Source: Actinomycetota bacterium | Lineage (GTDB): Bacteria > Actinomycetota > Acidimicrobiia > Spongiisociales > UBA5794 | Assembly: GCA_013151445.1 (NCBI GenBank) | Contig: JAADIG010000013.1 | Location: forward strand, 1-61,202 | Length of the DNA stretch: 61,202 nt | Direction of reading: 5' to 3' | Shown: in pieces, positions 1 to 61,202 of the stretch | How the letters are laid out: each line of letters starts with the position of its first letter | Numbering within the stretch: the first letter of the stretch is position 1 | Position numbers and translations under genes: made by a program | The notes under the pieces: model-generated | Database searches by the model: none | Seen by the model: the letters and a program-made list of their open reading frames with translations, nothing else | What the model was told of the DNA's origin: nothing

Positions 1-241
1 ACAGGCCGGTCCCGGTTCCGCGGTCGAGCCTGGCGATCGTCTCCAGGTCGTACTCGATAGTTATCGGATACCCGTCGGGGGAGAGCCCGATCGGCCTTGA
101 CCAATCGTTGTTGTTCACCTCGTCCCCGGTGCGAGAACACGTGAGACGGACAATGTGCGGGTGGATGCGGAGGTTCATGGCATCTATTGATAGCACTTCA
201 ACATCTCGGTGCCACTCGGTATCGATTAGTTCCCCAAGCAT
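1..241 (-). CDS. Partial hypothetical protein running off the left edge
   Basis: An open minus-strand frame starts at an ATG at 241 and continues for 80 codons without a stop to the window edge. The visible N-terminus begins MLGELIDTEW and contains WSRPIGLSPDGYPITIEYDL; it is mixed and soluble-looking, with no signal peptide. I do not recognise a family. Its start lies about 10 bases from the left copy of the tRNA-Leu-associated repeat, so the N-terminus may be a product of rearrangement. The only support is the open frame and a plausible composition. Confidence 0.35.
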   Translation of the reverse strand, partial: MLGELIDTEWHRDVEVLSIDAMNLRIHPHIVRLTCSRTGDEVNNNDWSRPIGLSPDGYPITIEYDLETIARLDRGTGTGL

Positions 242-252
242 CGACGCTGTGA

Positions 253-313
253 CGTCGAGCGCCGGAAGGTGCTTGAAAGTCGTGGGGATACTGAGACATT
301 GTGCGGACGGTGG
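253..313. repeat. Left copy of the tRNA-Leu-associated repeat (candidate att site)
   Basis: These 61 bases match 25762–25822 in the same orientation without gaps, with 5 mismatches by eye. The last 12 bases are the 3' acceptor end of tRNA-Leu(UAG) read on the plus strand. The other copies are at 25651–25971 beside the intact tRNA-Leu gene. Together they bracket the catabolic region, as attL and attR would bracket a genomic island. No integrase gene is visible between them. Confidence 0.65.
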
Positions 314-391
314 TGTGTTGTTTCAGGACATAGGACTGAGAGGGATTTGACCCGCGGCCTTCGAGTTATAAGTTTCAACACGTCGTCCGCA
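302..391 (-). pseudogene. Chimeric tRNA-like relic
   Basis: Both ends match the acceptor strands of tRNA-Leu(UAG): TGCGGACG at the 5' side and CGTCCGCA at the 3' side on the minus strand. The interior is unlike tRNA-Leu. It holds a CTTATAA anticodon-loop-like string, then CTCGAAGGCCGCGGG and a T-arm-like GGGTCAAATCCC that lacks one T. This resembles the 3' half of a tRNA-Met/Ile type gene, without a proper D-arm or anticodon stem. I read it as a non-functional mosaic at an integration scar. Confidence 0.35.
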
Positions 392-488
392 CCGATGTCA
401 CTAGGTCCACGAAACCCTTGGCATAGGGGCTGTCGCATGAATCCGTGCGTTCCTCGCGTTTTGGTTGGCCGCGCGGGACAGCGGCGTC

Positions 489-1147
489 ATGGTGAATTTA
501 CGTACTGTTGAGCGGGATCAGTTGTTGTTGATGTCGTCGTCTGATTGGTTGCCGCCGGATCATCTGGCCTGGTTCATTGTTGATGTGGCCGCCGAGTTGG
601 ATCTATCTGGGTTCTATCCGTCATTGCGGACCGATGGTCGGGGCGGTGCATCGTATGACCCAGGGGTCGCGCTCGATGTCTTGTTGTATTCGTATTGTGC
701 GGGAGAGCGCTCGAGCCGGCGTATCGTGCAACGTCTCTGTGAATATGTCGCGTTCCGGGTGATCGCAGCGAATCAGCAGCCGGATCATGCCACGTTGGCT
801 CGGTTCCGCCACCGTCATTAGGACACGATCGCCGGTGTGTTCTCCCAGGTGGTGGGGTTGTGCATCGCTGAAGGGTTGGTGCAGTCGGGGGTCGTGGCGA
901 TCGATGGGACGAAGATCGAACCCGACGTATCGGCCGGGTCGTCGTCGGTGGCTCATCGCCAGATCGTCGATGAGATCCTGGAAGAAGCTGAAGCGGTTGA
1001 TGCTGCCGACGACACCAAGTTCGGGGATCACCGTGGCGATGATCTGCCCGCCAGGTGGGTGGGTCGTCGTGACAGTCGGGTCCGGTTGCGTGAGGTGTCG
1101 CGTCAACTCGATGCTGATAGCCCGTGTGATGCCAAGTCGTATCAGGC
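489..1147 (+). pseudogene. Truncated, stop-interrupted IS transposase (IS1182-like)
   Basis: The frame from ATG 489 reads like the N-terminal part of an IS1182/DUF772-type transposase: VERDQ, WLPPDHLAWF, YDPGVALDVLLYSYCAGERSSR, then PDHATLARFRHRH. An in-frame TAG follows at 819–821. The same frame continues with GVVAIDGTKIEPDVSAGSS, the conserved stretch after the RFR motif, to about 1147. There the frame loses similarity and the DNA becomes the antisense strand of an SMP-30 gene. The catalytic C-terminal half is missing, so the element cannot encode an active transposase. I could not identify terminal inverted repeats. Confidence 0.75.
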
Positions 1148-1874
1148 GAACATTGGGCATGTCGGCCGTTGCACGGGCAACATTGCAACCCGCTCAACGT
1201 TGCCTTCTGGATTGAATCGGGTGAGCCTCGAGCCGTCCCAATGGGCAACCCAAACGTGGCCTTCCTCATCGACCGTTGCTCCGTCCGGGTAGCCGTGCTC
1301 CTGAGGTATCTCGGTGAACACCCGTCGATTCGCGATGTCACCTGTTTCCGTGTCGTAATCCCATGCCCAGATCACTCTCTCGGGGCTGTCGCCGAAGTAC
1401 ATCGTCCGTCCGTCTGGACTCCGACACAGGGAGTTCGCGATTCTGATATTTCCCACGACTCGTGTGTATCCAAGAGTCTCATCGAGACGATACAAGGCAG
1501 CTACCGGTTGAGCGGCGTCGACGTCATGAAGCGTGCCAGCCCAGAACCGACCCTGACGGTCACAGCGACCATCATTGAACCGATTCTCCGGTAGGTGTGA
1601 CTCTGGATCAACAATCGGGGTCACATCACCGGTCTTGAGATCGAGGAAGCAGAAACCCGAGCGCATAGCAACTACGAGACCATCTCCAGCGCGAATCGAT
1701 AGGGATCCAATAACCTCGGACGGGTCCACACTTCGTCCAAACCTGTTTCTGGATCGTAGCGGTGAATCTCGGGGGCCCTGATGTCTACCCAGTACAACCT
1801 TTGCGTCTCGGGGTCCCAAGCGGCCCTTCGCCGATCTGGGACCTTACGTTCACGGCGCAACTGACCTCTGTCAT
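1145..1874 (-). pseudogene. Decayed SMP-30/gluconolactonase-family lactonase
   Basis: The minus-strand fragments assemble into an SMP-30/LRE-type sugar lactonase, which hydrolyses aldonolactones to aldonic acids. From ATG 1874 the frame gives IGEGPL. A one-base loss near 1815–1819 shifts to WDPETQRLYWVDIRAPEIHRY. A second shift near 1720–1726 leads to SEVIGSLSIRAGDGLVVAM, then FNDGRCDRQGRFWAGT and PDGRTMYFGDS. The C-terminus ends at LPVQRPTCPMF, where the IS remnant begins. It lies directly downstream of kdgK on the same strand, which fits a lost first step of the sugar-acid pathway. Confidence 0.8.
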
Positions 1875-1905
1875 ACTCGCACAACCCACTCTGTTCTTCG
1901 AGAGG

Positions 1906-3018
1906 TCACCGCACCACGCGCGCGTTTCCGCCAGCTGCAAGGGCTTCGACCTCATCAACACTCGCCATAGAAGTATCGCCGGGAGTTGTCATGGCGAGTG
2001 CCCCATGTGCGGCCCCGAGTTCCACGGCCTCTTGAAGAGATCTTCCATTCAACAGTGCAAAAATCAGACCCGAAGCGAAGCTGTCGCCGCCTCCGACGCG
2101 GTCGAGAATATGGAGTCCTGTGCGGTGGGTTGCCTTCACAGACCCGGTCTCTTGGGACCACGCGACCGCACCCCAATCGTTTGTCGAGGCATCGTGAACC
2201 TCCCTCAACGTTGTGGCAATGATCTTGACTGATTGATATTCTTCTACCACAGATCGGTTCATCGCTTCGAAGTGGCGGGGATCCAGGCCTGTTAGGGTTT
2301 CGTCGATGCTCGGAACTGAGAAGCCAAGTGCAGCGGTGAAATCCTCTTCGTTGCCGATTAGGACGTCGACCTGTTCTACCAGTTCGCGGTTCACAATCTG
2401 AGCCCGATCCCTTCCGCCTTGGCCCTCCCAGATGCTGGGCCGGTAGTTGAGGTCATACGAAACGATCGTGCCGTATTGTCGAGCAATGTTCATAGCCTCT
2501 GCAGCGACGATCGCTGTCGTCTCCGACAGCCCTGCGAATATTCCGCCGGTGTGGAACCAGCGCACGCCGAGGGTACCGAAGATGTGGTCCCAATCGACGT
2601 CCCCTGGTTCGAGCGCGGCTGTGGCCGTGTTGGCTCGGTCTGAAACGCCCAGCGCTCCGCGGACTCCAAAGCCGCGTTCTGTGAAGTTCAGGGCGTTCCG
2701 GTTTTGCCAGCCGATGCCGCGCGTGGGTTTCCAAACCGCGTGAGAGAGGTCCACGCCACCCTGCAACACCAGGTCCTCAAGAAGGCGACCCACATCGTTT
2801 CGCCCGATACCCGTAACGATGGCTGCGCGCAGCCCGAAACATTTTCGCAAGCCGCGAGCTACGTTGTATTCACCCCCTCCTTCAGACACGGCGAAAGAAC
2901 GAGCGGTCCGAATTCGACCCTCGCGGGGGTCGAATCGCAACATCACCTCGCCAAGCGCTAGCGCATCGATCTGACATTCGTCCTCAGAGCGGATTTCAAG
3001 GATGGCGCTGCGAGTCAT
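1906..3018 (-). CDS. kdgK: 2-Keto-3-deoxygluconate kinase (PfkB family)
   Basis: This PfkB/ribokinase-fold sugar kinase is 370 residues long. It has an N-terminal GEVMLRFDP strand, an EGGGEYNVARGL substrate-binding region and the C-terminal PfkB signature DRVGGGDSFASGL with the catalytic Asp. It most resembles KdgK, which phosphorylates 2-keto-3-deoxygluconate to KDPG using ATP in the cytoplasm. Its ATG overlaps the last four bases of the upstream KDPG aldolase gene (ATGA), so the two are translationally coupled and form consecutive steps. Its substrate could also be a related 2-keto-3-deoxy or simple sugar; the aldolase partner favours KDG. Confidence 0.88.
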   Translation of the reverse strand: MTRSAILEIRSEDECQIDALALGEVMLRFDPREGRIRTARSFAVSEGGGEYNVARGLRKCFGLRAAIVTGIGRNDVGRLLEDLVLQGGVDLSHAVWKPTRGIGWQNRNALNFTERGFGVRGALGVSDRANTATAALEPGDVDWDHIFGTLGVRWFHTGGIFAGLSETTAIVAAEAMNIARQYGTIVSYDLNYRPSIWEGQGGRDRAQIVNRELVEQVDVLIGNEEDFTAALGFSVPSIDETLTGLDPRHFEAMNRSVVEEYQSVKIIATTLREVHDASTNDWGAVAWSQETGSVKATHRTGLHILDRVGGGDSFASGLIFALLNGRSLQEAVELGAAHGALAMTTPGDTSMASVDEVEALAAGGNARVVR

Positions 3019-3671
3019 CGCAGGGCACCGCTGATTGCGATAGCTTCGGTAGCGAGGCGTTCGATGCGCCTCCAGTCGCCATTGTCGATCGCTGGCTGTG
3101 GAGCAATCCAGCTGCCACCGACCGCAATCACGGATGGGAGTTGGAGATAGGCAGGCGCTAGCTCCAGTGTTATGCCGCCGGTCGGGAAGAAAGATATCTC
3201 GCGATCAAGGGCCGAGAGAGTCTTCACCATCGTTGTGCCGCCAAGCAGCTCAGCGGGGAATAGCTTCACTACGTTGAGACCGAGAGAGAGCGCCGCGTAC
3301 ATCTCGGTCGGTGTGCTTATACCTGGGATTACCAGGATGTTCTTGTCCAAACATGCTCGCACGACAGCTGGATCCAGACCCGGCGAAACAATGAACTGTG
3401 CTCCTGCACCAATTGCCGCCGCAGCCTGATCCGCGTCGGTAACGGTGCCCGCCCCTACCAAGAGACCGTCAATTCGTGCCGCTCTCTGGATTGCTTCAAG
3501 ACCGGCGGAAGTACGAAGCGTGATTTCGATGATCGACAAACCGCCCCGAACGAGCGACTTCGCTAGAGGTTCTGCATCAGACGGGTCTGCGAGAGTCACC
3601 ACAGGCACTACGCCACGAGACCGAATCTGTCGCAGCACTTCAGATGCACCGGTCAGGATCGAATCATCCAT
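3015..3671 (-). CDS. eda: KDPG/KHG aldolase
   Basis: This 218-residue class I aldolase has a TIM-barrel pattern typical of Eda. The Schiff-base lysine is in VVKLFPAE, the catalytic glutamate is in SIIEITLRT, and GAGTV and FFPTGGI phosphate-binding segments are present. It cleaves 2-keto-3-deoxy-6-phosphogluconate to pyruvate and glyceraldehyde 3-phosphate. Its stop overlaps the kdgK start by four bases. All key residues I can check are intact. Confidence 0.92.
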   Translation of the reverse strand: MDDSILTGASEVLRQIRSRGVVPVVTLADPSDAEPLAKSLVRGGLSIIEITLRTSAGLEAIQRAARIDGLLVGAGTVTDADQAAAAIGAGAQFIVSPGLDPAVVRACLDKNILVIPGISTPTEMYAALSLGLNVVKLFPAELLGGTTMVKTLSALDREISFFPTGGITLELAPAYLQLPSVIAVGGSWIAPQPAIDNGDWRRIERLATEAIAISGALR

Positions 3672-3777
3672 CAGAGCAGTCCGAACTGGTCGTAGGCCTC
3701 TGTGGCCGTCATACTTCGCGGCATTGCGCTGTCCGACAAAAAGCGAGACTGGGTCAACTTACTCGTCCTTCTCTCTC

Positions 3778-4617
3778 TCACCCTGATACCTCTTGGCCGG
3801 TCGGCCCTGGTCGAGATTCCGCGGCGGTCCCTGCCCACGGTGAATCCTCGCCGACTGAATGTGCGAGCAGCGCCAGGAGGGCCGAACCTGAGTGCCGGGC
3901 TGCGGCATCGGGGGTCATTCTTCTGATCGCGTGATAGGCGCGACGACCGTGTGCAAGCGCGATGGGTGATCGTCCAGCCAACTCAACTGCTATCCCATCG
4001 ATGCGTGCATCAAGCTCGTCTTCCGACACAACCTCGTTCAGCAATCCAAGCTCCAGCGCCTCGGGGGCACCCAACAGCCGACCGGAGTACCACAGGTCAA
4101 AAAGCAGTTTCCGCGGCAGAGCATGCTCTGCCGCGGCCATCGCAAGCATCGGGAAGAGTCCTGCCTTGATCTCGGGATAACCAAACGTCGCGGTGTCTAC
4201 AGCGACGGCAAGATCCGACGTGTGCAGGAGGCTCATTCCGGCGGCGTGGCAAGGCCCATTGATCGCCGCGATCACAGGAACCTCAAGCGTGTCGATTGTG
4301 CCGAGCAGTCGCAGAAAGGACGCGGCGAAGGCTTCCTGTGAGGCAATTACTCCGTCACTCAGCCCATCGATCATCCCTCCGGGACAAAACACACGATCGC
4401 GACCTGTGAGCACGATAACGCGGCAGTAGTCATCCGAGGCTGACGTCACGAGTTCGTCGTGAAGTGTGTCAAGGGTTGCCCTCGACAGTCGGTTGTCTTG
4501 GTCTCGCTCTGCAATTCGCAACCATGTCGCTGGACCGCGGTGCTCGACCATGACGCGTGCTCGTTGCGAAGTACTTTCAGTTGTCAGTCGTGCCGTTGTG
4601 CCGGTGTCGTCATCCAT
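3778..4617 (-). CDS. Enoyl-CoA hydratase/isomerase family protein
   Basis: This is a crotonase-fold protein of 279 residues. The two oxyanion-hole segments are visible, RDRVFCPGG and GPCHAAGMSLL, followed by FGYPEIKAGLFP with a possible catalytic Glu. About 30 N-terminal and 25 C-terminal residues are low-complexity extensions. It heads the minus-strand block and lies about 100 bases upstream of eda. A CoA-dependent step is unexpected in an Entner–Doudoroff branch; it may serve the acyl-CoA made by the divergently transcribed acylating aldehyde dehydrogenase. The exact reaction is unknown. Confidence 0.85.
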   Translation of the reverse strand: MDDDTGTTARLTTESTSQRARVMVEHRGPATWLRIAERDQDNRLSRATLDTLHDELVTSASDDYCRVIVLTGRDRVFCPGGMIDGLSDGVIASQEAFAASFLRLLGTIDTLEVPVIAAINGPCHAAGMSLLHTSDLAVAVDTATFGYPEIKAGLFPMLAMAAAEHALPRKLLFDLWYSGRLLGAPEALELGLLNEVVSEDELDARIDGIAVELAGRSPIALAHGRRAYHAIRRMTPDAAARHSGSALLALLAHSVGEDSPWAGTAAESRPGPTGQEVSG

Positions 4618-5286
4618 GTCCTGTCCTCTGCTGGAGCGGCCGGTATCTAGCAGCCTGATTGTATGGGGTCACCCTAGGATGGTGACCTCGCAGTCCTTCG
4701 ATCGGCGATCGGGTCCGCGATATGGCCCCAGACTGTGGTTGGTGACTCGACGCCCAGACTCGCGACGTTGACGTCATCGACCATATTGGCGCATGGCCGC
4801 TGTCTACGACGCAACGTCTGAGGTAACGGGTATGGGTCCACTCGAATCGTTCCGCGATCCGGAACGCCCGAGCGCCGGGTGTGCTGCTACCGCGGTCTGC
4901 AGGCCGCAGAGCATTGCGACAACGGTTTGCAGTACTCATGAGTCCGCCAAGGTTCCGACCCCGGCATTGGGCGGGTTCGCCAGCACACGCGTTCTTGCCG
5001 CCTGCCTCGTCGATGTCGTCAAGGCCGTCCGCGTCTGACCGTCGCACCAACACAGTCATCCTTCTGGGTCCGACACTGTGGCGGCGAAATTTCTCGCGGC
5101 ACTAGTCGGGAGTAGGCCATTACGAACAGTCATTCAATCGTCCTTACGTATCGAAGGGGGTCCAACATGCGGCGTGGTTTGCGGTACATATTCCAGGCGG
5201 ATACAGCACTGCGACTTGCGTTCCAAGCAGACATCATACATCATACAAGTTAATACGCTTCCCCGCGAAGGAAAGAACGGCAAACT
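4618..5286. other. Intergenic region between divergent operons with decayed coding sequence
   Basis: No intact gene is visible in these 670 bases. On the minus strand three frames alternate between protein-like pieces, for example VLQTVVAMLCGLQTAVAAHPALG and VDDVNVASLGVESPTTVWGH, with stops and shifts between them. This suggests a frameshifted gene remnant that I cannot assign. The right-hand 60 bases are AT-richer, hold the operator-like motif, and carry a purine-rich ribosome-binding site before GTG 5287. Confidence 0.4.
5231..5250 (-). promoter_or_regulatory. Putative operator, variant copy
   Basis: Read on the minus strand the site is ACTTGTATGATGTATGATGT. It shares 12 of 15 bases with the motifs at 9341 and 19511 and itself contains two TATGATG-like repeats. 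It lies about 40 bases upstream of the start of the aldehyde dehydrogenase/aldolase operon, where an FCD-type GntR repressor would be expected to bind. This copy is the weakest of the three. Confidence 0.35.
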
Positions 5287-6192
5287 GTGACCGCATGCGC
5301 AATCCTCGGTTCTGGCAATATCGGGACCGACCTGATGTACAAGGTATTGCGATCGGGTGAGCTTGATCTCCGAGCACTGATCGGAATCGATCCTGATTCC
5401 GAAGGGCTGGACAGGGCGAGAAAACTGGGAGTGGCTGTCTCGTCGCAGGGTTTGCAGTGGCTCATCGACAACGCAGATCAGGTCGATCTCCTTTTCGATG
5501 CCACGTCGGCTGGGGTCCACCGAAGTCACGCTCCTACCTATGAACGCTTAGGTATTGTTGCGATAGATCTCACTCCAGCCAAGATCGGGCCGCCGGTCGT
5601 TCCGGGTGTCAACCTACGAGACCATGTACATGCCCCCAATGTGAACTTGATCACGTGTGGGGGGCAGGCAACGACGCCCGTCGTCGCGGCTGTGAGTCGG
5701 GTCGCACGCGTGCCTTACGCCGAGATCGTGTCAACGGTTGCATCCGATTCGGCAGGGCCGGGTACCAGGGCGAACATTGACGAGTTCACAAGAACGACAT
5801 CGGCGTGCCTTGAGGAGGTAGGCGGTGCTGGAATCGGAAAAGCCATCATGATCCTCAATCCGTCTGATCCGCCAATCATGATGCGCAACACTGTCTACTG
5901 CGGCCTCAAAGCGGGATTCGACTCGGTGCAGATCACCGAATCGATCATGAAGACGGTAGAGGAGGTTCGTGCATACGTACCGGGGTATCGGCTGAAGGGC
6001 AGACCGTTGTTCGAAGAGGGTCCCTTCGCCACGCCAGGCGGCATCGTTGACACGCGTGTTGTCGTTCTGCTTGAGGTCTCAGGAGCAGCCGACTTTCTCC
6101 CTGAATACGCCGGCAATCTCGACATCATGACGGCGGCAGCCGTAAGGGTTGGCGAGGCAATCGGTGCCGCTCGCGAAGGGCGCAAGTCATGA
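5287..6192 (+). CDS. mhpF: Acylating acetaldehyde (aldehyde) dehydrogenase, DmpF/MhpF type
   Basis: This 301-residue enzyme converts a short aldehyde, CoA and NAD+ to acyl-CoA. It has the N-terminal dinucleotide motif [10 protein letters not shown], the catalytic cysteine at about residue 124 in [11 protein letters not shown], and the C-terminal region NIDEFTRTT … [12 protein letters not shown] typical of DmpF. The GTG start follows a purine-rich stretch (GAAGGAAAGAA). It overlaps the aldolase gene by four bases (ATGA). The two proteins normally form a complex that channels the aldehyde. No ring-cleavage genes accompany them here. Confidence 0.93.
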
Positions 6193-7214
6193 CTGCAGCA
6201 TTTCGGCTTACGGACTCAACGCTTCGTGACGGGTCACACGCAATCAGCCATCAGTTCACCGTAGAGCAGGTGCGCGCGGTTGTTCGCGGCTTGGACCGTG
6301 CGGGTGTCCGGGTGATCGAGGTGGCTCATGGCGATGGCCTTGGTGGCTCAAGCTTCAACTATGGATTTTCCCAGGTCGATGAGATGGAGCTGGTGCGCGC
6401 TGCCGTCGACGAATCTGAAAATGCCCGAATCGCGGTCCTCCTCCTTCCGGGAATCGGGATCAAGGACGATCTCGTCCGGGCCGCCGATGTCGGCGCCTCC
6501 GTGGCGCGGATAGCAACACACAGCACAGAAGCAGACATTTCCAACCAGCACATAGTACTCGCAAAGGACCTCGGTATGGAAGCAGTTGGATTTCTCATGC
6601 TTTCTCACATGGTCAGCCCCACAGCGCTGCTTGAGCAAGCAAAGCGGATGGAATCATACGGGGCCGACGCAGTGTACGTGGTGGACTCAGCTGGCGCGAT
6701 GACGGAGAGAGACACGATGGAACGCATCTCCGTCCTCAAGAGTGGTCTTGAGTGTGGTGTCGGCCTCCACGCTCACAACAATCTGTCGCTTGCGGTGGCG
6801 AACTCGCTCGCCGCGATCGGCGAGGGAATCGACCAGGTTGATGGATGCCTCATTGGCCTCGGTGCGGGTGCAGGAAACTGTCCGTCGGAGATTCTGGTTG
6901 CTGCTTGCGACCGGGCAGGCTACGAAACCGGGATAGGCCTCACTGAACTGCTCGATGTTGCAACAGATGTTGTGCGGCCGCTGAGTCCGCACCAGGGTGT
7001 CATCGATCGCGACGGTTTGATGCTTGGGTACGCCGGTGTATATGGGTCGTTCTTACTGCACGCCAAGCGGGCTGCGGAAGTGTACGGCGTTGCGTGCGAC
7101 GACATTCTCTTGGAGCTGGGATCACGGAGAGTTGTAGGCGGCCAGGAAGACATGATCATCGATGTGGCCCTCGAACTGAGCAACGAGAGGGGCGCACGCG
7201 ACGCAAACAATTGA
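6189..7214 (+). CDS. mhpE: 4-Hydroxy-2-oxovalerate aldolase, DmpG/MhpE type
   Basis: This 341-residue class II aldolase cleaves 4-hydroxy-2-oxoacids to pyruvate and an aldehyde with a divalent metal. The catalytic motif STLRDGSHA (Arg, Asp, His) is at residues 9–17, the metal-binding HAHNN is near residue 200, and a C-terminal communication-domain tyrosine lies in [13 protein letters not shown]. All expected active-site residues are present. It is translationally coupled to the upstream dehydrogenase. In this sugar-acid setting its substrate may be a 2-keto-3-deoxy acid rather than 4-hydroxy-2-oxovalerate; that is inference. Confidence 0.93.
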
Positions 7215-7303
7215 GTCCGAAGCACGCGATGCAACCCTCAGCGGCGTGGGAACGTCGGAGTTGGCAAAGGATCGCGCGACGATCCCATTCTAGGAGGTGC
7301 AGC

Positions 7304-7432
7304 ATGCGGTGGGTCGTGACCGTCTTGTGCCGCGGCATGCAACAAGATCGTGAGTGGTCCGTGACGGCACGGCAACCATTTAAGACGCATGCACCCACCG
7401 GTAAAGGCTTGGCAAGCGGCTTCTTCCGGTGA
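7304..7432 (+). CDS. Possible small protein between aldolase and dehydratase genes
   Basis: A 42-codon frame begins at ATG 7304, six bases after a full AGGAGG ribosome-binding site (7292–7297). It starts [12 protein letters not shown] and is basic at the end. Its TGA (7430–7432) overlaps an ATG at 7432 that opens into the dehydratase frame. The strong binding site is the main support; the sequence has no recognisable family. It may be a leader peptide. Confidence 0.35.
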
Positions 7433-7515
7433 TGTTCCATAGCTCAGCAGGACGAACTCGGAATATCGTCAAACTCAAGAACAGATCGTTAACCCATTCC
7501 AGGAGCAAACCGAAC

Positions 7516-9213
7516 ATGCAGCTACCCTACGACAAGCCGACGGACCCCGCAAAGCGAAAAAGTGCGCAGATGACGGACGGAATCGACCGGGCGGGAGCTC
7601 GTGCGATGCTCAAGGCGACGGGCCTAACAGACGCCGATCTCGCGAAGCCGATCGTTGGAGTGGGTACATCGTGGATCGAGACCATGCCCTGCAATGCAAC
7701 TCATCGCGACCTCGCAGAGTCGGTAAAGGCTGGCATCAGAGAGGCGGGCGGAACCCCGATGGGGTTCAACACCATCGCAATTAGCGATGCCGTTTCTATG
7801 GGAACCGAAGGCATGCGTGCGTCGCTTGTCTCGCGAGAGGTAATTGCGGACTCGATCGAACTCGTTGCGCGGGGACACTCATTTGATGGACTAGTGTGTA
7901 TTACGGGGTGTGACAAGACGACCCCAGCCGCGGTGATGGCTCTCGGGAGGCTGGACATCCCCTCGCTCGTTCTCTACAGCGGCTCAATCGAGCCTGGGAT
8001 TCGCGGCGAAACGAGAATCACGATCTTGGATGTATTCGAGGGACTCGGGGCGTATTACGCCGGGCAGGCGACAGCGCAAGAAGTGTACGAGCTCGAGAGT
8101 GCCGCCTGCCCCGGAGCGGGTGCGTGTGGAGGGCAGTGGACTGCGAACTCGATGAGCACCGTCCTCACCGCGATGGGATTGTCGCCCGCCGGACTCAATG
8201 ACATCCCAGCACTTCACTCGGACAAACCTGAAGCCGGTCGGAGGGCCGGGGTCACAATCATGGAGCTTGTACGCAAAGGAGTGACGGCGCGTTCGATCGT
8301 CGACCGCGACGCCATCGAGAACGCGATCTCAGCTGTTGCGGCGACTGGTGGGTCGAGTAACGCCGTGATGCACCTGCTCGCCATTGCCGCGGAGTTCGAC
8401 GTACCTCTTACGATCGATGAGATCGGAGAACAGATTGCGAGTACGCCGGTCCTCACAGAGCTCTCGCCGTCCGGTCCGGATCTCGCCGTGGATCTCCACG
8501 CCGCCGGGGGTGTGCCTCTCGTGATCAAGAGGCTGGTCGAAGGAGGATTCCTCAATACAGAGACTCGAGGTGTCGATGGGCAGACCATTGCTGAAGTCGC
8601 GGAGGCGGCAGTCGAGACAGATGGTCAGCACGTGGTTCGCTCGACGGAGGCACCAATCAAGGAGTCGGGCGGCCTCCGGATACTGCGAGGAACGCTCGCA
8701 CCCGACACGTGCATCGTCAAGCTTGGCAATCGTGATCGGACGCGCCATATCGGCCCGGCCATTGTCTTCGATTCGGAAGAAGAGGCTTATGCCGCGATCA
8801 AAGATGGCCGCGTGAAGCCGGGAAACGTGGTGGTCGTGAGATACGAGGGACCCGCGGGCGGCCCGGGAATGCGCGAGATGTTGCAGGTGACGGCGGCAAT
8901 TATCGGTGAGGGACTCGGCGAAACCGTGGCGTTGGTAACGGACGGCCGATTCTCTGGGGCTACTCGTGGCATGATGGTTGGGCATGTCTGTCCCGAAGCG
9001 ATTTCCGGGGGACCGATCGCCCTGGTGGCCGATGGTGACATCATCACGATCGACGTCGAGGTTGGCATCTTGAACGTTGAACTCAACGCCGAAGAAATCG
9101 ACCGTCGTCTGGCCGAGTGGTCCCCGCCTCCGCCGCGCTATCTCGGGGGCGTGTTGGGTAGATACAGTCGAACGGTGGGACCTGCGAGTGACGGTGCGGT
9201 CCTCACATCCTGA
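7516..9213 (+). CDS. IlvD/Edd-family dihydroxy-acid or sugar-acid dehydratase
   Basis: This Fe–S dehydratase is 565 residues long from ATG 7516, which follows AGGAG at 7501. An upstream in-frame start at 7429/7432 is possible but adds a non-conserved basic tail. The cluster cysteines are visible in [21 protein letters not shown] and [16 protein letters not shown], and the C-terminal [14 protein letters not shown] motif is present. It removes water from a 2,3-dihydroxy acid. By sequence alone it could be IlvD of branched-chain synthesis; with kdgK, eda and a sugar importer around it, a sugar-acid dehydratase making a 2-keto-3-deoxy acid is likely. Confidence 0.88.
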
Positions 9214-9340
9214 ATTCTGTACACAGGTCGAGCGTGGTCACGTCATTCCCCGGCGGTCCGACGTCATTTCCTGATCGGCGTCCTTCCGTGCGATTGCTTA
9301 CTTCACGAAATGAAACTCGCCCACTACTTGCCATGCAGTC

Positions 9341-9358
9341 TGATGGTATGTAGTATGA
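9341..9358 (+). promoter_or_regulatory. Putative operator upstream of the sugar ABC transporter
   Basis: The site TGATGGTATGTAGTATGA matches 16 of 18 bases with 19511–19528, upstream of the hydroxyacid dehydrogenase gene. It lies about 120 bases before the binding-protein start in a 260-base gap between the dehydratase and transporter genes. Repetition upstream of separate units of one cluster suggests a shared regulator, probably the GntR/FCD protein at 18385–19134. Confidence 0.5.
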
Positions 9359-9476
9359 CCTCAGACATCACTACGACTCGGTTCGTCGAACGGGTATCCC
9401 GGACGGAAATGAATCGCTCGTAGTTCTGTCGACGGGATGGCGAGCGGAATATAGGAAGAAGATACTGGAGTGAAAC

Positions 9477-10955
9477 GTGCGAAGTAGACAGTATTTGAGC
9501 TACCGCCGATGGCGATGGATGAGCCTCCTGATCGCGGGAGCGCTTGTTCTCGGGGCTTGTGCCGGTGGAGCGGAAGACACAACAACCACAGCGGGCGAAA
9601 CCGGTGGCGGTGACACAACAACAACCGCAGCACAAGAACCCGAGACGACAACAACGACTACAGCGGCCACCGTTGAGCCGGTGACCTTGCAGATTCAGGC
9701 GTCGAACGCTGAGTATTTAAACGGAGAGATTCAGATCTGGGATATCTTCCAGGCGCAGAACCCGGGTGTCACCATTGACGTGTTCGCGGTGAACGAGGAC
9801 GATCAGGTGGCCTACCGTGCGCGCCGCGCTGGCGGTTACTTCCCAGCGATCGAAGCCCTGGCAATGCCGCAGGTTGATATCGGGACTCAGGACCTCTATG
9901 TCGATCTGCTGACGGTCGACACAGAATGGTTGGATCGATGGCAGTACGACGTGAGAACGGCCGAATCGGAGTTCACTGGTGGAACGGGGTTGCGCTCCCT
10001 GAACCCTCTTTCAGGGTTCTGGTTCACGTGGGTGTACAACGCCGACCTGATGGACAGTTTGGGTCTCGATCCGCGGTCCGTCAAGACGCAGGCCGATTTG
10101 CAGAAGCTTCTGGTAGATGGTCAAGCAGCCGTAGACGCACGTGATGACATCGACTTCTTCTGGGACGTTGGTTATCACGGTTGGGTCTGGTCATCCAACT
10201 ACTTGGGTCTATTCCCACTGCCCTACAAGGACGGCCAACGCGACCCGTACCAGCAAGCATCGTGGTCTGGCGAGATCGAAGACCCGTCCGAGGATCCCTT
10301 CCGGTACACTTTCCAGTACTTCAAGGACGCATATGAGGCAGGATTGTTGCCAGACAGTTTCTGGTTGCGTACGTGGGACGACATGGAGGTCAGCTACATT
10401 GCCGGGAAATCGGTAATGATGCTGCACGGTCCCTGGGTGTGGGACAAGATGCTGTCGGAGAATCCGGATGCCCGGCAATTGGGTATCCCTGCGACGCCGC
10501 CACTTGTCGAGGGTGACCCGTGGATCCAGTATGTGGCGTCGGCACAACTCACGTCGGGGTACCGGATTCCCGTCGAGAACCTGGACTTGCCGGAATGGCC
10601 GATCATCCTCAAGGCGTTCAATTTCTGGAATAGCCCCGAGATTGTAGCGCTACGAGCGGGAGTCAACGGCAGCGCAATGGCATATAATTTCGACGAACCC
10701 TTGGCTCTCGAAGGTCCCCAGTACACGGGGATCTTGCAGGAATTCCAGCCCGGAGGACTGTACGAGGACCTCATCATCACGTCGGCAGCTCCTGGCCAGG
10801 ATGTGATTGCACAGTACAAGAACGAGGATTCAGGAAACTTCTGGGACTGGCAGTGGAGTGACACCTTCGCAGGCGTGGTTCAAGGAGAGATGACAATAGA
10901 CGAAGCCCTGGAATGGTTCCACAACCAGGTCGCCACCGACTACACGATTCCGTAG
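9477..10955 (+). CDS. ABC sugar transporter, extracellular solute-binding lipoprotein
   Basis: This 492-residue protein begins with a basic stretch and hydrophobic core ending in the lipobox LGAC (Cys about 28), so it should be a lipid-anchored binding protein outside the membrane. A Thr/Glu/Gly-rich linker of roughly 40 residues follows, then a family-1-like solute-binding domain rich in Trp and Tyr, as is common in carbohydrate binders. The GTG start sits after AGGAAG and CTGGAG. It is the first gene of an importer with the two permeases downstream. The ligand cannot be told from sequence. Confidence 0.9.
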   Translation: MRSRQYLSYRRWRWMSLLIAGALVLGACAGGAEDTTTTAGETGGGDTTTTAAQEPETTTTTTAATVEPVTLQIQASNAEYLNGEIQIWDIFQAQNPGVTIDVFAVNEDDQVAYRARRAGGYFPAIEALAMPQVDIGTQDLYVDLLTVDTEWLDRWQYDVRTAESEFTGGTGLRSLNPLSGFWFTWVYNADLMDSLGLDPRSVKTQADLQKLLVDGQAAVDARDDIDFFWDVGYHGWVWSSNYLGLFPLPYKDGQRDPYQQASWSGEIEDPSEDPFRYTFQYFKDAYEAGLLPDSFWLRTWDDMEVSYIAGKSVMMLHGPWVWDKMLSENPDARQLGIPATPPLVEGDPWIQYVASAQLTSGYRIPVENLDLPEWPIILKAFNFWNSPEIVALRAGVNGSAMAYNFDEPLALEGPQYTGILQEFQPGGLYEDLIITSAAPGQDVIAQYKNEDSGNFWDWQWSDTFAGVVQGEMTIDEALEWFHNQVATDYTIP

Positions 10956-10976
10956 GAGAATTGCGACAGTTATCGT

Positions 10977-11017
10977 GGAACGTCTCCCGGGGGGAGCAAA
11001 CCCCCGGGAGACGTTCC
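10977..11017 (+). promoter_or_regulatory. Long perfect hairpin between binding-protein and permease genes
   Basis: The arms 10977–10993 and 11001–11017 form a perfect 17 bp GC-rich stem around the 7-base loop GAGCAAA. No T-run follows, so it is not a classical intrinsic terminator. Its place between the binding protein and permeases matches the mRNA-stabilising or transcript-limiting hairpins that keep binding protein in excess over permease, as in malE–malF. That role is inference. Confidence 0.75.
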
Positions 11018-11090
11018 GTGAGCATCAGTTATTCGCCGCCCACGGCATTGCGTGGGCGACAGGCCATCCCTCAACACCAACGGGCACGAA

Positions 11091-12050
11091 ATGCCATCCA
11101 CACAGCAGATTTCATACGGCGACGGCGCACCACCCAAGGTGAAGCGTCGGCTCTCCGCCCGCCAACGCAAGCGCAACAGGCAGGACATCCTTCTCGTGGC
11201 GCCGCAGCTCGCTCTCTTCGTTTTCCTGGTACTTGTCCCGCTGATCGTGGCCTTGCCGTTGTTGTTCTCGGACATGTCTCGATTCGGCGACACTCAGGTC
11301 AACTACATCGGATTCGACAACTTCACACGTCTCTTCACGGATCCGGGCATTGCTTCCGACTATTGGTCAGGGCTGTTGAAAACCGTTCGATTCACGATTC
11401 TGAACTACGCCATGGTCTTCGCCTTTGGTCTCACTCTGGCGCTCCTGATGTACGAGGTGGGGTTCCGTGGTGGACTCTTTACGATGATCTACCTGCCATG
11501 GATGATCTCTGGTCTAGCTGTCGGCTTCATAGCTGTGATGCTGTTCTCCGAGTCGAGCGGAACTGTCAACCTACTTCTGGAGAAGATCGGACTCATTGAC
11601 AAGCCATTCAGCATAAAGAGCGACACGGGCACGACGGTCATTTTGCCTCTCCTGGTCGGCTGGAAGGCTGCAGGATTCAACATGGCCATCTTCCTCGCGG
11701 GTTTGATGAGTATCCCCAAAGATACGATCGAAGCGGCGACGGTCGACGGCGCATCCTACTCGCAACGTCTCACCCGCGTGTACTTTCCCCAGATGGTGCC
11801 ATCCTTCGTAATCGCCACGATATTCGCCCTCGTAGGTTCGTTCAAGGTGTTCGATGAACTCGTAGCGATGGGTGGACTCTCCCAGAACGATGCAGCCGAA
11901 TTCCTATCGATCCTCTTCTTTCGGTGGGGATTCACGGAAAACAAGCTCGCCCTTGCCATGACTCTCGCTGTCATTACATTCGTGCCGCTTACGATCATTT
12001 CGATTGGATTGCAGCGATTCCAGCGACGTGCGACGACCTACCATGACTAG
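11091..12050 (+). CDS. ABC sugar transporter permease (MalF-like)
   Basis: This inner-membrane permease of about 320 residues has six predicted hydrophobic segments, starting with ILLVAPQLALFVFLVLVPL. The conserved EAA-loop that docks the ATPase is seen as EAATVDGASYSQRLTRVYFP, consistent with binding-protein-dependent sugar importers. ATG 11091 is preferred; a GTG at 11052 adds 13 residues. No good ribosome-binding site is visible for either. It is followed 12 bases later by the second permease. Confidence 0.9.
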   Translation: MPSTQQISYGDGAPPKVKRRLSARQRKRNRQDILLVAPQLALFVFLVLVPLIVALPLLFSDMSRFGDTQVNYIGFDNFTRLFTDPGIASDYWSGLLKTVRFTILNYAMVFAFGLTLALLMYEVGFRGGLFTMIYLPWMISGLAVGFIAVMLFSESSGTVNLLLEKIGLIDKPFSIKSDTGTTVILPLLVGWKAAGFNMAIFLAGLMSIPKDTIEAATVDGASYSQRLTRVYFPQMVPSFVIATIFALVGSFKVFDELVAMGGLSQNDAAEFLSILFFRWGFTENKLALAMTLAVITFVPLTIISIGLQRFQRRATTYHD

Positions 12051-12062
12051 ATTCGAGCGCCG

Positions 12063-13205
12063 ATGACCATCGACAACGGGGCAGGCCCCGATGCGGCGAA
12101 GGCCCCTGCTGTAATGGAATCCGACCGAACGGTTGTGCATCGAGGTGTCCGGTCAATGCACAGACAGCGGCGGCTGTTACGTATCGGAATTCTTGCTTTG
12201 ATCGTTCTGTACGTCCTCCTCTCGGTTCTTCCGTTCTATTTCCTATTCGTGCGAACCTTTGTGTCAACAAAGGACTCGACTGATCTGTGGTTGTGGATTC
12301 CCCCTGCCGAGCAGGTGAACATGAACGCGAACGTCGGTAACCTGTCTGTCTACCTGAATCTCGACATCGGCGACCTCAAGGAGCAATGGGACATACCTCC
12401 TACCGAATACCTGGATCCTCGTTGGAATCTGAACCGGGTATCGGAGGAGTACGGCGTTCCGGAACAAACGATTCGAGATACTTTGCGGCCTCACGGCCGC
12501 TTCAATGGCTGGATTGTATTGTTGGGTAATTCAGACTTCTGGACTGCCACATTGCGAACAATATTGGTTGCAGGCCTGGGCATCATTGGCATCAACGTAC
12601 TCGGTATTATGACCGGCACTGGACTCGCCGGGCTTCGGCACCGATTCCATAGGCTGATCTATGCCACTTTCTTGCTTGAGATCGTGATTCCACCTTTTCT
12701 GATCTTGCTGCCGCAGTTCCTCTTGGTAAACAAGATCCAGGCTCTGATTCCTGGCGCAAGCCAGCCCGGGTTGGTGCGGGACGTCAGCCAGCTGGCTGTG
12801 ATCGTGGGACTGTATATCAAGGGTGGAGCACTGTCGACGATGATATTCACGTCGTCAATCGGGGCTATTCCGCGCGAACTCGAGGAAGCGGCAGAGATCG
12901 ACGGTGCGAGCCGCTGGCAGTACATACGGCACGTCCTGCTGCCGCTCATGAAGGTCCCGATTGCTGGATTGACCGTGATCATGTTGCCGTTCTTTTGGAA
13001 CGACTTCTTGCAGCCATTTGTATACCTCGATTCGGGAAACACGACACTACAACCACTTATCCAGTCCTTTACAGGGCAATACACCACCAACTTCCGTATC
13101 GTCTACACCGGTGTGTTCGTATCGATCCTGCCGCTTGTAGTCATCTACTTCCTATTCCGCAAGTGGTTCATCTCCGGTGTCTTGGAAGGAGCAGTGAAGG
13201 GATGA
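12063..13205 (+). CDS. ABC sugar transporter permease (MalG-like) with enlarged external loop
   Basis: At 380 residues it is about 100 longer than typical MalG-type permeases. The extra length lies between the first membrane segment (IGILALIVLYVLLSVLPFYF) and the second: a soluble stretch of roughly 100 residues including EQWDIPPTEYLDPRWNLNRV and YGVPEQTIRDTLRPH. The EAA-loop EEAAEIDGASRWQYIRHVLLP is intact. The insert should face outside, near the binding protein. No ABC ATPase gene follows; a shared MsmK/UgpC-type ATPase elsewhere is likely. Confidence 0.9.
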   Translation: MTIDNGAGPDAAKAPAVMESDRTVVHRGVRSMHRQRRLLRIGILALIVLYVLLSVLPFYFLFVRTFVSTKDSTDLWLWIPPAEQVNMNANVGNLSVYLNLDIGDLKEQWDIPPTEYLDPRWNLNRVSEEYGVPEQTIRDTLRPHGRFNGWIVLLGNSDFWTATLRTILVAGLGIIGINVLGIMTGTGLAGLRHRFHRLIYATFLLEIVIPPFLILLPQFLLVNKIQALIPGASQPGLVRDVSQLAVIVGLYIKGGALSTMIFTSSIGAIPRELEEAAEIDGASRWQYIRHVLLPLMKVPIAGLTVIMLPFFWNDFLQPFVYLDSGNTTLQPLIQSFTGQYTTNFRIVYTGVFVSILPLVVIYFLFRKWFISGVLEGAVKG

Positions 13206-13355
13206 CCAGGTATTGTCGTGCGTACGTCGGAGCCAGAGCCTCGGCCACGCGAAACAAGAAGGTCGGGAGACGGCAGTGGAAAACCGGCGCCGTGGAACGC
13301 GACCTCGCCGCGTCCGGAGGATTAAACGGCCCGCCGAGGGCCAGTCGGATACGAG

Positions 13356-14429
13356 ATGTCAACTAGAACGACGGCCGGACATCCTGCAGCCATCTCTTTG
13401 AGCCCACTACGCGGCATCCTCGTTGGCTGTGGATACATTGCGACCCAGCAGCTTGACGCCTGGAGCCAGATAGACGAGGTTGAGATAGTTGCCCTCGTCG
13501 ATGTGGACGAGGCGAAGGCTCGTTTCCAAGCTGACAGGTGCGGAATATCCGCTACATACTCCGATCTCTCCTCAGCGCTTGAGAAACACAATGTCGACTT
13601 CGTAGACATTGCGACCCCTCCGCCGACTCATCTCGACCTTGTCCGAATCAGTGTCGAGGCCGGAGCGCACGTTCTGTGCCAGAAACCACTCGCCCCCAGC
13701 CTCGGAGAGATCGACGAAATGGTCGATATCGCCGACGATGCTGGGGTGCAGTTGGTTGTGAACGAGAACATGCGTTTCCAACCCTGGTTTCTCAGAATGA
13801 AGGAACTCATAGAGCCGGGTCCGATCGGCAGACCATTCTATGTCCACTGGAGCAGCAGGGCGCGGCTGACAATGCCGGCTGTGAGGTTTGACGATCAGCC
13901 GTATTTCGCGACGATGCCGAGACTCGCGATCTACGAACTGGGCGTTCACTTCTTTGACACAATGCGTTTCCTTTTCGGTGAGCCACTGGCCCTATCGGCC
14001 GCGTTGGGCAGGGCCAGTTCTGACATAGCTGGCGAGGACCACGCCGCGGTTCTCGTCAGCTACGATGACCTCATCGCCATCATGGATATCTCGTGGGCAT
14101 CGATCCCCACCTATTCGCTGACGGACGCCGTAAGTTGGGCTGTCGCCACGGTCGAAGGCGAGGGTGGAACAATGCACCTGTCGATCGATGGTCGGCTCCG
14201 GGTCATCACGGACGACTCGGACGAGGTCTTTGAATTCGGATCCGACCCAATCGGCGACAGCTTCATCGACATGCAGAGACGATTTGTGCAATGTGTGTCG
14301 TCTGGCGTCGACTGTGAAACGTCGGCACGTGAGTACGCCAAGACGATGGAACTCGTTTTCGGTTCGTACGCATCAGCCGCGGACCAGCAGGTATATCGTG
14401 TGGGCGAAGACCGTGGCGGTCTCCTGTGA
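13356..14429 (+). CDS. Gfo/Idh/MocA-family oxidoreductase
   Basis: This 357-residue NAD(P)-dependent sugar or inositol dehydrogenase-like protein has an N-terminal Rossmann fold (GILVGCGYIATQQL), DIATPPPTHLD and a CQKPLAPS motif that replaces the common EKP signature. The C-terminal alpha/beta domain includes IYELGVHFFDTMRFLFG, where Asp and His of the family's catalytic region occur. It lies 150 bases after the permeases on the same strand and probably oxidises or epimerises the imported sugar or its acid. The substrate is unknown. Confidence 0.88.
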   Translation: MSTRTTAGHPAAISLSPLRGILVGCGYIATQQLDAWSQIDEVEIVALVDVDEAKARFQADRCGISATYSDLSSALEKHNVDFVDIATPPPTHLDLVRISVEAGAHVLCQKPLAPSLGEIDEMVDIADDAGVQLVVNENMRFQPWFLRMKELIEPGPIGRPFYVHWSSRARLTMPAVRFDDQPYFATMPRLAIYELGVHFFDTMRFLFGEPLALSAALGRASSDIAGEDHAAVLVSYDDLIAIMDISWASIPTYSLTDAVSWAVATVEGEGGTMHLSIDGRLRVITDDSDEVFEFGSDPIGDSFIDMQRRFVQCVSSGVDCETSAREYAKTMELVFGSYASAADQQVYRVGEDRGGLL

Positions 14430-14601
14430 CTCAGCCATGTTCGAGCGACACTTCACAACCGCTCCCAGCTAGATCGCGACCGTGGGTTGCCGAACCGAGA
14501 TCCAACGTTCGCGCGGAACTGGTAGCTATGACGTGCCCTCTCGACTCTGGATCACAACAAACACACAAGTACGTCTTGATAGAGTCAGAGATGTGGTCGC
14601 G

Positions 14602-15699
14602 ATGATATCAGCCGAAGGGTATTTCCCACTTTCGGAATCAGCTGGCGGCTGGCGGCAGATCACAGGCGATGACCAACTTATGGACATCGCCGGAATATCG
14701 GGTCATCTCCTGAGAGGCGTTGCAGACAGTCAGCAACGCACGCATGCCGGTTTCTTGTGGTCAATCGTGGTTGTTCTCCGCGGACACGTCGTTCTAGAGG
14801 TTCATTCGCCTGCCGTCCTGGCGTCGACAAGGTTCGATCTGTGGTCCGGCACCAAGTCCTTTACTGCAACGGCCTGGGGGATCTTGCTGGACAGTTTGCG
14901 ACGCGATCTACCAATGGGGGAAGCGCTGTCCCTGGACGACCCAATCTACGACCTAATTCCGGGTGGCATCCCACTCACGGATCCCAACAAGGCAGATATC
15001 ACCCTGAGGCATCTCCTCTCCATGACGTCAGGCATACCCGGAGAGAAGAGCGGTCTCCACAACACACCCACCTCCGCCAGCGCCGGTGCCTTCGAGCATG
15101 CGCTGGGCCGAAGCCCGAATCGACATGGAAAGTGGGCGGCCGAACTGTCCAGCACACCCGGGACCGCATGGGATTACAGCGATCCTGCGTATCTCCACCT
15201 ATCCCCTCTTTTCAAAGTGGTTGCTGGTTGTGAAATAGCCGAATATATGCAGACTCAGGTCTTTGCGCCCATCGGCGTGGAACAGGCTTCTTGGGACGCC
15301 CAGGGCGGCGGCGATCTGGCTGGCCCGCACACCGTAGCGCAGACGGGCCTGCATGTATCAGTCCGAGATTTGGCACGTTTCGGTTACTTGATGTTGCACC
15401 GCGGCGTGTGGGGCGACCGGCGCCTTGTCCCGGATTGGTGGATTGATGAGTCAACAAGGCCTTCGCAGCCGCATAACCCCGAGTACGGCCTTGGTTGGTG
15501 GGTCAACTCCGGAGGAACGACCTGGCCCAGCGCACCGTTAGACACATTTGCCTTGGCCGGGATGTTGTCGAACCGTTGTTACGTACTGCCGTCGCTTGAA
15601 CTTGTGATTGCCCGTGTAGGCAACGGACCACAATCGTGGAATGATCGTGAACTGCTCGACGGTGTGCTTGGTGCGATGGAACCGAATGCGCAGACCTGA
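14602..15699 (+). CDS. CubicO/beta-lactamase-family serine hydrolase
   Basis: This class C beta-lactamase-fold protein is about 365 residues long from ATG 14602; a GTG at 14482 would add 40 residues without clear homology. The catalytic SxxK is WSGTKSFT, the tyrosine motif is YSDPAY, and a C-terminal GLGWWVNSGG stands for the HxG/KTG region. There is no signal peptide, so it is probably a cytoplasmic esterase or lactonase rather than a resistance enzyme. In this cluster it could open a lactone or remove an acyl group. Confidence 0.82.
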   Translation: MISAEGYFPLSESAGGWRQITGDDQLMDIAGISGHLLRGVADSQQRTHAGFLWSIVVVLRGHVVLEVHSPAVLASTRFDLWSGTKSFTATAWGILLDSLRRDLPMGEALSLDDPIYDLIPGGIPLTDPNKADITLRHLLSMTSGIPGEKSGLHNTPTSASAGAFEHALGRSPNRHGKWAAELSSTPGTAWDYSDPAYLHLSPLFKVVAGCEIAEYMQTQVFAPIGVEQASWDAQGGGDLAGPHTVAQTGLHVSVRDLARFGYLMLHRGVWGDRRLVPDWWIDESTRPSQPHNPEYGLGWWVNSGGTTWPSAPLDTFALAGMLSNRCYVLPSLELVIARVGNGPQSWNDRELLDGVLGAMEPNAQT

Positions 15700-15798
15700 C
15701 GAATCAGCTCGACAAGCCGACGGTTTTGCCAACATTGCCCGGCTCGGCCGGCTCGACCCTTGACCTTGGACACGAACGTCACGGAAAGGACGTACTCG

Positions 15799-17163
15799 AT
15801 GCCAGTGATGACTATTTCTGATGCAGAATACGACGAACGTATCGATCGGCTGAGAGACGAATTGCGTTCTCGCAACATCGATGCGGCCGTGATCTATGGA
15901 GACGAACGTTCGTACGAGAACGTGAGGTACCTATGTGGTTTTGCACCGATATTCGAGATGGTACTGCTGATCGTGTCGGTCGACGAGGACAATCCGCTCC
16001 TTGTTACAGGGCTTGAGGGTGCTGACAGCGCAGTGTTGCAAACACACGGGATTCGAATTCTCTCGTATCCGCCCTTCACCGTTCAAGGGATGGTTTCCGC
16101 CGAGCCAGTAGACCTTGGTGATCTCCTTGCTATCGGTGGTATCCGCAGCGGCAACCGGGTCGCCACCATCGGGACGCGGTACTTCAGCGCTCACGACATG
16201 CGTGCGCCGCTGGCTGCCCACGCTGTGCCTCACTTTGTCGTGCAATCGATCATCGAGATGGCAGGTAACGAGAACCTCGTGGTCAACGCTTCCGACCTTA
16301 TGACCGATTCCGAGCGGGGTCTTCGGATAAGGAAAAGCGCGGCCGAGATAGTCATACTCGAGGCCGCGAACGACCTCGCCACGACGGGCCTCAAGGCGAT
16401 GCAAGCAGCTGTTCAACCAGGAATCACCGAAACGGAACTACTAGGCATAGCGTTGTCGGCCGCACCTACGCGGGTCTTTTCCTACTGGCCGATCATCCAT
16501 CTCGGCACAGATCGACAGATGGCGGGAATGGATGGTCCGGGTGACTATGTTGCGAAGGCGGGCGAAAGCTGCATGCTGTACTACCCACCGACCGTCAACG
16601 GATACTGTGCGAATGTCGGACGCGTCCAGGTACTCGCTGCCGGTCCCCGCGATCTCCCGCCGTCCAGACGCGACATCGTGCCTGATCTATTCTCGCCAAT
16701 CTTCTCCGGCTATGTTGCTTTGTTACGTGAATTGCGGCTTGGCGTGTCTGGTGACCGCCTATGGCATGCAGCGACGCAGCCGATCGTTTCAGCAGGACTT
16801 GCTACCGGCTACGAACCGGCTTCCCATGTTGGTCTTGGCGAGTGGGAGAATACGTTCGTCCAGCAAGAATCTAGAGTTCGGACAGCCTCTGGGATGGTAC
16901 TGCAGGCCGACTTCACTGTGGTCTCGGACAACCCATCCCACGGCGTAGGACAGATCGAGGACGGGTTTGCACTCGCAGACCACCAACTCCGCGACGAGAT
17001 CGAGCAACTTGATGCCGGTATGTGGGCACGGGTGTGCGAGCGTCGGGCCCGACTGGCGGATAGGAATATCTATCTCGACGAGAGTGTCTTACCGCTTGGG
17101 GACCTGGCGGGTAGGTGGGCGCCGTATCTCCTCGACCCTACCAACGAGCTCTGGCCTGACTGA
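15799..17163 (+). CDS. M24-fold (creatinase/prolidase-like) protein without metal ligands
   Basis: This 454-residue protein has a creatinase N-terminal domain (VIYGDERSYENVRYLCGF) and a pita-bread C-terminal domain. ATG 15799 follows GGAAAGGA and is preferred over TTG 15760. The positions that bind two metals in M24 peptidases look replaced: the first Asp region reads YYPPTVNGYCANVGRV, and the region before the last Glu reads MVLQADFTV. A lone His remains in SHVGLGEWENTF. It is therefore more like creatinase, which hydrolyses a C–N bond without metal, than like an aminopeptidase. Confidence 0.8.
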   Translation: MPVMTISDAEYDERIDRLRDELRSRNIDAAVIYGDERSYENVRYLCGFAPIFEMVLLIVSVDEDNPLLVTGLEGADSAVLQTHGIRILSYPPFTVQGMVSAEPVDLGDLLAIGGIRSGNRVATIGTRYFSAHDMRAPLAAHAVPHFVVQSIIEMAGNENLVVNASDLMTDSERGLRIRKSAAEIVILEAANDLATTGLKAMQAAVQPGITETELLGIALSAAPTRVFSYWPIIHLGTDRQMAGMDGPGDYVAKAGESCMLYYPPTVNGYCANVGRVQVLAAGPRDLPPSRRDIVPDLFSPIFSGYVALLRELRLGVSGDRLWHAATQPIVSAGLATGYEPASHVGLGEWENTFVQQESRVRTASGMVLQADFTVVSDNPSHGVGQIEDGFALADHQLRDEIEQLDAGMWARVCERRARLADRNIYLDESVLPLGDLAGRWAPYLLDPTNELWPD

Positions 17164-17243
17164 CTTGCTGGATCCAGGCAACGCGATCGCTCAGCAGTTT
17201 GCCCGAATTGATGATGTTGGCAGGCGTTTGGGTTGTCCGCCGC

Positions 17244-18311
17244 TCAGAGTTCCAGTCGCTCGGCAACGGCGGCCACGAGGTCTCCGATCTCCGCTGTGGG
17301 AGGAGGCTCGGTCTGGTTGAGTGTTTCTTCACCAAGAGAGAGAACGGCGACTACAGCCTCCTCGACCATCTGAGCGGCCTCCACCTCTCCGAGATCGGCC
17401 AGGCACAATCCTCCAGCAAGAATCGCACCTATAGGGTTTGCTATGCCCTTTCCCGCAATGTCCGGCGCCGATCCATGAATCGGTTCGAAAGACCCAGGCA
17501 TTTCAGATGACGGACTAAGGCTCGCGCTCGGCGCGAGTCCGATCCCTCCAGTTACGGCGGCGCCCAGATCGGTGATGATGTCTCCGAACATCGAGTCTGT
17601 CACGATGACATCGAACCGTTCAGGTTGCGTTACAAGGTAGAGACAAGCAGCATCTATGTTCACGTAATCAACCTGCACGTCCGAGAATTCCTCTGCCAAT
17701 TCGTCGACGACGCGAGTCCAGAGAGACCCGGCATAACCCAGAACGTTCGTCTTGTGAAACATCGTCAGACGGCCGTCTCTGACCTGCGCCCGCTCGAATC
17801 CGACACGCACGAGACGTTCGACGCCGAAGTAGGTATTGACCGACTCCTGCGTCGCGACCTCGGCGGGAGTTCCGCGGTAGCTTATGCCACCGGCCCCTCC
17901 GTACAGGCCTTCGATATTCTCTCGTAACACGATCATGTCACATCGATCGGTCGTGATATCCGCGACCGGAGATGTAACACCAGGCAGTAGCCGGACGGGT
18001 CTTACGTTCACGTATTGGTCAAGTCGCGTGCGAAGCGCAAGAATGATGCCACGTTCGAGCACACCAACCGGAACGCCGGGCGTCCCAAGGGCGCCGAGCA
18101 GTATTGCGTCATGTCCTCTTAGCTCAGTAAGAACCGATTCAGGCAACAGTTCACCGGTCCGTAGGAACCGCTCTCCGCCCAAGTTGTACTCCGTGAAGTT
18201 CAAACGAAGATTGAATCTGGTGGCGACGACAGCCAGGACCTTGCATTCTTCGGCTACCACCTCCGGTCCGATGCCGTCTCCACCCAAGACCGCTATGTCG
18301 TACGACTTCAT
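17244..18311 (-). CDS. Isopropylmalate/tartrate dehydrogenase-family enzyme
   Basis: This 355-residue beta-decarboxylating dehydrogenase has LGGDGIGPEVV at the N-terminus, LRTRLDQYVNVRPVRLLPG and RENIEGLYGG for substrate binding, MFHKTNV with the catalytic Lys, DSMFGDIITDLGAAVTG with the metal Asp residues, and EPIHGSAPDIAGKGIANP for NAD. It oxidises a 2-hydroxy acid such as 3-isopropylmalate, D-malate or tartrate. There are no leuCD genes beside it, and the catabolic setting favours a tartrate, D-malate or similar substrate. It is followed on the minus strand by no other gene. Confidence 0.87.
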   Translation of the reverse strand: MKSYDIAVLGGDGIGPEVVAEECKVLAVVATRFNLRLNFTEYNLGGERFLRTGELLPESVLTELRGHDAILLGALGTPGVPVGVLERGIILALRTRLDQYVNVRPVRLLPGVTSPVADITTDRCDMIVLRENIEGLYGGAGGISYRGTPAEVATQESVNTYFGVERLVRVGFERAQVRDGRLTMFHKTNVLGYAGSLWTRVVDELAEEFSDVQVDYVNIDAACLYLVTQPERFDVIVTDSMFGDIITDLGAAVTGGIGLAPSASLSPSSEMPGSFEPIHGSAPDIAGKGIANPIGAILAGGLCLADLGEVEAAQMVEEAVVAVLSLGEETLNQTEPPPTAEIGDLVAAVAERLEL

Positions 18312-18384
18312 TCGCGCTCTCCTGGGAAGCTTCGTGTGGGTCTGCAGACCCGCGAACGCGGGCTTCGGTGTCTTGAGACGTCGA

Positions 18385-26660: not shown

Positions 26661-26735
26661 GTGGCCGTAGCTCAGCTTGGTTAGAGCGCCTGGTTGTGGT
26701 CCAGGAGGTCGCGGGTTCAAATCCCGTCGGTCACC
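26661..26735 (+). tRNA. tRNA-His (GUG)
   Basis: The acceptor is GTGGCCG/CGGTCAC and the anticodon loop TTGTGGT gives GTG. The base before the acceptor is G (26660) and the discriminator is C, which fits the extra G−1:C73 pair of tRNA-His. Confidence 0.96.
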
Positions 26736-26811
26736 CCACTAGCTCGTTCGCCGCGGTTTGGTCCGGGGCGGCGGGTCAATTTTCGTCTGATGTATATACA
26801 AGGAGCTCACA

Positions 26812-28224
26812 GTGCAGACGCAGGTCACTGAAGCTGGTCCGTTTGAACGTCTTCTCAAGATTCAACTTGGGGAAGATGAACTTGAAGCAGCGAAGACGGC
26901 AGCCGCTATCAAACTTTCGAAACAGATGAAGGTCAAGGGATTTCGGCCCGGCAAGGTTCCTCGCCAGATTGTTGAACGGATGGTGGGGGCGGACGCGCTA
27001 CGTTCCGAAGCCATTGATGAGGCCCTGCCTGAGGCTGTCGGGAACGCTCTAGAGGCCGAGGATTTGACCCCGGTCACTCGCCCAGCGATCACCGCTATCG
27101 AGGATATCGATGGCGGCGGTGTCGAGGTTGATGTTGTCATCACGCTGTGGCCTTCTGTGGAGGCCGTTCCCGATTTTGCGGGTCGCAAGGTTGAGGTCGA
27201 CTTTGCTGCGGTGACTCAGGAAGCCATCGACGAACAGGTCGATCGTCTTCGTGGCCAGTACGCCACGCTTGAGGATGTCGACCGCACTGCTGGAGAGGGC
27301 GATTTCGTGATGATCGACTTGTCGGCGGCGGTTGACGGTGAGGTCATCGATGATGCCGGCGCAACGGATCTCTTGTACGAGATCGGATCGGCGTCATTTG
27401 TCGAAGGCTTGGACACCTTGCTTGACGGTGTCTCCGTCGATGAGACAGTTCAGGGACCGGGGACATTGCCCGATGGGTTCGGCGACCACGGTGGTGAACA
27501 GGTTGAGCTTTCCGCAGTTGTGAAGGCAGTACGAACGAAGAATCTCCCGGAGGTAACCGACGACTGGGTCCAGGAAGTCTCTGAGTTCGATACGGTCGAT
27601 GAGCTGGTTTCCATGCTCCGCCACAACATGACGGAAATGGCAAAAGCGACGGCTCGGAACGCATTCCAGGATCGTGTCATGATCGACCTGTCAGAGGACC
27701 TGAGCCTTGAGTTGCCACAGTCGTTGATCGACACCGAGGCCGAAGCTTCCATTCATAACCTTGCCCATCGGTTGCAGGAACAGGGAATAGAGCTTGAGAA
27801 CTATTTGAAAATCACCGGCCAAAGCCAGGAGGACTTCATTGAGGACTCCAAGACTCAGGCTGTGCGAACGTTGAAGACTCGGGTTCTGCTCGAGGGTGTT
27901 GCCAAGGTCGAATCGATAGAGGTCGGTGACGAGGAGATACTTGAGGCCGTGTCGGCACTTGCCTCCCAAGCGAAGATGAATCCCGAAGAGCTGTTCCGTC
28001 AGCTTGAGGCGGATGGGCGTTTAGACACCCTCAGTGATGATATTCTTCGCCGTAAGGCACTTGAGGCAATCATGTCCGGAGTGGTGGCCGTTGATGAAGA
28101 CGGCAACACTATTGACTTGGAACCGGCACCTGCCGACAGTGATGAAGACAGCGATTTTGACTCCGATGAAGCTAAGTTGGAATCAGACTCCGACAAAGAT
28201 GTTGAAGAGTCACCCGAGGAGTAA
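26812..28224 (+). CDS. tig: Trigger factor, ribosome-bound chaperone and prolyl isomerase
   Basis: This 470-residue protein has the N-terminal ribosome-binding domain with the signature GFRPGKVPRQIVERMVG (the GFRxGKxP loop contacts L23), a central FKBP-type domain starting near GDFVMIDLSA, and a helical C-terminal arm domain. About 45 acidic Asp/Glu/Ser-rich residues end the protein. The GTG start follows AAGGAG (26799–26804) with a short spacer. It sits just upstream of clpP and clpX, a common arrangement linking folding and degradation. Confidence 0.96.
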   Translation: MQTQVTEAGPFERLLKIQLGEDELEAAKTAAAIKLSKQMKVKGFRPGKVPRQIVERMVGADALRSEAIDEALPEAVGNALEAEDLTPVTRPAITAIEDIDGGGVEVDVVITLWPSVEAVPDFAGRKVEVDFAAVTQEAIDEQVDRLRGQYATLEDVDRTAGEGDFVMIDLSAAVDGEVIDDAGATDLLYEIGSASFVEGLDTLLDGVSVDETVQGPGTLPDGFGDHGGEQVELSAVVKAVRTKNLPEVTDDWVQEVSEFDTVDELVSMLRHNMTEMAKATARNAFQDRVMIDLSEDLSLELPQSLIDTEAEASIHNLAHRLQEQGIELENYLKITGQSQEDFIEDSKTQAVRTLKTRVLLEGVAKVESIEVGDEEILEAVSALASQAKMNPEELFRQLEADGRLDTLSDDILRRKALEAIMSGVVAVDEDGNTIDLEPAPADSDEDSDFDSDEAKLESDSDKDVEESPEE

Positions 28225-28238
28225 CCCTCTCTCGGGTG
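28211..28238 (+). promoter_or_regulatory. Hairpin spanning the trigger-factor stop codon
   Basis: CACCCGAG (28211–28218) pairs with CTCGGGTG (28231–28238) around a 12-base loop that contains the tig stop. No T-run follows, so it is probably a processing or partial-attenuation element between tig and clpP rather than a full terminator. Confidence 0.4.
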
Positions 28239-28263
28239 AGTCTGTGCGAAAGGCCACAACTAC

Positions 28264-28872
28264 ATGAGCTATTTAGTACCTACCGTTATTGAACAGACCC
28301 CGCGCGGTGAGCGAGTGTCCGACATCTACAGCCGTCTGCTCAAGGACCGCATTATTTTCTTGGGCACTCCGATTGATGACACGATCGCAAATCTCATCAT
28401 GGCCCAGCTGCTTCACCTTGAGGGTGATGATCCGGATAAAGACATCATGTTGTACATCAACTCTCCCGGTGGGTCGACGTATGCGTTGATGGCGATCTAT
28501 GACACGATGCAGTTTGTGAAGCCTGATGTGTCGACGTACTGCATGGGTTTGGCCGCTTCCGCGGCGGCTGTGTTGCTCGCTGGCGGGGCCGAGGGCAAGC
28601 GGTATGCCTTGCCGCATAGCCGCATCATGTTGCACCAGCCACATATTTCAGGTTTGGGGGGCCAGGCGACGGATATCGAAATCCATGCGCGGGAGATTCT
28701 TAAGACACGCGAAGAGATCAATCAGCTTCTCGCGGGACACACCAAACAGCCGCTGGAACGAGTCCAAGAGGACACGGAACGCGACTACTGGTTGAGTTCT
28801 ACCGAAGCGAAAGAATACGGCGTGATCGACGAGGTTCTTGCTCCTCGTTCGCTCGTGGCCGCATCCAACTAG
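28264..28872 (+). CDS. clpP: ATP-dependent Clp protease proteolytic subunit
   Basis: This 202-residue serine peptidase forms the barrel degraded into by ClpX or ClpC. The catalytic triad is visible: Ser in [14 protein letters not shown], His in RIMLHQP and Asp in [28 protein letters not shown] matches the conserved oligomer region. The N-terminus [12 protein letters not shown] is typical. Only one clpP lies here, whereas most actinobacteria have tandem clpP1–clpP2; a second may be elsewhere. Confidence 0.97.
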
Positions 28873-28881
28873 GAGTAGCCC

Positions 28882-30153
28882 TTGGCTAAGTACGAAGGTA
28901 GTGAGCTTCTGAAATGCAGCTTCTGCGGTAAGTCGCAGAAGCAAGTGAAGAAGCTGATCGCAGGTCCGGGCGTCTACATCTGTGATGAATGCATCGAGCT
29001 GTGCAATGAGATCATCGAGGAGGAGCTCTCCGAAAAGGAAGAGGTCAGTTTCGACGAACTTCCCAAACCATCGGAAATCTTCGCGTTCCTAGATGACTAC
29101 GTTGTCGGACAGAACCGTGCGAAGAAAGTTCTCGCGGTGGCCGTGTACAACCACTACAAGAGAGTTCGCGTCGGCCAGCGGGCGCTCGACAGTGACGTCG
29201 AGCTCCAGAAGTCGAATATCCTTCTTGTCGGACCGACCGGTGTGGGTAAGACGTTGTTGGCCCAGACGCTTGCTCGTTTGCTTAACGTGCCGTTCGCCAT
29301 TGCGGATGCAACCGCACTCACCGAGGCGGGGTACGTCGGCGAGGACGTGGAGAACATTCTTCTCAAGCTTATTCAGGCCGCCGATTTCGATATCAAACGC
29401 GCCGAGACCGGCATCATCTATATCGATGAGATCGACAAGGTCGCACGCAAATCCGAGAACCCTTCGATCACCCGCGATGTATCCGGTGAGGGTGTGCAGC
29501 AGGCGTTGCTGAAGATTCTTGAAGGAACCGAGGCGAGTGTCCCACCCCAGGGCGGGCGCAAACACCCGCACCAGGAGTTCCTCCAGATCGATACCACCAA
29601 CATGTTGTTCATTTGTGGTGGGGCTTTTGCGGGCCTTGAAGATGTCATCCGCGCCCGGGTTGGCAAGAATTCCATCGGGTTCGGAAGTCATCTCAGTGGC
29701 GAAGCGGTCGAAGACGAGGATCTGTTGGAGCAGGTCCTCCCGGACGATCTCACAACATTCGGTTTGATCCCGGAATTTGTCGGTCGCCTACCGGTCGTCG
29801 CCACCGTCGGCGAGCTTGATCTCGAGTCCCTTATTCGGGTGCTGACAGAGCCAAAGAATGCCCTTATCAAGCAGTATCAGAAGTTCTTCGAGATGGACGG
29901 TGTTGAGCTTGTCGTCGAGGACGACGCTCTTGTCGCGATCGCCGAACAGGCCATGAAGCGTTCCACGGGTGCACGCGGTTTGCGGGCCATCATGGAAGAG
30001 GTCCTCCTCGATACGATGTACGACCTGCCGATGCGTACCGACATTGCCCGCGTGGTCATCGACGGCGCGGTTGTTCGTGACCGTGTGAACCCGACTCTTG
30101 TCCCGATCCAGGAGATCGCAACCGAGAACATCCAGGAAGAACGCTCCGCCTAG
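28882..30153 (+). CDS. clpX: ATP-dependent Clp protease ATP-binding subunit ClpX
   Basis: This 423-residue AAA+ unfoldase has an N-terminal C4 zinc-binding domain (CSFCGKSQ … CDECIELC), Walker A GPTGVGKT, Walker [10 protein letters not shown], the pore loop region [11 protein letters not shown] and sensor/arginine motifs near [12 protein letters not shown] and [13 protein letters not shown]. It unfolds substrates for ClpP. The TTG start follows GGAGTAG after a 9-base gap from the clpP stop, so both are one operon. Confidence 0.97.
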
Positions 30154-30968
30154 CCTCATCCGGGGGTGTGTGAGGGACGACACAGTTCGGCGGTCGGCAC
30201 CGACTATGCGGTGTCCATGACCTGGCGTGGCTCTGTTCTTCAAGGAGGATGTAGTCGCTTCGTGTCCTCCAATGGAGGCATCAGCCATTCGGCGCGTACC
30301 TGAGGTGACCGACTGTCGGCGGTAGGCGCGAGCTTCTACCTCGGTACGGATCTCGACCATTGGAAACAGCGCGGCCCTTTACAGCGGTGCCATCGGGATT
30401 CTGCGTGAAGGTACAGTGCGGCGTTTTTCGGAACACCTCACGGCCCCCAGCGTGCGTCACATCGCGTGAGTCGATACCCACCGCCGATACATGCAAAACG
30501 AGTGGCTCACACCCCGGGTTTCGCCAACCTTTCGGCAGGCTGCTTGTCCTCAGACGAACTCGTAGCAGGATCGACAGCTGCGGCCACTGCGTGACCTCTC
30601 TGCTGACCAACCAGCGTCTCAACTCAAGAGGCGGTTGGGTCCTGGCTTGGCACTCCCATCATCCGGTGCCGGAGCCTCGGTATCCGCCCGTCGTCGTCCT
30701 GGGACTGTGCAGAATCGGAACTCGCGCTCTTCTCATCGTGTTCTCATCGGGTGCTCACCGATCGATAACATTGGTTCGCCATTCTTGTCAGCAGCGAGAT
30801 GATTCAAAGATGGAGTCCGCGAAGACACTCCTCGCATCGCTCGCTGCCGAGGGGGACGCTGAACCTGCGATGACATTCGTGTCACGCTCGTCTGCTCGTC
30901 GTTTGGATGTGTCGACTCCGCAGCCCTCTAGGTCGAATCAACGTGACAATCTACGAAGGGTGCCATAC
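30154..30968. other. Long gap after clpX without a recognisable gene
   Basis: About 815 bases. A plus frame is open from 30360 into the next gene, but its translation before about 30900 is Arg/Ser/Thr-rich and does not look like protein. An ATG at 30810 could be an alternative start of the next gene. No terminator, tRNA or IS feature is clear. The GC content falls toward the following gene. Confidence 0.4.
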
Positions 30969-32183
30969 GTGAAAAGACTCCGAATTCCGCTTGTTATCTC
31001 TATGACAGCTCTAACAGTTGTTGTTGGATTCCTGTCTCTGACGTCTGACGGTGAAATCAACAACCTTCGTGACCGCGTTGACGAGGGGCCCGGTGAGCCG
31101 TCAGAAAATTCTCGCGGACCCGTGGAAGCTGGACTCGAATACGTAGAGACCATTCAATTAACCGATGCTGCTGATGGTTACGGAGCAAGGCCTGAGATTG
31201 CTTCAAACGGAGAGTACATCTACATAGTGTTTCTGGGAGACATCACGACTCAGAGAAGCCACAAAGTGCGGATCTATGACCTCGATTTCAACCTCATAAA
31301 CGAGAAAGTGCTCGCTACCGGCTCGCCGGAGTACGGCGGAGTGACAGACATTCGGATCAGCAGGGACGACATGTACGTCTACTCGTTTTACGAAATGGCT
31401 GACAAGAACACAGGGGCGACCCTGTTTGGAGCAAAATACCGAATGGATGGAAGCTTCACGAAAGTCGCGGAAAGTGACGGGCCGATCGCTACGAGTGCCT
31501 TCTTCTTTGATGCGGTGGATGGCGAGGAGACGCTCAATGATCCTGCTTCCATCGTGGTGAATGGGAAAGTGTATCTGATGACTCAGATCACGTATAAGCG
31601 CGGAGGCGTTCGGAATGCAAAGACGCTCTACAATCTCAGAGAGTTGTCTTCGGACCTCAGTGAGATCGTCGATACACGAGAAATAGATCTAAGTAGAGCG
31701 ATGACCGGGTGGGCGGGCCTCGCAAACCTGCTGGAGATTAGAGGGGCGATATACACCATTCAGGGAAGTCTCGTTCTTTATCCTTCCGGATACAGCTCTG
31801 ATCTTCGGATGATCAGATTCGACGCCGACTGGGAATTCGATCAAGACACCGATGTGTTTGATCTCACAAACACGCAAGACACGGCAGAGACCATGCCGGT
31901 AGGGGCGAGATACGTTGATGACACGCTCTTCGTAAGTTTTCGGGTAGGTGATGTGACCGTTGCTGCGCTCGAGAACCCGACAAGTCGCGGAGAACTTTGG
32001 CTGAACATGTACAACAGCGACTTCGAACTTATCGACAGCGTTCAGGTGAGTGCAGACGGAGTCGAAGGTGAACATGCAAGTGTGGAAGTTATCGGAGACT
32101 ACGTCTATGTCGCCTATGGCGGATTGACTTCCGATTCGGTGCGAGAAGATGTCTATGTCAGTGTATTTCGGTTTAGTAGCTAG
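30969..32183 (+). CDS. Secreted or membrane-anchored propeller-like protein, unknown function
   Basis: From GTG 30969, just after GAAGGG, the protein has 404 residues. It opens with VKRLRIPL and a hydrophobic segment (LVISMTALTVVVGFLSL), a signal peptide or anchor without lipobox Cys. A Glu/Pro/Ser-rich linker follows, then repeated beta-rich segments of the pattern GEYIYIVFLGD, DDMYVYSFYE, DDTLFVSFRVGD and GDYVYVAYGG, which suggests a beta-propeller with four or more blades. No catalytic motif is visible. Base composition is more AT-rich than its neighbours, so it may be a late arrival between clpX and valS. Confidence 0.7.
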   Translation: MKRLRIPLVISMTALTVVVGFLSLTSDGEINNLRDRVDEGPGEPSENSRGPVEAGLEYVETIQLTDAADGYGARPEIASNGEYIYIVFLGDITTQRSHKVRIYDLDFNLINEKVLATGSPEYGGVTDIRISRDDMYVYSFYEMADKNTGATLFGAKYRMDGSFTKVAESDGPIATSAFFFDAVDGEETLNDPASIVVNGKVYLMTQITYKRGGVRNAKTLYNLRELSSDLSEIVDTREIDLSRAMTGWAGLANLLEIRGAIYTIQGSLVLYPSGYSSDLRMIRFDADWEFDQDTDVFDLTNTQDTAETMPVGARYVDDTLFVSFRVGDVTVAALENPTSRGELWLNMYNSDFELIDSVQVSADGVEGEHASVEVIGDYVYVAYGGLTSDSVREDVYVSVFRFSS

Positions 32184-32267
32184 CTGTTCACAAGGGTTTG
32201 AGAGCTGGACACCCACCGCAAGACGCAAACCGGGGCGCAGGCTCTTGTGTCGTCGATGGTGAATCGC

Positions 32268-33497
32268 TCACCGGGATGGTGTCTTCACCGGTTTGCCGGC
32301 TTTCCAGATGTGGGTGACTCGGTCGGGGTCTCCCCAGCCGCTGACATCGTTGGTGGGGTCCCAGTCGATGAGGTCGGCGTCATATCCGGCGACGAGTTGA
32401 CCGCTTAGTGGCGCCTGTGGGCCGAGTGTGTCGGGTCCGGTTGCCGTAGCCGCACGGATCGCCTCGAGCGGCGTCATACCGGCGTTAACGAGCAATGCCA
32501 GTTCGAGACTGTTGCGCCCGTACATGGCTCCGCTCACGAAGATGTCGGTCCCCATGGCGATCTTGACTCCCGCAGCCACCGCGATCTTCAGCGCAATGGC
32601 GTGCTGTTCGGCAACGACGACACCTTTGCGGTAGGCGTAGGCGGGCATGACCGCTTCCATGCCGAGGATTGCGTTGATGACAAAGCGCGTCGGTACCAAG
32701 ATCGCATCGGACTCGACCATTGCGGTCGCGGCCTCCTCGTCGAGGTATGAGCCGTGTTCGATGGTCTTCACACCAGCCTCAAGAGCAGCCATTATTCCCG
32801 GCTTCCCGTGACAGTGGGCTCCGACGATGCGGTCCGCACGGGCTGCCTCCTCGACAATCGCGGTGAGTTCCTCGGCCGAAAACTGCTGATGGATGGGGTG
32901 GTCGATCTCGCTCATCACACCGCCCGACGCACAAATCTTGATGACCTTGGCGCCCTTGCGGAGCTGCATTCGCACGGCCTTGAGGCATTCCGGAACGCCG
33001 TCGGCGATCGCTCCGAACGTGATATTGCGAAGGGCCAGAGACTCAACAAAATCAAGGGGGTAGCCGTGCACATCGGCGTGACCGCCGGTCGTTGAAAGAA
33101 TGGAACCAGCGGAGTAGAGCGTCGGACCCGCAATGGTGCCCTCGTCGATGCCTTGTTGCAGGTAGATACCGTTGCCACCCATTTCACGAACGCTCGTGAC
33201 ACCACCCATGAGGGTCGCGGTGAGGTCGGCGGCGGAGCGGGCGCCAGCGAGCGTCGGATGGATCTTGAGGGCGGTTTCGACGTCGGGGACCTTGATCCCA
33301 AAGAAATGTCCGTGACATTCCCAAAGGCCGGGCATCAAGGTCTCCACGGTGGTCACGGCCGTTGGCGGTGCATCTGCTGGGAGTTCAGCAGTGGGGCCGA
33401 CCCACGCAACAGTGGCGGCGTCGAGCAGCACGGATGCGTCGGCAATGGGGTCACCGGCTCCCGGGATCACGAGGTCTGCGTCAATTCGAGTTGTCAT
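32268..33497 (-). CDS. Amidohydrolase (imidazolonepropionase-like)
   Basis: This 409-residue metal-dependent hydrolase has the metal motif HGHFF after LMPGLWEC, a KVIKICASGGVMSE segment whose Lys may be the carboxylated bridging residue, HCHGKPGI, IEHGSYLD and the late Asp in AMGTDIF. This order matches the amidohydrolase superfamily group that includes Xaa-Pro and organophosphate-acid hydrolases and imidazolonepropionase. No signal peptide. It is transcribed alone toward the secreted-protein gene. The substrate is unknown. Confidence 0.88.
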   Translation of the reverse strand: MTTRIDADLVIPGAGDPIADASVLLDAATVAWVGPTAELPADAPPTAVTTVETLMPGLWECHGHFFGIKVPDVETALKIHPTLAGARSAADLTATLMGGVTSVREMGGNGIYLQQGIDEGTIAGPTLYSAGSILSTTGGHADVHGYPLDFVESLALRNITFGAIADGVPECLKAVRMQLRKGAKVIKICASGGVMSEIDHPIHQQFSAEELTAIVEEAARADRIVGAHCHGKPGIMAALEAGVKTIEHGSYLDEEAATAMVESDAILVPTRFVINAILGMEAVMPAYAYRKGVVVAEQHAIALKIAVAAGVKIAMGTDIFVSGAMYGRNSLELALLVNAGMTPLEAIRAATATGPDTLGPQAPLSGQLVAGYDADLIDWDPTNDVSGWGDPDRVTHIWKAGKPVKTPSR

Positions 33498-33887
33498 ATA
33501 CCGATCCTTGTCTCGCTGCGATCACGATAGCTCGGTGTGCTTTCTCCGGGCGGGGAGCGGTGACTAGTTATCTAGACATCGCACGCTTTGTGTCTACACG
33601 ACCACTCTCAGTGGTCGTACAGTGTTGGCAGAACACACGAGGTGACAGCACCTCAACGTGGTCTGGCTCTTAGGGACGGAGTCGCATTCTTGGTTCGGGC
33701 ACTTTGGTTTTACCGGCCCTCCGCAGCAGCGGGGTGCCGAGAGGGTAAATCCGCTTTTGGTAGGAACGACAGCTGTGTAGGAACGGCCGTGCGCAACGGG
33801 TGGGGGATAGGATCCGGGGTAGTACCCCGGATCCGGCGCGTTACAATCCTTTTCTAGTCGCACCGTTACCTATAAAGAGACAGACCG
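33498..33887 (+). promoter_or_regulatory. valS leader region with strong hairpin
   Basis: No gene is visible in these 390 bases. The right part contains several potential stems: ACGACCACT/AGTGGTCGT (33598–33617), GAGGTGAC/… CACCTC near 33640–33655, and a perfect 11 bp stem 33810–33820 with 33824–33834 just before a TTACAAT promoter-like string. A leader that controls valyl-tRNA synthetase is plausible, but I could not find a convincing T-box. Confidence 0.4.
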
Positions 33888-36479
33888 ATGCAGTCAACCT
33901 ATGACCCCAAGGCAATCGAGTCGCGCTGGTATCAGCGTTGGGAAGACGCGGAGGCGTTTCGCCCCGAGGTCAATCCGGATGGGGAACCGTTCACGATCGC
34001 GATCCCGCCACCCAACGTAACCGGTGTTCTCCACATGGGGCACGCACTCGACGGGTCCTTGCAGGATGCGATTATCCGCCGCAAGCGCATGCAGGGTTAT
34101 GCCGCACTGTGGGTCCCAGGAATGGATCACGCCGGAATCGCGACCCAGAACGTCGTCGAGCGCGACCTCAAGAGCGAGGGTCTCACGCGCCATGACCTGG
34201 GTCGTCAGGCGTTCGAGGAACAGGTGTGGGCGTGGAAACACGCTCGTGGCGGCCAGATCGTACACCAGCTACGCACCATGGGATTCTCGTGTGACTGGAC
34301 TCGAGAGCGGTTCACCCTCGACGAAGGTCTGTCCGTTGCGGTGCGAGAGGTGTTCGTCTCACTCTATGAGGAAGGACTCATCTACCGCGGTCTGAGAATC
34401 ATCAATTGGTGCCCCGTATGTGCAACAGCCATCTCCGATATCGAGGTTGAGCATGAGGATGAGATCGGCACGCTGACAGAGTTCACGTACCCCCTCGAGG
34501 ACGGTACCGGTGGTATCACCGTGGCAACCACCCGCCCCGAGACGATGCTCGGCGATACCGGAATAGCGGTACATCCCGATGACGAGCGATATTCGGGCCT
34601 GGTTGGCAAGATGGTTCGGCTGCCACTCATGGACCGTCTCATTCCCATCGTCGCCGACACGGGTGTCGACCGTGAGTTTGGGACCGGGGCGGTCAAGGTC
34701 ACCCCCGCACACGATCCTCTCGACTACGAAATCGGGCAACGTCACGGCCTCGATTCGGTCATCGTGATCGGCACTGATGCCCGCATCACCGAAGCCGGCG
34801 GGCAGTTTGCCGGCATGGATCGGTTCGAGGCCCGGGTGGCTGTCCTTGACGCGTTATCCAAGCTCGGGGTGGTCGGTGCTGCGGAGGAACACCACCACAG
34901 CGTCGGACACTGCTCGCGCAGCGGCGATGTGATCGAGCCGTTGCTGTCCACCCAGTGGTTCGTGAAGACCCAGCCGCTTGCCGAACCCGCTATCGAGCTG
35001 ATCAAGGGTGGCGACGCACAGTTCTCGCCGAAGCGCTGGGAGAACAATTATTTCCGATGGATGGAGGACATTCGCGACTGGTGTATTAGTCGCCAGCTGT
35101 GGTGGGGTCATCGTATTCCGGCCTGGTACTGCGACGACTGTGACGAGATCATCGTGGCGCGTACCGACGTCGAGAAATGCACAGCATGTGGAGGGTCGGT
35201 GACTGCGGACGAGGACGTGCTCGACACCTGGTTCTCGTCGGCGCTGTGGCCGTTTTCCACCCTCGGCTGGCCAGACAAGACCGCCGATTTCGATCGTTAC
35301 TACCCGACCAACGTGTTGGTGACGGGTCACGACATAATCTTTTTCTGGGTCGCAAGAATGTTGATGATGGGGGTTAAGTTCACCGGTCAGACACCGTTCA
35401 CCGACGTAGTCATCCACGGTTTGGTTCGCACCGAGGACGGCGCAAAGATGTCGAAGAGCTCCGGGAACGTTATCGACCCTCTCGATCTGGTCGAGAAATA
35501 CGGAGCCGACGCCGTTCGCCTATCACTGCTGCAAGCGGCCGCACCGGGCCATGACATTCCGCTCGATGAGGCGTGGGTTGAGGCCGCACGCCGCTTTGGT
35601 AACAAGTTGTGGAACGGCGTACGGTTTGTCACCCTACAGCTCGATGGGGCGGCGGTACCGGCCACGGGAGGATATCCCGAGGCGCCCGTCGGTATTGATG
35701 CGTGGATACTGGACCGTCTTCACCAGGTCGTCCGCGAGTATGACGATCTGTTGGATCGGTACCGGTTTTCGGACGCGGTTGGTCTCGTCTACACCTTTGT
35801 TTGGTCCGAGGTCTTCGATTGGTACCTCGAACTGTCCAAGGCAACGCTACGGGATCCGGGCCGAGCCGCGGCGACGAAACAAACTCTCGGTGTCGTGATT
35901 CGTGATGTCTTGAAGATGTTTCACCCCATCATCCCGTTTGTGACCGAGGAGCTATGGTCCGAGGTCGTTCAAGATGGACTGCTGGCCCTGGCGGAGTGGC
36001 CGACCCCGCCCGCCGTGACGGCCGACACATTCATCGCGCCGTTCCAGGAGCTGGTCTCCGGCATCCGGAGGTTCCGATCCGAACACAGTATCTCTCCACG
36101 CCAGCGATTTGTTGCCCACCTCGTGCAGACCGATGCTTGCGGTGATGACTGGTGGATCGAGCAGTTCGACGCCCTGGTCAACACGGAAGTCATCGCGGGC
36201 GCGCCGCCCACGACCGTCGGGTATTCGCACATTTCGGCTCCCGGTTTCGATGTGTATATCTCGATGGAAGGGTTGATCGATACCGAGACCGAACGCCTGC
36301 GCATCGGTAAGGCAATCAGCGACGCCGAGGGTCTGCGCAGCCGCACGGCCGGAAAACTCGACAATCCCAACTTTCGCGGCAAGGCTCCGGCTGATGTCGT
36401 CGCCAAGGAAGAGGCGAAACTTATTGAGTATGAACAGCTCCTTGGGAAGCTCACTCAACAGTTGGCCCAGCTCGGATGA
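33888..36479 (+). CDS. valS: Valyl-tRNA synthetase
   Basis: This 863-residue class I synthetase charges tRNA-Val. The ATP-binding HIGH motif appears as PNVTGVLHMGHALDGSLQD and KMSKS as DGAKMSKSSGNVIDPLDLV. The editing domain has TRPETMLGDTGIAVHP. The C-terminus ends in a short coiled-coil typical of ValS (ERLRIGKAISDAEGL … LIEYEQLLGKLTQQL). Length matches the family. Its stop overlaps the folC ATG by four bases. Confidence 0.98.
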   Translation: MQSTYDPKAIESRWYQRWEDAEAFRPEVNPDGEPFTIAIPPPNVTGVLHMGHALDGSLQDAIIRRKRMQGYAALWVPGMDHAGIATQNVVERDLKSEGLTRHDLGRQAFEEQVWAWKHARGGQIVHQLRTMGFSCDWTRERFTLDEGLSVAVREVFVSLYEEGLIYRGLRIINWCPVCATAISDIEVEHEDEIGTLTEFTYPLEDGTGGITVATTRPETMLGDTGIAVHPDDERYSGLVGKMVRLPLMDRLIPIVADTGVDREFGTGAVKVTPAHDPLDYEIGQRHGLDSVIVIGTDARITEAGGQFAGMDRFEARVAVLDALSKLGVVGAAEEHHHSVGHCSRSGDVIEPLLSTQWFVKTQPLAEPAIELIKGGDAQFSPKRWENNYFRWMEDIRDWCISRQLWWGHRIPAWYCDDCDEIIVARTDVEKCTACGGSVTADEDVLDTWFSSALWPFSTLGWPDKTADFDRYYPTNVLVTGHDIIFFWVARMLMMGVKFTGQTPFTDVVIHGLVRTEDGAKMSKSSGNVIDPLDLVEKYGADAVRLSLLQAAAPGHDIPLDEAWVEAARRFGNKLWNGVRFVTLQLDGAAVPATGGYPEAPVGIDAWILDRLHQVVREYDDLLDRYRFSDAVGLVYTFVWSEVFDWYLELSKATLRDPGRAAATKQTLGVVIRDVLKMFHPIIPFVTEELWSEVVQDGLLALAEWPTPPAVTADTFIAPFQELVSGIRRFRSEHSISPRQRFVAHLVQTDACGDDWWIEQFDALVNTEVIAGAPPTTVGYSHISAPGFDVYISMEGLIDTETERLRIGKAISDAEGLRSRTAGKLDNPNFRGKAPADVVAKEEAKLIEYEQLLGKLTQQLAQLG

Positions 36480-37795
36480 ACCGGTCCCCGTCATTTATCG
36501 CGACCTACGCCGATGCGCTTGCATTTCTTGATGCCCGCATCGGCGCCGGTATCAAACCAGGCCTTGATCGAATCTCCGGATTGCTCGAGTATTTGGGCGA
36601 TCCGCAGGTATCCGTCCCAGTCATCCACGTAGCGGGGACCAACGGTAAGTCAACCACCGTCAACATGGTGGCCGCATTGTTAAGCAGTCTCGATTTGCGA
36701 GTCGGTTCTTTCATTTCGCCGCATCTACACCACGTGGAGGAGCGCTATGGCATCAATGGCCAAGGGATCGATCGTGATCGATTCGTCCAGGCCGTTGCCG
36801 ATGTCGCACCATTCTGTGACATGTACGAGGACGCCTCCGGAGAGACGGTCTCCTATTTCGAAATAACCGCAGCGATAGCGTTCCAGATCTTTGCGTCCGA
36901 GGGCCTCGATGTCGCAGTTGTCGAGGTCGGTCTCGGTGGCCGCTGGGACGCGACCAACGTCATCGATGCTGCGGTGTCCGTCGTTACTGGTATCTCGCTC
37001 GACCACCAGGCAATTCTCGGGTCGACGATTGCGGAGATCGCTGCCGAAAAGCTAGCGATCTTGAAGGATGGCGGAACACTGGTGACCGGGCTTCTGCCTG
37101 CCGCGGCCGACGGGGCCGCGACGGCCCAGGTGGCTCAGACCGCCGCACGCTGGTACCGGTTTGGGGACGACTTTGACGTTGAGGGGCTTGAGCAGACCCC
37201 AACGGGCTGGTTGGTTGACGTTCGGGGGCTTCACGATGTCTACACCGATCTTCAACTGAACCTCCACGGCCGTCATCAAACCGCGCATCTGGCGACCGCG
37301 GTTGCTTCCGTCGAAGCATTTCTCGATCGGCCGCTCCCGGGTGACCTTATCGTTCCTGCGGTCGAGAGCGTTCGTTCTCCGGGTCGGAGTGAGGTGGTTC
37401 TCCACGAGCCGCTGGTTCTTATCGACGGGGCTCACAACGACGAGGGCCTCAATGGTCTTGTGACCACGATGTCGCAGGAGTTCCCGGCTATCTCGGCCTG
37501 GACGTTGGTTATCGGCGTACGGGGCGACCGCGACCCGGAACACATGATCCGGGTGCTGGGTGATCAGATTGTGCGGGTCGTGGTCTGTGCACCGGATGAT
37601 CCCCAGGCGCTTGGGGTTGACGTTGTGGCTGATGCTGCGATGAGGGTCGTTGGTGCCGAAAACGTTGTGGTTGCACAGGTCGTTGCCGATGCCATCAAGG
37701 TGGCTGTGCAAGGTGCGGAGGCGGGGGAGGGTGTCGTTATCGCGGGTTCGTTGTATGTCGCAGGAGAGGCCAGGTCCGCACTCGGTCTTGCCTAG
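36476..37795 (+). CDS. folC: Folylpolyglutamate synthase / dihydrofolate synthase
   Basis: This 439-residue Mur-ligase-fold enzyme adds glutamate to dihydropteroate or folates. The P-loop is HVAGTNGKSTTVNMVAALL, with SFISPHLHHVEERYGING, VEVGLGGRWDATNV and the C-terminal LIDGAHNDEGL motif. The ATG overlaps the valS stop (ATGA), the usual actinobacterial valS–folC coupling. The C-terminal 60 residues are variable but intact. Confidence 0.95.
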   Translation: MNRSPSFIATYADALAFLDARIGAGIKPGLDRISGLLEYLGDPQVSVPVIHVAGTNGKSTTVNMVAALLSSLDLRVGSFISPHLHHVEERYGINGQGIDRDRFVQAVADVAPFCDMYEDASGETVSYFEITAAIAFQIFASEGLDVAVVEVGLGGRWDATNVIDAAVSVVTGISLDHQAILGSTIAEIAAEKLAILKDGGTLVTGLLPAAADGAATAQVAQTAARWYRFGDDFDVEGLEQTPTGWLVDVRGLHDVYTDLQLNLHGRHQTAHLATAVASVEAFLDRPLPGDLIVPAVESVRSPGRSEVVLHEPLVLIDGAHNDEGLNGLVTTMSQEFPAISAWTLVIGVRGDRDPEHMIRVLGDQIVRVVVCAPDDPQALGVDVVADAAMRVVGAENVVVAQVVADAIKVAVQGAEAGEGVVIAGSLYVAGEARSALGLA

Positions 37796-37931
37796 TCGGT
37801 GCGACCATTACGAGCTGATTTCGCACTCCGGTTCCCATTCCGATTCTCGCCATACACCCCGACCCACTACAGTATTGTTCGCGAATTTTTCGCTTCCTCT
37901 TTCCATCGTCGATCCAAAGGAACACCCAGCC

Positions 37932-38336
37932 GTGGCAGTCGAGAGTACGTACGTCATGATCAAGCCGGACGGTGTTGCACGCGGATTGGTTGGTGAGGTT
38001 ATTGGTCGCCTGGAGCGCAAGAATCTCACCCTCACCAAGATGCGCATGCTCACGATCGACGAAACGCTTGCTCGCAGACATTATGCGGAGCACACCGAAC
38101 GTCCATTCTTTCCGGAACTGCTGGCATTCATAACGCGCGGACCGGTTGTTGCAATGGAATGGACCGGTGATGATGCCGTCGTCGTCGCCAGGACGCTGAT
38201 GGGGGCAACGAACCCTGTTGAGGCTTTGCCGGGGACGATTCGTGGAGATCTAGCGACCATCATCACCGAGAATATTGTCCATGGCTCCGACAGTCTGGAA
38301 AGTGCCGCCCGCGAACTTGGAATTTTCTTCAACTAA
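37932..38336 (+). CDS. ndk: Nucleoside diphosphate kinase
   Basis: This 134-residue enzyme transfers the gamma-phosphate between nucleotides. It starts at GTG 37932 with VAVESTYVMIKPDGVARGLVGE; the longer open frame upstream is not conserved. The phosphorylated histidine is in NIVHGSDS, and the nucleotide-binding RPFFPELLAFITRGPVVAM and GATNPVEALPGTIRGDLA are intact. It lies between folC and mreB as in Streptomyces. Confidence 0.97.
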   Translation: MAVESTYVMIKPDGVARGLVGEVIGRLERKNLTLTKMRMLTIDETLARRHYAEHTERPFFPELLAFITRGPVVAMEWTGDDAVVVARTLMGATNPVEALPGTIRGDLATIITENIVHGSDSLESAARELGIFFN

Positions 38337-38402
38337 CGTCACGACCTCATTGACCAGCATCGGGTTACACTGGCTGTAGTCCGCCCGGAGGGCTTACCCG
38401 CT

Positions 38403-39434
38403 ATGAACAACCTATTTTCAGTCGCAGGCCGCGATATGGCCATCGATCTTGGTACCGCAAACACCCTGGTGTTTGTCCGCGGCCAGGGAATTGTGCTCAA
38501 CGAACCTTCCGTTGTCGCCATCAACACGCGTGACAATCGTCCGCTTGAGGTCGGCATGGAGGCGAAGCGGATGATCGGGCGTACGCCGTCGTACATCCAG
38601 GCAATTCGGCCGTTGCGCCAGGGTGTGATCGCTGACTTCGATATCACCGAGAAGATGCTCCGGTACTTCATCGACAAGGTACACAACCGTCGGTTTGGCG
38701 CCCGTCCGCGAATCGTGATCTGTGTTCCATCTGGGATCACCGCTGTCGAACGCCGCGCCGTCGAAGAAGCTGCGTACCATGCGGGGGCTCGTCGGGCCTA
38801 CACGATCGAGGAGCCGATGGCTGCTGCGATAGGTGTGGGGCTTCCCGTTCACGAGCCGGCTGGGTCGATGGTTATCGATATGGGTGGCGGTACGACAGAA
38901 GTTGCCGTGATTTCGCTCGGTGGCATCGTCACATCAAAGTCGACGAGGATCGGTGGCGACGACCTCGACGAGGCGATCATCAACTGGGTGAAGAAGGAAT
39001 ACAACCTCATGCTTGGCGAACGTACCGCGGAGCAGCTCAAGATGGCGATTGGGTCGGCATGGCCATACGCAGACGAGCCAGCAGCCGAAGTGCGTGGGCG
39101 TGACCTGATCTCCGGTCTACCCAAGACCGTCGTTCTCTCGACCCCAGAGGTCCGCGAAGCGATTGAGGAGCCGGTTCAGCAGGTCGTCGATACGGTGAAG
39201 TTCACACTCGATAAGACACCGCCAGAGCTCGCTGCCGACGTCATGGAACGCGGGATCGTGCTCACCGGTGGCGGAGCATTACTCCGTGGTCTCGATCTTC
39301 GATTGGCAAACGAGACGGGTATGCCGATCATTACGGTCGACCGCCCGCTTCAGTCCGTGGTACTTGGATCAGGAGCGTGTCTTGAGGAGTTCGATATTCT
39401 CCACGTCGTCCTCCAGTCGTCCGGACGCTCCTAA
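38403..39434 (+). CDS. mreB: Rod-shape determining actin homologue MreB
   Basis: This 343-residue actin-fold ATPase has phosphate-1 MAIDLGTANTLVF, connect-1 and phosphate-2 MVIDMGGGTTEVAVISLGGIV, and adenosine motif GIVLTGGGALLRGLD. It forms membrane filaments that position lateral wall synthesis with MreC, MreD, PBP2 and RodA, all encoded directly downstream. The first 10 residues (MNNLFSVAGR) could form the membrane-binding helix. Its presence suggests rod-shaped elongation or sporulation-like wall functions. Confidence 0.97.
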   Translation: MNNLFSVAGRDMAIDLGTANTLVFVRGQGIVLNEPSVVAINTRDNRPLEVGMEAKRMIGRTPSYIQAIRPLRQGVIADFDITEKMLRYFIDKVHNRRFGARPRIVICVPSGITAVERRAVEEAAYHAGARRAYTIEEPMAAAIGVGLPVHEPAGSMVIDMGGGTTEVAVISLGGIVTSKSTRIGGDDLDEAIINWVKKEYNLMLGERTAEQLKMAIGSAWPYADEPAAEVRGRDLISGLPKTVVLSTPEVREAIEEPVQQVVDTVKFTLDKTPPELAADVMERGIVLTGGGALLRGLDLRLANETGMPIITVDRPLQSVVLGSGACLEEFDILHVVLQSSGRS

Positions 39435-39461
39435 CCCGGATCTCCGGGCGGCGTTGTCGGT

Positions 39462-40355
39462 ATGAGGCGTTTCGACCGTTCGACATCCCTCTTCATGATT
39501 CTGTTGTTCCTGTCTTTCTTGCTCGCGACAGTTGACGTTCGTTCGTCGGAGTCCGGTGCCGGTGACAGCCTGCGCTCGCTTGCCCAGGCCGCGTTCACGC
39601 CGCTGCAGAAAGCGACGGACACGGTCACAAGGCCGATTGTCGGGTTCATCGACGGGGTTGCAAACCTTGCAGCACTTCGGGATGAGAACGAGAGGCTTCG
39701 CGCTGACCTTCGGGACGCTGAGCGCCGCATTCAGGATGCCGCCGCCCTGGAGGCCAGGGTCAGGGAACTTGAAGCGATGCTCAACATTGATGTTCCTGGT
39801 GACTTTGCGACGGTGACGGCTTCGATCTTCGCCCAGGGGGCGACCGGGTTTGATCATGTGCGCATCATCGATAAGGGAAGTGCCGATGGCATCGTTGTCG
39901 GTCAGGCGGTGATCGATGAGAACGGGTTGGTAGGCCGGATTGACCTTGTGAACGCACAGAGCGCTCGAGTCATTCTGATCACCGATCCATCGGTATCGGT
40001 CGGGGTGAAGGTCGTCACCACGAACGAATCTGGATGGACATCCGGTCAGGGTTTCGGGCCACTGACACTCACGATGTATCGGGCAACTCGTCCCGTGGTC
40101 GAGGGTGACGGTTTGGTGACTCAGGGTGGGCGGTTCCCACCAAACATTCGCGTTGGGACAGTGAGAAACACCGCGACCCTCAAGGCAGGGTTTCAGCTCG
40201 TGACCGAGGTCGATGCGACCGCGGACTTCGGTCGTTTGGGACTCGTGAAAGTCATTGTGGGATTCTCACCGTTGGACGTCATTGAGGAACCTGCGGGTCC
40301 GCAAGCCCCGCCGATTACTGTTCCCACCCAAGAGCCGGTCGGGGTTGAACAGTGA
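39462..40355 (+). CDS. mreC: Rod shape-determining protein MreC
   Basis: This 297-residue protein has one N-terminal membrane segment (LFMILLFLSFLLATVDV), a coiled coil around residues 70–105 (LRDENERLRADLRDAERRI), and a periplasmic double beta-barrel domain. GFDHVRIIDKGSADGI is the conserved family motif. MreC activates PBP2. The gene overlaps mreD by four bases. The C-terminal 30 residues are Pro/Glu-rich. Confidence 0.94.
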   Translation: MRRFDRSTSLFMILLFLSFLLATVDVRSSESGAGDSLRSLAQAAFTPLQKATDTVTRPIVGFIDGVANLAALRDENERLRADLRDAERRIQDAAALEARVRELEAMLNIDVPGDFATVTASIFAQGATGFDHVRIIDKGSADGIVVGQAVIDENGLVGRIDLVNAQSARVILITDPSVSVGVKVVTTNESGWTSGQGFGPLTLTMYRATRPVVEGDGLVTQGGRFPPNIRVGTVRNTATLKAGFQLVTEVDATADFGRLGLVKVIVGFSPLDVIEEPAGPQAPPITVPTQEPVGVEQ

Positions 40356-40864
40356 ACCAACGTCGGGTGGGTTTCGCCCTACTTCTCGTCGTCGCGGCAG
40401 TTGTCCTTCAGACGACCGTCTTCGCTCCCGGCAGGATCTATCCGTGGGGATACGGACCTTTGCCTGTGATCATCGTCGTCATCGGTGCGAGCCGCTATCT
40501 GGAGCCGGAAACGACAGTAGCTCTCGGGTTCACGGCAGGTCTTCTGATGGATCTACTCGGTGGGGAGTGGCTCGGTCTTTGGGCGGGAGCATTGACGACG
40601 GTTGCCTACGTTGGGCTTCGCTTGGTTGACGAAGCCGATGAAGGTGCTTTGTCCCTGATCGTCGGTGTGGGTGCACTCTCGGTGCTCGCTATCACCTTAT
40701 TTGTATTAGCCGGTACTCTGTTCGGGCGGCAACTATTGTCGCGCAATAACGTGGCGCTCCTGATTCTGGTGCCATCCCTCTACAACGTGGTGATCGCCTT
40801 GCCGACGCTAGCTTTGACCAAGAAACTGATGAAGGGTCGCCAGACGCCTTGGAGCGCACGGTGA
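40352..40864 (+). CDS. mreD: Rod shape-determining protein MreD
   Basis: This small hydrophobic protein of 170 residues has about five membrane segments; the first is VGFALLLVVAAVVLQTTVF. GFTAGLLMDLLGGEWLGLWAGALT is the recognisable MreD stretch, and it ends with a basic tail. It partners MreC. The start (GTG 40352) overlaps mreC and its stop overlaps the PBP2 start, so the whole set is translationally linked. Confidence 0.88.
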   Translation: MNQRRVGFALLLVVAAVVLQTTVFAPGRIYPWGYGPLPVIIVVIGASRYLEPETTVALGFTAGLLMDLLGGEWLGLWAGALTTVAYVGLRLVDEADEGALSLIVGVGALSVLAITLFVLAGTLFGRQLLSRNNVALLILVPSLYNVVIALPTLALTKKLMKGRQTPWSAR

Positions 40865-42804
40865 GACCGGGACTCCGCCTGGCGGGGTTGGGGATCTTCT
40901 TTGCCGCCCTGTTTGGTATCTTGCTGGTGCGGCTGTGGACGATCCAAGTGACACTTGCTGACGAGTATGTCGCCCAGGCCCAGAGCCTCCAGATTCGGGT
41001 GGTGAGCACTCCGGCGCCACGCGGCGAAATTCGCGACACGAACGGCCGCCTGCTCGCCGGGTCGCGCTCGGCGTTGGCGCTTGTCATAGATGGAGCGCTC
41101 ATCGACCCCGAGACCGAGGCGGAGCTTGTGCAGCGGCTCGCTGCACTGTCGGACCTGTCGGCGTCCGAGGTGCAGCGTCGCATTGATCAGGCGCGAAACC
41201 TGTCGGACCGTGTGACCCTTATCGATGACCTTTCCGATGCCGATGCTTTGTTCGTCGTGGAACACTCGGAGGAGTTCGGCGGTCTGTATGTTGAGCCGCA
41301 ACCGGTGAGGGTGTACCCCATGGGGGAGCTCGTGTCATCCGTTGTTGGGTACATCGGACGCCCGAACGCCGATGACCTGGAAGACCCCTTGATCCGCTCC
41401 ACCGACGTCCTCGGGAAGGCCGGGACCGAACGCTACTACGACGTCGATCTTCGTGGCACACCCGGTTTTATCAAGTATCGCGTGGACGCCCAGCGCAACG
41501 TGATTGATGTGCTCGGCGAGCAGCCTCCAAAACCCGGCAACACGATGATTCTCAACATCGACACCGACCTTCAGCAGGTTGTGTTCGACTCCCTGCAACA
41601 GGGGCTGGAGTTGAGTCGTGAGGTATCGGTGTCGGGTGCGGGTTGCGCTCCATCACATGCGGACGAGCAATGTCCGGTGCGTGCAACGGCAGTAGTGCTG
41701 GACGTCACCGATGGGGCCGTGAAGGCGATGGCGTCGTACCCAACGTTCGACTCGTCCATTTTTGTTGAAGGTGTCTCCGAGGAGGAGTGGGATAGGCTGA
41801 CCACGCTGCGAGCCTTCTCGAACTATGCGGTGCAGGGGGTGTATGCCCCGGCATCGACATTCAAGAGTGTCGCGTACGTCACTGCACTCGAGGGTGGCTA
41901 TTTCCCCGAAGGTCAGACCGCGCAAAGCAGGTATGTGTGCAAGGGCACCCTCGACTTCCGGTTTAACGACGGTTCTCCACAGGTATTCCGTGACTGGAAA
42001 CCACAGGGTCATGGTCCCGTGAACCTCGGTGAGGCATTCCAACAGTCGTGCGACATCTATTTTTGGGAGATTGCCCTGACGCTGTGGCGCGACGGGGCCC
42101 AGGACGCGGACGCCCGCAACGAGTTGCAACGCTGGGCCCGGGAGTTTGGATTCGATGCCGTTACCGGAATCGACCTGCCCTTTGAAGCACCCGGTTTGAT
42201 TCCTGATGAGGCCTGGTTCAAACGAGTCCAAGAGGAAACCCCGGGGCGGGTTCGGGAGGGGCCGTGGACCGGTGGCGACTTGATGAACACGGTGATTGGC
42301 CAGGGTTCGACACTGTCGACGCCTCTGCAGCTCGCCAACGCGTATGCCGCAATGGTGAATGGCGGGACGCTGTGGAAACCCCGGGTACTCGACCAGATGG
42401 TCGACTCGGACGGGGTCACGGTTCTGGACAACTCGCGCTCCGTCATTCGCAACGTCGATATCAGCCCGCAGACGGTGCAGTCGCTTCTTCAGGACATGCA
42501 GTTGGTTGTCAACGGGAAGTCGGGCACTGCGCGGGGTGCGTTTGCGAATTTTGGTGACAACAAGAACGACGTTGGCGGCAAAACCGGTACCGCTGAGGTC
42601 ATCAAGGGCAAGAACGCCGTTGACACCGCACTCTTTGTCGGTGTCACCCCGGTGTCAAACCCGAAGTACATCGTTGTCGTGGTGATCGAGCGAGGCGGCT
42701 CCGGTGGCCGAATAGCGGCACCAACCGGCCGCAGGATCCTCCAGTTCATCGTGAATGGTGATGACGGTGTCACACCAGTCCGGCCGGGAGATGATCTCGA
42801 CTAA
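40861..42804 (+). CDS. mrdA: Penicillin-binding protein 2 (peptidoglycan transpeptidase)
   Basis: About 647 residues from GTG 40861, whose GTGA overlaps the mreD stop; a TTG at 40849 is the alternative. A single membrane anchor (LGIFFAALFGILLVRLWTI) precedes the dimerisation domain and the transpeptidase domain with SxxK in APASTFKSVAY, SxN-like QSCDIYF and KTG in GGKTGTAEV. It crosslinks peptidoglycan during elongation with RodA. An insert with three cysteines near CAPSHADEQC is unusual and may form disulfides outside the cell. Confidence 0.95.
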   Translation: MRPGLRLAGLGIFFAALFGILLVRLWTIQVTLADEYVAQAQSLQIRVVSTPAPRGEIRDTNGRLLAGSRSALALVIDGALIDPETEAELVQRLAALSDLSASEVQRRIDQARNLSDRVTLIDDLSDADALFVVEHSEEFGGLYVEPQPVRVYPMGELVSSVVGYIGRPNADDLEDPLIRSTDVLGKAGTERYYDVDLRGTPGFIKYRVDAQRNVIDVLGEQPPKPGNTMILNIDTDLQQVVFDSLQQGLELSREVSVSGAGCAPSHADEQCPVRATAVVLDVTDGAVKAMASYPTFDSSIFVEGVSEEEWDRLTTLRAFSNYAVQGVYAPASTFKSVAYVTALEGGYFPEGQTAQSRYVCKGTLDFRFNDGSPQVFRDWKPQGHGPVNLGEAFQQSCDIYFWEIALTLWRDGAQDADARNELQRWAREFGFDAVTGIDLPFEAPGLIPDEAWFKRVQEETPGRVREGPWTGGDLMNTVIGQGSTLSTPLQLANAYAAMVNGGTLWKPRVLDQMVDSDGVTVLDNSRSVIRNVDISPQTVQSLLQDMQLVVNGKSGTARGAFANFGDNKNDVGGKTGTAEVIKGKNAVDTALFVGVTPVSNPKYIVVVVIERGGSGGRIAAPTGRRILQFIVNGDDGVTPVRPGDDLD

Positions 42805-43967
42805 TGGCTCTCACCGCAGCGAGGAGTGGCAGCACGTATCTCCAGCGTGAGCGGGCGCTGAAACCAGACGTCATCCTCGTCCTTAGTTTCTTGCTGCTCG
42901 CTGCGATCAGCATCGTCATGGTCTACACGGCATCAGCCCCCCGCGCCCGTTCACTCGGGGAACCCGAAAGCGCCGAGGCGATCAAACAGGCCGTGTTTGC
43001 GGTCGTCGGTGTTGTTGCGTTCATTGTCGCTTCCGTTATCGAACCGCGTACCATTCGCCTGAGTGCGCCGTCGGTGTACCTGGCTTCGCTGGTGACGCTC
43101 GTCGTCGTTCAATTCACGAGGGTGCACGACGGTGCGCAGCGGTGGATCGATCTTGGGCCGGTACAGTTCCAGCCATCCGAGGCGGCAAAACTTGCAGTGA
43201 TTCTTGCGCTGGCCGCACTGCTCGCATCCGAGACGGGCAAGGTACTTTCGCCGACCCGGATTGCTCAGGCGCTGGCCCTGGTGGCGATACCGGCGGTTCT
43301 GATTTTCATGCAGCCAGACCTTGGCACGATGCTCGTGTTTGGATTCTTCACCGTGGTGATGTTGTTCGTGGCCGGAACGACCGGGCGTCAACTCGGCTTC
43401 CTCATGTTCGCCGCGGTGGGAGGCGTTGTAGTGATGGTGCAAACCAACCTGTTGCAGGCGTATCAGGTTCGCCGCCTGACGGCATTCCTCGATGAGGCGG
43501 GTTCGTCACTCGACGCGGTGTACAACCAGCAGCAGTCCGAGATCGCAATCGGTGCCGGGGGACTGTTTGGGACGGGGTTGCTCAATGGGGCGCAGACGAA
43601 CCTGAACTTTGTGCCGGTACAGGCCTCCGACTTCATCTTCACGGCGATCGGTGAGCAACTCGGTTTCATCGGAGCCTCGTTGATCCTTGCCCTCTACGCT
43701 CTCATCATCTGGCGCATCCTGATGATCGCGCTCGTTGCACGTAGCCAGTTTTCCCAACTCGTAGCGGTCGGTTTTGCGGCGATGCTGATGTTCCACGTCT
43801 TCGTCAACGTCGGTATGACGGTCAAGGTGATGCCGGTTACCGGTCTGCCGTTGCCGTGGATGTCGGCTGGGGGAACCGCCTTCGTTGTCATGAGCACGGG
43901 GCTCGGGATCGTCCATGGGATCTGGATGCGGCGGTCACCTGTGCCCGGAGAGCGATCAATCCTCTAA
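42804..43967 (+). CDS. rodA: Peptidoglycan glycosyltransferase RodA (SEDS family)
   Basis: This 387-residue polytopic protein with about ten membrane segments belongs to the FtsW/RodA/SpoVE family. Conserved pieces include RWIDLGPVQFQPSEAAKLAVIL, MQPDLGTMLVFGFF, the catalytic-region Asp in PVQASDFIFTAIGEQLGFIGA, and VTGLPLPWMSAGGTAFV near the end. It polymerises lipid II and works with the PBP2 encoded one base before. It is the last gene of the mre block. Confidence 0.95.
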   Translation: MALTAARSGSTYLQRERALKPDVILVLSFLLLAAISIVMVYTASAPRARSLGEPESAEAIKQAVFAVVGVVAFIVASVIEPRTIRLSAPSVYLASLVTLVVVQFTRVHDGAQRWIDLGPVQFQPSEAAKLAVILALAALLASETGKVLSPTRIAQALALVAIPAVLIFMQPDLGTMLVFGFFTVVMLFVAGTTGRQLGFLMFAAVGGVVVMVQTNLLQAYQVRRLTAFLDEAGSSLDAVYNQQQSEIAIGAGGLFGTGLLNGAQTNLNFVPVQASDFIFTAIGEQLGFIGASLILALYALIIWRILMIALVARSQFSQLVAVGFAAMLMFHVFVNVGMTVKVMPVTGLPLPWMSAGGTAFVVMSTGLGIVHGIWMRRSPVPGERSIL

Positions 43968-44019
43968 AGCGCGGGCACGTTTCCACGTCACGGAGCACTT
44001 GCCACTAGGGTGAACATCT

Positions 44020-44616
44020 ATGCAGAGACGCGCAGATCAAGGTTGGGTCGAAGTCATTTCCGGCCCGATGTTTTCCGGCAAGAGTGAAGAACTCATTCGC
44101 AAGGTCACCCGTTACAATCTGGCACGGGTTCCAACACAGATATTCAAACCCGCAATCGACATCCGTTACGCCGTTGGCGAGGTTGTCTCACATTCCCGCC
44201 TTTCTATCGCGGCGGAGCCAGTCGAAGACTCCATGACTTTGCTCAAATCAGTCGAGGACCGCACAGTCGTTGTTGGTATTGACGAAGGTCAATTCTTTGA
44301 CAACGGGCTGGTTGATGTCGTGACCCGTCTTGCGGCCGCTGGCAAAAAGGTTATCGTCGCCGGGCTGGACATGGACTATCTCGGCCGACCGTTCGAGCCT
44401 ATTCCATCACTCATGTTGAAGGCCGAATATGTGACCCGAACGCTGGCTGTTTGCCATCGCTGCGGCGGACCCGGCCTTTTCACCCAACGGGTAGTGGAGT
44501 CGGACGAGCTTGTTGTTCTCGGTGCCACGGATACGTACGAGGCCCGCTGTCGGCGATGTTACGACCCAACCGAAGCCCAGCAGGGTCGCCTCGATCTTGA
44601 ATCTGTTTCCGAGTAA
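44020..44616 (+). CDS. tdk: Thymidine kinase
   Basis: This 198-residue type II thymidine kinase has the P-loop VISGPMFSGKSEELIR, the Walker B VVVGIDEGQFF with the catalytic Glu, and a lid with four zinc cysteines (CHRCGG … CRRC). It phosphorylates thymidine in salvage. It stands alone 50 bases after rodA. Base use matches its neighbours. Confidence 0.95.
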   Translation: MQRRADQGWVEVISGPMFSGKSEELIRKVTRYNLARVPTQIFKPAIDIRYAVGEVVSHSRLSIAAEPVEDSMTLLKSVEDRTVVVGIDEGQFFDNGLVDVVTRLAAAGKKVIVAGLDMDYLGRPFEPIPSLMLKAEYVTRTLAVCHRCGGPGLFTQRVVESDELVVLGATDTYEARCRRCYDPTEAQQGRLDLESVSE

Positions 44617-44939
44617 CGCCGGCGGTCCGTCGTAGGCTGACAGGGTCAACTAGGGGTGGTGGATGTCGTGCTACTCTTGTGCAACGGGCCGCCCAAAAGG
44701 TTGGCTTCTGCAACGGCCAAGGAAACACATGCCGAGCGTCTCAAGTTTGATACTGACGTTGTCGGCGCGCCGGTCCCACCGGACCCCGCGCAGAGTTTCG
44801 ATGCCCCTGCTGCACACCTGTACCGCTACGGCGGTGCCCTGTCGTGAGCACAGACGGTCTGGTCTGCCCCGAAGCGCAACCCGGCGTACCTCAGAGAGTT
44901 ACCTGTCATCCCCGTGGAGGGAGACAAAGGAGTTTTGTT
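44617..44939 (+). other. Leader region upstream of RNase E/G
   Basis: These 320 bases hold no gene that I can support; a 63-codon frame at 44656–44847 is probably chance. The frame of RNase E/G is open from 44844, but a strong AAAGGAG just before ATG 44940 shows the real start. RNase E leaders often carry autoregulatory structures; I can identify none with confidence here. Confidence 0.4.
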
Positions 44940-46541
44940 ATGGCAATGTTCCGCAAAAGCACACCCAAAGTGGTGCGGCGGAGTACAGCACAAGAGGCCG
45001 ACCGCAAGGTTATCGGCAAGGGTAAACGAGCCCCGGTTGTTCGCCGGTTCAAGGAAGCCCCACAACCGGAGACGAAACCGGCGTCAGCCGGTCGTACCAA
45101 GTCCGGCAACACAAGACGCTCGGCCGATGGTCGCAAGCGCCAACGTTCCGGAGAATCCGGTGGCGGTCAGAATCGTAGTTCGGGACAGCAGAACCGCAAT
45201 CAACGGACGTCCCAGCCGCGGAGGCAGAGACGATCGCGTCCCCATCTAGAGATCGTCCAGCCGCCCACTGACACACCGCGCAAGCAAATGTTGGTGCGTC
45301 ACAGCGATCACCAAACCCAGATCGTTGTTCTTGAAGGGCCGGTGCTTGTCGAGCACTACGTGACCCGGACTGACCGCACCTCCCTGGTTGGCAATGTGTA
45401 CTCCGGAAAAGTTCGCAATGTGCTTCCCGGCATGGAAGCCGCGTTTGTCGATTTCGGCGAGGGCAAGAACGGGGTCCTGTACATAAGCGATATCAATCAG
45501 CCGGAGGGTCGTCGCAAGCGGATCGAGAACATTCTCAAACCCGGTGATCGTATCCTTGTCCAGGTCGTCAAGGACGCAATGGGACACAAGGGTGCCCGGC
45601 TCACGAATCAGATTTCGCTAGCGGGTCGTTACCTCGTACTTGGAGCAGGTCCCGATCTTCGTGGGATCTCCCGCCGTCTGGAGGAAGATGAGCGGCGTCG
45701 ACTCCGCGAGATCGTTGCCGAGCTTCGACCCAAGGGAATGGGGATCATCGTTCGCACCGCAGCCGAAGGTGCGACCCGTGAGGACATCAAGGCAGATATT
45801 GACCGTCTTGTTGCCATCTGGAAGGAGATCGAGTCGAAAGAGGATACTCCTGCGCCGGCGCTGATCTACCAAGAGCCCCCGCTGGTGCTGCGCGTGATTC
45901 GAGAGAATTTCACACGCGACTTTCGTCGGTTGCTTGTCAACGACCAGAAGGTGCATGCCCAGATTCTCGACTATCTCGAGGGTACCGAACCGGATCTTGT
46001 CGAAAAGGTTCGTCACTACAAAGATGAGATGTCGATTTTTGAGCGGTTCCACGTCGAGGATCAGCTCCGCAAGGCATTGGACCGCAAGGTGTGGTTGCCC
46101 TCTGGTGGACACATCGTGATTGACCGGACCGAGGCACTGACCGTTATCGACGTCAACACAGGGCGCTTCGTTGGGACATCCAATCTCGAGGAGACCGTGT
46201 TGCAGAACAACTTGGAGTCTGCCGAGGAAATTGCCCGGCAACTTCGACTTCGAGATATCGGGGGCATCATTGTTATCGACTTCATCGATATGGAGATCGA
46301 GAAGAATCAGGATTCAGTACTGTTTCGTTTCCGCCAGCACCTTGCGAAGGACAAAATGCGAACGCAGGTGTTCGAGGTATCTCACCTTGGCCTCGTCGAA
46401 ATGACGCGGAAGAACGTTTCCGCGGGTCTTCTTGAGTCATTCTCGGAAATCTGTGACCGGTGCAACGGCCGTGGTGTGTTGCTTCATGAGGACGCGGCGA
46501 CTGTCGGGACGCCACTCCCGACGAGCGAGGACGACGCGTAG
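44940..46541 (+). CDS. rne: Ribonuclease E/G
   Basis: The 533-residue protein from ATG 44940 (ribosome-binding site AAGGAG) begins with about 100 basic, Arg/Lys/Gln/Ser-rich residues, then an S1 RNA-binding domain near NVYSGKVRNVLPGMEAAFVDF, a 5' sensor/RNase H-like region and the DNase I-like catalytic domain with DVNTGRFVG and IVIDFIDM. The zinc-link cysteines appear as CDRCNGRG. It processes and degrades RNA. It lacks a long C-terminal scaffold; the basic N-terminus may serve instead, which is common in actinobacteria. Confidence 0.93.
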   Translation: MAMFRKSTPKVVRRSTAQEADRKVIGKGKRAPVVRRFKEAPQPETKPASAGRTKSGNTRRSADGRKRQRSGESGGGQNRSSGQQNRNQRTSQPRRQRRSRPHLEIVQPPTDTPRKQMLVRHSDHQTQIVVLEGPVLVEHYVTRTDRTSLVGNVYSGKVRNVLPGMEAAFVDFGEGKNGVLYISDINQPEGRRKRIENILKPGDRILVQVVKDAMGHKGARLTNQISLAGRYLVLGAGPDLRGISRRLEEDERRRLREIVAELRPKGMGIIVRTAAEGATREDIKADIDRLVAIWKEIESKEDTPAPALIYQEPPLVLRVIRENFTRDFRRLLVNDQKVHAQILDYLEGTEPDLVEKVRHYKDEMSIFERFHVEDQLRKALDRKVWLPSGGHIVIDRTEALTVIDVNTGRFVGTSNLEETVLQNNLESAEEIARQLRLRDIGGIIVIDFIDMEIEKNQDSVLFRFRQHLAKDKMRTQVFEVSHLGLVEMTRKNVSAGLLESFSEICDRCNGRGVLLHEDAATVGTPLPTSEDDA

Positions 46542-46582
46542 GGCATTTTTGCCGTCAAGGTTCAGGACCTGTCAGTTTTTCA

Positions 46583-46622
46583 CCCTGAGGTTAGGGGGCT
46601 ATGATGCACCCGCACCTCAGGG
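46583..46622 (+). promoter_or_regulatory. Hairpin in the rplU leader
   Basis: CCCTGAGGT (46583–46591) is the exact complement of ACCTCAGGG (46614–46622), giving a 9 bp stem with a 22-base loop. The loop includes TATGATG, which could be a −10 element instead, so the stem may be either an mRNA structure or a palindrome at the promoter. L21 leaders with autoregulatory structures are known in other bacteria. Confidence 0.4.
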
Positions 46623-46682
46623 CTGTGCGCCCGTTAAGCGCGGCGCGAGTTTGTTGAGCCCACCACTCCGGAGGACAGAAGA

Positions 46683-47033
46683 ATGTATGCGATCATCGCC
46701 GCGGGCGGTAAGCAGCAGAAGGTTTCAGAAGGCGACGTCATAGACGTCGAGCGCATCAAGGCACAAGGCGACGTGTCGTACACGCCGTTGTTGCTTGTCA
46801 AGGATGACGGCACGGTAGTTTCCGACAAGAAGGCACTCGCAAAAGCGAAGGTCACGGCCGAAATTCTTGGCGAGCACCGTGGTGAGAAGATTGATATCTT
46901 CACCTACAAGAACAAGACCGGAAACCGACGCCGCATGGGTCACCGCCAGACCTACACAACGATCAAGGTCACGAAGATCTCCGCCGGCGCAGCGAAGAAG
47001 GCTGCGAAGGCGAAAGAAACCGAGGAGAACTAA
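46683..47033 (+). CDS. rplU: 50S ribosomal protein L21
   Basis: This 116-residue ribosomal protein starts [20 protein letters not shown] and has the family signature in [21 protein letters not shown]. It binds 23S rRNA. ATG 46683 follows GGAGGACAGA. A Lys/Ala-rich tail of about 15 residues extends the C-terminus. It is followed two bases later by the L27 gene. Confidence 0.97.
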
Positions 47034-47035
47034 GC

Positions 47036-47287
47036 ATGTCAAAGACTAAAGCCAGCGGTTCATCTCGGAACGGTCGCGACTCGAAGGCCAAGCGTCTTGG
47101 TCCGAAGGTTTTCGATGGACAGACCGTCACTGCGGGTTCGATACTCGTACGTCAGCGCGGAACCAGAATCTATCCAGGCCTGAACGTCGGCAAGGGCAGC
47201 GACGATACGCTGTTCGCAAAGGCCGAGGGTGTCGTCAAATACGGCCAGAGCAAGGGACGTCGGCACGTGAGCATTCTCGTCGACTGA
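47036..47287 (+). CDS. rpmA: 50S ribosomal protein L27
   Basis: This 83-residue protein contains the conserved [30 protein letters not shown] and [11 protein letters not shown]-like ([11 protein letters not shown]) segments. L27 reaches the peptidyl transferase centre. The N-terminus [16 protein letters not shown] fits actinobacterial L27. It lies between rplU and obg, the universal order. Confidence 0.97.
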
Positions 47288-47327
47288 CGAACCGATATCC
47301 CGATGGCGTAGGACACGGGAGGTGACC

Positions 47328-48617
47328 TTGTTCGTTGATCAGGTCCGTATCTCAATCAGGGGCGGCGCCGGCGGCGCTGGTGTCGCTTCTTATGTTCGCG
47401 AGAGGGGTCTCCCGCGGGGTAAACCGAACGGTGGTTCCGGTGGTTCCGGTGGCGATGTCATCATTCGAGCGAGCCAAGATGTTGCATCCCTCGTATCGTA
47501 CGCACGCCACCCCCATTGGGCGGCCGGTGACGGTACCCACGGTGAGGGCGATCTACGCAACGGAGCTGCCGGCGCCGAGGAAGTCCTTCTCGTGCCTCTC
47601 GGAACACAGATCATTCTTGAGGATGCCACTGTGGTCGCCGACCTCGTCAAACATGGCGCAGAGATCACTATTGCTCGGGGCGGTCGGGGTGGTCGAGGCA
47701 ACGCCGCATTCGTGACACCGCGGCGCAAGGCCCCATCATTCTGTGAACAGGGGGAGTACGGTGACGAGCTACGGGTGACGCTGGAACTTCGACTGCTCGC
47801 CGACGCCGCGCTGATAGGTTTCCCGAATGCCGGCAAGAGCACGTTGATTTCACGTGTCTCGGCAGCGAAACCGAAGATCGCTGACTATCCATTTACAACA
47901 CTCACACCGAACCTCGGGATGGTACGCCTTGAGAATCGCGAGTTTCTCCTCGCCGATATCCCCGGGATCATTGAGGGTGCTTCCGACGGCAAGGGACTCG
48001 GTCATGAGTTCCTGCGCCATGTGGAACGGGCCAGAGTTCTTGTGGTGCTGCTTGACCCGACCCCTTTGCAGGCCCTATCCGTCGGAGAGCAGTACGTCGC
48101 GCTCCTTCAAGAGCTAGCTGGGCATGATGAGGCGCTGGCATCGCGGACCCAGGTCGTGGTTGTGAACAAGATGGACTCCGTGGGTGACCCTGCGGAAATC
48201 GAGGCCTGGGCTGCCGAGCTGGGGATCGAGGTACACATGATTTCGGGCATTGCGGGCACCGGTCTCACGGAGCTTATCCATGTGATTGCCGACCGCGTTG
48301 GCGAACACATTCGTGAGGCTCCCGAGCGTGACGGGTTTGTTCTCCACCGACCTCTTGATGTCGGGTTCGTGGTCGAACGGGAGGGCGATACCTGGGTTGT
48401 GTCGGGAAGGGCGGCGATGCGAGCTATCAATCTTTCCGACCTCACGGTTCCCGAGGCAGCCGATTTTGCCGCGAAGCGGCTGAAGTTTGCCGGCATCGAG
48501 GACGCGCTCACTGAGGCTGGCGCCGTGTCGGGCGATGACGTTCGGATCGGTGACGTCGTATTTGTCTTTTCCGGCGATACCGATGACGTCGACGACGAGA
48601 GAGAGATTCTTTCGTGA
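47328..48617 (+). CDS. obg: GTPase Obg (CgtA)
   Basis: About 429 residues from TTG 47328, which is five bases after GGGAGG; GTG 47322 would overlap that site. The glycine-rich Obg fold (IRGGAGGAGVASYVRERGLPRGKPNGGSGG) is followed by the G domain with GFPNAGKSTLI, DIPGIIEGA, NKMDS and the C-terminal OCT domain (FVLHRPLDVGFVVEREGDTWVVSG). It acts in large-subunit assembly and stress signalling. Its stop overlaps proB by four bases. Confidence 0.96.
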   Translation: MFVDQVRISIRGGAGGAGVASYVRERGLPRGKPNGGSGGSGGDVIIRASQDVASLVSYARHPHWAAGDGTHGEGDLRNGAAGAEEVLLVPLGTQIILEDATVVADLVKHGAEITIARGGRGGRGNAAFVTPRRKAPSFCEQGEYGDELRVTLELRLLADAALIGFPNAGKSTLISRVSAAKPKIADYPFTTLTPNLGMVRLENREFLLADIPGIIEGASDGKGLGHEFLRHVERARVLVVLLDPTPLQALSVGEQYVALLQELAGHDEALASRTQVVVVNKMDSVGDPAEIEAWAAELGIEVHMISGIAGTGLTELIHVIADRVGEHIREAPERDGFVLHRPLDVGFVVEREGDTWVVSGRAAMRAINLSDLTVPEAADFAAKRLKFAGIEDALTEAGAVSGDDVRIGDVVFVFSGDTDDVDDEREILS

Positions 48618-49714
48618 GGTCGAAGCTCACGCCCCCGGCCACCGTCGTGGTGAAGGTCGGCAGTTCCTCCATAACGAATGCCGGCGGTGGTGTTGACGCC
48701 GAATCGATCGGCCGCATCGTTCAACAGGTTGCCACGGTTCGCAGCCGGGGTCACGATGTTGTGCTTGTTACGTCGGGTGCCGTTGCGGCGGGACTGCCCG
48801 CTCTGGGAACCCAGGACCGTCCGACCGATATAGCCGGGTTGCAGGCGGCTGCTGCCGTGGGCCAGGGACGCCTGATGGAGTCCTACACCCGAGCGTTCTC
48901 CCACCACGGGCTTGTCACGGGACAGGTGCTACTCACCAAGGATGTACTCGGCAATCGCCAGCAGTACATCAACGCTCGCCAGACACTCGATCGGCTTAGC
49001 GAACTCGGCGCCGTGCCCATCGTCAATGAGAACGATACGGTCGTTGTGGATGAACTTCGCATAGGTGACAACGACCGGCTGGCGGCGATCGTTTCTCATA
49101 TGGTGGGCGCCGAACTTCTCGTCATCCTGACGGACACCCCGGGCCTCTACGGTTCCGACCCCAGAATTGATCCCGGTGCCGAACTCCTCGCCGCAGTCCG
49201 TCACACAGACAAAGTGTTGGACGAGATCCGCACCGCTGCAAAGGCCGGGCGGTTCGGTACTGGTGGTGTAGCAACGAAGATCGCCGCTGCACAGATCGCG
49301 GCGTGGTCGGGTATTCCGACGATCATCGCTGGCGCCCACGACGAGGGCACCGTTGTTCGTGCCGTGGACGGTGAGACGGTCGGGACTTGGATTGAGCCTC
49401 GCGACCACGGTCTTACTGCACGCAAGCTGTGGATTGCTTTTGGTGCCCCCTCCGAAGGGCGGATCACGATCGACGCCGGGGCCACCCGGGCGCTGTCCCA
49501 GGGCGGCGGTTCGTTGTTGTCGGTGGGTGTTCTCAGTGTTGACGGTGGGTTCTTGGACGGTGCAGCTGTGGAGATTGCGGATACGGATGGGGCTCTCGTT
49601 GGCAAGGGAATAACGATGCGAGATGCGGTCGCAATCGCGGAGATTGCAGGTAAGGCCACTGCCGCCGGCGGCGGTCCCGTCGTCCATCGCGATGACCTCG
49701 TGGTCTTGGCGTAA
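48614..49714 (+). CDS. proB: Glutamate 5-kinase
   Basis: This 366-residue enzyme of proline synthesis has the amino-acid-kinase fold (VVVKVGSSSITN, VTSGAVAAGLPALG, PIVNENDTVVVDELRIGDNDRLAA, LTDTPGLYGSDPR) and a C-terminal PUA domain from about residue 275 (AGATRALSQGGGSLLSVGV). It phosphorylates glutamate for ProA. GTG 48614 overlaps the obg stop, an order conserved in actinobacteria. Confidence 0.97.
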   Translation: MRSKLTPPATVVVKVGSSSITNAGGGVDAESIGRIVQQVATVRSRGHDVVLVTSGAVAAGLPALGTQDRPTDIAGLQAAAAVGQGRLMESYTRAFSHHGLVTGQVLLTKDVLGNRQQYINARQTLDRLSELGAVPIVNENDTVVVDELRIGDNDRLAAIVSHMVGAELLVILTDTPGLYGSDPRIDPGAELLAAVRHTDKVLDEIRTAAKAGRFGTGGVATKIAAAQIAAWSGIPTIIAGAHDEGTVVRAVDGETVGTWIEPRDHGLTARKLWIAFGAPSEGRITIDAGATRALSQGGGSLLSVGVLSVDGGFLDGAAVEIADTDGALVGKGITMRDAVAIAEIAGKATAAGGGPVVHRDDLVVLA

Positions 49715-49783
49715 GACCTTCCTATTCGAGCGGGGGAGCATGTGCAGTTTTGCGCATGGATAAAACCTCGATACGGTTCCTTC

Positions 49784-51289
49784 ATGGATTCTCAAACCTT
49801 CCTCGATTCTCTCACCCCTGGAATGCCGATCGTATACGGCGGAAACAAGGTGACCCACGTGTCGGAGCAGCTCGCCGCAGCATTCTCCGCCGGCGACCGG
49901 TTAGTCGTTCTCCAGGACACGGGAGCGCTTCTGCACATCCCCCGCGATGAGCACACTGTCGTCGCAACGGCAGTGGAGTCCGCGGTCACCGCGTTTGGTG
50001 CCCTCGGCTCCGTGCCCGACGATGCGATCACACGGTTCTACGAGCTGTGTGCGAGCAACCTCGACAACGACACGATTTTTGACCTCATCGCAAAAGCAAA
50101 CGCTATGGACGTGGAGGCTGCGCGTCGCAAGGGCCGCTCCACGACACGGCTGATCTTGAGTGACTCGATGCGGCGGGACATGGTTTCGGGCTTGCGGACG
50201 TGGCGTGATCTGGCGGGCCAGCGCAACGTCGTGACGGAGACGATCGACCATCCTGGCTGGTCCGTGGACCAGGTGCGTTCCGGGCTTGGGGTCGTGGCAT
50301 TCGTATTCGAGGGGCGGCCGAATGTCTTCGCGGACGCAACCGGGGTTCTTCGTTCGGGTAACACCGTTGTGTTTCGTATCGGCTCCGACGCTCTCGGTAC
50401 GGCGCGGGCAATCATGGAGTACGCGCTCAAACCGGCGCTTGCCACAGCCGGGTTGCCAGCCGGTTCGGTGGCTCTTGTCGATGTCGCCTCACACGCGGGT
50501 GCGTGGGCGCTGTTCTCCGACACACGGCTTTCGTTTGCGGTGGCCCGGGGGTCCGGAGCGGCTGTGACCCAGCTGGGTGCCGTCGCCCGACAGGCAGGGA
50601 TAGCGGTGAGCCTGCACGGTACCGGGGGAGCGTGGATCGTTGCGGCCGATGATGCAGACGTTGCCGATTTCGATAGTGCGGTCTTCGGCTCGCTCGACCG
50701 CAAGGTGTGCAACACGGTGAACACCGTGGCAATTGTTCGGACCCGTGCCGAAGATCTTGTGCCCGCGTTCCTCGCGTCGTTGCAACGTGCCGGGGATCGG
50801 CTCGGGGCGGCACCGAAACTTTATGTGCGCGAACGCGACCGTGGTCATGTACCCGACTTCTGGTGGGATGAGACGACCATTGCAAGGGCCGCAGGCGAAC
50901 AGGTAGAAACCCGGACATCGGTTCTACCCGACGATGAGATCGGGGATGAATGGGAGTGGGATGGAAGCCCCGAGGTCACGCTGGTGATCGTCGATGATGT
51001 CGACGAGGCGGTGGACCTGTTCAATAACTTCAGTCCGCATTTTGTGGGCAGCCTGATTTCGACAAACCAGGCGCTTCACGACCGGTTCTTTGACCGGATA
51101 GATGCTCCGTTTGTTGGGAATGGGTTCACCCGCTGGGTCGATGGTCAGTATGCGCTTGATCGGCCGGAGCTTGGGTTGTCCAACTGGCAGTTCGGACGGC
51201 TGTTCGGCCGCGGAGCCATCCTGTCCGGGGATGGTGTTTATACGGTTCGGACACGTGTCACCCAGACGGATCCGTCTATTAGCCGGTGA
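49784..51289 (+). CDS. proA: Gamma-glutamyl phosphate reductase (divergent, N-terminally extended)
   Basis: From ATG 49784 the protein has about 501 residues, some 80–90 longer than usual ProA (about 417); GTG 49742 adds 14 more. The extra part is N-terminal (GGNKVTHVSEQLAAAF … VVLQDTGALLHIP). The aldehyde-dehydrogenase fold follows, with GVVAFVFEGRPNVFADA for substrate, the catalytic Cys in DRKVCNTVNTVAIV, and a C-terminal GFTRWVDGQYALDRPELGLSNW. It reduces glutamyl phosphate to the semialdehyde. Position after proB supports ProA, but the sequence is distant, so another semialdehyde is conceivable. Confidence 0.85.
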   Translation: MDSQTFLDSLTPGMPIVYGGNKVTHVSEQLAAAFSAGDRLVVLQDTGALLHIPRDEHTVVATAVESAVTAFGALGSVPDDAITRFYELCASNLDNDTIFDLIAKANAMDVEAARRKGRSTTRLILSDSMRRDMVSGLRTWRDLAGQRNVVTETIDHPGWSVDQVRSGLGVVAFVFEGRPNVFADATGVLRSGNTVVFRIGSDALGTARAIMEYALKPALATAGLPAGSVALVDVASHAGAWALFSDTRLSFAVARGSGAAVTQLGAVARQAGIAVSLHGTGGAWIVAADDADVADFDSAVFGSLDRKVCNTVNTVAIVRTRAEDLVPAFLASLQRAGDRLGAAPKLYVRERDRGHVPDFWWDETTIARAAGEQVETRTSVLPDDEIGDEWEWDGSPEVTLVIVDDVDEAVDLFNNFSPHFVGSLISTNQALHDRFFDRIDAPFVGNGFTRWVDGQYALDRPELGLSNWQFGRLFGRGAILSGDGVYTVRTRVTQTDPSISR

Positions 51290-51346
51290 GCGTGCCCGGG
51301 TGCGACGGTACACTGGCCTTCCATCGGCAAGGGACGCAGCACGACT

Positions 51347-52207
51347 ATGACGAATCAACCGTGGGCCTCGGCAAGCGATGTCGAGGAGGCGCTCAAGTCG
51401 ACCGGGTATCTCGCTAGCCGGTCCATCGCCCAGACCGTGTTCCTCGCCAGTCGGCTGGAGAAACCCATCCTCGCTGAGGGTCCAGCGGGCGTGGGGAAGA
51501 CTGCGCTTGCGTTGGCACTCGCAGAAATGACGGGACGACGCCTGATTCGACTTCAGTGTTATGAGGGTCTCGACGAGGCACGTGCTCTCTATGAATGGGA
51601 CTACCACAAGCAACTTCTTCGACTTCAGTTTGATGAGGGGAGGAAGTGGGCCGATGTCGAGGGTGACATTTTCGGTGAGGAATTCCTCATGGCGCGACCG
51701 TTACTTGAGTCGATTCGGAGTCCCGAGCCAGTCGTCTTGCTTGTCGACGAGGTTGATCGGATCGAGATGGAGACGGAGGCCCTCCTCCTAGAGGTACTCG
51801 ATAGTTTCCAGGTGACTATTCCGGAGCTCGGCACGATGACGGCGCAATCGACCCCATTGGTGGTGCTCACGTCGAACAACACACGTGAGTTGTCTGAAGC
51901 GCTGAAACGGCGCTGCCTCTATCTCTACATTGATTACCCGACGCCGCAAAGAGAGCAGGAGATTCTTGCGGCGCGTGTCCCCGGTCTGTCTCAACAGCTT
52001 GGGGAAAACATTGCAGCGGTCGTGGCATCTATCCGAGATCTACCGCTACGCAAGGCTCCATCAGTGAGCGAGACGATCGACTGGGCACGATCGCTGATCG
52101 CTCTCGAGTTGGACGAGGTATCGGGCGACGAGGCCGGCTCCACGATGAACGTCCTCTTGAAATACCGTGAGGATCTTGACACCGTTCAGCGAGAATTGAA
52201 GTTGTAG
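51347..52207 (+). CDS. MoxR-type AAA+ ATPase
   Basis: This 286-residue AAA+ protein has Walker A EGPAGVGKTALALALAEM, Walker B VVLLVDEVDR and sensor TSNNTRELSEALKRRCLYLYI. MoxR ATPases act as chaperones that activate or insert cofactors into partner proteins, usually with a VWA protein. The VWA gene follows after 58 bases. The partner system here is unknown; a CoxD–CoxE-like pair without carbon-monoxide dehydrogenase genes nearby is what I see. Confidence 0.92.
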   Translation: MTNQPWASASDVEEALKSTGYLASRSIAQTVFLASRLEKPILAEGPAGVGKTALALALAEMTGRRLIRLQCYEGLDEARALYEWDYHKQLLRLQFDEGRKWADVEGDIFGEEFLMARPLLESIRSPEPVVLLVDEVDRIEMETEALLLEVLDSFQVTIPELGTMTAQSTPLVVLTSNNTRELSEALKRRCLYLYIDYPTPQREQEILAARVPGLSQQLGENIAAVVASIRDLPLRKAPSVSETIDWARSLIALELDEVSGDEAGSTMNVLLKYREDLDTVQRELKL

Positions 52208-52265
52208 CGGTGGCCTGCAGTTCCCGCGTCGCAGGATCGTCGCCGGGCGTCGTTTCGGTCGGATC

Positions 52266-53750
52266 ATGCTGAAGTCACTGGTCGCATTCTCCGAAGAGCT
52301 GAGAGCGATCGGGGTCCCGGTTTCCATGGTTGAAACGGGGGACGCGGCAGAGGCACTCATGCACACCGATCTCGCAGACGAAGACCTTGTGCGTGAAACC
52401 CTGGCGACGACTCTCATCAAACGGCCCGAGCACCGCCATGCCTTCGATGTTGCTTTTGATGTGTTTTTTGCTGTGCGCGCTGGACTGGTCGCAGACGACG
52501 AGTCTGTCGCGTCTGATGAAATGGGTGACAGCAACGAGCCGACCGAGGGTTCCGGTGGCGAAGGGATCGGGAGCGGGACGGGTGGTGCCGGTTCCGGTGG
52601 TGGGGGAGCAGGCGACGATGCTGTGCTCGACGCCCTGTTCGAAGCGCTGCGCGACCACGATGAGGTACGGTTACGTCGCGGTGCGCGACGTGCGGTCAAA
52701 CGTTTCGGTGGTGTGCAGCCGGGTCGGCCGGTCGGTGGCCGGTACTATTTCTACCGTGTCATGCGGCGGGTCGAGCAGGCCCAGCTTGCGGGTCGACTCA
52801 GGGCAGCCTTTGAAGGCGACCAGCCGCGCACATCTCTTGAGGATCGTTTGCTCAGCGAATCCGTCGAACGCTCCATGATCGGGTTAGCGGCAGAGGTCCG
52901 GCGGGAGATTGTTCGCCAGCTAGTCGATGACCGTGGAGTGGGGGCCGTTGCGAAGACGCTCCGGGTTTCCCTTGTCGAGGACCTTGACCTAACCAACGCC
53001 ACCTCGTCAGAACTCGCCGAGATCGAACGGGCGGTGCGTCCCCTGGCGCGCAAGATCGCATCGAAGGTTGCTGCCCGACGCAAACAGGGTCGACGCGGGA
53101 GACTCGACGTGCGCCGCACCGTTCGCAGATCACTCGCTCACGGTGGTGCGTTTATCGACCCCGTCTTCCGCCCACGTATGCGTTCAAAGCCGGACGTTAT
53201 TGTGCTGGCCGACGTGTCCGGTTCGATGGCCACGTTTGCCCGTTTCACGCTTCAGCTCACCCACGCCCTCGCGTCGCAGTTTTCGGGGGTGAGGACTTTC
53301 GCATTTGTTGACGAGATCGACGACGTCTCTTCGTATTTTCGTCCCGGTGTTCGGTTTGTAGACGCATTGCGGACGATGACCTCAAACGCCGCGATTGTCG
53401 GACTCGACGGTCACTCGGACTACGGATCGGTATTTCGCGGGTTTGAGAATCGTTACCTGGATGTCGTCAGGGACCGCTCGGTGGTCCTCATCGCCGGTGA
53501 CGCCAGGAGCAACTTTCGCGACCCGTACGCCGCGGGACTGGCATCCATTGCGGATCGGGCCCGCTCGGTTCACTGGCTCAACCCTGAACCTGCCCGCTAT
53601 TGGGATACGGGAGATTCGATACTTGGGACGTACGCACCCTTTGTCGACCAGGTAGCCGAGGTACGGACGCTCCGCCAACTGGAGCATTTTGTCGAGCATC
53701 TTGTAGTTGAAAGTAGTCCCCGACTGCACTCTGTGGTGGCGACCCCGTAG
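52266..53750 (+). CDS. VWA-domain protein (CoxE-like), partner of MoxR
   Basis: This 494-residue protein has an N-terminal helical part, a Gly/Ser-rich linker around residues 85–115, and a C-terminal von Willebrand A domain with the MIDAS sequence VLADVSGSMATF and a later HSDYGS and VVLIAGDAR. It matches the CoxE/DUF58-like group found beside MoxR ATPases. It is probably cytoplasmic, with no signal peptide. The stop codon lies in a GACCCCG/CGGGGTC hairpin (53741–53759). Confidence 0.9.
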   Translation: MLKSLVAFSEELRAIGVPVSMVETGDAAEALMHTDLADEDLVRETLATTLIKRPEHRHAFDVAFDVFFAVRAGLVADDESVASDEMGDSNEPTEGSGGEGIGSGTGGAGSGGGGAGDDAVLDALFEALRDHDEVRLRRGARRAVKRFGGVQPGRPVGGRYYFYRVMRRVEQAQLAGRLRAAFEGDQPRTSLEDRLLSESVERSMIGLAAEVRREIVRQLVDDRGVGAVAKTLRVSLVEDLDLTNATSSELAEIERAVRPLARKIASKVAARRKQGRRGRLDVRRTVRRSLAHGGAFIDPVFRPRMRSKPDVIVLADVSGSMATFARFTLQLTHALASQFSGVRTFAFVDEIDDVSSYFRPGVRFVDALRTMTSNAAIVGLDGHSDYGSVFRGFENRYLDVVRDRSVVLIAGDARSNFRDPYAAGLASIADRARSVHWLNPEPARYWDTGDSILGTYAPFVDQVAEVRTLRQLEHFVEHLVVESSPRLHSVVATP

Positions 53751-53759
53751 GCCGGGGTC
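53741..53759 (+). terminator. Short hairpin at the end of the VWA gene
   Basis: GACCCCG pairs with CGGGGTC around TAGGC, which contains the stop codon. A related TAGGCCGGGG string repeats 25 bases later. No T-run follows, so termination is uncertain. Confidence 0.3.
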
Positions 53760-53970
53760 GGCGAGCCTGTAGGCCGGGGCGACCAGCCCGCTGGCCTGGG
53801 TTGAGCAACCTGTAAGAATGTGGCCATAACACCCACGCAGGGTGTACTATTGACTGCGTTAGGTGGTTTTCTCGGGGGAGTACTCCACTCTCAAGTTCGG
53901 TTGGCCAGTGCCGATATATCCCACGTGTGGCCAAGCGTTTGCTTTGCCGATGGAGTGTAAGAAACACGCA

Positions 53971-54378
53971 ATGTGCGAGGAGAGTACGCGCGTGCAAAAA
54001 CGAGTACTGGTCGTAGAGGATTCACAGGTAATCCAGCGCCTCATTGAGGTGTGCCTGAGGCCAGCAGGCTTAGACGTCGAAATGCGGGCCGATGGGCCGA
54101 GCGGCCTCGCGGCTGCGCTCGAGCTTCAACCCGATCTTGTCATTCTCGATGTTGGTCTTCCTGGGATGGATGGCTGGGAGGTACTGGCAGCGCTTCGCAG
54201 CGACGAACGTGGCGCCAACCTCAAGGTCATGGTTCTCACCGCACACGCTCAGGAAGAAATCCGGCGTCGAGCCGATTCGATCGGTGCCGATGCATTCCTC
54301 ACGAAGCCGTTCCGCCCCAATGATCTACGCGAAATGGCGATAAGCCTTGTCGGCCCAAACGTGATGAGCCGCAACTAG
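53971..54378 (+). CDS. Single-domain response regulator
   Basis: A receiver domain fills the protein: acidic pocket VVEDSQV, the phosphorylated Asp in LVILDVGLPGMDGWE, Thr in VLTAHA and Lys in FLTKPFRP. There is no output domain, so it works by protein contact, like CheY or PilH, or in a phosphorelay. Starts at ATG 53971, ATG 53950 or GTG 53992 are all possible; none has a clear ribosome-binding site except GAGGAG inside the 5' part before 53992. No histidine kinase is nearby. Confidence 0.85.
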   Translation: MCEESTRVQKRVLVVEDSQVIQRLIEVCLRPAGLDVEMRADGPSGLAAALELQPDLVILDVGLPGMDGWEVLAALRSDERGANLKVMVLTAHAQEEIRRRADSIGADAFLTKPFRPNDLREMAISLVGPNVMSRN

Positions 54379-54470
54379 GAGTTGCCCGCGTCGGTTGCCG
54401 CATCGTTGCGGCCGCCACCAAGTAGTCCCGTATCGTGGGTAGCCTTTGGAGTCCGACAAGTAGTTGTTGC

Positions 54471-55007
54471 ATGCCCTCACCCGTATCGACGGACCTCGAT
54501 TCCTCGTACCAGGACGAGACCGCGCCCTCAGCCGATGATCGACGTTTACAGCGTTGGATTCTTGCCAGCGCGTTGGTTGCGGCGTTCGCCGTCGATCAGA
54601 TCACCAAGGAGATCGCTCTTCACGGGCTGGTCTCGGGACCCATCAACCTGGGCGCTCTCCAGCTCCGCCTCATTGCCAACCGTGGGGTTCTGCTCGGTGT
54701 CCCGGCTCCGACGTTGCTGATCGTTCTTGCGACGCTCGCAGTCGTTGTAGTTGCTCTGCGTTCAACCCACGGCCAGACGAGAATGATGACGGTCGCATAT
54801 GGGCTGTTTGCGGGTGGGGCGCTTGGCAACCTCGCAGATCGGTTTCAGGAGCGACACCTCTTCCCGTCGAATGCCGTCGTCGACTGGATCGGTGCGGGAC
54901 GTTTCACGTTCAATCTCGCCGATGTCATGTTGCTCCTCGGTCTCACGTTCATGATGGTTCTTTCCGAGTCCGGACGCGAAGACGAGCGGGCAACAACCCT
55001 GTCTTGA
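54471..55007 (+). CDS. lspA: Lipoprotein signal peptidase (signal peptidase II)
   Basis: This membrane aspartic peptidase of 178 residues has four hydrophobic segments. The signatures are VDQITKE, LIANRGVLLGV, and the two Asp motifs GGALGNLADR and FTFNLADVMLL. It cleaves prolipoprotein signal peptides after lipidation, for example on the binding lipoprotein in this window. ATG 54471 is preferred; about 35 polar residues precede the first membrane segment. Confidence 0.92.
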   Translation: MPSPVSTDLDSSYQDETAPSADDRRLQRWILASALVAAFAVDQITKEIALHGLVSGPINLGALQLRLIANRGVLLGVPAPTLLIVLATLAVVVVALRSTHGQTRMMTVAYGLFAGGALGNLADRFQERHLFPSNAVVDWIGAGRFTFNLADVMLLLGLTFMMVLSESGREDERATTLS

Positions 55008-55012
55008 CGGTG

Positions 55013-56350
55013 TCATGCTGGCGATGTGCGTTTCGGCCGTTCCTGCTGGAAGGAGGGCCGGTTTGTCGGGTGACGGTCGTCGATGACTTGCACAATTTCG
55101 GGGATCCATCGAGTGTCCCAGCTCGGACGCAATGGCATGCCGCTCACTCCGGTAGGTGTCGGTTTGACCGCGAGCACCTGGTCGACGTGAATACCGTTGT
55201 CTTCGAACCCGACGGCGCTGCCAGCCATGTACATTCGCCACACCTTGGCCCGACCCTCGCCGACCTCTGCCACCGCTTCGTCCCAGTTGGCCTCCAAGTT
55301 GGCCACCCACTGGCGGAGTGTGAGCGCATAGTGCTCCCTGAGGTTCTCCATGTGGCGAACGTCGAGACCGTGCTCCTGGAGCGCCGAGATCGAGCTGCCT
55401 ACTTCGTGGAGCTCACCGTCGGGGAACACGTAACGGCCGATGAAACCCGACCGGTCTACTCGTGCCCGCTGCCCGGTGGTTGACCGACTGATCGCATGGT
55501 TCAGGACTCTTCCCCCGGGTTTGAGGAGGTCTTCGATCTGGGAGAAGTAGGCGCCCAGGCGTCTCAGGCCTACGTGTTCAAACATGCCAATCGAGCTGAT
55601 CGCGTCGAACGGTTCATCTCGGATCTCTCGATAATCTTGGAACCGAATTTCGATCTTGTCGGCGAGCCGGGCGTCCACGACCCGTTGCCGTGCGGCATCG
55701 ACCTGGTTCTGCGAAATTGTGATCCCGATCGCTTGTACACCGTGATGCTTAGCTGCGTGCATGACCATGCCGCCCCAGCCGCAACCGATGTCGAGGAGTC
55801 GCATCCCGGGTTTGAGGCCGAGCTTGTTGCAGATGAGTTCATATTTGTTCTCTTGGGCCTGCTCGAGGCTGTCCGTCGCCTCGCTGAAGACTGCGCAGGA
55901 GTACGTCATGGAGGGGCCGAGCACCAAGCGGTAGAACTCGTTGGAGACGTCATAGTGGTGGGAAATCGCAGCCGCATCACGACGCCGGGTATGGAGGCGG
56001 CCACTGCTGCGGTGTTCTTCAGGGGGAGGGGTGGGGCGCCGGAGATTCTTGAATCCGAGCAGTCTTACCAGTTGACCGATCTGGCGGAGACCGAGATCGA
56101 TCTCGGGGACGAGTTGGCGCACCCGCAGGACCGCATAGATATCCCCGCTGATGTCGATATCCCCCGCAACGTAGGCGCGAGCGAGTCCGAGTTCCCCGGG
56201 TGCGGTCACCATCCGTGCGAGTGCGTCGGGTGAATGTAGGGTGATCGTCGCCGCGGCATCCTTCGGACCCACGTCGGTTCCGTCGTACGCCTTGATTCGC
56301 ACAGGGAGGTCAGTCCCCACCCAATCCGTAATAAAGGACTCGATGTTCAT
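55013..56350 (-). CDS. cfa: Cyclopropane-fatty-acyl-phospholipid synthase family methyltransferase
   Basis: This 445-residue SAM-dependent enzyme modifies the double bond of membrane acyl chains. The N-terminal lipid-binding domain (GELGLARAYVAGDIDISGD) is followed by HHYDVSNEFYRLVLGPSMTYSCAVF, the SAM motif LLDIGCGWGGMVMHAA, and FEHVGLRRLGAYFSQIEDLLKPGG. It converges with lspA, with stops five bases apart. Distinguishing cyclopropane synthesis from branched 10-methyl lipid synthesis is not possible from sequence here. Confidence 0.93.
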   Translation of the reverse strand: MNIESFITDWVGTDLPVRIKAYDGTDVGPKDAAATITLHSPDALARMVTAPGELGLARAYVAGDIDISGDIYAVLRVRQLVPEIDLGLRQIGQLVRLLGFKNLRRPTPPPEEHRSSGRLHTRRRDAAAISHHYDVSNEFYRLVLGPSMTYSCAVFSEATDSLEQAQENKYELICNKLGLKPGMRLLDIGCGWGGMVMHAAKHHGVQAIGITISQNQVDAARQRVVDARLADKIEIRFQDYREIRDEPFDAISSIGMFEHVGLRRLGAYFSQIEDLLKPGGRVLNHAISRSTTGQRARVDRSGFIGRYVFPDGELHEVGSSISALQEHGLDVRHMENLREHYALTLRQWVANLEANWDEAVAEVGEGRAKVWRMYMAGSAVGFEDNGIHVDQVLAVKPTPTGVSGMPLRPSWDTRWIPEIVQVIDDRHPTNRPSFQQERPKRTSPA

Positions 56351-56500
56351 GAGCAGCTCCTTCCATCAGCGTAGCTGAATCCCGCGGCTGTCGAGGCGGG
56401 AAAAGCCCGTAGTGGTAGGTATACACCTTCCAGTTGGATGGAGTGTCAAGGAAATTTATTCTCGACCCTACGACGAATCATTCCGTAGCGGGCCGTCGAC

Positions 56501-57256
56501 TCACGCGGTGGCGATTGCCTCCGGCTGCGACGCACGGACAGTCTTGACAAATGCCGCGACATGGAGGAGTGCGATTGTGCTCACCATTCCAAGGAACCAG
56601 TACCTAAACCAGTCGGGCGCCGGCACATTCTTGTGGAAGGAAACGGTGTAGTGGAAGAACAAGAAATAGAGTGCATGGATTGATCCGACGTAGAACACGA
56701 AGTACACGCCGTTGTGAAGGAATTTCCACGCCGAGGACCTCAGCGCTCGCATTGCGCGGTCCGACGATGTCGCGGCCAGCAGGAGCCCAACGAACAGGGC
56801 GGTCAGCCCGAGAATGTTGGCAAGACCGAACCCGGGTTCCCAGCGGGCCTCACGGCCGAGTTGGGGAATGAATTCGTAACCGAGGAAACGTGACACGCTC
56901 CAGCGAGCCCACCCATTGAAGATCAGTAGTGCATGGAGAGAAGATGCGATTGCGAACCAGATGCCGAGCTGGCGACGCCACGGAAGCAATGCACGAGCCG
57001 GTTTCCACAATTTTGCCAACGGGCCGATCGCAACGGTCGCCCACAACAGACCGAAACCGACGTCGCCGACGGCCTTCCAGAACCTCATGTCTGCGGTCCA
57101 CTGCGAACGCGTTTGCCAGAACACCCAGAAGATTGCGACAGACAATGCCGCACAGCCGAGGTGTCGGCGTCGACGCCGTTGGCGTCGACCATTCGAATTG
57201 GCAGCTTTGGCGGGTATGGGCTTCTTGCGTGCCGTAGGGCGCGTAGTGGAATTCAT
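56501..57256 (-). CDS. Ferric-reductase-like haem membrane protein
   Basis: This 251-residue protein starts with a strongly basic 35-residue tail (RRQRRRRRH) and has about six membrane segments. Paired histidines suited to haem lie in RRQLGIWFAIASSLHALLIF and WKFLHNGVYFVFYVGSIHALY, the pattern of the ferric reductase/MsrQ transmembrane family. No FAD/NAD domain follows, so it would receive electrons from a partner or quinol. No MsrP partner is visible nearby. Confidence 0.8.
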   Translation of the reverse strand: MNSTTRPTARKKPIPAKAANSNGRRQRRRRRHLGCAALSVAIFWVFWQTRSQWTADMRFWKAVGDVGFGLLWATVAIGPLAKLWKPARALLPWRRQLGIWFAIASSLHALLIFNGWARWSVSRFLGYEFIPQLGREARWEPGFGLANILGLTALFVGLLLAATSSDRAMRALRSSAWKFLHNGVYFVFYVGSIHALYFLFFHYTVSFHKNVPAPDWFRYWFLGMVSTIALLHVAAFVKTVRASQPEAIATA

Positions 57257-57317
57257 CCGTTCAGCATACGATTGCTCTTGGTTTAAGTGCCGCGAAGCAC
57301 CCGGGGCCGACGCGTCG

Positions 57318-58109
57318 TTACAGGGATCCGAGGAAGGCTCGGATCACCTCGTTCACAGGTTCCGGATGAGTCATGTTGGATGCGTGGGCACCACCTGAGA
57401 TCACCTCGACACCGCGACAGTCCCTCACGCCTTCACACACCGCCCTACCGCGCCCGACACTGATCGCCATGTCGGCGTCACCGTGCACAACAAGGAGGGG
57501 TGCTGTGATTTCGCCGAGACGCTCGGAGATATCGTCACGATCCAGAAGCGCTCGTCCCGGGAAGTGCAATGAGGAGCGCTCTCTCGCCTTCCATAGGGGA
57601 ATCCACTCGGCAGCGAGATCGTTGTTCCCGAGGATCAGACCAGCCACCACAGTCGCGACCCCGTCGAACATGTCCTCGTCACCGCCGGCGAGTACCGCCA
57701 GCAGTTGCTCGTAACCAGCGATGGTTTCCGCGTCATCGGTATCCGCAGCCGAGTCGATGAGCACGACTCCTGCCACACGCGAGGGGTGTGCGAGGGCTGC
57801 CCGGAGGCTGAGGAACCCTCCCTGGGACATGCCCACCAGTACTGCCTGGTCCACTCCACAGGCATCCAGAACTGCGATCGCATCGTCAGCCAAGTCCCAA
57901 TACGTAAACGGTCCATCGGCCGGGGTGTTTCCGAATCCGCGACCATCCCATGTGATGCACCGGAAGTCGCCGGATAGCGCCTCGACCTGTTTGTCAAACA
58001 TTGAGCCGTCCATCATGAACCCGTGAGAGAACAGGACCGCAGGCCCGTCGCCACCATGGTCGGTGTAGTGGATGGGTACGCCGTTGTTGTGTGCTGTAGT
58101 CATGGACAC
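57318..58109 (-). CDS. Alpha/beta hydrolase
   Basis: This 263-residue hydrolase has the oxyanion region FSHGFMMDGSMF, CITWDGRGFG, the nucleophile elbow VGMSQGGFLSL (Ser), the acid in LLVVHGDADMAI and His in SGGAHASNMTHPE. It resembles 3-oxoadipate enol-lactonase and haloperoxidase-like esterases. It is transcribed alone; the substrate is unknown. Confidence 0.9.
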   Translation of the reverse strand: MSMTTAHNNGVPIHYTDHGGDGPAVLFSHGFMMDGSMFDKQVEALSGDFRCITWDGRGFGNTPADGPFTYWDLADDAIAVLDACGVDQAVLVGMSQGGFLSLRAALAHPSRVAGVVLIDSAADTDDAETIAGYEQLLAVLAGGDEDMFDGVATVVAGLILGNNDLAAEWIPLWKARERSSLHFPGRALLDRDDISERLGEITAPLLVVHGDADMAISVGRGRAVCEGVRDCRGVEVISGGAHASNMTHPEPVNEVIRAFLGSL

Positions 58110-58200
58110 GACCCTAGCGATCCGGCGGAGTCTCTGTCAGGTGGGTTCTCGCGGAGATCGCTGTTCGTTATGGTGACGACGGAGGGCAAGGAAGGTAGAC

Positions 58201-58659
58201 GTGCGACCCGTTCTCATAGTTGCTGGCCTGCTACTCGCTCTCGGCGGCCATGGGCCATGTGGCCAGGTCGCACCGGTCCCCGGCGGTGACATCGTTCGGT
58301 CCTATGCACCCCTTGGTCGGTACGCCGGTCACTGGGGTGTCGACCTTGCGGCCACCACAGGTACGCCGGTGCGCGCCGTCCTCGGTGGCACCGTCACGTT
58401 CTCGGGCACTGTGGCCGGGGTTATGTCGGTCACCGTCGGTCACGGGGGTGACCTTCGAACGTCCTATTCGTATCTGGCCAGCCGTGCGGTGGGGGTCGGT
58501 GAACAAGTGGAGGCGGGTACGATCCTTGGTGAGTCGGGGAGTGATCGAGACGTCGGCGCACTTCATCTTTCCCTTCGGGTCGGCGAGCAGTATCGCGATC
58601 CGATGCGGGTGCTGCTGTGCGGCTCCGGGACGGTCGTTCGGCCCTACCTAGCGCCCTGA
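58201..58659 (+). CDS. M23-type peptidase-like secreted protein
   Basis: This 152-residue protein has a signal peptide (VLIVAGLLLALGGHGPCG), possibly a lipobox-like region at GPCG. The LytM fold shows Zn ligands H and D in HWGVDLA. The usual HxH is present only as LHLSLR, so the final metal His is replaced by Ser. YRDPMRVLLC ends the domain. Some actinobacterial homologues share such HxG/HxS forms. It may bind or cleave peptidoglycan. Confidence 0.82.
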   Translation: MRPVLIVAGLLLALGGHGPCGQVAPVPGGDIVRSYAPLGRYAGHWGVDLAATTGTPVRAVLGGTVTFSGTVAGVMSVTVGHGGDLRTSYSYLASRAVGVGEQVEAGTILGESGSDRDVGALHLSLRVGEQYRDPMRVLLCGSGTVVRPYLAP

Positions 58660-58718
58660 TATCGAGCGAATAGTCGCAGCTATGGGCAGATGCCCTCCCA
58701 GCAAGTATCCTGCGCGTC

Positions 58719-59300
58719 GTGCAACGCGGAATCCTCGGGGGAACATTCGACCCACCCCATCTCGCGCACATGTTTGCGGGAGAGGCGGCATATCGGGACC
58801 TTGGTCTCGATATTGTTACGTATGTCCCGAACGGCCATCCGTGGCAAAAGGCGGGTCGGCGTGTGTCGCCCGCTCATCAGCGCTGGGAGATGACCAAACT
58901 TGCCGTCGAGGACGTCCCCTATTTCGAAGCATCCGACGTCGAGGTGAACCGGCCCGGCTGGACATACACAATCGACACGCTTGAAATGTTCCCATCTGAC
59001 GACGAGATAACCCTCATCCTCGGTGCTGACGCCGCTCGCGGCCTACCAAGTTGGCAGCGAGCCGAAGCTGTTCGCAAGCGGGTACGTGTCGCCATCGTTC
59101 CTCGGCCCGGCGATCCTCGCAGCGATGTCGACTCGCTCATCGAAGGATGGAACTACGTCTGGCTCGACACACCAGACGTGTACCTTTCCGGGACGATGCT
59201 GAGAAAGCGCGGACGCGACGGCAGGAGCCTACGGTTTCTCGTTCGGGAGAAGGTATGGGCGTACATTCGCGAGCACGAGGTGTACCGCGATGGCTCGTAA
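58719..59300 (+). CDS. nadD: Nicotinate-nucleotide adenylyltransferase
   Basis: This 193-residue nucleotidyltransferase has GILGGTFDPPHLAHM (the HxGH-type motif reads PHLAH), RWEMTKLAV, LILGADAARGLPSWQ and the C-terminal SGTMLRKRGRDGRSLRFLV with the ISSTxxR-like site. It makes deamido-NAD from NaMN and ATP. The GTG start and order nadD–LytR_C–rsfS are typical of actinobacteria. It overlaps the next gene by 11 bases. Confidence 0.94.
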   Translation: MQRGILGGTFDPPHLAHMFAGEAAYRDLGLDIVTYVPNGHPWQKAGRRVSPAHQRWEMTKLAVEDVPYFEASDVEVNRPGWTYTIDTLEMFPSDDEITLILGADAARGLPSWQRAEAVRKRVRVAIVPRPGDPRSDVDSLIEGWNYVWLDTPDVYLSGTMLRKRGRDGRSLRFLVREKVWAYIREHEVYRDGS

Positions 59301-60432
59301 TCGGAGTCCCGTGGCCAGTGTGCTCTGGACGTTGCTGTTCCTCGTTGCCCTCGTTGGTGCCGCGTTCCCCTGGCTGACGGACCGGTGGGACGAGTGGTCG
59401 ACGACGCTGCAAGACCAAGCCGCGACAATTGCACCAGTGGTTCCCGGCGTTCCCGAACTCGGAGAATCTGCATCGCTTCTGATCGTTGTGCAAGATGCCG
59501 ATGGTCGCGCAGCGTCGATCGTTCTCGGTTCCGTGTCCGAAGCCGGCAAGCCAGTTTTTGTGATCATTCCTAACTCCATTTTCACCCTGCTCCCGGGATT
59601 TGGAGAGTTCCGCATATCCGAAACGATGCGCTTCGAGGACGAACAGTTGACTCGTGTGACCGTTGAGAACCTGCTCGGTGCTCGCATCGACAACGTTCTT
59701 GCCCTTCGTATCGGAGATGTCGCCCGTGCGGTCGGCACACCCATCGAGGTTGATGTGTCGTCAGCACTCACCGTTCGTGACGAGAACAATCAGACCCGGG
59801 TCGTGATTGACGCTGGCCCACAGATACTCGACGGGACTCAGATTGAGACACTCCTGTTCACACGGGGGGAGAGCGACCTGCTCACCTGGACACAACGGCA
59901 GAGCAGTGCCTGGGCGGCGATCCTCGGAGACATCCGTCTCCGGCCCGGGGCCGCCGAGTCCCTCGCCGGCCAGGGCATCAAGGCCGAAGCGCTCATCGCA
60001 CTCGCCCAACAGCCGCGGGTTGTTCTCGTGCCCGCCATGCCCGTTGCCACCGGTTCCGCCGGAGAGGGGTTCACGATCAGCGGTGTCGACGCCGAAGCCT
60101 TTGTGATCTCACGGATCCCGTCACTGAAGCTGTTCGACGCACCGCGTCCACGAGTCGAACTCCTCAACGGGAACGGACGCATCCAGGCCACCCGATCTGT
60201 GGCCGAGGCACTCATCCGCAACGGTTTCAGAATTGTGCGAACGGACAACGCCGACAACTTTGACTTTGAAAAGACAATCGTCGTCGCCCAAGGAAGATCA
60301 CGCCAACGCGCCGCCGAGGAAGTCGCACGCATCCTCGCCGTCAGCGAAGTGCTGCTGGAATTAGATACTCCTTCCGGTGTTGTGGATATCAGTATTATTG
60401 TGGGACAGGACATCGATTCTGGAGAGGGTTAA
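59290..60432 (+). CDS. LytR C-terminal-domain (LCP-like) protein
   Basis: This 380-residue protein has one N-terminal membrane anchor (SVLWTLLFLVALVGAAFPW) and a LytR-CpsA-Psr-like extracellular part with residues 60–260 (SLLIVVQDADGRAASIVLGS, TQIETLLFTRGESD). It ends with the LytR_C domain (RVELLNGNGRIQATRSVAEAL). The LCP catalytic arginines are not all obvious, so enzyme activity in attaching polymers to the wall is uncertain. It lies between nadD and rsfS, as in other actinobacteria. Confidence 0.85.
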   Translation: MARNRSPVASVLWTLLFLVALVGAAFPWLTDRWDEWSTTLQDQAATIAPVVPGVPELGESASLLIVVQDADGRAASIVLGSVSEAGKPVFVIIPNSIFTLLPGFGEFRISETMRFEDEQLTRVTVENLLGARIDNVLALRIGDVARAVGTPIEVDVSSALTVRDENNQTRVVIDAGPQILDGTQIETLLFTRGESDLLTWTQRQSSAWAAILGDIRLRPGAAESLAGQGIKAEALIALAQQPRVVLVPAMPVATGSAGEGFTISGVDAEAFVISRIPSLKLFDAPRPRVELLNGNGRIQATRSVAEALIRNGFRIVRTDNADNFDFEKTIVVAQGRSRQRAAEEVARILAVSEVLLELDTPSGVVDISIIVGQDIDSGEG

Positions 60433-60811
60433 TAACATCAGCGCACATCGCGATTCCATCGAAGCTGCACAAGTGGCCGCTGCCGCGGTCTTGAACAAGA
60501 AGGGCCTCGACGTTGCCATGCTTGACATGTCCGAGCTGATGCCCGTCACCGACATGTTCCTCGTTGCGACGGGGACTTCGAGTCGGCACGTGAAAACGCT
60601 CGCCGGTGAGATCGAGCTTCAGCTCAAGGATCGGCTCGATTACCACCCCGTGCGTCGTGAGGGACTCGATGCCGCCCGCTGGGTGCTGCTCGACTACGGA
60701 GACATCGTCATTCACATCTTTGATGAGGAGACCCGGGCCTACTACAACCTTGAGCGACTTTGGGCCGACGCCCCCATCATCGAGGTTGAACCGGTCACCC
60801 AGGAAGCCTGA
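60377..60811 (+). CDS. rsfS: Ribosomal silencing factor RsfS
   Basis: The conserved domain begins HRDSIEAAQVAAAAVLNKKG and includes LDMSELMPVTDMFLVATG, RREGLDAARWVLLDYGDIVIHIF and YYNLERLW. RsfS binds L14 and blocks subunit joining under starvation. Canonical starts (GTG 60377, TTG 60380 or 60398) lie inside the upstream gene and have no binding site. A GGAGAGG at 60421–60427 instead points to an ATC at 60437, just after the upstream stop, which would be a rare start codon. Confidence 0.93.
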   Translation: MLWISVLLWDRTSILERVNNISAHRDSIEAAQVAAAAVLNKKGLDVAMLDMSELMPVTDMFLVATGTSSRHVKTLAGEIELQLKDRLDYHPVRREGLDAARWVLLDYGDIVIHIFDEETRAYYNLERLWADAPIIEVEPVTQEA

Positions 60812-60848
60812 TACACTTCACCGTCGGTTTCGGCCGATACCCATATTT

Positions 60849-60922
60849 GGGGCTGTAGCTCAGCTCGGCAGAGCACTTGCATGGCATGCAAGGGGTCAGG
60901 GGTTCAAATCCCCTCAGCTCCA
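60849..60922 (+). tRNA. tRNA-Ala (GGC)
   Basis: The acceptor is GGGGCTG/CAGCTCC (one G·U), the anticodon stem is CTTGC/GCAAG with loop ATGGCAT (anticodon GGC), and the T-loop is GGTTCAAATCC. Its 3' end is repeated downstream at 61063–61085 and partly at 61172–61180. Confidence 0.96.
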
Positions 60923-61202
60923 CGATAGAAAACGGGTCTCCCCGCGTGGTTTCGAGTCCCTGTCGGGCCTCGAAACCGCTCCCCGGTTCTGGCTGGCAAG
61001 ATTCCGCGTCTCTGGTTCTGTATCCCGTGGAATGTTCGATGGTGGCGGGGTTAGAGGGTTCAGGTTCAAATCCCCTCAGCTCCACGTCGGTTTCGCCCTT
61101 CGGGCGAAGCCCTAACTTGAGTTTGCTTCGCAAACTCGGTGGTGCTCGCCGGTTTCAGGCTTAGATCCCGTCAGCTCCACGTCGGTTTCGCCCTTCGGGC
61201 GA
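60923..61202 (+). repeat. Downstream repeats carrying the tRNA-Ala 3' end
   Basis: The 23 bases at the 3' end of tRNA-Ala (T-arm to CAC) recur exactly at 61063–61085. A shorter copy ending CAGCTCCAC is at 61172–61180. Each downstream copy is followed by the same 22 bases (61086–61107 and 61181–61202) with the hairpin CGCCC-TTC-GGGCG. Between them GAGTTTGC/GCAAACTC (61119–61137) forms another TTC-loop hairpin. The array continues past the window edge. Confidence 0.85.

Follow-up and report, generated by a model that had tools for sequence, protein, structure and literature searches.

Short ORF-less units that end in copies of tRNA 3' ends recur behind tRNA genes and may be attachment-site-only integrative elements

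Why should the 3' end of a tRNA gene be found again, more than once, directly downstream of that gene? The question is raised by the right end of the window, the 61,202-nucleotide stretch of DNA analysed here, which is a complete contig (C36). The 24-nt tail of tRNA-Ala(GGC), GGTTCAAATCCCCTCAGCTCCACG, at positions 60901 to 60924, recurs exactly (24/24) at 61063 to 61086 and at 83% identity (20/24) at 61158 to 61181, which confirms the duplication with spacings of 162 and then 95 claimed by the initial annotation. Since the best tail match in 2,000 shuffles of the flank did not exceed 16/24, the 24/24 copy is not a chance match. The two copies differ in kind, the first closing a 162-bp core-plus-tail unit and the second a 95-bp UUCG-hairpin repeat (Table 1). 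The contig stops within this 95-bp repeat, and further sequence of the repeat stands at the end of contig C151 (96% over 145 nt), so the assembly probably broke at the tRNA-Ala array; a synteny comparison of C151 with a congener array gave a single 77-nt match.

Table 1. Features of the two tRNA loci in the window
Feature	Position	Strand	Basis
tRNA-Ala(GGC), host gene, CCA not encoded	60849..60923	+	ARAGORN; RF00005 match
Duplicated tail segment inside tRNA-Ala(GGC): G52/G53 and T-loop to the discriminator and the next C	60901..60923	+	
Type I mini-element core, ORF-less, right end ..TTCA^GGTTC	60924..61062	+	Alignment A1; CM R1 (match C36:60927-61086, E 1.8e-32; sequence was in the R1 training set)
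Conserved core hairpin, GGTTTCGAGTCCC tgtc GGGCCTCGAAACC	60948..60977	+	
tRNA-Ala tail copy 1, exact; right end of the mini-element	61063..61085	+	
95-bp UUCG-hairpin repeat unit, closing with degenerate tail copy 2 (61158-61180)	61086..61180	+	
Next 95-bp unit, beginning only, cut by the contig end	61181..61202	+	
tRNA-Leu(TAG), second host gene of the window	25971..26056	-	
Mini-element unit 1 at tRNA-Leu (core and tail copy)	25809..25970	-	CM R1 E 4.1e-23 (training sequence)
Mini-element unit 2 at tRNA-Leu, tandem copy	25649..25809	-	CM R1 E 9.2e-21, outside the training set

At the other locus, tRNA-Leu(TAG), the two units are 99% alike over 135 nt. The Ala spacer had been described as unlike the Leu spacer, and each tail copy as followed by a hairpin. 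The letters of the spacers do differ, but both align as one family, and CGTCGGTTTCGCCCTTCGGGCGA follows both tRNA-Ala tail copies, whereas the Leu copies are without it. The initial annotation had further suggested that tRNA 3' ends are duplicated by some recurrent process or element, to be checked by a scan of every tRNA of the genome and by comparison between strains. For each tRNA, an 18-nt tail (T-loop to 3' end) was sought up to 1 kb downstream at 15/18 or better, with other tRNAs masked and three tRNA calls without a recognisable tail omitted; in the window's genome (G000), a tRNA search gave 46 matches and the stretches around them were scanned. Downstream copies were found at 8 of 45 tRNAs in G000, 2 of 46 in the congener G001, 3 of 27 in the congener G002 (72% complete), 9 of 57 in the same-family genome G009 and 3 of 45 in G056 (same order, another family, one contig), and at none of 41 in the class-level outgroup G148 (one contig; 46 RNA matches, 42 tRNAs scanned). 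The six genomes together have copies at 25/261 tRNAs, against 1/261 in the upstream control; the mismatched-tail control gave 29/6,916. Recurrence is thus supported. Of the 25 cases, four differ in kind: three in G009 at 745 to 932 nt and the G056 tRNA-Pro case, whose copies reach 10 nt further left, into the T-stem.

The repeated segment has a sharp left boundary: in nearly all copies, identity ends at GG^TTC in the T-loop (the caret marks the boundary), and the right boundary falls at or just beyond the tRNA 3' end. The units, about 130 to 190 bp long and ORF-less, have mostly related cores of 110 to 150 bp, in which the first 8 nt or so are variable and the right end is conserved. In G000 the copy lies at 137 to 142 nt for six tRNAs (Ala-GGC, Ala-CGC, Ser-CGA, Pro-CGG, Leu-TAG and Val-CAC), at 190 and 351 for tRNA-Ile and at 212 for Leu-TAA, and the cores align through CGGGTCTC, the hairpin TTCGAGTCCC..GGGCCTCGAA, CTACCCGTCTCTGG, CGCGTCTC and the right end CYTAGG^TTC. 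A conserved motif directly precedes each tail repeat: (T)CRAGNCYYTAGG^TTC in g1 and g8, and ATAGAAGACGG^TTC in G056, where it stands at Tyr and Lys and has seven matches, all in that genome. The G009 cores differ in body but end on the right in a comparable way, GAGACTTTAGG^TTC, at Val, His, Thr and others. The exact motif CRAGNCYYTAGGTTCRA has 20 matches in 198 genomes, against 2 for the reversed pattern. Nineteen of the 20 were tail-checked, the G063 sites against G009 tRNAs; the adjoining tail fits a tRNA at 16/18 or better in 17 of the 20 and at 15/18 in one more, and one match, in G156, adjoins no tRNA tail. The tail is cognate to its tRNA at every tRNA examined, and similar cores occur at Val, His, Glu, Ser, Thr and Lys within one genus. 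Up to five units stand in tandem (five at G056 tRNA-Tyr, four at G056 Pro), and the arrays at G056 tRNA-Tyr and, with two units, at tRNA-Leu in the window are recently amplified. A single family does not account for all tail copies, since the core of some units is of another sort (type II, hairpin-led or the 95-bp repeat).

The type II core is likewise ORF-less, of the form GTTCAGC-TTTG-CTGAAC .. CTTTCGCCTCC .. GTCGGCGACGGG (L107 in G002, L127 and L117 in G001, L053 in G000), and it too closes with tRNA tail copies (G002 Ala unit 1, G001 Phe). A second type of repeat is palindromic (GGGAAC..GTTCC TTGGGAG..CTCC hairpins) and begins right after many tRNA 3' ends, as on contigs C21, C39, C56 and C112 of G000 (L186 to L191) and at 61086 to 61202 of the window.

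That the cores are homologous was judged by covariance model, BLAST and tree because global pairwise identities are uninformative, with shuffled controls averaging 0.71. Homologous cores at different tRNAs mean that the recurrent duplication reflects an element family rather than the bare duplicating process that had been supposed. The tail copies are probably att-like as well as recurrent, the two not being alternatives. RNAalifold finds one core hairpin of 9 pairs, of which 2 are compensatory, a weak covariation signal, and only 4 of 19 tested cores fold with z below -2 against shuffles. Most cores are therefore not unusually stable RNAs, a result that speaks for DNA sites rather than for a function as RNA, and a structured RNA or intron was rejected on these grounds; an Rfam search of nine loci at E of 1 or less returned nothing but tRNA above the gathering score. 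Weak matches of model R1 at class level (E about 1e-4 to 1e-3) are suspected to be tRNA T-arms. As a DNA pattern, the type I hairpin matched only in BMS3Bbin02 and at one Martelella locus among GTDB genomes and gave no match in viral contigs. The Martelella limonii locus (L185), one exact match in an unrelated alphaproteobacterium, is probably a chance match.

The comparison between relatives shows that presence differs among congeners. The units at tRNA-Leu(TAG) and Leu(TAA) of G000 have no counterpart copy in G001 or G002, tRNA-Ile is filled in G000 and G002 with an intact copy-free tRNA-Ile in G001, and tRNA-Arg(CCG) is filled in G002 only. At this last tRNA the empty site is exact. In G000 the tRNA runs directly into GAACCTCGCTTCGCTCGG, and in G002 a 156-bp core-plus-tail unit stands between the tRNA and the same GAACCTCGCTTCGCTCGG; G000 lacks precisely these 156 bp, and the junction flank GAACCTCGCTTCGCTCGGTTCGTT is found in both genomes. 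This one exact empty/filled pair was read directly from the sequences. The core tree comprises 38 of 57 cores, with hairpin-led, type II, G056 and long units omitted. In this tree the closely similar fMet-type cores of G000, G039 and G115, genomes of three families, form one clade (100/99) whose short branches suggest transfer from one family to another. The tRNA-His cores of G009 fall inside a Val clade of G009 and G063 (95/97) yet carry His tails, which suggests that a core moved from Val to His while its tail became that of the new host.

With modest confidence, we favour the interpretation that the units are non-autonomous integrative elements consisting of an attachment site only, which enter at tRNA T-loops by means of a recombinase supplied in trans and are then amplified in tandem. 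Each unit consists of the core and a host tRNA segment that starts at the T-loop (G52/G53-TTC) and runs through to the 3' end. A site-specific recombinase, most likely a tyrosine recombinase, would join the right half-site of the element, (C/T)YTAGG^TTC, presumably on a circular intermediate, to the T-loop of the tRNA gene, leaving the host tRNA whole with a core-plus-tail unit gained downstream. The conserved GTCTC repeats of the core and the TTCGAGTCC hairpin are putative arm-type binding sites, and the system may be active at the present day. Unit number would rise or fall in tandem through recombination between identical units, and this exchange would also hold the tails to the sequence of their tRNA. 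Site-specific recombination by an enzyme acting in trans is consistent with the boundary in the T-loop, the strictness of the target site, a conserved half-site confined to the right, and the empty site. A tail copied from the target, or gene conversion of the core, agrees better with the cognate tails and with the apparent move from Val to His: in a plain T-loop crossover the tRNA-adjacent tail comes from the element, so a move to a different tRNA should damage that tRNA. The G009 His cores with His tails are awkward for the trans-recombinase model, and gene conversion of cores between pre-existing elements could explain the change.

Larger elements with similar ends bear both on this model, which the integrase-bearing stretch of G039 favours, and on a different origin. 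On contig C24 of G039, the only case with an integrase between elements, two fMet-type elements flank 3.7 kb holding a tyrosine integrase broken into two frames, one of them with a PF00589 match, and on C64 of G000 a toxin-antitoxin-like Gp49/HTH pair lies between fMet-type elements, so similar ends can bound gene-bearing islands. Each unit might accordingly be what is left at the right of a larger island or prophage that had integrated at a tRNA and then lost its body by deletion, with no mobility of the 160-bp unit itself. The end type shared with these islands and with the 0.75- to 0.93-kb units of G009, together with three integrase fragments in G000, speaks for such decay, but random deletion is not expected to leave cores of near-constant length (137 to 142 nt at six G000 tRNAs), a 156-bp insertion that differs cleanly from its empty site, or up to five units in tandem, and we consider this origin unlikely. 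Against the trans-recombinase model, by-eye comparison found no integrase within 5 kb of the mini-arrays of G000 or G009, with the exception of one fragment 2.7 kb from tRNA-Leu(TAA).

The cognate tails could also arise by transposition, if an enzyme made a staggered cut from the T-loop to the 3' end and put the core in, so that the tail is a target site duplication of about 22 bp taken from whichever tRNA was hit. This would account for the tail being cognate at every tRNA examined, for similar cores at six different tRNAs and for His cores nested in the Val clade, and it has a precedent: casposons insert at tRNA 3' ends and duplicate the tail, and Cas1 is an enzyme family that duplicates tRNA 3' ends. 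However, a search for Cas1 (PF01867) in nine element-bearing genomes found it in none, the variable first 8 nt and conserved right end of the core are unlike a transposon with two defined ends, and every element read points the same way with respect to its tRNA, an outcome that the model, which includes the tail, itself favours. We regard such transposition as rather improbable. A functional 3' trailer, in which the units serve as terminators, processing decoys or attachment-site decoys for tRNA expression and are kept by selection, seems very improbable: the units do sit only behind tRNAs or tRNA 3' halves, and UUCG-type hairpin repeats begin right after tRNA ends, with all six exact genome matches of one palindromic hairpin pattern lying near tRNAs, but presence at a given tRNA varies between congeners and most cores lack unusual stability as RNAs. 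Simple slippage or unequal crossing-over, with no element involved, could duplicate a tRNA 3' end and its flank, as the tandem identity at G056 Tyr, G056 Pro and G000 Leu and the leftward extension of the G056 Pro copies might indicate. This explanation deserves hardly any credence: it is refuted for type I and G009 cores, since homologous cores at unrelated tRNAs and in three families cannot come from each tRNA's own flank, although it may account for G056 Pro and for the growth of arrays.

The closest known system to these putative attachment-site-only elements, going by sequence organisation, is that of the Dehalococcoides ssrA genomic islands. These islands form tandem arrays downstream of ssrA, with insertion at the T-loop and 20-bp direct repeats of the 3' end, each immediately preceded by a conserved motif; they are gene-bearing, use a serine recombinase and a single target gene, and some have no integration module (PMC3146451). 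The same study uses the CIME concept, in which att-flanked units without their own recombination module move in trans or by accretion (PMC3146451). As far as that account goes, the present units resemble the ssrA islands in tandem arrangement, T-loop boundary, 3'-end repeats and upstream motif, and differ in having mostly ORF-less cores of 110 to 190 bp, many different target tRNAs and no adjacent recombinase. They are likewise att-flanked without a recombination module, as CIMEs are described there, but are little more than an attachment site. Known CIMEs carry genes. Tycheposons and other tRNA-targeting integrative elements are kilobases in size and leave a partial tRNA duplication at the boundary, which the present units share, but without carrying genes. 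Casposons are alike in tail duplication, but the mini-units are gene-free, and a casposon identity was rejected on the Cas1 result. Like MITE and REP-type repeats, the units are short, non-coding, non-autonomous and multi-copy; unlike them, they occupy a strict tRNA T-loop site with a cognate tail, in few copies per genome, and are not dispersed. A literature search of titles and abstract openings found no description of ORF-less tRNA-tail units.

A more far-reaching possibility, which we advance tentatively and with some doubt, is a new class of mobile element of about 130 to 190 bp that consists of nothing but an attachment site and colonises many tRNA genes, a counterpart of MITEs in site-specific recombination, or else transposition with a target duplication of tRNA-tail length. 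On the attachment-site-only reading, many tRNA genes would be open to colonisation because each insertion gains a tail copy of the tRNA entered. If this is true, the units would in our judgement be among the smallest integrative elements known, and would bear on how att sites can pass from one tRNA gene to another and leave each intact. Recombination at tRNA genes has ready-made markers in the arrays, which may also serve as decoy attachment sites. Assembly of tRNA loci is made difficult by such arrays, the window's own contig ending in one.

Several observations concern larger or less regular arrangements. The gene-size units of G009 (L229, L231 and L241), 745 to 932 nt long and bounded by longer tRNA 3' copies that reach into the variable loop or anticodon arm, are a separate class of tRNA-integrated islands. 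The assembled tRNAs of G000 do not include an initiator tRNA-Met of the usual sequence, which may be hidden in an assembly gap where a repeat array stands. At L054 (C64 of G000) and L120 (C67 of G071), split tRNA-fMet 3' halves that bear the core separate short gene groups, the Gp49/HTH pair among them, from one another, in cassette-like arrays reminiscent of an integron-like cassette array.
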